Assembly (NCBI GenBank): GCA_029934085.1
Contig: JAOZMY010000011.1
Span: 1 to 38,591, forward strand
Direction: 5' to 3'
DNA from: a bacterium
GTDB lineage: Bacteria > Desulfobacterota > S145-22
Length of the DNA: 38,591 bases
Under the pieces are notes generated by a model. The model was given only the letters and a program-made list of their open reading frames with translations. It was not told the origin of the DNA and made no database searches. Position 1 is the first letter of the stretch. Each line of letters opens with the position of its first letter. A program made the position numbers and the translations under genes. This document shows positions 1-38,591 of the stretch, piece after piece.

Positions 1-1164
1 CAGCTTTTTCAACCGATCGACAGCTTCCTTCAGTCTCTCCTCATCAACCGTGAGGGCCATGCGGACGTAACCCTCCCCCTCGGGGCCAAAACCGTTGCCC
101 GGAGTGATGACAATGCCCGTCTCCTCCAGGACCTTGGTGGCAAAGGCCGCGGAAGTGAATCCTGCCGGTGCCTTGATCCAGAGGTAGAAGGTGGCCTTGG
201 GCGGGGTCACGGAGAGGCCCATCTCGTTCAAGGCTTCCACCATTAAGTCCCGACGGCGCTTATAGATTTCACACATCTCCGCCACACAGGTCTGGTCGCC
301 TGTAAGGGCCTCGATTCCCGCCGCCTGGATAGCCTCGAATGCTCCCGAATCGATGTTGCTCTTGACTTTTCCCAGGGCCTGAATCGCCTCTGCGTTTCCC
401 ACGGCGAACCCAATGCGCCACCCCGTCATCCGGTAGGTCTTGGAGAGGGAGTGGAACTCGATGCCCACCTCCTTCGCCCCATCCACCTCCAGAAAGCTCA
501 TGGGCTTGTACCCATCGTAGCTCATCTCCGTGTAGGGGGCGTCGTGGCAGATGATGATCTCGTTTTCCCCGGCGAAGTCGACGAGCTTTTCATAGAAGTC
601 CCTTTCCGCCACCACGCCGGTGGGGTTGTTGGGGTAATTGAGGAAGAAGAGCTTCGCCTTTCTCCGGATGTCCTCGGGAATGGCATTCAAGTCGGGAAGA
701 AATCCGTTCTTCTCCAGGAGCGAGACGGCATACGGAGTACCGCCCGCGAACTGGATGGCCGTTCGGTAGACGGGATAGCCGGGGCTGGCATATAACCCCA
801 CATCGCCGGGATTGATGAAGGCCAGCGGCATGTGGGCAATTCCTTCCTTAGATCCGATGAGGGTGAGAACCTCTGTTTCCGGGTCGAGTTTCACCCCAAA
901 CCGCCTTTCATACCAGGCCGCCACCGCCTCGCGGAAGGCAAGCATCCCCGCGTAAGAAGGATAGGTGTGATAGGCGGGATTGCCCACGGCCTCTTTCATC
1001 ACCGCCACGATGTGGTCGGGAGTAGGAAGGTCCGGGTCTCCCACGCCCAGGTCGATAATATCCACGCCTTTCGCCTGGATTTCCGCCTTTTTCCGGTCGA
1101 TTTCTGCGAAGAGATAAGGGGGAAGTTGGGTGATTCTGTCGGCTCTCTTGTCAACAATATTCAC
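1..1164 (-). CDS. dapL: LL-diaminopimelate aminotransferase (3' end cut by window edge)
   Basis: A PLP-dependent class I/II aminotransferase that converts tetrahydrodipicolinate plus glutamate to LL-diaminopimelate in one step of lysine and peptidoglycan-precursor synthesis. Translation gives 388 codons with no stop. The last visible residues (AVDRLKKL) look like the natural C-terminus, so only a few codons are probably missing. The N-terminal PPYLFAEID and [14 protein letters not shown] match the DapL group, and [16 protein letters not shown] holds the PLP lysine (K242). The start is a GTG preceded by GGAGG; no in-frame ATG fits. It lies 36 bp downstream of lolD on the same strand. A related class I aminotransferase is the only alternative; the DapL call rests on N-terminal similarity. 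Confidence 0.88.
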
Positions 1165-1200
1165 GTTGAACCTCCTTTTTATTAGTCTGAAATATGAAGT

Positions 1201-1896
1201 CTAAGGTTGAAGTTGTTTCTCCGGCACCAAAACCCCACTGCTCAAACGGTAGGCACTGTCCATAAAATTCGCCAGTTCGGGATTATGGCTGACCACGATG
1301 AGGGTAAGATTTTCTTTCTCGTTGAGGGAAAGGATCAGTTCGTGCACAGTGCGGGCAGTTTCGGGGTCGAGGTTTCCCGTGGGTTCGTCCGCCAGCAGGA
1401 GGGCCGGCGACATCATTAGCGCTCGGGCAATAGCTACCCGCTGCTGCTCCCCACCAGACAGCTCACCCGGTTTGTGGGTCAGCCGGTGCGCCACGCCTAC
1501 ACGCTCCAGGAGGGCCTCCGCCCGCTTCTTCGCCTTCGCGGCCGGCGTCCGGGCGATGAGGGCAGGCATCATGACATTCTCCAGCGCCGTGAACTCGGGC
1601 AACAGATAGTGGAACTGAAAGACAAACCCGATCCGCCGGTTCCGGAACTCTGCCAGGTCTACCGGGGAAAGTCCAAAGACATCCTTCCCCTCAAACTGAA
1701 CCGTCCCATCCGTGGGGACGTCCAAAGTGCCCAGGATGTGCAGGAGGGTGCTTTTTCCCGTTCCTGATACGCCGAGGATACAGATGGACTCTCCCGGACG
1801 CACGGTCAGATCCACCCCTTTCAGCACCTCCACCTCCCGAGTGGGGGAAGCAAAGGTTTTCTTTAATCCCTGGGCCACGAGCAGGGGTTCATTCAT
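1201..1896 (-). CDS. lolD: Lipoprotein-releasing ABC transporter ATPase LolD
   Basis: Cytoplasmic ATPase of the Lol transporter, which extracts mature lipoproteins from the inner membrane for delivery to the outer membrane. The 231-residue protein has Walker [10 protein letters not shown], the signature [15 protein letters not shown], Walker [13 protein letters not shown] and a switch histidine in VVSHN. I chose the ATG giving [13 protein letters not shown] because homology begins there and a GGAGGGG ribosome site precedes it; an upstream extension in this frame is only the antisense of lolC/E. It overlaps the permease gene by 8 bp (ATGAATGA), so the two are translationally coupled. LolD, MacB and FtsE are close relatives; the LolC/E-type partner and the downstream lnt favour LolD. 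Confidence 0.93.
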
Positions 1897-3115
1897 ACCG
1901 CAACCCCTCCACCGGTGGCAGGCTGGCCGCCTGCCGCGCCGGATAGATAGTAGCCAGGAAACAGATTCCAATGGCCGAGATGGAGATGATGGCGAAATCG
2001 AACCATGACATCTGCACGGGCAGCGTGGAGATGTAGTAAACATCGGTGGGAAGCTTGATAAACTGATATTTCTTCAGCAGAGCGCAGGCGATATAGGCGA
2101 GGACGGACCCCAGGAAGGTCCCGAAGACACCGACGATCATCCCCTCCTGCATGAAAATCCGCATGATGGACCGGTTGGTGGCTCCCATGGCCTTGAGGAT
2201 GGCGATGTCCCGGTTTTTCTCCATGACTACCATGATGAGGGAACTGACGATGTTGAAAGCCGCCACCCAAACGATGAGGGTGAGAATTATGAACATGGTG
2301 ATCCGCTCCAGTTTCAGGGCAGAAAAGAGATTTCGGTTCATGGTCATCCAGTCTCGCGTGAAATAGGGGAATTTCAGCCTCCGGCGAATCATCTTCCCGA
2401 TCTTCTTGACGGCATACACGTCCTTCACCTTCACCTCGATCCCCGTCACGCCACCTCGCAGACGGAAGAATTTCTGGGCTACCTTCAGGTCGATAAAGGC
2501 AAATCCCGAGTCATAGTCATACATGCCCGACTCGAAGATCCCCTTGATACGGAACCGGCGGAATCGGGGGATGCTCCCCGCCGGAGTCAGCACCATCCCC
2601 TGGGGCGAGATCACGCGCACCACGTCTCCCACTCGTAGGGCAAGATTTTTCGCCAGCTCGTTTCCGATGAGGATGCCGGGAAGCCCTTTCTCTGGGCGCA
2701 AATCCAGCGTCCCCTTTTTGATGACCTTGGGGAGAATAGTCACCTCTCCAACGGTTTTCGTGTCGATCCCCCTGAGGACGATCCCCGTGGCAGAGAGAAG
2801 CGAGGAAATCATCGCCTGGGAGTAGACGAAGGGGCTGGCCCCTGTGACCCCCGGGACCTTCTTGATCTCCCGAACGATTCGGTCCGGATCGAGGATGACG
2901 CCACCACTTCGCAGGACCACGATATCGGCATTCATCCCGAGGATCTTTCCCTTCAGGTCGTTTTCAAACCCTCTCATCACGGAGAGGACGATGATGAGGG
3001 CCATGACCCCGAGGGTCACCCCCGCCACCGAAATGAGGGTAATGACCGAGATGAAGGACTGTCGTCGCTTGGATTTTAGGTATCGAAGCGAGATAAAAGA
3101 CTCATATCTCATCAT
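1889..3115 (-). CDS. lolC: Lipoprotein-releasing system permease, LolC/LolE family
   Basis: Inner-membrane subunit that works with LolD. The 408-residue protein starts [19 protein letters not shown], a typical LolC/E amphipathic start. A first membrane helix (about residues 22-47, [20 protein letters not shown]) is followed by a large periplasmic domain. Three C-terminal helices form the FtsX-like domain (about 275-300, 325-345, 375-395). The chosen ATG has AAGGA 5 bp upstream and lies inside the lysS 3' end, a 14 bp overlap. Only one LolC/E-type gene is present, so the transporter would be a homodimer (often called LolF) unless a second gene lies elsewhere. Confidence 0.9.
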
Positions 3116-4610
3116 CCGTATCCTTGGCCGGACGCAGCAGCGGAAAAAGGATGACCTCCCGGATGGAAAGGGCATTGGTCAACAGCATGGTGAGTCGGTC
3201 GATGCCGAGCCCCTCCCCGGCCGTAGGGGGCATCCCGTATTCCAGGGCCCGGATATAGTCCTCGTCCATCTGGTGCGCCTCTTCGTCCCCTGTTTCCCGC
3301 TCCTTGAGCTGGTCCAGGAACCGCTGCTTCTGGTCCAACGGGTCGTTCAGCTCGGAAAAGCCGTTGGCGATTTCCCGCCCCGCGATGAACAGTTCGAAGC
3401 GGTCCGTAAAGGCGGGATCAGCGTCGTTCCGCCGGGATAAGGGAGAGACCTCCACGGGATACTGGGTAATAAAGGTCGGCTGGATAAGTTTATCCTCCAC
3501 CTTCTCTTCAAAGATGGTCATGAGGAGTTTCCCGGCGCTCACCGTCCCGACGAGGTCCACGTCCGTCTTTTCCCGGACGTAATTTTCCATCTTTTCCACG
3601 TCCGCAAGGACCTCCTCCGTGATCCCTGGCGCATACGCCAGAACCGCCTCCCGCACCGTCATCCGTTTCCAGGGTGGACTGTAATCGATGGTATGCTCGC
3701 CGAAGGGAAGCGTTGTTTCACCGTAAAGGGTCTTCGCAAGATGATTGATGAGCGTTTCCGTAAGATCGAGCAGATCATGATACGTGGCGTAGGCGAGATA
3801 GAATTCCAGCATGGTAAACTCGGGGTTGTGCTGGGTGGAGATCCCCTCGTTGCGGAAGTTGCGGTTCAGCTCGAAAACACGGTCGAAACCCCCTACTACA
3901 AGCCGTTTCAGGTAGAGCTCGGGGGCGATACGAAGATAGAGCTTCATGTCCAGGGCGTTGTGATGTGTCACGAAGGGCCGGGCCGCCGCCCCGCCGTAAA
4001 TGGGCTGCATCATGGGGGTTTCCACCTCCAGGAAACCCCGTTCCGTGAAGAACTGGCGGACCAACTGGATGATCCGGCTTCGCTTGAAGAAGATCTCCCT
4101 CACCTCCTGATTGACGATCAGGTCCACGTAGCGCTGGCGGTATCGGGTCTCCACGTCCGTCAGGCCGTGCCACTTCTCCGGCAGGGGTCGAATGGATTTC
4201 GTCAGCAAAACCACCGAATCGGCCAGGAGGGTCAATTCATTCGTCTTTGTCCGGAAGAGGGTTCCCGTCACACCGATGATGTCTCCCACGTCTAACTTCT
4301 TGAAAACGGTGTAGGCCTCCGCACCCACCTTGTCCTTTCGGACATAGACCTGGAGCCGTCCTGTCATGTCCATCAACTTGATGAAGGCTGCCTTTCCGAA
4401 GCTCCGTAGGGCCACCATCCGTCCAGCGATGGCGAACGACTCATCGAGTCCCTCGAGTTTGGCGGCATCCCAATCTTCGTAGGTCGCAAGAATTTCCCCA
4501 AGCTGATGGGTGATACTAAAATCGTTCCGAAAGGCGGGAACACCCTGTTTCTCAAATTCTTCAATCTTCTTCAAACGCACGTCACGCAAGCTACTGCTCT
4601 GTTCTGCCAT
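3102..4610 (-). CDS. lysS: Lysyl-tRNA synthetase, class II
   Basis: Charges tRNA-Lys with lysine. At 502 residues it has the usual bacterial length. An N-terminal OB-fold anticodon-binding domain (about 50-150, including GRMVALRSFGKAAFIKLMD) is followed by the class II catalytic core. Motif 1 is around RQFFTERGFLEVETPMM, motif 2 is around FRNEGISTQHNPEFTMLE, and motif 3 is GEGLGIDRLTMLLT near the C-terminus. The ATG has AGGAGA about 8 bp upstream. It is the first gene after a visible promoter (4642-4670) and overlaps the lolC/E start by 14 bp, so lysS, lolC/E, lolD and probably dapL form one unit. Confidence 0.97.
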   Translation of the reverse strand: MAEQSSSLRDVRLKKIEEFEKQGVPAFRNDFSITHQLGEILATYEDWDAAKLEGLDESFAIAGRMVALRSFGKAAFIKLMDMTGRLQVYVRKDKVGAEAYTVFKKLDVGDIIGVTGTLFRTKTNELTLLADSVVLLTKSIRPLPEKWHGLTDVETRYRQRYVDLIVNQEVREIFFKRSRIIQLVRQFFTERGFLEVETPMMQPIYGGAAARPFVTHHNALDMKLYLRIAPELYLKRLVVGGFDRVFELNRNFRNEGISTQHNPEFTMLEFYLAYATYHDLLDLTETLINHLAKTLYGETTLPFGEHTIDYSPPWKRMTVREAVLAYAPGITEEVLADVEKMENYVREKTDVDLVGTVSAGKLLMTIFEEKVEDKLIQPTFITQYPVEVSPLSRRNDADPAFTDRFELFIAGREIANGFSELNDPLDQKQRFLDQLKERETGDEEAHQMDEDYIRALEYGMPPTAGEGLGIDRLTMLLTNALSIREVILFPLLRPAKDTDDEI

Positions 4611-4641
4611 GAATTTTCTGTCTCCTAAGTTTGTCTTGTCT

Positions 4642-4670
4642 CTTTTAGAGAAGTTTCAGGGGTTCGTCAA
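4642..4670 (-). promoter_or_regulatory. Predicted sigma70-type promoter of lysS
   Basis: On the minus strand TTGACG (4665-4670) is followed after 17 bp by TAAAAG (4642-4647). The predicted start lies about 25 bp upstream of the lysS ATG. The spacing is optimal and the -35 box has five of six consensus bases. The hexamers are visible in the sequence; promoter activity is inferred. Confidence 0.55.
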
Positions 4671-4693
4671 GCCCCGACAAGGAAGGCCCCTGC

Positions 4694-4714
4694 CCGTTTT
4701 TCCAATAAAAACGG
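4694..4714 (-). terminator. Possible weak hairpin between methyltransferase gene and lysS
   Basis: A perfect 8 bp inverted repeat, CCGTTTTT and AAAAACGG around a 5 nt loop, lies between the methyltransferase stop and the lysS promoter. The stem is AT-rich and no separate run of U follows it, so it is at best a weak terminator. It does mark the border between two probable transcription units. Confidence 0.3.
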
Positions 4715-4736
4715 AAAGAAACACCCAGAGAAAAGG

Positions 4737-5423
4737 TTACGTTTCCGGTTTAAGAGCCCGGAACACGGTGAAGCCAGCCCCCGGATCATAGCCCAGCCGC
4801 GGCAGTTCCGGGTCGTAAGTGGACTTTCCGTGGGGCTGAAAAAGGGTGGACACAATCCCGACGGAAGAAAACCCCGTCTCTTTCAGCCATTGGATAATTA
4901 CATCCCGGGAATAGAACCGGGCCAGGGAATAGAACGGATGACCATTCACGCCCAACCCACGATACACCTTCCCCCAGGGGGATTCTTCGAGCACCATCCC
5001 CAGGACGACCTGACCGCCGGGTCGAAGAACCCGAAAGGACTCTTGTAAAACGGTCAGGGGATTCTCCACAAAGCAGAGTGTCACCACCAACAGGCAGGTG
5101 TCGAACGTTCCGGCGCGAAAGGGAAGCCGTTCCCCGTCGCCGGCCACGCCCGAGACACCCCGATGACGCGCGAGACGCAGGGGATTGACGGCGGGATCCA
5201 CCCCGAAACGAATGGAAAGGACCTCAGCAAAACGCCCCGATCCCACCCCGATCTCCAGGGCCTTTTCCGGCGTGAAAAGTAGGCTTTCCCTCACGGCGCG
5301 GGACTCGATGGCAAAGAGCGACCGGCCTGGCTCCTCGTCATACCAGGCGTCATACTTTCGATAGAGCGATTCAAAAGGACGCGCGTTGGCCGAATATCTA
5401 CTTTTCAAATTCCTTTCCCGCAC
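4737..5423 (-). CDS. SAM-dependent methyltransferase, type 11 family, substrate unknown
   Basis: A class I (Rossmann-fold) methyltransferase of 228 residues. The SAM-binding motif I is ALEIGVGSGRFAEVL (about 53-67), an acidic loop follows at VAGDGERLPFRAGTFD, and the post-motif region reads FRVLRPGGQVVLGMV. The N-terminal FESLYRKYDAWYDEEPGR is typical of small-molecule or quinone-type methyltransferases, but nothing in the sequence fixes the substrate. The start is a GTG with AAGGTGG just upstream; a TTG five codons later (position 5408) is an alternative. It begins 21 bp after trmO and is probably co-transcribed with it. Confidence 0.8.
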   Translation of the reverse strand: MRERNLKSRYSANARPFESLYRKYDAWYDEEPGRSLFAIESRAVRESLLFTPEKALEIGVGSGRFAEVLSIRFGVDPAVNPLRLARHRGVSGVAGDGERLPFRAGTFDTCLLVVTLCFVENPLTVLQESFRVLRPGGQVVLGMVLEESPWGKVYRGLGVNGHPFYSLARFYSRDVIIQWLKETGFSSVGIVSTLFQPHGKSTYDPELPRLGYDPGAGFTVFRALKPET

Positions 5424-5444
5424 GAACCACCTTTCACCCTTCCA

Positions 5445-5933
5445 TCAATAATCGTGGGGAATTCCCAGGATATGCAGGGCCAGGTGGCGGAGGTCCCCCG
5501 TCTTTTCCACCCAACCGTAGTTGGCGTCCTTCTTGGAATCCAGGTCCTTGATATAGGGCTTGATGTCCAAAAGCGGCGTGCCGTCGAAGACGTCCAGGCC
5601 GGTGGTCGTGATGATGTTCCCCTCCACTTTCAGCACCTTGACTATACTCAACCCGATGGGGTTGGGCCGCAGCGGCGATCGGCTGGCAAAGACCCCCACC
5701 TCAATCTCGCCGGCCCAGATGGGCTCTACCTTCATCTCCACCTCTCGATCCAACCGGTCGATGTAATACAAAAGATAGATATACTCGAAGGTGTCCAGGT
5801 CCTGAAGCCCCTCTTGATATCGAGGATCTATTTCTACCCAAAAATCTCCCTCGTCTGCCTCTACCGGCTGGTAGGGGGCCTTGTCATGATAGGGGGTATG
5901 AATCGCACCGATGGGATGAAAAACGATGTCCAT
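5445..5933 (-). CDS. trmO: tRNA N6-methyladenosine methyltransferase TrmO (TsaA/UPF0066 family)
   Basis: TrmO-family proteins use SAM to methylate the N6 of t6A37 in tRNA-Thr. The family signature GVFASRSPLRPNPIGLS is present in the middle of this 162-residue protein, with the usual N-terminal HPIGAIHTPY and the later GLDVFDGTPLLDIKPY. An upstream GTG (5939) is possible, but it overlaps the AGGAG ribosome site; the ATG at 5933 has correct 5 bp spacing. It follows larE by 41 bp. The link with t6A synthesis is interesting because a TsaC/Sua5 gene lies at the other end of the window. Confidence 0.87.
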   Translation of the reverse strand: MDIVFHPIGAIHTPYHDKAPYQPVEADEGDFWVEIDPRYQEGLQDLDTFEYIYLLYYIDRLDREVEMKVEPIWAGEIEVGVFASRSPLRPNPIGLSIVKVLKVEGNIITTTGLDVFDGTPLLDIKPYIKDLDSKKDANYGWVEKTGDLRHLALHILGIPHDY

Positions 5934-5974
5934 GTCCACTCCTGTTTTGGGAAAAGAAAGTTACGAAATGGTTT

Positions 5975-6745
5975 TCAGGTCTTTTTACTCTCCAGGTCCA
6001 GGGAACCTTTACGATATCCCCTGAGATCGACAAGTATCTTTGAAAATCCCAGATCTTCCATATGCTTCAGAAACGGCACTCGGATTTCTTCTTGACCGAG
6101 TCGTCCAATCTCATCGGCTTTTACCTCTATCCTCGCCATCTCGCCGAAATACCTGACGCGGACATTATGAAAATCCCTTTCTCTCAGAAAATCCTCAGCC
6201 TTGTCCACCTTTTCCAGGATCTCCATGGTAATCGGCGTGTCATAAGGAATTCTCGTCGCCAGGCATCCAATGTGATCGACACCCTCGGGAATCGAATATT
6301 CCTTGCGAAGAATCGCGATATCCTCAGCCGTCAAGCCCGCCCTCCGCAGGGGGCTTTCCAGTCCCAGCTCCTCAATAGCAGCAAGTCCTGGCCGATGTTC
6401 ATTCATCGCCTCCTCAAAATTCGTCCCTTCAAAGAATCTTGGATTTTCACCTGGAAAATTGAAATGGCTCATCAATTCCTCAAACATGAACTTCTTGCAG
6501 TAGTAACACCGGTCCGACTGGTTGACGACGATGGAAGGATCCTCAAGGAGGTCTATGGGGATAATGGTAAAATTAATCCCCTTTTTCTCAAGGTATTTGT
6601 AAACCCTATCAAGTGTTTTAGGCGAAACAAACGGCGTCTGGAAAAAAACGGCGTGACAGATGCGATTCGTGTATCGGTAGATAACCTCCAAGAGAAAGGT
6701 GCTGTCATCTCCGCCTGAAAAGGCCAGGATAATCTTTTGCTTCAT
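5975..6745 (-). CDS. larE: LarE-family ATP-dependent sacrificial sulfur transferase (PP-loop)
   Basis: LarE adenylates and sulfurates the pyridinium precursor of the nickel-pincer nucleotide cofactor. The PP-loop is SGGDDST (residues 10-16), with D where SGGVDS is usual. Three cysteines stand out: C80 and C83 in RCYYCKK, and C161 in GCLATRIPYDT, the position of the sacrificial cysteine of the Lactobacillus enzyme. A three-cysteine set is the pattern of the [4Fe-4S]-type LarE group, which supplies sulfur through a cluster. The ATG lies 3 bp after the alaS stop, in a TGA-TTG-ATG arrangement. larB and larC are not in the window, so the role in making this cofactor here is inferred. Confidence 0.85.
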   Translation of the reverse strand: MKQKIILAFSGGDDSTFLLEVIYRYTNRICHAVFFQTPFVSPKTLDRVYKYLEKKGINFTIIPIDLLEDPSIVVNQSDRCYYCKKFMFEELMSHFNFPGENPRFFEGTNFEEAMNEHRPGLAAIEELGLESPLRRAGLTAEDIAILRKEYSIPEGVDHIGCLATRIPYDTPITMEILEKVDKAEDFLRERDFHNVRVRYFGEMARIEVKADEIGRLGQEEIRVPFLKHMEDLGFSKILVDLRGYRKGSLDLESKKT

Positions 6746-6748
6746 CAA

Positions 6749-9382
6749 TCACCCGGTAAGCGCGGATTCCGCCATAGCAATAGCTTTTTTCAGATTGTCC
6801 GGTTTCTTCCCTCCCGCACTGGCCATATCTTTTCTGCCGCCTCCACGACCATCGATCAACGGCGCCAACTTTTTAATGATGGCATTTGCGTCATACCGGT
6901 CCGTAAGCCCTTTTGAAACCATCACCAATAAATGGGCCTTGTCCTGATTCTCACTGCCGAGCACAACCACACAATTCCCCATTTTATTCCGAATTTCATC
7001 TCCCATGGTTCTTAAGAGCTTGGGGTCGGCACCAGGAACATCCGCGGCAATCAGTTTTGTGCCGTCGACATCCTTTGCGAGATTTACCAAATCGGAAACG
7101 CGCGAGGACGCCATCTTCGATTCGAACGATCGAAGTTTCTTCTCATAGAACTTTATCTCCTCTTGCAAGGCTTCAACCCTTCTCCGCACCTCCAGGGGGG
7201 GCACCTTCAATTGTTTGGAAACGCCCTCCAGCAATTCCCGCTGTTCCTGGGCATGATGGATAGCCGCCTCACCCGCGACCGCCTCGATACGACGAACCCC
7301 GGCTGCCACACTCTCCTCGCTAACCACGAAAAACGCCCCGATATCCCCTGTGCGATCCACGTGGGTACCGCCGCAGAGTTCCGTACTATATCCTGGCACC
7401 TTCACCACCCGGACCAGGTCCCCGTATTTGTCTCCGAAAAAGGCCAAGGCACCCTCTCCCACCGCCTCGTCGAAGGATTTCTCCTCTTTTTCGAGGGGAA
7501 GGTTCTCCCGGATCTTTTCGTTCACCAGACGCTCAATCTGGACGATCTCGGTCGGGCGCAGCGCCTGAAAGTGGGTGAAGTCGAAACGGAGACGAGACTC
7601 CGTAACCAAGGAACCCGCCTGACGAACATGCTCGCCCAGGATTTGCCGAAGCGCAGCGTGGAGGAGATGGGTGGCACTGTGATGGCGCATGATGGCCCCG
7701 CGCCGTTCCGTATCGATAACGAGGGTAGCCTTTTCTCCCACCGACAGGGTCCCCTCCACCACTTTAACCTTGTGAACGATGAAGTCTGGAAGTGGTTTCT
7801 GGGTATCCACGACCTCAGCCGTGAAGCTGTCTCCCTCGATCACCCCGCGGTCACCAACCTGCCCTCCGGCCTCCCCGTAGAAGGGGGTCTCCCTTGTCAC
7901 GACCTCAGCCTCTTCACCTTTCTGGACTGAAGAAACCAGCTTCCCGTCTTTGATGAGGGCGTATATCTCGGATTTCGCGGTGGTTACGTCATATCCCAGA
8001 AAACTTACTCCGCCCAGCTCGGAACTGATCTTCCGATAGACAGGGGAGATTTCACGCTCTCCCGATCCCTTCCAAGCCTGCTGTGCCCGCCTTCTCTGTT
8101 CCTCCATGCGGGCCTGGAACCCCTCCATGTCGAGGGTCAATCCGGTTTCCCGTGCGATATCCTCCGCCAGATCCACGGGGAATCCGTAGGTATCGTAGAG
8201 CCTAAAGATAATCTCGCCGGGAATTTGCGTCTGCCCCTTGGCTTTGAGATCTTCCAGAGTCTCGTTTAGGAGCTTCATGCCATTGTTCAATGTCGCGGAA
8301 AAACGGTCCTCTTCACTGTAGATGAGCTTCTCAATGGTTTCCCGGTGTGAAACCAGTTCCGGGTAAGGCTCTCCCATCATTTCGATGACCTTGTCGGCGA
8401 TCTTGTAGAGGAAGGGATCGTGAAACCCCAGCATGTAACCGAAACGCATGGCGCGTCGCATGATCCTGCGCAACACATAGCCTCGTCCCTCGTTGGAGGG
8501 TAATACCCCATCCGCGATGAGGAACGCTGAGGCCCGGCTGTGATCCGCAATGATCCGAAGGGCTACGTCGTGTTTCTCCTCCTTGCCATAACGGGTCTTC
8601 GCCATTTCGGCAGCCGTTTCGATAATAGGCACAAAGAGGTCCGTATCATAGTTGCTCTGGACGCCCTGCAGGATGGCGGAGATCCTTTCCAATCCCAGGC
8701 CGGTATCGATGCTTGGGTCCGGGAGAGGAACCATGGTCCCATCCGCCTGACGGTTGAACTGCATGAAGACAAGATTCCAGAGCTCCAGGAACCGGTCGCA
8801 ATCACACCCGATCTTACAATCGGGACGCCGACACCCCACCTCGGGGCCCTGATCGATGTGGATCTCCGAGCAAGGACCGCAGGGCCCCGTATCCCCCATG
8901 GCCCAGAAGTTGTCTTTCTCGCCCATGCGGATGATACGTTCCGGAGGGATACCGATCTTATTTTTCCATATCTCAAAAGCCTCATCGTCATCCTGATAGA
9001 TGGTAATCCAAAGCTGCTCCTTCGGAAGCTTGAAAACCTCCGTAAGGAGTTCCCACGCCATGGTAATGGCCCCTTCCTTGAAGTAATCCCCGAAGGAGAA
9101 GTTGCCGAGCATTTCGAAAAAGGTGTGGTGTCTGGCCGTGTATCCCACATTATCAAGGTCGTTATGCTTCCCGCCGGCACGCATGCACTTTTGACAAGTT
9201 GTTGCCCGCTTGTAAGGGCGGGTCTCCTCTTTTGTAAAGACAGACTTAAACTGGACCATCCCCGCGTTGGTAAACAACAGGGTGGGATCGTCCATCGGGA
9301 TAAGGGGGGAACTCTTGACGATCCGATGCCCCCGTTCTTCAAAAAATTTGAGGAATACCTTTCTTATCTCAGCCGATTTCAT
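6749..9382 (-). CDS. alaS: Alanyl-tRNA synthetase
   Basis: Charges tRNA-Ala and edits mischarged serine and glycine. The 877-residue protein has the full domain order: class II core ([19 protein letters not shown] at the start, then FTNAGMVQFKSVF), tRNA-recognition region, editing domain with HHSATHLLH and CGGTHV, coiled coil (about residues 715-760) and a DHHA1 C-terminal domain ending GGRGGGRKDMASAGG. The ATG was chosen because homology starts there and it overlaps the pilT stop as ATGA. It sits in an unusual run with recA and pilT upstream and larE downstream. Confidence 0.97.
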   Translation of the reverse strand: MKSAEIRKVFLKFFEERGHRIVKSSPLIPMDDPTLLFTNAGMVQFKSVFTKEETRPYKRATTCQKCMRAGGKHNDLDNVGYTARHHTFFEMLGNFSFGDYFKEGAITMAWELLTEVFKLPKEQLWITIYQDDDEAFEIWKNKIGIPPERIIRMGEKDNFWAMGDTGPCGPCSEIHIDQGPEVGCRRPDCKIGCDCDRFLELWNLVFMQFNRQADGTMVPLPDPSIDTGLGLERISAILQGVQSNYDTDLFVPIIETAAEMAKTRYGKEEKHDVALRIIADHSRASAFLIADGVLPSNEGRGYVLRRIMRRAMRFGYMLGFHDPFLYKIADKVIEMMGEPYPELVSHRETIEKLIYSEEDRFSATLNNGMKLLNETLEDLKAKGQTQIPGEIIFRLYDTYGFPVDLAEDIARETGLTLDMEGFQARMEEQRRRAQQAWKGSGEREISPVYRKISSELGGVSFLGYDVTTAKSEIYALIKDGKLVSSVQKGEEAEVVTRETPFYGEAGGQVGDRGVIEGDSFTAEVVDTQKPLPDFIVHKVKVVEGTLSVGEKATLVIDTERRGAIMRHHSATHLLHAALRQILGEHVRQAGSLVTESRLRFDFTHFQALRPTEIVQIERLVNEKIRENLPLEKEEKSFDEAVGEGALAFFGDKYGDLVRVVKVPGYSTELCGGTHVDRTGDIGAFFVVSEESVAAGVRRIEAVAGEAAIHHAQEQRELLEGVSKQLKVPPLEVRRRVEALQEEIKFYEKKLRSFESKMASSRVSDLVNLAKDVDGTKLIAADVPGADPKLLRTMGDEIRNKMGNCVVVLGSENQDKAHLLVMVSKGLTDRYDANAIIKKLAPLIDGRGGGRKDMASAGGKKPDNLKKAIAMAESALTG

Positions 9383-10557
9383 ACAGATCCCCGCTCCCAC
9401 GTCGGTGTGAACATCGCAACATCTTCCTCACTGCCTTCTTCCTCATCGCTCTTACCTTCAAAGGCATCCCATGTCGTGTCACTACTTGCCATAATTCCCT
9501 TGACACGAAGGGCAAAATCGTCAGGATTCGAGCTGTTTCTCAAGGCCGTTTCGTAGGTTATCATCTTACGCTGCAAGAGATCCATGAGAGACTGATCGAA
9601 GGTCTGCATTCCGTAGGTGTGATATCCCTTGGAGATGGCCTCCCGAATCTCTTTCGTCCGGTCACGGTCGATGATGCACTCCCTGATATGCGCCGTATTG
9701 ACCAACACTTCCACGGCGGGAACCCGCCCCTTTCCATCCGCCATCGGGATCAAGCGCTGTGAAATAACCCCTTTAAGGATCGCGGCTAACTGGAGGCGCA
9801 CCTGTTTCTGCTGATACGGAGGATACATCGACACAATCCTCATGACCGTCTCCGTCGCATCAACGGTATGTAGGGTTGAAAGGACCAAATGCCCCGTTTC
9901 CGCCGCCGTCATGGCGATATTAATCGTTTCAAAGTCCCGCATTTCACCCACGAGGATAACATCCGGGTCCTGACGAAGGGAGCTGCGCAGCGCCTGGGCA
10001 AACGATTCCGTATCTACTCCAATCTCCCGTTGATCGATGATGCACTTCTTGTCCCGATGCAGATACTCGATCGGATCCTCGATGGTGATGATATGCAGAT
10101 TTCGCTTGGCATTGATGAGGTCGATCATGGAGGCAAGGGTCGTCGATTTCCCGCTCCCTGTCGTCCCCGTCACCAAGATCAATCCACGCGTTTCCATGGC
10201 GATTTTTTCAAGGACAGGGGGAAGATTCAGCTCTTCAAGGGTCTGAACCTTGAATGGGATCGAACGGATGGAGATCCCGATCGTTCCCCTTTGCTGAAAG
10301 ATATTGATTCGAAACCTGCCCAGGCCCGGAACACCATAACCCATGTCCACGTCCTGAAGTTCTGCAAGCTTTTTACGATGCACATCGGTCATAAGTTTCT
10401 GGGCAAAGCGGTCGATCTCATCCTGTGTGAAGGGAGAGGCCGACCCGACAGATTTCAACTGCCCGTTGATCCTCAAGATGGGGGGAAGCCCCACCTTGAC
10501 ATGGATATCACTGGCATTCTTCTTGACCGCAAGCCTCAAAAGATCATCAATCTCCAT
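9379..10557 (-). CDS. pilT: Type IV pilus retraction ATPase, PilT/PilU family
   Basis: A hexameric secretion-superfamily ATPase that powers pilus disassembly and twitching. The 392-residue protein has an N-terminal PAS-like domain ([23 protein letters not shown]), Walker A GTTGSGKS (131-138), an Asp box around [14 protein letters not shown], Walker [10 protein letters not shown] and a His box [12 protein letters not shown]. The C-terminal [13 protein letters not shown] is common in PilT2/PilU-like members, so PilU is possible. The last 30 or so residues form an acidic tail ([12 protein letters not shown]). The gene overlaps recA by 11 bp. No other pilus gene is in the window. Confidence 0.88.
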
Positions 10558-11572
10558 CTTTACCTCCTTGGGGAAGAAGCCCCTCAGCTTCCAGGACCTT
10601 TTGTCTTACCTCTTCCAGGATCTCCCTGTTCTCTTCGAGAAAGGCCCTCACGTTATCCCTGCCCTGTCCGAGCCGCACATCCCCATAAGAAAACCATGTT
10701 CCGCTTTTTTCTATGATATCCCGATCCACGGCTAAGTCGAGAATTTCTCCCTCCTTTGAAATTCCATGGCCATACAGGATATCAAACTCCGCATCTCGGA
10801 ACGGGGGGGCAAGTTTATTCTTGACCACACGGACCCGCACCCGGTTGCCCAAGGTCTTATCCGCCTTTTTTATCCTCCCAATACTCCGTATATCCAAGCG
10901 GACGGAGGAATAAAATTTCAAGGCATTTCCGCCCGTGGTCGTCTCTGGGTTTCCGAACATGACCCCTATTTTCATGCGAATCTGGTTGATGAAAATCACC
11001 ACCGTGTCCGATTTGCTCGTGATAGCCGTCAGTTTCCGGAGGGCCTGGGACATCAACCGGGCCTGAAGGCCCATGTGAGCGTCTCCCATGTCTCCCTCCA
11101 GCTCCGCCCGGGGCACCAAAGCTGCAACGGAGTCAACCACAATGATATCCACGGCACCGCTTCTCACGAGTATTTCCGTTATCTCCAGGGCCTGCTCCCC
11201 CGAATCGGGCTGAGAGACCAACAGCTCGTCTGTATTGACACCCAGTTTTCGAGCGTAATTCAGGTCCAGTGCATGCTCCGCGTCCACAAAGGCAGCCACC
11301 CCACCATCTTTCTGAGCCTCCGCCACGATATGCAGGGCAAGAGTCGTCTTCCCAGAGGCTTCCGGTCCGTAGATCTCAACGATCCTCCCCCTGGGGACCC
11401 CACCAATCCCAAGGGCCATGTCAAGGCCCAGGGAGCCGGTGGAAATAGACGCAATCTCCTGGGGAGAAACCCCCTCCCCCAGACGCATGATGGAGCCCTT
11501 GCCAAATTGTTTCTCAATCTGTGAGATGGCCAAGCTGATGGCCTTCTGTTTCACCTCAGTCGGTTCGGTCAT
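10547..11572 (-). CDS. recA: Recombinase RecA
   Basis: DNA strand-exchange protein and SOS co-protease. The 341-residue protein has Walker [10 protein letters not shown], the [23 protein letters not shown] region, loop L2 with [18 protein letters not shown] and an acidic C-terminus. The ATG giving [15 protein letters not shown] has GGAGG 9 bp upstream; an in-frame TTG further upstream overlaps that ribosome site and is unlikely. recA starts inside the thpR 3' end (17 bp overlap) and ends inside the pilT start, so it should be read from the thpR promoter unless an internal promoter exists. No recognisable SOS box of E. coli or Bacillus type is directly upstream. Confidence 0.98.
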
Positions 11573-12164
11573 TCCTTTCTCCTCCAAACGAAAATCGATT
11601 AAGGGGTTGGTAAATGGGACCTTTCGGAGTCAGGTCGCTCTGAAAAAAAGTCAGGTCTGCCACGCTAAACAAGGGACATTCCGGTAGATCGTGAAAGTTC
11701 TTCCCAGAAAATTTCGTGAATTTCTTAACCCTCCCGATAGTGACATGGGGCGTAAAGGGCCTTTTCTCAACGGCGAATCCCGCTTTGGCCAGGGAAGCTC
11801 TCATGGCCTCGTGAAAATCTTTGAGTTTTCGTGTTTCGGTCATGTCTTCCACCCCCGCCCACAGGACCCTGGGGTTCCTAAGATTGGGAAACGCGCCGAT
11901 CCCCTTCATTCTCAGCAAAAATGGAGGATACTCCCTCGTCAGAGGCCCCAAGATCTCTCCTACCTTTTCGATTGCCTGGCGCGGGATCTTCCCAAAAAAG
12001 TGAAGCGTGATATGCAAGGCATCCCGTTTAACCCACCGGACGTTCCCTTTCATATCTCGTTTCATCTCGCGGCCTCTTTCCTCGATCCAGTCCCTGGCGG
12101 CTTCTGAAATTTCCAAGGCAAGGAAGGACCGTACCATTTCTGGCTCAGACATGCGTCCCATCAT
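11556..12164 (-). CDS. thpR: RNA 2',3'-cyclic phosphodiesterase (2H superfamily)
   Basis: A 2H-phosphoesterase of the ThpR/LigT family, first known as 2'-5' RNA ligase. The two catalytic HxTx motifs are H51-I-T53 in [10 protein letters not shown] and H140-V-T142 in [11 protein letters not shown], with the usual N-terminal [10 protein letters not shown]. Length is 202 residues from the first ATG. ATGs at 12164, 12161, 12152 and 12137 are all possible; homology begins only at VRSFLAL, and no site has a strong ribosome sequence, so the true start is uncertain. It is the first gene of the thpR-recA-pilT-alaS run. Confidence 0.88.
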
Positions 12165-12180
12165 CCCGTCGTGATAATAT

Positions 12181-12211
12181 ATTATGCTAACATATCAACA
12201 TAAAAAGTCAA
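12181..12211 (-). promoter_or_regulatory. Possible promoter and AT-rich repeat upstream of thpR-recA
   Basis: On the minus strand TTGACT (12206-12211) precedes CATAAT (12181-12186) with a long 19 bp spacer. The spacer contains two near-direct copies, ATGTTGAT and ATGTTAGC, and the start region holds the 12 bp palindrome ATAATATATTAT (12174-12185). This could be a promoter with a regulator site for the recA unit, but the spacing is not ideal. Confidence 0.35.
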
Positions 12212-12762
12212 TTAGACGGCAGTCCCTCCCTCTCTCTTCGCAACCTTCTTCCATTTCGCACGAACCACACCCCAACAAGAAACGGGAGCGTCAGAACAAT
12301 TTCCAACGATATGGCCAGAAAATTGTGCCAGGACAAAAGTATTCGAAGGCTCATGGCCCTCTCAACATTCAAGAAGAGTGAAAAGGGAAAGCGAAAATAG
12401 GCCTGGCTGAAGGGCCAAAAGAGGGGGAGCCCGAAGGGGGACGCGGTATCCAGAGTGAGGCAATCGAGAAAAAGATGCGAACCCGTCACCGAAAGAAACA
12501 CCCAAAACGACACCCTTCTCCGGAATATCAAGGGATAAACATGGTAGGCAACCACCGACAAAACGACCGCAAAGAGAATGCTGTGCGTAAAACCGTGGTG
12601 GAACCGTCCGGGAGCCCCCAAAAGAATTCCAGGGAGAAAGTCGAAGTCCGCAAAGTTCCCGAGGATTACCCAGAACGTCGCCCATTTTATCAGATGCGTT
12701 CCTTCAGGTCTCGCATCTGAAAGGGTCAGTGAAACAAGGCTATGTGCAATGGGTGTGGGCAT
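12208..12762 (-). CDS. Membrane-bound metal-dependent hydrolase, YdjM/DUF457-like
   Basis: A small inner-membrane protein of 184 residues. It starts MPTPIAHSLVSLTL, then has NFADFDFLPG, FHHGFTHSILF and GSHLFLDCLT: conserved His and Asp residues in the order H, D-x-D, HxxxTH, HxxxD that mark the YdjM-like family of putative membrane metal hydrolases. Hydrophobic segments lie at about residues 28-40, 60-80, 85-100 and 148-168. The ATG has GGAGGGGGA upstream and a good promoter 23 bp before the start. The biochemical function of this family is not established. It lies 43 bp upstream of thpR. Confidence 0.75.
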   Translation of the reverse strand: MPTPIAHSLVSLTLSDARPEGTHLIKWATFWVILGNFADFDFLPGILLGAPGRFHHGFTHSILFAVVLSVVAYHVYPLIFRRRVSFWVFLSVTGSHLFLDCLTLDTASPFGLPLFWPFSQAYFRFPFSLFLNVERAMSLRILLSWHNFLAISLEIVLTLPFLVGVWFVRNGRRLRREREGLPSN

Positions 12763-12784
12763 TCCCCCTCCTTTTTTCGTTTCC

Positions 12785-12813
12785 TATATAACAGTCTCAA
12801 CATGGTGATTCAA
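12785..12813 (-). promoter_or_regulatory. Predicted promoter of the YdjM-like gene
   Basis: On the minus strand TTGAAT (12808-12813), a 17 bp spacer and TATATA (12785-12790) form a sigma70-like promoter. Its predicted start is about 16 bp upstream of the ATG. It is divergent from the zapB-zapA promoter. Confidence 0.5.
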
Positions 12814-12835
12814 CACCCAAATCCCCTTAGTGACC

Positions 12836-12864
12836 TTGACTTGTCCACGAAACTCATATAAAGT
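12836..12864 (+). promoter_or_regulatory. Predicted promoter of the zapB-like/zapA/6S unit
   Basis: TTGACT (12836-12841), 17 bp and TAAAGT (12859-12864) lie 28 bp upstream of the zapB-like TTG start. Alternative -10 boxes (TATAAA at 12857) give shorter spacing. 6S RNA might be read from here and processed, or from its own promoter inside zapA. Confidence 0.45.
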
Positions 12865-12892
12865 TATGTGAGAAAAAAAGTGAGATAAAAAA

Positions 12893-13114
12893 TTGGATAA
12901 TTTTGAACGATTAGAAAAGGAGGTTGAACGCTTAATTGAAGCTTACGCGAAACTGAAAAACGATATGATGGCAATCAGGGCAAACAACCAAGATCGAAGC
13001 CAAGAAATGAATGCCCTGGAACGCCGCGTAAGCAAATTAGAGGAAGACAGACGGTTAGCTTTGAAAAAGATAGACCAGTTGTTGGAACAACTCAACCAGA
13101 TCGATCTTGGATAG
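12893..13114 (+). CDS. Small coiled-coil protein, ZapB-like
   Basis: A 73-residue protein that is almost entirely heptad-repeat coiled coil (LEKEVERLIEAYAKLKNDM, then ALERRVSKLEEDRRLALKK), rich in E, K, L and R. The size, the coiled coil and the position 5 bp before zapA suggest a ZapB-like or zapA-partner protein that helps organise the FtsZ ring. There is no in-frame ATG near the 5' end; a TTG right after an AT-rich leader is the only reasonable start, with a weak GTGAG ribosome site. Coiled coils are poor evidence of homology, so the name is tentative. Confidence 0.65.
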   Translation: MDNFERLEKEVERLIEAYAKLKNDMMAIRANNQDRSQEMNALERRVSKLEEDRRLALKKIDQLLEQLNQIDLG

Positions 13115-13119
13115 ATAAA

Positions 13120-13410
13120 ATGGCATTGGTACAAGAAGAACCTGTAAAAGTCTATATCCTGGGTCAAGAATACCTGGTTAAAAGCGAGGAAGGAGAAGAC
13201 CATGTTCGAAAGGTGGCTTCGTACGTAAACGAGCAAATTGAGAACATTATCGAAACAACCAAAACCGTTACAACATTTAAAGTCGCGATCCTCGCTGCCA
13301 TGAGGATTGCAGATGAATATTTTAAGGAAATGGAAAAGAACAAGAGGTTAGTAGATTTTGTGGAGAATCGCTCGAAGAACCTATTAAATAAAATAGAAAG
13401 GCAGGTTTAA
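13120..13410 (+). CDS. zapA: Cell division protein ZapA
   Basis: ZapA binds FtsZ and bundles protofilaments at the division site. The 96-residue protein has the typical N-terminal domain (VKVYILGQEYLVKSEEGEDHVRKVA), the Y-V-N-E-Q-I helix and a C-terminal coiled coil (MRIADEYFKEMEKNKRLV). It lies 5 bp after the zapB-like gene and directly before 6S RNA, an order common in many bacteria. Confidence 0.9.
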   Translation: MALVQEEPVKVYILGQEYLVKSEEGEDHVRKVASYVNEQIENIIETTKTVTTFKVAILAAMRIADEYFKEMEKNKRLVDFVENRSKNLLNKIERQV

Positions 13411-13411
13411 A

Positions 13412-13588
13412 TGTTCCCCTGCGTTGTACGTGAATGTCGGCATTTTTTGAGCCAACAGCCAAAAAACGGAAGGATCCTCTACCTGCCGTGTGCATGCCTC
13501 TTACGAGGAAGCCTAACGCAGGCATCGATCCGTCCACCTGCGAGAGCAGGTTCAAACTTGCCGGCCACACGGCAATAGCGGGGGAATT
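13412..13588 (+). ncRNA. ssrS: 6S RNA (RNA polymerase regulator)
   Basis: 6S RNA folds as an open promoter mimic that sequesters sigma70 RNA polymerase. The ends pair: TTCCCC (13414-13419) with GGGGAA (13581-13586), and TTG with CAA further in. The core resembles known 6S RNAs: a GTGCATGCCTC segment, GAGGAAGCC, then GGTTCAAACTTGCC and CACACGGCAATAGCG near the 3' end. Position directly after zapA is the classical location. About 177 nt matches the family. Exact ends are estimated from the terminal stem. Confidence 0.87.
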
Positions 13589-13592
13589 TTAA

Positions 13593-13831
13593 TTTGCATA
13601 GATATGAGTTTCAATCAAAAAACCGCTCTTTTTTTAAGGGGAAATCTATACCATACACCCCTCCTTCCTTTGGGAGGAAAGGAAACTCATATGCATAGCG
13701 CCACATACCCATCTGTCACGCACGGGGTATTGACGCTACCCGTTACATTCCGGGCTGTCTAAATTTTATTCTCCCAAGATCTACCTTCTCCTCTTGTCCC
13801 GAGCAAGGGGCCTTGATTTGGCCCTCGGGAA
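13593..13831 (+). other. Structured leader RNA between 6S RNA and rny
   Basis: This stretch codes for no protein but is full of inverted repeats. TATGAGTTTC (13603-13612) pairs with GAAACTCATA (13682-13691), extended by TGCA (13595-13598) with TGCA (13692-13695). Inside that loop AGGGG can pair with CCCCT, and CCTTT with AAAGG. A second hairpin is ACGGG(G)TA with TACCCGT (about 13722-13743). A third is CCCGAG...GGCC with GGCC...CTCGGG (about 13798-13830), ending just before the rny ribosome site AAGGAGG. It could be the 5' leader of rny, a separate RNA, or a 6S-flanking element. Confidence 0.55.
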
Positions 13832-13843
13832 AAGGAGGAACAT

Positions 13844-15415
13844 ATGATGCACTTTAGCCTGTTTATCATCATCGGTATCACGTTGTTTTTCACGGCCGTA
13901 GGTGTTGCTGTCGGGTTCTTTATACGGAAGAAGATCGTCGAAGGGAAGATCAAATCGGCTGAACACCTCTCAAAGAAGATCATCGAAGAGGCGGAAAAGA
14001 AGGCGGAACTCCTCAAAAAAGAGGCCCTCATACAGGCGAAAGACACCCTTTATCAATCCAAGGCAGAACTGGAAAAAGAATCCCGCCAAAAGATGAAGGA
14101 GCTTCAGGCCCTCGAGCGGTCCCTTATTCAACGGGAGACGGCCCTGGACAAGCGGGACGAGGTCCTAACTGAAAAAGAGGAAAAGCTTACAAGACGGCAA
14201 GAAGAACTTTATGACAAGCTCCACCACATAGAGGAAAAAGAAAAAGAGCTACAAGAACAGATCCACCTCCAGAGGGAAAGGCTCGAATCGATCTCCGGGA
14301 TGACATCAGAACAGGCGAAGAAGATGCTCATGGAATCGCTCGAAGAAGAGGCCAAGCACGAGGCGGCTAAGCGCATCCGTCAGATCGAAGAAGCCGCCAA
14401 GATGGAAGCGGACAAAAAAGCCAAGGAGATCATCAGCGTGGCTATCGGCCGCTTCGCGAGCGAATACGTGAGTGAGAAAACCGTGACGGTTGTCAACCTG
14501 CCCAGCGATGAGATGAAGGGACGGATCATCGGCCGGGAAGGCCGTAACATCCGGGCCATCGAGGCTGCTACCGGTGTGGACCTCATCGTGGACGATACGC
14601 CTGAGGCCGTCATTCTCTCCGGGTTTAATCCCATCCGACGGGAGATCGCACGTTTGACGCTTGAAAAACTCATCAAGGACGGAAGGATTCATCCTGCCCG
14701 GATTGAGGAGGTAGCAAACCGCTCGGAGGAAGAGGTTGAAGCCATCATCAAGGAGGCCGGGGAACAGGCAACGTTCGATCTCGGAATCCACAGCCTTCAC
14801 CCCCAACTGATCCGCCTCTTGGGGAGCTTGAAATTCCGCTCCAGCTACGCCCAGAACGTCTATCAACACTCCATCGAAGTGGCGTTCCTCTGCGGTCTTA
14901 TGGCCGCCGAACTGGATCTGGACACGAAACTGGCCCGCCGGGCTGGACTGCTTCACGACATTGGGAAGGCGGTCGATCACGAGGTGGAAGGATCCCACGC
15001 CAAGATCGGCGCCGATCTCGCGCGGAGATATGGGGAGACTCCCGAAATCGTCCACGCCATCGCGTCACACCACAACGAGGAAAAACCGCAAACCATCCTG
15101 GACCACCTCGTTCAGGCGGCCGACGCCCTTTCCGGGGCACGACCCGGTGCGCGGCTGGAACTCTTTGAAAGCTACGTCCGCCGCTTGCAGGACCTGGAGA
15201 ATATTGCCAAAGGATTCAAGGGCGTGGAAAAGGCCTATGCCATTCAGGCCGGGCGGGAACTCCGCGTCATGGTCAAGAGTGACGAGATAGACGATGATCG
15301 TGCTGTGGTTCTCTGCAACGACATCGCCAAACAGATTGAAAAAAAGCTCACGTATCCCGGACAAATCAAGGTTACGGTGATCCGCGAGTTACGCTCCGTC
15401 GGCTATGCCAAGTGA
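13844..15415 (+). CDS. rny: Ribonuclease Y
   Basis: Membrane-anchored endoribonuclease that starts mRNA decay. At 523 residues it has the normal domain order: N-terminal membrane helix (about 3-25), long coiled coil (about 30-195, many K/E heptads), KH RNA-binding domain (about 212-275, with [23 protein letters not shown]) and an HD phosphodiesterase domain (about 340-430, with [15 protein letters not shown]). The first of two adjacent ATGs has AAGGAGG 5 bp upstream. It overlaps the downstream phosphodiesterase gene by 11 bp, the rny-ymdB coupling seen in many bacteria. The upstream 250 nt is structured, which may allow self-regulation as for RNase E. Confidence 0.96.
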
Positions 15416-16199
15416 TTCTTCCCCACTTCGGATACTTTTTATCGGGGACATCGTAGGACGTCCGGGGAGGGGTGCCTTAAAACAGTGGCTGCCCGGTTGG
15501 CGGAAGGAACACGAAATCGACTTTGTCGTGGCCAACGGGGAGAACGCAGCGGGTGGCATGGGCATGACGTCCAAGACCTATCATGAACTCCTCGACCTCG
15601 GTATCGATGTCATTACGTCGGGGAACCACATCTGGAGCAAAAAAGAGATCTACCCCATTTTAGACTCCTCTGACAGGCTCCTGCGTCCCGCCAATTACCC
15701 GGAAAACGTTCCTGGGAAGGGATGGACCAGCCATACCACCCATGATCAAAAGGTCCTTATCATCAATCTCGAAGGCAGGGTCTTCATGAAGAGCCTGGAA
15801 TGCCCTTTCAAAACCGTCGACAAAATCCTTGAAGAATTCGACGGAAAAATCGTCTTGGTCGACTTCCACGCGGAGGCAACCTCTGAAAAGATTGCCCTGG
15901 GATGGTATCTGGACGGCCGGGTCAGCGCCGTGGTCGGCACTCACACCCATGTCCAGACGGCAGACGAGACCATCCTTCCCCGAGGAACGGCCTATATCAG
16001 CGACCTGGGGATGACGGGCCCCATGGACTCGGTCATTGGAATGAAGAAGGATGTGGTGCTTCATCGATTCCTCACGCAGATGCCCTCAAAATTCGAGGTC
16101 GCCAAGGGCCGAACCGTCATCTCTGGCGCCCTGGTCGAGATAGATCCTGAAACCGGAAGGGCCATTTCCATTGAACGAATCCAGATCACCGGGTCATAA
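15405..16199 (+). CDS. ymdB: YmdB-family metallophosphoesterase (2',3'-cyclic nucleotide phosphodiesterase)
   Basis: A dimetal phosphodiesterase of the TIGR00282 family, 264 residues. Metal-binding motifs appear in order: [44 protein letters not shown] and [10 protein letters not shown]. Bacillus YmdB hydrolyses 2',3'-cyclic nucleotides and influences biofilm formation; the role here is inferred. The ATG lies inside the rny 3' end. The closest SD-like sequence is weak, so translation is probably coupled to rny. Confidence 0.9.
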
Positions 16200-16273
16200 C
16201 TGACAAGAGGTACATCCCCCGGTAACCCGCGATCTGCCAAAGGTTCCACCCCCATCCCAAAAAAGGAGTTCAT

Positions 16274-16609
16274 ATGCAAGACAAGGTTCTCATCATCCTC
16301 TCGTCGTCGGACAGAGATAAAGTCATTACGGGTCTGATGTATGCCACAAACGCCATGAAATATACATGGATGTCCGAGGTAAAAGTCATCGTTTTCGGCC
16401 CCAGTCAGCGTCTTTCCCTTCAAGACTCGGAAATCCAAGAATACCTAAAAACCCTCATAACCTACGGTGCCACCCCTTTAACGTGTAAATACATCGCCGA
16501 TCAGGAAGGCCTTTCGGAGGATCTCGCGAATTTGGGCTTAGATGTGGTCTATGTGGGAACGGTCATCTCCGAACATATTAAGCAGGGTTTCACCCCCCTG
16601 GTTTTCTAA
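16274..16609 (+). CDS. DsrE/DsrF-like family small protein
   Basis: A 111-residue protein with an AAGGAG ribosome site. The alternating strands (KVLIILSSSD, VKVIVFGPSQ, LDVVYVGTVISEH) and one cysteine in PLTCKYIADQEGL (C71) fit the DsrE-like fold. Members of this fold carry sulfur in sulfur-relay systems, but many are uncharacterised. C71 lies where DsrE-type proteins often carry their cysteine, though sulfur transfer is not proven. The gene lies 74 bp after ymdB and is followed by an imperfect hairpin AAAGCC/GGCTTT (16611-16630) with no U run. Confidence 0.7.
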   Translation: MQDKVLIILSSSDRDKVITGLMYATNAMKYTWMSEVKVIVFGPSQRLSLQDSEIQEYLKTLITYGATPLTCKYIADQEGLSEDLANLGLDVVYVGTVISEHIKQGFTPLVF

Positions 16610-16646
16610 AAAAGCCGGTTTCCAGGCTTTACCCCGAAAATTCCCC

Positions 16647-16674
16647 TTGACAAATCCGTGCCGGAAACTATATT
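16647..16674 (+). promoter_or_regulatory. Predicted promoter of the feo operon
   Basis: A perfect -35 box TTGACA (16647-16652) is followed by TATATT (16669-16674, 16 bp spacer) or TATTAA (16671-16676, 18 bp). The predicted start is near 16681, inside the inverted repeat described next, giving a leader of about 30 nt before feoA. Confidence 0.65.
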
Positions 16675-16676
16675 AA

Positions 16677-16702
16677 TAGGCACATAAAGTTAAAGGTGCC
16701 TA
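16677..16702. promoter_or_regulatory. Inverted repeat, probable DtxR-family operator of feo
   Basis: TAGGCAC (16677-16683) and its exact complement GTGCCTA (16696-16702) flank a 12 bp AT-rich centre. The repeat begins directly after the -10 box and covers the predicted transcription start, the expected position for a repressor site. TTAGG-type half sites are typical of the DtxR/IdeR/MntR family. The DtxR-family gene at the end of this cluster is the obvious candidate regulator; binding is inferred. Confidence 0.6.
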
Positions 16703-16712
16703 ACTTAAAGAA

Positions 16713-16964
16713 ATGGACAGAAAAAAAAATGATGAAATTCCCCTCCCCTTCGCCCCGTTTGGTAAAGACGTGGAAGTTGCCCATATCAAAGGGGGGGAAG
16801 GCATGAGACGCCGACTCATGGATATGGCCATCTATCCAGGGGCCAGGGTAAAGCTCCTCTCTTCGTTTGGAAGGGGAAGAATCGTCGTTCAGGTCGGTGA
16901 GGCACGTTTCGCCTTAGGACGGGGAATTGCTTACCGTATCATCGTGAGAGACAATGGGAAATAA
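16713..16964 (+). CDS. feoA: FeoA family ferrous iron transport protein (first copy)
   Basis: A small SH3-like cytoplasmic protein thought to regulate FeoB. The 83 residues include VAHIKGGEGMRRRLMDMAIYPGARVKLLSSFG and FALGRGIAYRIIV, the standard FeoA fold. The ATG has only a poor ribosome site (AAAGAAA). It is first in the feo operon and overlaps the second feoA by 11 bp. Confidence 0.87.
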   Translation: MDRKKNDEIPLPFAPFGKDVEVAHIKGGEGMRRRLMDMAIYPGARVKLLSSFGRGRIVVQVGEARFALGRGIAYRIIVRDNGK

Positions 16965-17199
16965 CAATCTGAAACCCCTCAGTGAATTGCTCCCCGGTGA
17001 GCGGGGAATCATCCGGAAAATGAATGTCCGTGGCCCCATTCGCCGTCGGCTCATGGACATGGGATTTGTTGCGGGAACGCCTGTGGAATTGGATAAAGAG
17101 GCTCCCCTTGGGGACCCCGTGGACATCCTCGTCAAGGGCTGTCATGTGAGCATCCGAAAAGACGAGGCCCAGAACGTCCTGATCGAGGTGCCGTCTTAA
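16954..17199 (+). CDS. feoA: FeoA family ferrous iron transport protein (second copy)
   Basis: A second FeoA-type SH3-like protein of 81 residues, with LLPGERGIIRKMNVRGPIRRRLMDMGFVAGTPVELDKEAPLGDP and VSIRKDEAQNVLIEV. It is more canonical than the first copy; both share the RRRLMDM core but are clearly diverged, so this is an old duplication. It lies inside the feo operon and overlaps the end of the first copy. Confidence 0.88.
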   Translation: MGNNNLKPLSELLPGERGIIRKMNVRGPIRRRLMDMGFVAGTPVELDKEAPLGDPVDILVKGCHVSIRKDEAQNVLIEVPS

Positions 17200-17354
17200 A
17201 TTATGTAAATGGATTATAGGCAAGAGGCGATAGGAGTCAATCCACGTGACATACAAGACATTCGTCGTAAAGAGGAAATCCACGAAACAAAAGGCACCTT
17301 ACCTCTTATGCCTGACGGTTGAGCTTTCACCTTCAACCTTTTATCCCAAAATCC
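17200..17354 (+). other. Spacer between feoA2 and feoB, with a short ORF and an inverted repeat
   Basis: A 155 bp gap, long for this operon. It holds a 37-codon ORF (ATG at 17209, stop 17320-17322) with no ribosome site and no recognised similarity. AGGCA (17292-17296) and TGCCT (17309-17313) form an inverted repeat that resembles the feo operator half sites but with a different spacing. It may be a weak hairpin or a second binding site. Confidence 0.3.
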
Positions 17355-19727
17355 ATGGCTGACCACATCTACACCCTCTGCATCGCCGGAAATCCCAACT
17401 CCGGGAAAACCACCCTTTTCAACGCCTTGACCGGCGCGAAACAGCACGTGGGAAACTGGCCCGGCGTCACGGTTGAAAAGAAAGAGGGAAAAGTCGAACA
17501 CAACGGCCTCGAGTTCAACATCATCGATCTCCCCGGCATTTACAGCCTCACCGCCTATTCCATGGAAGAGGTTGTCACAAGGGACTTCATCCTCAAAGAA
17601 CGCCCCCACGTGGTCATCAATATCGTAGATGCCACGAACCTCGAGCGAAACCTTTACCTCACCACGCAACTCCTCGAATTAGGGGTTCCTCTGATCCTCG
17701 TCCTGAACATGATGGACGAGGCCGAAAAAAAAGGCTTCAAGATAAAAATCCCCCACCTCGAAAAACTCCTGGGGGTTCCCGTCATCCCCATGGTGGCCTC
17801 GAAGGGCATCGGGACCGACGAACTCTTAAAAAAGGTCGGGGAAATCCTGGAAGAGAAAACCCGAGTGGTGCCCAGAACTCCAAGGTATCGAAAAGAGATT
17901 GAAAATGCCATCCAAAATATAGAAAGGGCTTTGGTCTCACTCCTACCCAAAGAGTTTATCGAGAAATATCCCCCGCGGTGGCTCGCCCTGAAACTCCTGG
18001 AACAGGACGAGGAGATCATCAAGAAATGCAAAAAGAGGGTGAAAGATGACTCACTCTTCACCCTCGTGAACAAGGAAATCCAGAGGATCACCAAAATCCT
18101 CGGGGATGATCCGGAGACTCTCATCGCAGATCAGCGATACGGGTTCGCGAGCGGGGCATTCCGCGAGGCCGTCAAAATCACGATTAAGGACCGTATCAGC
18201 ATGACGGACCAGATCGACAAGGTCCTCACCAGCCGTATTCTCGGGATTCCCTTTTTCATCCTGATCATCTGGGGATCCTTTCAACTCACATTTACCCTGG
18301 GTGAAATCCCCATGCACTGGATCGAAGCGGGATTCAACCTTCTGGGAGACCTCTTTGCCCAGTGGATTACCCTCCCCTGGCTCCGCTCCCTCGTGGTGGA
18401 CGGCATCATCGGTGGTGTCGGAAGTGTCCTGGTCTTTCTCCCCAACATCCTTATCCTGTTCCTCATCATCGCCCTTTTGGAGGATACGGGCTATATGGCC
18501 CGAGCCGCCTTCATCTCCGATCGCGTGATGCATTTCTTCGGGCTTCACGGCAAATCGTTCATCCCTATGGTCATCGGGTTCGGCTGTAACGTCCCCGCCG
18601 TCATGGCCACACGCGTTCTCGAAAACAACAAAGACAGGGTTATCACCATCCTCGTAGTTACCCTCATGTCGTGCAGCGCGCGGCTCCCCATCTACGTCCT
18701 ATTCGCCGGAGCCTTTTTCCCAAAACACGCGGGGAATGTCGTCTTTTCCATCTATATACTGGGAATTGTCCTGGCCATCATCATGGCCAGGTTCTTCCGC
18801 GTGGTCCTTTTTCCTGGGGAATCCGCCCCCTTTGTCATGGAACTTCCCCCCTACCGGCTCCCGACTTTCAAGGGACTGATGATCCACATGTGGGACCGGG
18901 GTGCCATGTATGTTCAAAAGGCCGGGACGGTTATCCTCGCTGGATCCATGATCATCTGGTTTCTCAGCAGCTATCCCACAAACCCATCCCTCACTGAGAA
19001 TTACAACCGTCTCCTCCAACAGGAGACCGCTCGCCATAAAAGCGCTCTCACCCGAATCGCGCAGTCCGTGAATGTGCCCCCCGAACAACTCCCGTCTTAT
19101 CTCCCCTTCAAATCCTACAAGGAAATTATGGATTCATTCCGGGAAGAAAGCACGGAACGGGTCAAAAAACAGTGTTCTCTCGGAGATCTCATACAGAAAC
19201 GCGACGAGGCACTGGCTGAGGTTGAATCGAAGTTCCCGGGCACCTTGCCACTCTTCCGGACATACCAAAGTGAGGTAGAAAAACACAGAAAAATTACAGC
19301 GGAACTCGCGGCAAGAATGGCCGCGGAGAAATCCGCCAACAGTTATGCGGGACGCCTCGGACGCTTTGTGTCGCCGATCCTCCGGCCTTTAGGGTTCGAC
19401 TGGCGTAATACCGTCGCCCTCATCTCGGGACTGGTGGCCAAGGAGATCGTCGTGGGAACCATGGGTGTCATCTATCAGGTGGGAGAGGCACAGAACGAGA
19501 GTCAGAAACTCATGGAAAGCCTCAGGAAGCACATGACACCACTTACCGCTTACGTCTTCATGGTCTTTTCTCTGATTTACCTCCCCTGTATCGCCACCAT
19601 CGGGGTGATACGTAGGGAGCTGAACAGTTGGAAATGGACCCTATTCAGCGCCAGCTACACCACCGTCCTGGCGTGGATCGTGAGTTTCATCTTTTTCCAG
19701 GGAGGGCGTCTCCTGGGCCTCGGCTGA
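17355..19727 (+). CDS. feoB: Ferrous iron transporter FeoB
   Basis: GTP-dependent Fe(II) importer of the inner membrane, 790 residues. The cytoplasmic G domain has G1 GNPNSGKT (12-19), G2/G3 with the DLPGIYSLTAYSMEE region and G4 NMMD. A helical NFeoB domain reaches about residue 265. Two Gate modules follow, with FGCNVPAVMATRVL and the later GLVAKEIVVGTMG. Between the Gate regions a hydrophilic, charged insert of about 120 residues (541-661) interrupts the membrane domain. The ATG giving MADHIYTLCIAGNPN was chosen from homology; it has no clear ribosome site and a TTG at 17319 is a weak alternative. The 3' end overlaps the dtxR-type gene on the other strand by 87 bp. Confidence 0.95.
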   Translation: MADHIYTLCIAGNPNSGKTTLFNALTGAKQHVGNWPGVTVEKKEGKVEHNGLEFNIIDLPGIYSLTAYSMEEVVTRDFILKERPHVVINIVDATNLERNLYLTTQLLELGVPLILVLNMMDEAEKKGFKIKIPHLEKLLGVPVIPMVASKGIGTDELLKKVGEILEEKTRVVPRTPRYRKEIENAIQNIERALVSLLPKEFIEKYPPRWLALKLLEQDEEIIKKCKKRVKDDSLFTLVNKEIQRITKILGDDPETLIADQRYGFASGAFREAVKITIKDRISMTDQIDKVLTSRILGIPFFILIIWGSFQLTFTLGEIPMHWIEAGFNLLGDLFAQWITLPWLRSLVVDGIIGGVGSVLVFLPNILILFLIIALLEDTGYMARAAFISDRVMHFFGLHGKSFIPMVIGFGCNVPAVMATRVLENNKDRVITILVVTLMSCSARLPIYVLFAGAFFPKHAGNVVFSIYILGIVLAIIMARFFRVVLFPGESAPFVMELPPYRLPTFKGLMIHMWDRGAMYVQKAGTVILAGSMIIWFLSSYPTNPSLTENYNRLLQQETARHKSALTRIAQSVNVPPEQLPSYLPFKSYKEIMDSFREESTERVKKQCSLGDLIQKRDEALAEVESKFPGTLPLFRTYQSEVEKHRKITAELAARMAAEKSANSYAGRLGRFVSPILRPLGFDWRNTVALISGLVAKEIVVGTMGVIYQVGEAQNESQKLMESLRKHMTPLTAYVFMVFSLIYLPCIATIGVIRRELNSWKWTLFSASYTTVLAWIVSFIFFQGGRLLGLG

Positions 19728-20213
19728 CGGAGACTTATCTGCGGTGTTTTTACGGAGTTCTTCGCATGCCTCCGCGCGTTCCCCGTGTTCACGAAAATAA
19801 TAGTAGCTCTTCAGCCAGGAAGGCACCCCTTTCGGACAGGTTTGAACAAACCGGATAAAACTGAGGAAGGCATCCCGTGTCTCGGGGCTCATGGAATGTT
19901 CCATGCCACAGGCATCTTCCTGAGCCGTCTCTTTGGGGACCTTAAGGATGCGGTGCATGAAATCGAAGAGGATCTGATGACGTTCCGCGATATCCCTCCC
20001 CAGCTTCTCTCCCTCCGGGGTCAGCTCAACATTTCCATACCGCTGGTGTGTTACCAGACCCATTTCGACGAGCTTCTTGAGAATTCCGGAGATACTGGGG
20101 TAGGTCACCCCTAATTTTTCGGCGATATCCTTGACACGCGCACCCTTACCGTTACGGGTAATCTCGTAGATCGCCTCAATGTAGTCTTCAACACTCGTGG
20201 TAACTTTTTGCAT
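19641..20213 (-). CDS. DtxR/MntR-family metal-dependent transcriptional repressor
   Basis: A 190-residue regulator with an N-terminal winged helix (KDIAEKLGVTYPSISGILKKLVEMGLV, about 28-54) and the family dimerisation and metal site. Likely ligands are D10 and E13 in EDYIEAIYE, H79 in ERHQIL, and C102, E105 and H106 in ACGMEHSMS. The CxxEH form matches iron-sensing DtxR (C102), while D10 matches manganese-sensing MntR (D8). It is convergent with feoB and probably represses it when iron is plentiful. Residues 163-190 are a low-complexity charged tail encoded by the strand opposite the feoB 3' end. Confidence 0.88.
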   Translation of the reverse strand: MQKVTTSVEDYIEAIYEITRNGKGARVKDIAEKLGVTYPSISGILKKLVEMGLVTHQRYGNVELTPEGEKLGRDIAERHQILFDFMHRILKVPKETAQEDACGMEHSMSPETRDAFLSFIRFVQTCPKGVPSWLKSYYYFREHGERAEACEELRKNTADKSPSAEAQETPSLEKDETHDPRQDGGVAGAE

Positions 20214-20242
20214 GACCGCCTTTACCGTAAGAACTACCCCTC

Positions 20243-20271
20243 TTTTTACAAGGATTCAACGGAATTGTCAA
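20243..20271 (-). promoter_or_regulatory. Predicted promoter of the DtxR-family gene
   Basis: On the minus strand TTGACA (20266-20271), 17 bp and TAAAAA (20243-20248) lie just upstream of the ATG at 20213. Spacing and -35 box are ideal. No copy of the feo inverted repeat is visible here, so obvious self-regulation by that site is not supported. Confidence 0.6.
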
Positions 20272-20295
20272 AAACAAACCATCTCAATCATAACG

Positions 20296-20324
20296 TTGAC
20301 CTCCGTGAGAGAACGCGCTAAAAA
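20296..20324 (+). promoter_or_regulatory. Predicted promoter of addA, placing the start on the ATG
   Basis: TTGACC (20296-20301), 17 bp and TAAAAA (20319-20324) precede the addA-like ATG at 20331. Six bases separate the -10 box from the ATG, so transcription would start at or next to the A of the ATG. No ribosome site is present, in line with a leaderless mRNA. Confidence 0.5.
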
Positions 20325-20330
20325 TCGTGC

Positions 20331-23300
20331 ATGGACGCACCCGGCATCATTCGCATCGAGGCCTCCGCCGGCTCTGGGAAGACATATCATCTCTCCATCC
20401 GGTATCTTAATCTCATCCATGATATCTTTAGCACGTCACCCATCGGCGGGAAAGATCTCCGTCACGATGTCTGCCTGAAAAGAACCACCCCGGGAATCCA
20501 ACCTAACGGGATCTCCGCAATCCTCGCCATCACATTTACCAACAAAGCCGCCGCAGAGATGAAGGAACGCATCCTCCTTATCCTCAAAGACATCGCCATC
20601 AAGGGGAAAACGCCCGATGGATTTTCCATCTCTCGGCAGGAGGCCGAAAGGGTCCTTTTTCATATCATCGAAAACTTCTCCGACTTCAACGTGATGACGA
20701 TTGATGCCTTTATGAACACCATCCTCAAGGCATTCGCCATAGAGGCAGGTCGTCTCCCGGATTACGATTTGAACTTCAATCCTCGCCAGCTCTACGAACT
20801 CACGCTGGACCGCCTTATGGAGAAGGAAAGCGAAACGCTTCCAGCCTTTCTCTCTTTTCTGGATCACCTTCTCAGCGTGGAGCGCTCAGGGGGCTTCGAT
20901 GCGGAAAAAATGATACGCCAGGCCCTTTCCAGACTGAGGGGCCAGGGGGTTCATCCAGACCGTTTAACGCCCGATTCCTCTTTCCGTTTCGACGAGAAAC
21001 AAGAATGGGAATCGCTCCGCTCCCAAGTAGAGGCATTCTACGCCGATCTCCTCAAGATCCAGGAGGCCCATCACTGTTTCAACGCCGGATCGGTGAAACC
21101 CCAAAAACATTTAGAAAACCTCACCAAGAGAAAATTTCCCGACTGGATCGTCGACGGCCGAGACATGAGTAAACTGGTAAGAAAAAACCGCGCCTGTCCC
21201 GAGCTGCCTGCCTTAGCCAAACGCCTTGAAGCCATCCGTCACGATCTGGCCCTCTTCTTCACCCGTTTTGAGATCAACCGGTTTCTCCGGGTCCTGGAGG
21301 TATTCAGGCTAACCCAGAAAGAGGAGGCCCAACTCTACAAGGAATTAAACCTTTTCGACGGATCAAGGCTTCCCGAGAAGGTCCAAGACCTCTTAACAAA
21401 GGACGCATCCCTTTCTGTGCCCGCCGCCTTCTGCAAACTTGGGGAACGTTATATCCACTACCTTATCGACGAGTTCCAAGACACCTCCCAAAGTCAGTGG
21501 AACGGTATGACCCCTTTAATCGAAAACAGCCTTTCCGAGGGAGGAACCCTCCTCTATGTGGGAGACACCAAACAGGCCATCTACGGCTGGCGCGGCGGTG
21601 ATTATACCCTCATGGAAAAGGCCTACCACGTCATGCCTCCCGCCTGGAACGGCCACCGACGGACCGAACACCTCCAAACCAATTGGCGTTCACGTCGAAC
21701 CCTCGTCAATTTCTTCAACCGCCTCTTTAACGCCGAGGAGTTTGGCCCCGCCCTTGGCGGTTCCATAAAAGACCCATCCTACCTGCCTGATCTAAAAGTG
21801 GTTTACAAAAACAGCCGGCAAGAGCCGCGGGACGCCAGTGAAGGTGGCTATATCCTGGCTCGATTCTTCCCAGACGACAAGGAAGGTCCAGATCCCCTAC
21901 AACTCGTCAAAGAAGCCTTCTTCCAGGTCCTAAAAGAGGCAAGACTGGGTTATATGGATCGGGACATCCTCATCCTCGCGAGAAAAAATGAAGAGATCGA
22001 AACCATCGCCGGATGGTTATTCGAATACCCGGACGCAATTCCCTTTGTTACCGAACAGTCCCTCAAGTTGTTTAACCTCCCTCCCATCAAATCTATTCTC
22101 AATCTTCTCTCCTACCTCTCCCTCTCAAGCCCCGACTTTTACCTCCACGCACTCGTGCACGACCGCCTCTTCGGCGTCCTTTCCAATCAAGAAGCGACTG
22201 AGATTCTGGCACACTTCCCCGGAGGAATTTCATTTGAGACCTTTTTTCGCTCCGCCTATGCCGACTTAGACAATCAACACCTCGCGCCCCTGAGGTCCCT
22301 CGCCACCCACCTGAGTCCGTATGAACTGACCCGTGAGACACTGGCCCACTTCGAGATTCCCGAAAGGTTCCCGGGCAGTCTCCCCCTTTTGGACCGTCTC
22401 CTGGAACAGGTTCTTCTCCAGGAGCATAAGGGGCATTACCATCTGGGGGAGATGATTGAGACTTTTTACGAAAGCACCGATGAAACGCACCTTGTCCTTC
22501 CCGAAACGCCGGACGCCCTCAGGCTCATGACCATCCACAAAGCCAAAGGCCTCGAGGCGGACTCAGTCATCCTCCCTTTTGTCAACTGGCCCATGAGGCC
22601 CCAGAACTATGGGGAAATCTTTGAAGTGGCACCGGGCCAATATGCAAGGCTCTCTAAGACCCTTTGCCAATACATTCCCCGCGCTGAAGAAAGAAAACGT
22701 GAGATCTACAGAAAAACCTTTATCGAGAACTTCAATCTCTTCTACGTGGCGGTAACCCGCGCGAGAGAGAGCCTCTACCTCCTCGTTCCCCCCAAAACCC
22801 AAGGCCAAGGCATCGGGGAAATCTTTCGTCAGCTCACAATCCATCATGGATATCTCAAGCCGAACGAAACCATGTTCACCCTGGGGAATCCCCGTCCGCC
22901 CCGGGGAAAAGGTCCGGCGGAAAAAAGTGTCCCCACCGAAAAGGGAATCCTTCTCCCCCACGCTGAGGCCATCCGCTCTCACCTGCGCCTGGCCCCGGAG
23001 GCGTCGGAAGAGACATGGCTGGACGCACACGCCCGCCTTACGGGAAACATCGCCCATACTGCCTTGAGCACCGTCCTAATTCTACCCGGCAGCGTCTCCC
23101 CCGAAGAAACCGCTCGCCAAGCGGTCTTCAAGGCCATCCGTCAAATGGGACTCTCACTCGACGACAAAAACATTCAGTCCCTGGAGAGACTCGTTGCCTC
23201 GGCTCTCCACGACCTGAACGATTACTTTTCCGGTGTGGCCGAGGCCTGGACAGAAAAGGAGCTCGTCTCGGACCGGGGCGAGATCATCCGGATTGACCGG

Positions 23301-23474
23301 CTGGTCCGACGGGAAAATGAATTTTTCGTCCTGGAATTCAAGACGGGCAGAGAAGAGGCAACCCATCCCCTTCAAGTCAAACACTACCTTCGGATCTTAA
23401 AATCCCTTGGCGTGGCCCAAAGGCCCAAGGGAATCCTCTACTATCTCGAAACAGGGACGACCCGATATGTCTGA
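20331..23474 (+). CDS. addA: AddA/RecB-like UvrD-family helicase-nuclease
   Basis: Superfamily 1A helicase that resects double-strand breaks. The 1047-residue protein has motif I EASAGSGKT (10-18), motif Ia ITFTNKAAAEMKERI, motif II YLIDEFQDTSQSQW, motif III VGDTKQAIYGWRGGDY, motif IV NWRSRRTLVNFFN, motif V LMTIHKAKGLEADSVILPF and motif VI LFYVAVTRARESLYLL. A C-terminal RecB-type nuclease domain follows, with IDRLVRRENEFFVLEFKTG (about 985-1004), carrying the D and E-x-K residues. It overlaps the next gene by 8 bp (ATGTCTGA), so the pair is an AddAB-type enzyme. It is shorter than Bacillus AddA (about 1230), so assignment to AddA rather than another RecB-like group is by gene pairing. Confidence 0.88.
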   Translation: MDAPGIIRIEASAGSGKTYHLSIRYLNLIHDIFSTSPIGGKDLRHDVCLKRTTPGIQPNGISAILAITFTNKAAAEMKERILLILKDIAIKGKTPDGFSISRQEAERVLFHIIENFSDFNVMTIDAFMNTILKAFAIEAGRLPDYDLNFNPRQLYELTLDRLMEKESETLPAFLSFLDHLLSVERSGGFDAEKMIRQALSRLRGQGVHPDRLTPDSSFRFDEKQEWESLRSQVEAFYADLLKIQEAHHCFNAGSVKPQKHLENLTKRKFPDWIVDGRDMSKLVRKNRACPELPALAKRLEAIRHDLALFFTRFEINRFLRVLEVFRLTQKEEAQLYKELNLFDGSRLPEKVQDLLTKDASLSVPAAFCKLGERYIHYLIDEFQDTSQSQWNGMTPLIENSLSEGGTLLYVGDTKQAIYGWRGGDYTLMEKAYHVMPPAWNGHRRTEHLQTNWRSRRTLVNFFNRLFNAEEFGPALGGSIKDPSYLPDLKVVYKNSRQEPRDASEGGYILARFFPDDKEGPDPLQLVKEAFFQVLKEARLGYMDRDILILARKNEEIETIAGWLFEYPDAIPFVTEQSLKLFNLPPIKSILNLLSYLSLSSPDFYLHALVHDRLFGVLSNQEATEILAHFPGGISFETFFRSAYADLDNQHLAPLRSLATHLSPYELTRETLAHFEIPERFPGSLPLLDRLLEQVLLQEHKGHYHLGEMIETFYESTDETHLVLPETPDALRLMTIHKAKGLEADSVILPFVNWPMRPQNYGEIFEVAPGQYARLSKTLCQYIPRAEERKREIYRKTFIENFNLFYVAVTRARESLYLLVPPKTQGQGIGEIFRQLTIHHGYLKPNETMFTLGNPRPPRGKGPAEKSVPTEKGILLPHAEAIRSHLRLAPEASEETWLDAHARLTGNIAHTALSTVLILPGSVSPEETARQAVFKAIRQMGLSLDDKNIQSLERLVASALHDLNDYFSGVAEAWTEKELVSDRGEIIRIDRLVRRENEFFVLEFKTGREEATHPLQVKHYLRILKSLGVAQRPKGILYYLETGTTRYV

Positions 23475-26352
23475 GCTCTTTGCCGTCGATGTCTCGGAAG
23501 ACTTCATCACCACGGTGGTCTCTCATGTGGAAGAACGACTAAGGGATGAAGAACGAATCACGGTCCTCTTCCCCAACCGCCGGGCCGTCCGTTTTTTCGA
23601 AAAACACCTGCGCTCCCCCCTTCTGCTGCGCGTGAAGGCGGCCGCCCTGGAGGATTTTGCGAAAGAGACTGTGTACACCCTCTCAGACCGTCCTCCTACC
23701 TATCAGTTGGAGGTCGATCGGTACTTTATGCTCCATGACATCCTGAAAGAGCACTCTCAACTCTATCACCGGCTTGGGGGAAGCGTGGAACACGTCTTTC
23801 CCTGGTGTCTCCATCTCTCCAATCTGTTCGACGAGTTCGACCAACATCTCATCACTTCCGTGGCCCCCCTCCAATACATCGAGGAGGTAGTCCAAGAAGC
23901 GCGCGAGATCCTTCTCAGTCTGGACACCCTCTATGAAAGCTATCGCCGGATCATGGATGAGAAAAACCTGACCTATCAAGGAGACATCTATCGGCGCCTG
24001 GCCGTCCTCAAGGATGAGCTTTCCGGCTCCTTTGTCCTGGCCGGGTTTTCCTTACTGACGGAAGCGCAAAAAACGGTCTTTCTTGACCTCTTCAAACACC
24101 ATAAGGCCGCGGTCTTCTTCCACACCGACCTGATGGGACGTCACCCCGTCACCAACCCCTATCGCCTTTACGACACCTGGATGGACGGATCATTCTGGGG
24201 TGTCAAACCCGTGAATGTCAAAAGCGACACTTCCGCCGTAAAGACACCTGAAATCTATTTCTACGAATCCTTCGACACCCATGCTGAGGCACAACAGGTT
24301 CTGAAGGTCATGAACCAGGTCCTGAAGGCTACCGGGCCCGTCACATCTCCCCTCGACGTGGGAATCATCCTGCCGGACAGTCAAAGTCTCTTTCCCGTTC
24401 TTTACGCCCTGGAACCCCTCGATACTCCCAGGAACGTTACCCTGGGTTTCCCCTTTGAGAGAAGTGTCTTTTACCGCCTACTCGACACCCTGACGGAATT
24501 GGTTTTGACACAGCACGAGGAGCGGGGGTTTTACCATGCCTCCCTTCTCAAATTCCTTGCCCACCCCTTCGTCCAGACTCTCAGGGTCAACGGCGTTCCC
24601 TTCGAGAAGACGGCGATGAAACTCCAGCAGATGATCATCTCGAGAAACCTCTCTTTCGTGCGACTCGACGCCCTGAAAAAGTCGACAGGGCTCTCTGAAA
24701 ACGACCTCCTTCTCTGCAAATGGGTGAACGACAAACTCCTCATCCCCTTTACCTCGGCAAAGACCTTAGAGGAGGCAGGAAACGTCCTCACGCGGATGAT
24801 TCGAGCCCTGCGGGACAGTCTGTCCCAAGAAAATGAAGAGCTTGAACGACAAATGGTCCAGAATCTCCTCGATAAAATTCTGCCAAACCTCAGCCTTGCT
24901 CAATCCTCCCGCCGCGATTTTTCATCCCCAAAGGTTCTCAGCAGAATTATCAAGCACCTCGTGCGTCCCCTCCACATCCCGTTCGAGGGGAATCCTCTGG
25001 AAGGAATCCAGGTCATGGGAATGCTCGAATCCCGTCTCCTGAGCTTCTCCCATCTCCTCGTTCTCGACACCAATGAAGGGATCCTCCCCCAGGGCCTCAA
25101 GGTCGATCCCCTCTTTCCGCCCTCCCTAAATCCCTTGGTGGGCTTGCCCTCGTTAAAAATGCGTGAATCCCTCTTCCAATATACCTTTTTCCGTCTCGTG
25201 GACAGCTCTGAGGACGTTCACATCTTCTACCAGAATGGAATCTCCGGAGAAGAGAAACGTATCCGGAGCCGCTTCGCGGAACAGCTCTTGCTCGAAAAGG
25301 AACTCAAGCTTGGGACAAGGGACAATCAGGCAACCGTCAAAGACCTGGAAACCTCACTCATCGAACCTGCCACCTTTGAAATTCCAACCCTTATCAGGCC
25401 TCCGTCCGAGCGGCCCGGGTTTTACGGGGCAAAGCTGGAAAAACATCTCTCAAGAATGCTTTCTCCCACCTTTCTGGACGAATATCTCACCTGCCCCCAC
25501 CGCTTCTATTTGAAAAGGATCCTGGGTATGGCGGAGGAGGACACCATCGAGGTAAGCCAGTCAGCCCCCGACGTGGGAAGAATGGTCCATCGGATCCTTC
25601 AGGAATCCTTCTCGGAATTTATCGGCACCCCCCTTACCCAAGATGCCCTCAAAAAAATACGAAATACCGCCCTCAAAAAGACTATACCCTACATACAGCG
25701 GGATTTCTCCTCCCTTTCCCCCCTTAGGACCAAGCTCCTGATTCACCTGACCACTTTCAGGCTAAACACCTTTTTTACCTATTCCGAGGTGGACCTGGCT
25801 CGATATCACAGCCTCAGGATCGTGGGTGTCGAAAAGCCCCTCGAGGCACACCTTAAGGGATACCATCTCTACGGGAAGGTGGACCGAATCGACGAAATTC
25901 TTGAAACTGCTGACGCCCCTCGCAGATGGCGTATCATCGATTACAAGACGGGGACATCCGCGAAAGCCCCGACAAAAAAACTTTCTGAATTTCTCAAATC
26001 TTTCGATTTCTCAGACTACTCTCTCAATGCCCTTCCGGACCTAAAACGTTATCTTCACTCCATTCAACTCCCCATGTATCTCTACCTCTTCAAGAAAACC
26101 ATCTCCCCCCGCGAACAGGACCGCTGCGAAGCGACCCTCTACCAGCTCGGAACCGCGGATGGGAATATCGCGTCAGAGACCTTCCAAGAAGGCTCTCTGC
26201 CCATGGACAAAATCGCCGCATTGATCCTCTATCTCATCGAACACATGCGTTCCAACAAGTCCATGGCCCCCTACGATCTATCCTCCTGTTCCTACTGCCC
26301 TTACCTGAAGGTTTGTAAACACACCACCCGCGCGAAGGGAACCGCCGAATGA
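23467..26352 (+). CDS. addB: AddB-like PD-(D/E)XK nuclease with Fe-S cysteines
   Basis: Partner of the preceding helicase, 961 residues. The N-terminal region (ITVLFPNRRAVRFFEKHL) is the degenerate helicase-like fold of AddB proteins without a Walker A motif. The C-terminal nuclease domain has KVDRIDEIL and WRIIDYKTG. Four cysteines (C676 in YLTCPHRFYLKRIL; C941, C944 and C950 in CSYCPYLKVC) have the C...C-x2-C-x5-C layout that binds the [4Fe-4S] cluster in AddB. The ATG (MSELFAVDVSEDF) overlaps the helicase stop; an ORF extension upstream is read-through of the helicase C-terminus. The Chi-recognition function of AddB cannot be judged here. Confidence 0.85.
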   Translation: MSELFAVDVSEDFITTVVSHVEERLRDEERITVLFPNRRAVRFFEKHLRSPLLLRVKAAALEDFAKETVYTLSDRPPTYQLEVDRYFMLHDILKEHSQLYHRLGGSVEHVFPWCLHLSNLFDEFDQHLITSVAPLQYIEEVVQEAREILLSLDTLYESYRRIMDEKNLTYQGDIYRRLAVLKDELSGSFVLAGFSLLTEAQKTVFLDLFKHHKAAVFFHTDLMGRHPVTNPYRLYDTWMDGSFWGVKPVNVKSDTSAVKTPEIYFYESFDTHAEAQQVLKVMNQVLKATGPVTSPLDVGIILPDSQSLFPVLYALEPLDTPRNVTLGFPFERSVFYRLLDTLTELVLTQHEERGFYHASLLKFLAHPFVQTLRVNGVPFEKTAMKLQQMIISRNLSFVRLDALKKSTGLSENDLLLCKWVNDKLLIPFTSAKTLEEAGNVLTRMIRALRDSLSQENEELERQMVQNLLDKILPNLSLAQSSRRDFSSPKVLSRIIKHLVRPLHIPFEGNPLEGIQVMGMLESRLLSFSHLLVLDTNEGILPQGLKVDPLFPPSLNPLVGLPSLKMRESLFQYTFFRLVDSSEDVHIFYQNGISGEEKRIRSRFAEQLLLEKELKLGTRDNQATVKDLETSLIEPATFEIPTLIRPPSERPGFYGAKLEKHLSRMLSPTFLDEYLTCPHRFYLKRILGMAEEDTIEVSQSAPDVGRMVHRILQESFSEFIGTPLTQDALKKIRNTALKKTIPYIQRDFSSLSPLRTKLLIHLTTFRLNTFFTYSEVDLARYHSLRIVGVEKPLEAHLKGYHLYGKVDRIDEILETADAPRRWRIIDYKTGTSAKAPTKKLSEFLKSFDFSDYSLNALPDLKRYLHSIQLPMYLYLFKKTISPREQDRCEATLYQLGTADGNIASETFQEGSLPMDKIAALILYLIEHMRSNKSMAPYDLSSCSYCPYLKVCKHTTRAKGTAE

Positions 26353-27362
26353 AAATCGCGAGAAGGAGAAAAAGGGCTTTTCGGCATGCGCTCCCACCGC
26401 CGGAGGGGCTTACTTTGGAGGAAATGTGCCAACGAAAACTTCATCACGGGATTGGCGGTAGATTCAGGAACCCCTGGCAACCCCTCGACCCGAGAACCCT
26501 TGCCAAGGTTATCCGATGGAAGCTCGAAAAAGGGTCATATCGGCACCTTCCCAAAGGCAAGCCACCCCCCGTTACCCAGGTAAATCTTCAAAGGATTTTT
26601 AACGGGAACGTGACGGTCACTTATCTGGGTCACGCCACTCTCCTCATCCAAATGGGCGGGATCGTTCTCATCACCGACCCAGTTTTATCCAACCTCTCCC
26701 CCTACCTGAAACGAAAGACCCGCCTTCCGCTATCCCGCCAGATCCTTAAAGAGATCACACATATCGTTCTCATCTCCCACAACCACTATGACCACTTCAG
26801 CCTACGGGCCGCCCGTCTTTTCAGGCGAAAGCTCTTCATTACACCCCAGGGATTCAAGCGCTATTTCCACAGCAGAAATGCCGGTCCCCCCATCTGTCTC
26901 GACTGGTTTGATCATACCACCTACGAATCCCTCAAGATCACCTTCCTTCCCACCCAGCACTGGTCACGCCGGACCCTCTGGGACACGAACCTCACCCTTT
27001 GGGGTGGATTCCTGCTCGAAAGCCCTGCTGGCAGCGTCTATTTCGGGGGCGATTCCGGCTATTTCTCAGGGTTTAAGGAACTCGGCACCCGTTTCAAAAT
27101 CGATGTGGCCATCCTCCCTATCGGGGCCTTTGCCCCCCGGTGGCTCATGAAGCCCGTTCACCTTTCCCCATACGAGGCTGTGAAGGCCGCTGTCGATTTG
27201 AAGGCCTCTGTCATGATTCCTTGTCACTGGGGCACCTACCAAATCTCCGATGAGCCCATCTCCCTCCCGATCCAACTCTTGGAAAGGATAAAAAACGATG
27301 TCAAACCCCCCATCGACATCGTTCCCCTCAAGCCGGGCGAAACGTTCTCCTTGGAGAAATAA
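26349..27362 (+). CDS. Metallo-beta-lactamase-fold hydrolase, UlaG/NAPE-PLD-like
   Basis: A 337-residue hydrolase. The metal motif HxHxDH is H144-N-H146-Y-D148-H149 in LISHNHYDHFS, with later ligands probably in FLPTQHWSRRT, FGGDSGYFSGF and IPCHWGTYQ. The N-terminal GHATLLIQMGGIVLITDPVLS and the layout resemble the lipid phospholipase D-type or UlaG-like branch of the fold. The substrate is unknown. It overlaps addB by 4 bp (ATGA), which suggests co-expression but not necessarily shared function. Confidence 0.82.
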   Translation: MKIARRRKRAFRHALPPPEGLTLEEMCQRKLHHGIGGRFRNPWQPLDPRTLAKVIRWKLEKGSYRHLPKGKPPPVTQVNLQRIFNGNVTVTYLGHATLLIQMGGIVLITDPVLSNLSPYLKRKTRLPLSRQILKEITHIVLISHNHYDHFSLRAARLFRRKLFITPQGFKRYFHSRNAGPPICLDWFDHTTYESLKITFLPTQHWSRRTLWDTNLTLWGGFLLESPAGSVYFGGDSGYFSGFKELGTRFKIDVAILPIGAFAPRWLMKPVHLSPYEAVKAAVDLKASVMIPCHWGTYQISDEPISLPIQLLERIKNDVKPPIDIVPLKPGETFSLEK

Positions 27363-27438
27363 TAGATCTTTGATAAATTGATACTACCCGTTCAAACAGG
27401 CAACGGGGTCAGGAAAATATTTTAAGGAATTGGATTCC

Positions 27439-28098
27439 ATGAGCAAAACCCAGGCACATGTAGAGAAGGTCCTCTTCAAAAGCACCGACGGGCTGACCCT
27501 GTCGGGAGATATCCACCGCCCGGATAGCCCTCCTCGGGGAACCGCGATCATCGCCCACCCCCATCCCCTCTACGGTGGGAACAAGGATAATAATGTGGTG
27601 GAAACGCTCTGGCGCGCCCTTCCGGAAGACGGCTTCCTCACCTTCCGTTTCAATTTCCGGGGAGTCGGGGCCAGCGAAGGAGGTTTCGAGGAGGGAATCG
27701 GGGAAACCCACGATTTAAAGGGTGCCGTGCAATTCCTCAAGGATACGGGATACGCCAATCTCCCCTGCTTCCTCACCGGGTATTCCTTCGGCGCTTATGT
27801 CATTCACCTTTTGGATACGCTACCAAATTCCGTCAAGGGAATCATCATGGTCTCCCCACCCGTTTCCATGAGCGTATTCGAGGCAAACCGTTTCAAGGCC
27901 TGTCCGACCCTATTCGTCACAGGAGATCGTGACCTCTTCTGCCGCGTCGAGTATCTGGAAAAACTGGTGAACCACTTGAAGGGAGACATCTCTCTGAAGG
28001 TCATCCCTGGCATTGATCACTTCTGGTTTGGAAAGGAAAAGACCCTGGTGGATACCATCCGGCCCTGGATAGAGTCCTGTCTCAAAGGGGCTTCTTAG
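27439..28098 (+). CDS. Alpha/beta hydrolase (dienelactone hydrolase-like or lipase-like)
   Basis: A 219-residue serine hydrolase. The nucleophile elbow is GYSFG with S116; the acid and base are probably D in GDRDLFCR and H in GIDHFWFG. The N-terminal HPHPLYGGNKDNNVVETL and RFNFRGVGASEG are family hallmarks of a common, mostly uncharacterised bacterial group. The ATG with AAGGAA 9 bp upstream is preferred to a TTG three codons earlier. It follows the preceding hydrolase by 76 bp and its last 17 bp overlap the opposite-strand kinase gene. Confidence 0.82.
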   Translation: MSKTQAHVEKVLFKSTDGLTLSGDIHRPDSPPRGTAIIAHPHPLYGGNKDNNVVETLWRALPEDGFLTFRFNFRGVGASEGGFEEGIGETHDLKGAVQFLKDTGYANLPCFLTGYSFGAYVIHLLDTLPNSVKGIIMVSPPVSMSVFEANRFKACPTLFVTGDRDLFCRVEYLEKLVNHLKGDISLKVIPGIDHFWFGKEKTLVDTIRPWIESCLKGAS

Positions 28099-28951
28099 CC
28101 CCACCTAAGAGTCGCTGCAGGAACCATCCTAAGCGGTATCTTCGTTCATATCTATCGAATCCCTCGATATATTCCTTCAATAAGGGGCGAATCTCAGGAA
28201 ATACCTTGCAATAGGCAGCAGCAAACCTGAGGCGCGTCATCGGCCTCCGCCAGGCCGAATTTTCAGGAAGCCACTTGAGAAGGGAGCGGTCCAGCCGCCG
28301 GAGCTGACGCATGCGTTCCTCAGGAGACAGGAAATTCTTTTGAAACGCTTTGTCGAAATCGATGATGGATACCTCCAGGCCATCCTCTTTTGTGACAACC
28401 ATGATGTTCTGGATGTTGAGATCCGCGTGGCCGATGCCGTTCTCATGCATCTTCGTGACGGCCTTAACCGTTTTTTCGATGATTTCTCTTGCCGGCGGGA
28501 ATATCGTCATATAGGCGTGAAGGGTCTTCGCGTCCTCCATGCGGCGGCTGATCCAGAATCCTCTGGACCCCAACATCGTCTCTCGATAGGCAATCCCCAC
28601 CGGTTTTAGACGGGTTATCCCAGCTTCCCGTGCCCGCTCCGTAATCGTAAGCTCGTTGAGAAAACGCTCAGGTGAAAGAAAGCGGTCTCCCAAGACTCCT
28701 CCGAAGACCCCTCCATGCCGATAGCCCCGAATAACGACTTTTCCCAACCCCGTCGTGTCCGCGTAAAAGATGCCCCCCCGTCCTCCAGACTCAGAGGTCA
28801 AACCATCCACCGCCCGACCCTTCAAAATCGCCAGGAGGAGATCCCGAAGCTCCCCCGACCCCAGAACCTCGTTTTCCCTCATTACGAGTTTCATATCCGG
28901 AAAAATTTTTATCACATACCCCTTTGGCAGGGGAGAATCCTCCCTCAACAT
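28082..28951 (-). CDS. Lipopolysaccharide kinase of the KdkA/WaaP family
   Basis: A 289-residue protein of the Kdo/WaaP kinase fold, which phosphorylates sugars of the LPS inner core. The catalytic loop is H175-A-D177-L-N179 in [14 protein letters not shown] and the metal-binding DFD is IIDFDKAFQ (197-205). A glycine-rich region YRHGGVFGG precedes these. The ATG has no ribosome site, but the promoter at 28958-28986 places transcription start at the ATG. No other LPS gene is in the window. Another serine/threonine-type kinase is possible, but the HADLN...DFD pattern favours the KdkA group. Confidence 0.8.
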
Positions 28952-28957
28952 ACAAAC

Positions 28958-28986
28958 AACGTATCAAAGGGTGCGTGGCGGGTCAA
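28958..28986 (-). promoter_or_regulatory. Predicted promoter of the LPS kinase gene, leaderless geometry
   Basis: On the minus strand TTGACC (28981-28986), 17 bp and TACGTT (28958-28963) are followed by six bases and then the ATG (28951). The geometry is the same as before addA. The -10 box is a weak match. Confidence 0.4.
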
Positions 28987-29016
28987 TCTCCCGCAGAAAC
29001 GCAACGTTTTTGCCTC

Positions 29017-29044
29017 TTGACATTTTTTCAAGAAAAATTATATT
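29017..29044 (+). promoter_or_regulatory. Predicted promoter of the FmdB-type gene
   Basis: A perfect TTGACA (29017-29022) with TATATT after 16 bp (29039-29044) or TATTAA after 18 bp (29041-29046). These are the same hexamers and spacings as the feo promoter. The gene starts 34 bp later behind AGAAGGAGG. Confidence 0.65.
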
Positions 29045-29078
29045 AAAAACGCCGAGAGGTTTTAAGAAGGAGGGTGTC

Positions 29079-29354
29079 ATGCCGATCTACGAATATCATT
29101 GTGTGGACTGCGGTAAGGATTTCGAATTTATGCAGAAATTTTCCGATCCACCCAAAACGGTTTGCCCCGATTGCGGCGGGGAGCTCAAAAAGTTAATTTC
29201 TCAGTGCACATTTCATCTGAAAGGAACGGGATGGTACGCTACGGACTACGCAAACAAGAGCTCTTCCGGTTCTTCGGGTAAAAGCCACCACAAAACCTCC
29301 GAACCGAAAACGGAGAAAAAGGAAAAAACCGAATCAAAATCTGACTCCGCCTAA
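29079..29354 (+). CDS. FmdB-family zinc-ribbon protein
   Basis: A 91-residue protein beginning [17 protein letters not shown], the canonical FmdB start. Two CxxC pairs (C8/C11 and C29/C32) form the zinc ribbon. The C-terminal half after residue 55 is a low-complexity serine and lysine/glutamate-rich tail. FmdB proteins are thought to be regulatory but are poorly understood. The gene has its own promoter, a strong AGAAGGAGG ribosome site and a perfect terminator, so it is a one-gene unit likely to be well expressed. Confidence 0.88.
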
Positions 29355-29394
29355 TTCTTCACCCCCCCGCTGAAGGGGATAAGGATTCCGCTGT

Positions 29395-29435
29395 CACCTT
29401 GAACGTTGCGACGCACGTTCAAGGTGTCTTTTTTT
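29395..29435 (+). terminator. Intrinsic terminator after the FmdB-type gene
   Basis: CACCTTGAACGT (29395-29406) and its exact complement ACGTTCAAGGTG (29415-29426) form a 12 bp stem with an 8 nt loop. The run TCTTTTTTT (29427-29435) follows. It is directional for the plus strand; read from the minus strand it has no U run. Confidence 0.92.
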
Positions 29436-29515
29436 GCCCGCGGCGTTGGCGTCCTCCGGCAACATGACCTGTGCCATCTCCACGCTCGATTCTGAAACAC
29501 GTTTTCCTTCCATTT

Positions 29516-31075
29516 CTATCTTTTTCCTTCTCTCACCCTTGCATACGCGGCCCATCCCCCGAGGAGAAGGACGATGAGTCCGCAAAAAACCAAGAAAAAA
29601 TCGCCATATTTCGCGTAAACGGTCATTTCCCCACTTCTCAAACGGACGACGGCCCTTAGAAACCCCTCGGAATCGAGGGGAATCCGCACCGGGATTCGCC
29701 CCAGCGGCGTTACAATGGCCGACACTCCCGTCCCCGTGGCACGCACAAGATAGATACGATCCTCCACCGCCCGATAGGCACTCAAGCGCAGATGCTGATA
29801 GGGACCGGAAGAACGTCCGAACCACCCGTCGTTGGTCAGGTTGATGAGTAGAACCGAGCCCTTTTGAACCAGCTCACGGGAGATTTCGGGGAAGATCCCT
29901 TCGAAACAGATCGTCGTACCCAGGGGTCCCACATCCGACTCGAGGGGATTAAGCATCTTTCCCGGTGTGAAATCCTCCTCCGCCCCCACGATGTTCTTGA
30001 TGAAGGGAAGCAGTCGCCTCAGCGGCACATATTCTCCAAACGGAACGAGCCTCGTCTTGTCGTAGCGGCCCACGATGTCCCCCGTGGACGAAACGAGGTA
30101 GGCGCTGTTGTGATAGGTTGTTTTCCTTACCTCCAACTGATATGAGAGGGCACCAAAAACAAGATCGAAATGCCCTTTCCGGGCCAGGTCGAGAATCTTT
30201 TTCGTCAGTCTCGGCTCTTCATGGAGATAAAAGGTCACCGAGGCCTCGGGCCATACGATCAGCTCTGGCTGAAAGCCTTTGGCCGCCCGCCCCGACATTT
30301 CGAGATAGCGGTTCAAACCTTTGATTCTCCAGGATGGCTTCCACTTGTTCGACTGATCGATATCCGGCTGAATGACACAAACCTTGGCCTTTTCCCACTT
30401 GGCAATCTGTCGCCGGATCGCTTCAATTCGCGTGGTGCCATAACGCTGACATGCAAACAGAATCACAACGATCAAAAGAACATCACGCACGATCATAAGG
30501 TTACGATTCTTACGCAGATCCCGAATCGCAAGATAGAGGAGAAAATTGACCATATAGATGACGAATTCCAGTCCAGGGACACCCACTACATCCACTATTT
30601 GCGCAAGGGATAGATGCGGAGGGAGGGCCATCTCCAACCCTCCCCACGGGAAACGAATCAGGGGAATCCCCTTCACATAATCGATCAAAACGGCAACAAA
30701 AGGGAACAACCAAAGGAGCCTAATCTTCCTAAGAAAGGTAAAGGCCAGCCCGGTAAGTCCCCAATAGAGCGAAATAAAGAAGATCCCCGCCAAGGTCAGG
30801 GCCGAGGCACCCCAGACCGGCAACCCCCCATACCGATGAACGGAGACATAGATCCAATACATGGTCGTTGCCACATGCACAATCCCGAACGAAAAACCGA
30901 CCAAGAAGGCGACCCTGTAACCATCCTCTTTCTCAAGAGCAATAAACAGGGGCACCAAGGCGACCCAAACCAGCGCATAGTAGGTAAAAGGCGGGAAAGA
31001 TAGAGTTAACATACCTCCCGCCATGAGGATCATAAGGGCCGTGGGCAAATACCGCTGAAACCGGCTTGAACGCAT
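29516..31075 (-). CDS. lnt: Apolipoprotein N-acyltransferase
   Basis: Completes triacylation of lipoproteins before Lol sorting. The 519-residue protein (E. coli 512) has at least seven hydrophobic segments. These are followed by a periplasmic nitrilase domain (about 230-480) with catalytic E277 (VWPEASVTFY), K340 (YDKTRLVPFGEY) and C390 (TTICFEGIFP), and a final helix near 490-510. The ATG giving MRSSRFQRYLP is preferred from homology; it lacks a ribosome site, and an in-frame GTG at 31132 would add 19 residues. A TACAAC box lies six bases before the ATG. It is divergent from the sensor kinase gene. Confidence 0.93.
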   Translation of the reverse strand: MRSSRFQRYLPTALMILMAGGMLTLSFPPFTYYALVWVALVPLFIALEKEDGYRVAFLVGFSFGIVHVATTMYWIYVSVHRYGGLPVWGASALTLAGIFFISLYWGLTGLAFTFLRKIRLLWLFPFVAVLIDYVKGIPLIRFPWGGLEMALPPHLSLAQIVDVVGVPGLEFVIYMVNFLLYLAIRDLRKNRNLMIVRDVLLIVVILFACQRYGTTRIEAIRRQIAKWEKAKVCVIQPDIDQSNKWKPSWRIKGLNRYLEMSGRAAKGFQPELIVWPEASVTFYLHEEPRLTKKILDLARKGHFDLVFGALSYQLEVRKTTYHNSAYLVSSTGDIVGRYDKTRLVPFGEYVPLRRLLPFIKNIVGAEEDFTPGKMLNPLESDVGPLGTTICFEGIFPEISRELVQKGSVLLINLTNDGWFGRSSGPYQHLRLSAYRAVEDRIYLVRATGTGVSAIVTPLGRIPVRIPLDSEGFLRAVVRLRSGEMTVYAKYGDFFLVFCGLIVLLLGGWAAYARVREGKR

Positions 31076-31116
31076 GGGAACGTTGTAGCACAAATACCCC
31101 TTCAAAAAAATACTGC

Positions 31117-31145
31117 TTGACACCTTGCCCACCCCCCATTAAAAA
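31117..31145 (+). promoter_or_regulatory. Predicted promoter of the sensor kinase operon
   Basis: A perfect TTGACA (31117-31122), 17 bp and TAAAAA (31140-31145) lie about 50 bp upstream of the sensor kinase TTG start. All genes from here to the window end are on the same strand with short gaps, so this may be the main promoter of the kinase-regulator-LUD-pur unit. Confidence 0.6.
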
Positions 31146-31197
31146 TAGAGATGTAAGTTCCAACATCGTAAAGGCTCCTTCGTAAAGAGGAGGTATT

Positions 31198-33366
31198 TTG
31201 AACAAACCTTCCACCGAACCCATATCGTCTCAGCCCAGCGAAAAATTAAGAAAACGGAGCGGCTCAAAAAAACGGTTCCCGAGGTCCCTCAAATACTTTT
31301 TTACCCTCGGTCTCAGCCTCGCGATCCTCGGATACCTGGGAAACTCCATCTTCACCGCGGAGAAGGAACGGGTCATCCAGCAACATCTCCTTCAGGCCCA
31401 GCTCATTGCCCACCTGGGATCGACCACTATTGCCTACGCGTTTGACGAAATCCGTAACAGCCAACAGCTCATCACCTCATATCTCGAGCACAAACCCTAT
31501 TGGAAGCTTCGGGACATCAAGCCTCTCCTCTCTTCGTTCATAAAGACAAATCACGGGTTAACCAAATGGGCGGGGCTCTCCAGCCTCGACGGGAAAATAA
31601 TCACACACTACCCCAGGGATTCAATTCCCCCCGTCAACATCAAAGAAATCTTCGCTAACCTCCCCGATGAGGTGAAGAACGCCCCAGTAACGGAGTTCCT
31701 CTTCGAAAACCAGCTCGTCCTTTTCGCGCAGGAAATCAAAAAATCTGAAAAAACCCGTTACATCTTCTGGTGCATCGGTTCTTTCGAGGGATTTCTCCAC
31801 CAGTTCCTCTCAGCTTACCGCGAGTTTTACTGTCGCCATCTCTGGCTGGTTTTCAAAGAAGGGGAAAAGCAAAAAACACTCTATATGGGATCCGACTTCA
31901 AGCCCCAGGGTCTTGAAACCAACTTTCATCTCCCATTCGAACGCAAAGAAATCGTATTCAAGGGTGAACGCCTCCTGGCCGGCGCCCATCCCTTCAAGTT
32001 CGGGAAATGGCAGGGATGGTTTGTCGTGGGTATCCCTCGGAACCGCATCGAGGTGCAGTTGGCGGAGTTTAGATACAAGGGGATGCTTCTCACGGGGTTC
32101 TTCATTATCTTTTTCTCCATCTTCCTTTATACCTACTTCAAAAACCGCAGCCGCCGCATCGTGGCGGAACAGACGGCGAACATCAGCCGCGAAATCATCA
32201 TCTCCAAACAGCAACTGGAGTCCTATATCGAAAACGCCACGGACGGGATCCTAAGAAACGACCTGGATGGGAAAATCCGCTATGTGAATCCCGCCTTTAC
32301 CCGTATCTTCGGGTGGGAGGCCCACGAGGTCATCGGGAAAAACATCCTCGACCTCTTTCCGGAGGACAGGGATCGTCTCGTAAAGGTCATGGAAACCATC
32401 AAGGCAAAGAAATCCTTCCCGCCCTACGAGACCCGCAGACGCCGGAAGGACGGACAGGTCATCGATCTCTACGTCTCCGCCTCCCCTATTCTGAACAGCA
32501 AAGGCGATGTCATCGCCATCACCGCCGTCTATCGGGATCACACCCGTCTGAAGCGCCTGGAAGACCGGCTTTATCAATCGGAAAAGATGGCCGCCATCGG
32601 CCAACTCGTCGCACAGATCGCCCACGAGATCAACAATCCCCTCTCCACCCTTCAGTTTTCTCTGCAGCTCCTTCGCCGGATGGGACCCAAAGACGAGGAG
32701 TTCATCGAAGAGATCGACGACATGGAGGAAGAGATCAAGCGAATCGCCCGAATCGTGGATCAGCTCCTCTCCTTTTCGCGGCCCCAGTCGAAACGGAAAC
32801 GCCAGGCCTCCCTCAAACGTGTCCTGAGGAACAAAATGATTCAACTCCTCTTCAAGAACCTGAGGGAACGGGGGGTAGAGGTTGAAGTCAACCTCGTCGA
32901 TCCCCTACCAATGGTTCGAGTCTATTCCGATCAGATGCTCCAAGTCTTTATAAACCTCATAAAAAATGCCGCGGACTCCATCAAGGAAAAGGGCAAGATC
33001 ACCATCGTGGCGGAGACCAAGGTGTTAGACATGGACACCATGTATCAGCTCCCCTCACGGGGACAGCAGGCGAGTCATCCCATCGGAAGAGTCGTGGAAA
33101 TCACCATTTCGGATACAGGAGAGGGAATCCCTCCCGAAAACCTCCCCCATATCTTCGAACCCTTTTTCACCTCCAAAGGCCCTGAGGGCACGGGCCTTGG
33201 ATTGTCTGTCGTTCACAGTATCATCAGCCGCTCAAACGGAACCATCGAGGTGGAGAGCGCCCCGGGAAAGGGCACCACGTTTACGATCATCCTCCCGGCC
33301 ATCGAACCCAAGCAGAAGCGTGACAAGCAGGGGGAAAATATGTTAAAAGAAAGTGGGGAAAGGTAA
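31198..33366 (+). CDS. Membrane sensor histidine kinase with PAS domain
   Basis: A 722-residue two-component sensor. It has a first membrane helix (about 33-52), an extracytoplasmic sensor region (about 53-295), a second helix (about 296-315), a PAS domain (about 342-455, ENATDGILRNDLDGKIRYVNPAF), a HisKA dimer domain with the phospho-acceptor H476 in IAHEINNPLSTLQ, and an HATPase domain with N box FINLIKNAADSI, G1 box ISDTGEGIPP and G2 box GPEGTGLGLSVV. The start is a TTG with AGAGGAGG directly upstream; no ATG fits. The ligand is unknown. The next gene, a response regulator, is its probable partner. Confidence 0.9.
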   Translation: MNKPSTEPISSQPSEKLRKRSGSKKRFPRSLKYFFTLGLSLAILGYLGNSIFTAEKERVIQQHLLQAQLIAHLGSTTIAYAFDEIRNSQQLITSYLEHKPYWKLRDIKPLLSSFIKTNHGLTKWAGLSSLDGKIITHYPRDSIPPVNIKEIFANLPDEVKNAPVTEFLFENQLVLFAQEIKKSEKTRYIFWCIGSFEGFLHQFLSAYREFYCRHLWLVFKEGEKQKTLYMGSDFKPQGLETNFHLPFERKEIVFKGERLLAGAHPFKFGKWQGWFVVGIPRNRIEVQLAEFRYKGMLLTGFFIIFFSIFLYTYFKNRSRRIVAEQTANISREIIISKQQLESYIENATDGILRNDLDGKIRYVNPAFTRIFGWEAHEVIGKNILDLFPEDRDRLVKVMETIKAKKSFPPYETRRRRKDGQVIDLYVSASPILNSKGDVIAITAVYRDHTRLKRLEDRLYQSEKMAAIGQLVAQIAHEINNPLSTLQFSLQLLRRMGPKDEEFIEEIDDMEEEIKRIARIVDQLLSFSRPQSKRKRQASLKRVLRNKMIQLLFKNLRERGVEVEVNLVDPLPMVRVYSDQMLQVFINLIKNAADSIKEKGKITIVAETKVLDMDTMYQLPSRGQQASHPIGRVVEITISDTGEGIPPENLPHIFEPFFTSKGPEGTGLGLSVVHSIISRSNGTIEVESAPGKGTTFTIILPAIEPKQKRDKQGENMLKESGER

Positions 33367-33382
33367 CAACCAGGGGGGACAC

Positions 33383-33799
33383 GTGCCACGCATTCTCATC
33401 GTCGACGATGAAGTCAAGCTGGTCAAAAAGCTGAGAAAACTTCTCGAAAAAGACGGTTTTGAAATCGAGACCGCCTCCAATGGGAAGGAAGCCCTCAACA
33501 TCATCGAGGCATCGAAACCCTTTGACGTCATCATCTCTGACATCCGAATGGAGGAGATGGACGGCCTCACCTTCCTGAAAGAGGTTCATCAAAAGGGCCT
33601 GGATGTGGGGGTCATCATGATTACCGGCTACGGCGACATGGACACCTTTCTGGAATCTCTCTACTTTGGCGCCTTTGAATACATCAACAAACCGGTTCAC
33701 TACGAAAAGCTTGTTGAAACCATCAACAAACTTCTTCACGATCGAGAACGTCAGTTGAAAAAAAAGAGAAAACATCCCAAATCAAGGAAGGAAAAATGA
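33383..33799 (+). CDS. Single-domain response regulator (CheY-like receiver)
   Basis: A 138-residue receiver domain with no output domain. Acidic pocket D8-D9, phospho-acceptor D53 (SDIRMEEMDG), switch threonine in MITGYGDMD and K in YINKPVHYEKL. A short basic C-terminal tail (RERQLKKKRKHPK) follows. The GTG giving MPRILIVDDE has GGGGGGA just upstream; an earlier in-frame GTG (33353) inside the kinase gene has no ribosome site. It probably receives phosphate from the adjacent kinase and acts by protein contact or in a phosphorelay. Confidence 0.88.
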   Translation: MPRILIVDDEVKLVKKLRKLLEKDGFEIETASNGKEALNIIEASKPFDVIISDIRMEEMDGLTFLKEVHQKGLDVGVIMITGYGDMDTFLESLYFGAFEYINKPVHYEKLVETINKLLHDRERQLKKKRKHPKSRKEK

Positions 33800-34428
33800 T
33801 CGGACCCGTCACAAACGAAAAGCTGGATCAGGTTGTGCGCGCTCTTGAAACCCGGGATTTTGAGGCCCTATGGGTCCCCGACAAGGCCAAGGCACGTGAA
33901 ATTATTCTCGAAAGGATCAAGTCTGACGACAAGGTCGGGGTGGGAGGCTCCATCACGATTCGGGAGTTGGAGGTACTCGACACCCTCAAGGAAAAGGGGC
34001 ACACTGTCTATGACCACTGGATCCCCGACGCCCCCAAGGAAGAGATCACAAAAATCCGTAAGCTTCAGATGCAGTCGGACATCTTCCTCAGCGGGGTCAA
34101 CGCCCTCGTCACGGACGGACGGATCGTCAATATCGACGGAATCGGCAACCGGGTCACCAGTATGATCTTCGGTCCCGACCGGGTCATCCTCGTGGCGGGA
34201 ATCAACAAGATCGTGGAGACGCTGGATGCCGCCTTCTACCGCATCAAGAACGTGGCATCCCCTCCCAACGCGCGCAGGCTCTCTATACCGACGCCCTGTG
34301 CCAAGACGGGAAAGTGCATGGACTGCCGCAGCCCCCAGCGTATCTGCCGGGCCGTAACCATTCTGGAATGGCGCCCCATGCTCACCAAAACCTTGGTCAT
34401 CATCGTCAATGAATCTTTAGGATTCTAA
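33796..34428 (+). CDS. LUD-domain protein with four-cysteine motif (LutC/YkgG-like)
   Basis: A 210-residue LUD (lactate utilisation) domain protein with the core motifs VGVGGSITIRELE, SGVNALVTDGRIVNIDGIGNRV and VILVAGINKIV. Near the C-terminus C168, C174, C177 and C184 (C-x5-C-x2-C-x6-C) could bind a metal or Fe-S cluster. LutC-type proteins act with LutA and LutB in lactate oxidation, but no lutA or lutB is here; this shorter, cysteine-bearing branch is common and uncharacterised. It overlaps the regulator gene by 4 bp (ATGA) and is followed by purH after 26 bp. Confidence 0.83.
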   Translation: MIGPVTNEKLDQVVRALETRDFEALWVPDKAKAREIILERIKSDDKVGVGGSITIRELEVLDTLKEKGHTVYDHWIPDAPKEEITKIRKLQMQSDIFLSGVNALVTDGRIVNIDGIGNRVTSMIFGPDRVILVAGINKIVETLDAAFYRIKNVASPPNARRLSIPTPCAKTGKCMDCRSPQRICRAVTILEWRPMLTKTLVIIVNESLGF

Positions 34429-34454
34429 CCCCAAAAAAGAAAGAGAGGAGTCCC

Positions 34455-36014
34455 ATGAGTGACGTTCAAAGGGCACTGATCAGTGTGTCGAACAAGTCTG
34501 GTATCGTGGAATTCGCCAAGGAACTCGCCGCCATGAAGATCGAGATCATCTCCACGGGAGGAACCGCCGCCATGCTCAAAAAGAACGGCGTCCCCGTCAT
34601 CGAGATCAGCGACTACACGGGGTTCCCCGAAATCATGGACGGCCGGGTCAAGACCCTGCATCCCAAGATCCATGGGGGCCTGCTCGGGCTGCGAGACAAC
34701 CCGGAGCATGTCAAGATCATGGAAGAGCAGGAAATCCCTCCCATCGACATGGTGGTCGTGAATCTATATCCCTTCGAGGAAACCATCAAAAAGCCGGATT
34801 GCACGCTGGAAGAGGCCATCGAGAACATCGACATCGGCGGGCCCACCATGCTACGGTCCGCGGCAAAGAACTACCGGTTCGTAACGGTCATCATCGATCC
34901 GGACGACTACGAAACCGTCCTCAAGGAACTAAAGGAAAACGACAGGACAGTCTCAGAATCACTCAAGCTCCGCCTCGCCCAGAAGGTCTTCACCCACACA
35001 GCCCGTTACGACTCGCTCATCTCCACTTACCTCGACAAGGTCTGTGAGCCGGACGTCCCCTTCCCGGACACCCTCTTCCTCAACTACAAACGGGCCTCCG
35101 TCCTGAGATACGGGGAGAACCCCCATCAACAGGCGAGCTTCTACGTGGACGCCACGGTGGACGAACCCTCCATCGCCACGGCGGAAAGCCTCCAGGGCAA
35201 GCCCCTCTCTTACAACAATATCATGGACGCGGATGCCGCTCTCGAAACCGTCAAGGAATTCGATGAGACGGCCTGCATTATCATCAAGCACGCCAACCCC
35301 TGCGGCGCAGCCATCGACCGGGGAGACGACATCCTTGCCGCCTACAAAAAGGCCCTGGCCTGCGATCCTGTTTCCGCCTTCGGCGGGATCATCGCCCTCA
35401 ACCGTCCCATGACGCCCGAGCTGGCCGAGGCCCTCATGGACCATTTCGTCGAGGTCCTCATCGCCCCGGACTATCCCGAAGAGGCTCTGAAAATCCTTTC
35501 AAAAAAGAAGGACCTCAGGGTTCTGAAAGTTCCTCTCATCACCCCGCAGCGCAAGGACCTTTTCGACCTGCGTAAGGTGGTAGGTGGGCTCCTCTACCAG
35601 GAACGGGACAGCCATTCCCTCGATATCGAAACCTTCAAAACCGTGACCAAGCGGGCACCCTCGGACGAGGAAGTCATCGCCATGAAACTGGCATGGAAGG
35701 TCTGCAAGCACGTGAAATCCAACGCCATCGTCTACGCCAACGCGGAACAGATCGTCGGCGTTGGGGCCGGCCAGATGAGCCGGGTCGATTCTGCCCGTTT
35801 CGGGATTCAAAAGGCCCAACTGGAAATCAAAGGAAGCTGCCTGGCCTCCGACGCCCTCATCCCCTTCCGGGATGTTGTGGACGTGGCCGCGGAGGCGGGC
35901 GTCACAGCCATCGTGCAGACGGGTGGATCTGTCCGTGATAAGGAAGTCATTGCCGCGGCGGATGAGCACGGCATGGCCATGGTCTTTACCGGGTACCGCC
36001 ACTTCTACCATTGA
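34455..36014 (+). CDS. purH: Bifunctional AICAR transformylase/IMP cyclohydrolase
   Basis: Catalyses the last two steps of IMP synthesis. The 519-residue protein has an N-terminal IMP cyclohydrolase domain ([48 protein letters not shown]) and a C-terminal AICAR transformylase domain with [13 protein letters not shown] and the catalytic KH in [11 protein letters not shown]. Near-normal length and complete motifs. GAGAGGAG precedes the ATG. It is the first of three purine genes in a row. Confidence 0.97.
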
Positions 36015-36025
36015 GAGGGGGTTTC

Positions 36026-37312
36026 ATGAACATACTCGTCATCGGCGGGGGCGGCCGTGAACACGCCCTCGTCTGGAAGCTAAAACAGGGTGACGGTGTC
36101 CAAACCGTCTACTGCGCGCCGGGAAACGCGGGGATCGCAGCGGAGGCTACCTGCGTGTCCCTCTCACCTACCGACCTGGAGGGGTGTCTGACCTTCGCGA
36201 AGGAAAAGGATATCAACCTAACGGTCGTGGGGCCCGAGGCCCCGCTGGTAGCCGGCATCGTGGACCGCTTCGCCGCGGCGGGAATTCCCATCATCGGACC
36301 TGACCAAAAGGCCGCTCAACTCGAGGGAAGTAAGGCTTTCACGAAGAGAATCCTCGAAGAGGCAGGGGTTCCCACGGCCGACTTCGAGATCTTCGACGAC
36401 CCCACCGAGGCCTTTCAAGCCCTCCAGGGGAAGTCGTATCCCCTCGTCGTCAAGGCGGACGGCCTTGCGGCAGGTAAGGGGGTTCTCATAGTCCAGGACC
36501 AAGGGGAGGCAGAAGACGCCATCCGGACCATCATGGAGGAAAAGGCCTTCGGAGACGCGGGAAACCGAGTGGTCTTAGAGGAATTTCTCCGTGGAGAAGA
36601 AGCCTCCTTCATCGTCCTGACCGACGGAGAAACCATTCTCCCCCTCGCCTCGTCCCAGGATCACAAGGCCATTTACGACGGCGACAAGGGTCCCAACACA
36701 GGTGGCATGGGGGCTTACAGCCCCGCGCCGGTGGTGGATGCCGCCATGCACGAAAAGGTGATGAGAACGGTCATCGAACCTGTTATCGAGGCGATGAATC
36801 GGCGGGGCACCCCTTATCGCGGCATCCTCTACGCGGGATTGATGATCGCGGACGACACGCCCTACGTCCTCGAGTTCAACGTCCGCATGGGAGATCCGGA
36901 AACCCAGCCCATTCTCTTCCGCATGGAAGGCGACCTGGTGGAAACGTTCGTCCGTCTCCACGAGGGACAACTCCACAAGGCCGAACTTGCCTGGAATCCC
37001 AATCCCGCCGTCTGCGTCGTCCTTGCCTCTGGGGGCTATCCCGGCTCCTATGAGAAGGGGAAGGTCATTACCGGCCTCGAATCCCTCGAAGGGAGATCGG
37101 ACGTTAAGGTCTTTCACGCCGGAACGAAACAGAACGAGCGAGGAGAGATCGTTACCAATGGTGGGCGTGTTTTAGGTGTTACGGCTGCGGACTCTTCCCT
37201 GGCAGCCTGCCGAGAAAAGGTCTATAAGGCCATCGAAGCCATCCATTTCGAGGGAATGACCTACCGAAAGGATATCGGCCTGAAGGGAATCCAACGGGAA
37301 AAGAACGTGTAG
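36026..37312 (+). CDS. purD: Phosphoribosylamine-glycine ligase (GAR synthetase)
   Basis: ATP-grasp enzyme that joins glycine to phosphoribosylamine. The 428-residue protein starts MNILVIGGGGREHALVWKL and contains GPEAPLVAGI, VKADGLAAGKGV and FNVRMGDPETQ. The ATG has GAGAGGGGG upstream; a TTG five codons before it (36011) overlaps the purH stop and is unlikely to be used. It is 11 bp after purH. Confidence 0.97.
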   Translation: MNILVIGGGGREHALVWKLKQGDGVQTVYCAPGNAGIAAEATCVSLSPTDLEGCLTFAKEKDINLTVVGPEAPLVAGIVDRFAAAGIPIIGPDQKAAQLEGSKAFTKRILEEAGVPTADFEIFDDPTEAFQALQGKSYPLVVKADGLAAGKGVLIVQDQGEAEDAIRTIMEEKAFGDAGNRVVLEEFLRGEEASFIVLTDGETILPLASSQDHKAIYDGDKGPNTGGMGAYSPAPVVDAAMHEKVMRTVIEPVIEAMNRRGTPYRGILYAGLMIADDTPYVLEFNVRMGDPETQPILFRMEGDLVETFVRLHEGQLHKAELAWNPNPAVCVVLASGGYPGSYEKGKVITGLESLEGRSDVKVFHAGTKQNERGEIVTNGGRVLGVTAADSSLAACREKVYKAIEAIHFEGMTYRKDIGLKGIQREKNV

Positions 37313-37322
37313 GAGGAAGGAT

Positions 37323-37847
37323 ATGCCCGTATCCAAAATCGCCGTCATCATGGGAAGCAAAAGCGATCTTCCCGTCGTGGAAGACGCCCTGAAAATTATT
37401 GACGACTTTCAGGTTCCGTTCGAAGTAAGGGTATTGTCCGCACACCGGACCCCCGACGCCCTTCACGCCTTCGTCCGGGATTTCGAAAAGGAAGGCGGGA
37501 AGGTCTTCATCGCCGTGGCGGGTGCCGCAGCCCATCTCGCCGGGGTTATCGCCTCCCAAACCTTGCTTCCCGTCATCGGCGTTCCCGTGCCCTCCTCCGC
37601 CCTCAACGGCCTGGATGCCCTACTCAGCACCGTCCAGATGCCGGGGGGGATTCCCGTCGCCACCATGGCGGTAGGAAAGGCGGGGATGAAAAATGCTGTC
37701 TACTTCGCCCTCCAGATCCTCGCCATCGAAGACACCACCATCAGGGATGCCCTAACCGCCTATCGGAAAGAAATGGTCGCAAAAGTCATGGCCGACGGGG
37801 AAACCGTGAAAAAAATTCTCGAGGAAAGACGCCATCAGAATCCTTGA
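37323..37847 (+). CDS. purE: 5-(carboxyamino)imidazole ribonucleotide mutase
   Basis: PurE-family enzyme of 174 residues that moves the carboxylate of N5-CAIR to give CAIR. The MGSKSDLPVVEDAL loop and SAHRTPDALHAFV (catalytic histidine) are typical of class I PurE; purK is not in the window, so class II (direct CO2) cannot be excluded by context. AGGAAGG precedes the ATG. The final codons overlap the probable start of the next gene. Confidence 0.95.
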   Translation: MPVSKIAVIMGSKSDLPVVEDALKIIDDFQVPFEVRVLSAHRTPDALHAFVRDFEKEGGKVFIAVAGAAAHLAGVIASQTLLPVIGVPVPSSALNGLDALLSTVQMPGGIPVATMAVGKAGMKNAVYFALQILAIEDTTIRDALTAYRKEMVAKVMADGETVKKILEERRHQNP

Positions 37848-38505
37848 ACTGAAAAACCTCCTAAAAAACCCGAATGAAATTGCGGCTATCTCGGAAACCC
37901 TTGCGAAGGGCAATCTCATCGTCTATCCCACGGAGACCCTCTACGGCATCGGATGTGATGCCCTCGCGCCGGGAAATCCCATGGAAAAGGTTGCCCACCT
38001 GAAACGGCGCCCCTCGACCCAACCTTTTATCTTCCTCGTCCCGGACAGGCGCTACCTGGAGGAAAACGGCATCGCCTTTCCTGAGGCGGGCAAAAAATTG
38101 GCGGAGCGTTTCTGGCCCGGCCCTCTAACCCTGATCCTCCCCGTTCCGTCCGAGTCACCACTCGCCACCATTGCCTTTCAGGGAAGCCTCGCCGTTCGCG
38201 TCTCCCCTCACCCCTTCGTCGAAGCCCTCTTCAAACACCGCCGCTTCCCGCTCGTATCCACCAGCGCTAACCTCTCCGGCGCCCACGAAGGCGACGCCCG
38301 TGATCCCGAAAGAATCGGGAAGACCTTCTCGGCTGACGTCGAATACTTCATCACCGAGGGCGTCTTGAAACCCTCCCCCCCTTCGACCCTTCTGGATGTC
38401 AGATCGAACCAACCCAAACTACTTAGGGAAGGCGCGATTCCTCTCAAGGAAATCACGGCGAAATTTTTGAATGACGAGAAATCTCGAAAGGTTGTAGGCC
38501 AATAA
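37834..38505 (+). CDS. tsaC: Threonylcarbamoyl-AMP synthase, TsaC/Sua5/YrdC family, no canonical start
   Basis: Makes threonylcarbamoyl-AMP for t6A37 of tRNA. Conserved residues are GNLIVYPTETLYGIGCDAL, HLKRRPSTQPFIFLV, RFWPGPLTLILP, LAVRVSPHPF and PLVSTSANLSG. The first ATG in frame (37981) would remove the conserved YPTETLYGIG motif, which lies upstream in an open frame. Between the last in-frame stop (37807-37809) and that motif there is no ATG, GTG or TTG. An ATC at 37834 gives (M)RILELKNLL, and GAGGAAAG lies 5 bp upstream, so a near-cognate ATC start is proposed. CTG at 37849 is an alternative. The start is inferred, the gene family is not in doubt. Confidence 0.85.
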   Translation: MRILELKNLLKNPNEIAAISETLAKGNLIVYPTETLYGIGCDALAPGNPMEKVAHLKRRPSTQPFIFLVPDRRYLEENGIAFPEAGKKLAERFWPGPLTLILPVPSESPLATIAFQGSLAVRVSPHPFVEALFKHRRFPLVSTSANLSGAHEGDARDPERIGKTFSADVEYFITEGVLKPSPPSTLLDVRSNQPKLLREGAIPLKEITAKFLNDEKSRKVVGQ

Positions 38506-38521
38506 TTTGTTGAAGGAAGGT

Positions 38522-38591
38522 TTGCTCTTAGAAAAGTTAAAGTCCGTTGAGGGCGGACGAATAATACAAGGCCATCTCCCTCTGGTCTTGA
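38522..38591 (+). CDS. Possible start of another gene, cut by the window edge
   Basis: From a TTG at 38522 the frame stays open to the window edge for 23 codons (LLEKLKSVEGGRIIQG is visible), with AAGGAAGG directly upstream. The spacing to the TTG is tight. No family is recognised from so few residues. Confidence 0.3.
   Translation, partial: MLLEKLKSVEGGRIIQGHLPLVL

Follow-up and report, generated by a model that had tools for sequence, protein, structure and literature searches.

A conserved hairpin predicted to sequester the Shine-Dalgarno sequence of the RNase Y gene downstream of 6S RNA in one lineage of Thermodesulfobacteriota

The window analysed here is a stretch of 38,591 nt from a metagenome-assembled genome (assembly GCA_029934085.1, contig JAOZMY010000011.1) that belongs to a class-level lineage of the Thermodesulfobacteriota (Desulfobacterota). 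It carries, all on the + strand, a zapB-like gene, zapA, the 6S RNA gene, a gap of 255 nt, rny (encoding RNase Y) and ymdB (Table 1). We compared this locus with those of five relatives, giving a class sample of six genomes from one family and three genera; the taxonomic labels on the close relatives read Proteobacteria, Thermodesulfobacteriota or just 'bacterium'. In an Rfam scan of the whole window, 6S RNA was the sole match, and searching the gap (13589–13843) at E values up to 10 returned chance matches only. The initial annotation had raised the possibility that the gap belongs to 6S-Flank, which we take to be the name of an Rfam family, and this was not borne out. The gap is present as a single copy in the genome, and we rejected a mobile or repeated element as its origin.

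Table 1. Features between the zapB-like gene and the ymdB-like gene (positions in the window)
Feature	Position	Strand	Evidence or remark
zapB-like gene	12893–13114	+	Pfam ZapB 3.2e-9
zapA	13120–13410	+	Pfam ZapA 3.4e-19
6S RNA gene	13413–13588	+	Rfam RF00013, 104.7 bits, full length, above gathering score
Fast-evolving 6S-distal spacer	13589–13762	+	No similarity outside genus; neutral-rate identity to congener over 13604–13762
5′ arm of 11-bp long-range stem	13602–13612	+	p ~0.009 against shuffles; not conserved outside genus
52-codon ORF, uncertain meaning	13604–13762	+	Starts 15 nt after Rfam 6S end
3′ arm of 11-bp long-range stem	13682–13692	+	Sequence pairing
Predicted local hairpin (TAGCG/CGCTA, ATACCC/GGGTAT)	13696–13739	+	Alternative to 13722–13743; sequence not conserved in relatives
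Conserved pyrimidine-rich segment (TTCTCCC...TCTACC), before hairpin	13763–13788	+	85% identical in congener
rny leader hairpin sequestering the Shine-Dalgarno sequence (SD)	13789–13839	+	−29.5 kcal/mol, z −3.3
rny SD, AAGGAGG	13832–13838	+	Inside hairpin 3′ arm; ~2% predicted unpaired over 13833–13838
rny, RNase Y	13844–15415	+	Pfam RNase_Y_N 2.8e-60, KH_1, HD
ymdB-like gene	15405–16199	+	Pfam YmdB 8.2e-114

The gene order resembles the zapB-zapA-ssrS-(FAU1/ygfA) neighbourhood of beta- and gamma-proteobacteria (PMC7641849) in running zapB-zapA-6S-(fthC). It differs in that rny rather than an EVE-domain gene follows 6S RNA and in that searches of the six class genomes found no fthC, which encodes 5-formyltetrahydrofolate cyclo-ligase. 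Among the sampled loci of the phylum (including L079–L158), both 6S RNA and rny could be placed in 111 genomes, and in 106 of these the 6S RNA precedes rny on the same strand at a distance of 79–1250 nt; in many genomes the long gaps hold fthC. We found no description of this phylum-wide adjacency in the literature searched (6S RNA with RNase Y in deltaproteobacteria). It suggests a possible link between 6S maturation and RNase Y.

The gap consists of two regions with different histories and is not one structured RNA. In the six-genome alignment the 6S RNA is near-identical, nothing next to it is alignable beyond the genus, and a conserved block begins at about position 13763 and continues into rny; this block (13763–13843) is kept in all six genomes. 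Identity to the congener (L013) is 95% in 6S RNA, 47% over 13604–13762, 85% over 13763–13788 and 71% over 13789–13839. For the same genome pair, identity at four-fold degenerate rny sites is 49%, and 13589–13762 therefore drifts as DNA free of constraint would. In the other genus too, the pyrimidine-rich segment ahead of the hairpin can be recognised. The interval 13589–13860 folds better than shuffled sequences in this genome (z −3.6). For 13589–13762 the z-score is −3.25 here and lies between −0.64 and +0.60 in the five relatives; strong folding of this region is peculiar to the present genome. This region is a rapidly drifting spacer, as fits its position, which is where related genomes carry fthC.

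The initial annotation had described some 250 nt of structured RNA with three strong inverted repeats. All three are present in the sequence, but only the hairpin nearest rny is conserved. The long-range stem between TATGAGTTTC (13603–13612) and GAAACTCATA (13682–13691) is real and extends to 11 bp; when the longest perfect inverted repeat was taken from each shuffle of the gap, 0.9% of shuffles reached this length, and the stem is predicted to be paired at 0.7–1.0 per position, also with 6S RNA attached. The congener closes the same distal stretch with a different stem, TGCATAGA/TCTATGCA. A genus-level role for the closed stretch is conceivable, two sequences being too few to show one. The hairpin at 13722–13743 (ACGGGGTA/TACCCGT) can form but competes with a better one at 13696–13739, and neither is conserved. 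The distal region is also flanked by an imperfect direct repeat, ATTTGCATAG (13592–13601) and ATATGCATAG (13689–13698), 97 nt apart, and the palindrome TGCATA occurs at both of its ends, so that the long-range stem can form in two registers.

The folding in this genome, the occurrence of a stem beyond chance and the closure of the same region in the congener would all suit a single regulatory RNA or riboswitch of three stems spanning the whole 250 nt. Against this, the distal two thirds drift neutrally and fold no better than shuffled sequences in the five relatives, and there is no Rfam match. The switch by alternative pairings that had been envisaged also found no support: CCTCCTT at 13660–13666 exists as a complement to the AAGGAGG of the SD, but its predicted pairing probability is negligible, and no other competing SD pairing of note was seen. 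Since conservation of the gap beyond the genus does not reach upstream of 13763 and one hairpin dominates the pairing of the SD, we consider a structured RNA of this length scarcely credible and already largely refuted. It is also highly unlikely that the distal gap serves as a translated leader ORF, in which translation rather than the peptide would matter, for example by blocking Rho termination after 6S RNA. The gap, said to code for nothing, indeed contains no known protein, but it does contain an open frame of 52 codons. In each of the six genomes an ATG lies 6–17 nt after the 6S-terminal GCGGGGGAA, the ORFs that follow have 52, 53, 51, 53, 37 and 31 codons (each p 0.02–0.05 against shuffles), and four of them end at an aligned stop; Rho-dependent termination after ssrS has been reported in E. 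coli (Chae 2011, by its title in the references of PMC7641849). However, the ORFs were spotted only after the fact, in sequences that are related to one another, the amino acids are no more similar in frame than in the other frames (frame scores 21, 14 and 0), Pfam gave no match, and most members have no good SD at normal spacing. The evidence for this ORF is suggestive.

The third repeat had been placed at about 13798–13830, ending directly before the ribosome site of rny. The hairpin is real but larger, and it does not precede the ribosome site, as the SD forms its 3′ arm. In all six class genomes the SD is predicted to fold onto a CCTCTT or CCTTCTT arm ∼40–45 nt upstream, so that every relative has the SD in a stem with its complement on the 5′ side. 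Five genomes share an identical anti-SD arm, CCTCTT, and the sixth has the equally pairing CCTTCTT. A second stem, CCCG/CGGG, follows the anti-SD arm, and the cap beyond it differs in sequence and length and often pairs internally. In the most distant member (L005), CCTTCTT/AAGGAGG and CGC/GCG stand in for CCTCTT/AGGAGG and CCCG/CGGG. RNAalifold agrees with this structure.

Within the six-genome alignment, 94% of the cells are paired in register, compared with 45–70% when the 3′ partner is slid. One pair has changed on both sides, from A-U to C-G, but 7 of the 12 pairs never vary and the observed covariation score was reached by 91 of 500 shuffles. Because of this, the covariation statistic alone is not decisive. 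The complementarity of the 5′ arm to the SD, which has no other obvious reason to persist, is the stronger argument. A covariance model built from four relatives, with this genome left out, found 13787–13838 (38 bits, 7e-6) and no other match at E ≤ 0.001 in this genome; it missed the hairpin of L005. The model built from all six sequences gave one match per class genome, always at rny, which follows by construction. No homologue of the hairpin was found by the model in the rny upstream regions of ∼80 other phylum genomes. The folding z-scores of the leader alone are modest across the class genomes, from −0.4 to −2.3. Elsewhere in the window, the hairpin model gave a weak match (E ∼0.2) at 29010–29079, ahead of a small gene for an FmdB-like zinc-ribbon protein. 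A good consensus promoter (TTGACA...) overlaps this match, which is probably due to chance.

The predicted state of the SD hardly depends on where the transcript begins. It was ∼98% paired whichever of the tested 5′ ends between 13413 and 13790 was used, and only with an RNA beginning at 13795, inside the 5′ arm, did it become largely unpaired (0.81). Pairing is with 13790–13795 at a probability of ∼0.9, and a shifted register (0.09) is the sole alternative above 0.05. Opening the SD costs 8.7 kcal/mol, which ranks fourth among 131 genes sampled in this genome (from the window and 20 contig pieces, using a simple gene caller), where the median is 2.9 kcal/mol. Across 51 other phylum genomes, the opening-cost rank of rny was mildly raised (KS p 0.007; family-averaged p 0.10) and its upstream-pairing rank was not (p 0.32). 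SD sequestration at rny as a phylum-wide rule was rejected on the strength of this weak excess; the mildness of the excess instead indicates a trait of this lineage with scattered look-alikes. Two such look-alikes, CCTCCTTG-CCGCGAC-CAAGGAGG in G019 (L139) and CCTCCTTGT-GAGCAT-ACAAGGAGG in G171 (L141), place the rny SD of another family in a perfect hairpin of 8–9 bp and are apparently independent of the hairpin described here.

We therefore favour, with a probability of about 0.6, the view that the functional part of the gap is the rny 5′ leader (13763–13843), whose SD-closing hairpin would restrain translation of RNase Y. The earlier proposals that a hairpin could block the rny ribosome site, and that it has a conserved link to rny, hold in all six class genomes as judged from predicted structure. 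According to the model, CCUCUU (13790–13795) pairs with AGGAGG of the SD and is stacked on the CCCGA/UCGGG stem with its variable cap. The SD would stay closed until the hairpin opens, so that RNase Y would be translated inefficiently and to an adjustable extent. The comparison shows the hairpin, its conservation and its predicted pairing with the SD, whereas its action on cellular translation and the manner of its opening are inferences: 30S subunits probably load on the conserved unpaired pyrimidine-rich segment, a possible standby site, and await opening, or else a protein, possibly RNase Y itself, might bind or cut at the leader.

The last of these routes leads to autoregulation, in which RNase Y would bind or cut its leader and repress or destabilize its own mRNA by analogy with RNase E; we regard this as plausible, though less likely than not. 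In B. subtilis, RNase Y autoregulates by cutting the 5′ UTR and the early ORF of its own mRNA, and the limit on rny expression is post-transcriptional (PMC10303841). The likeness to the present leader, as modelled, extends to the ribosome site, which can lie in strong secondary structure there too. However, the B. subtilis structure runs downstream into the ORF as far as codon 13, whereas the SD partner lies upstream here, and when that structure was destabilized, expression was little affected and autoregulation only slightly weakened (PMC10303841). The E. coli rne leader likewise places a stem-loop in the leader of the mRNA for the main decay endonuclease; according to the account cited in PMC10303841, RNase E binds this stem-loop and cleavage is thereby driven elsewhere. 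It has no sequence relation to our hairpin, and the likeness is one of predicted structure. Moreover, a cut upstream of the hairpin is predicted to leave the SD closed, and it would take one inside the 5′ arm to open it. Less probable still is a hairpin that serves chiefly in mRNA stability or processing, acting as a 5′ barrier against a 5′ exonuclease after cleavage of a 6S-rny precursor, with SD pairing incidental. The adjacency of the two genes on one strand across the phylum would suit this, as would the dicistronic ssrS-ygfA transcript that is processed to 6S RNA in E. coli (PMC7641849) and the scan of the gap on the + strand, which found no consensus promoter. A plain barrier, however, would not need a 5′ arm complementary to the SD itself, and this complement has been retained through changes. 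Finally, the conserved block 13763–13839 could act as DNA, as a promoter or operator, since in three relatives CTCTTGACC looks like a −35 box. No member has a −10 box at the right distance, on which ground a promoter in the block was rejected, the + strand scan likewise gave no promoter, and what is conserved is a pair of complementary arms flanking a loop that varies, so we hold a DNA-level role to be very improbable.

Hairpins in 5′ UTRs that sequester the SD by pairing it with an anti-SD arm are familiar from thermometers and ribosomal protein leaders. For the rny hairpin, in contrast, no signal, ligand or family consensus was identified. As modelled, it is an ordinary kind of control element that is new at this place, in the rny leader of one lineage. 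A wider scheme, which we consider distinctly unlikely, would have 6S RNA and RNase Y form one transcribed unit across the Thermodesulfobacteriota. The leader hairpin would then silence rny on read-through from the 6S precursor until demand for RNase Y or a regulator opened it, placing a housekeeping nuclease and a stationary-phase regulator of RNA polymerase under joint control, possibly with RNase Y maturing 6S RNA. In many bacteria the main decay enzyme is RNase Y in place of RNase E, and only in Bacillus is it known what sets the amount of RNase Y. The hairpin on the rny ribosome site, present lineage-wide, offers a direct and cheaply testable handle on this question.
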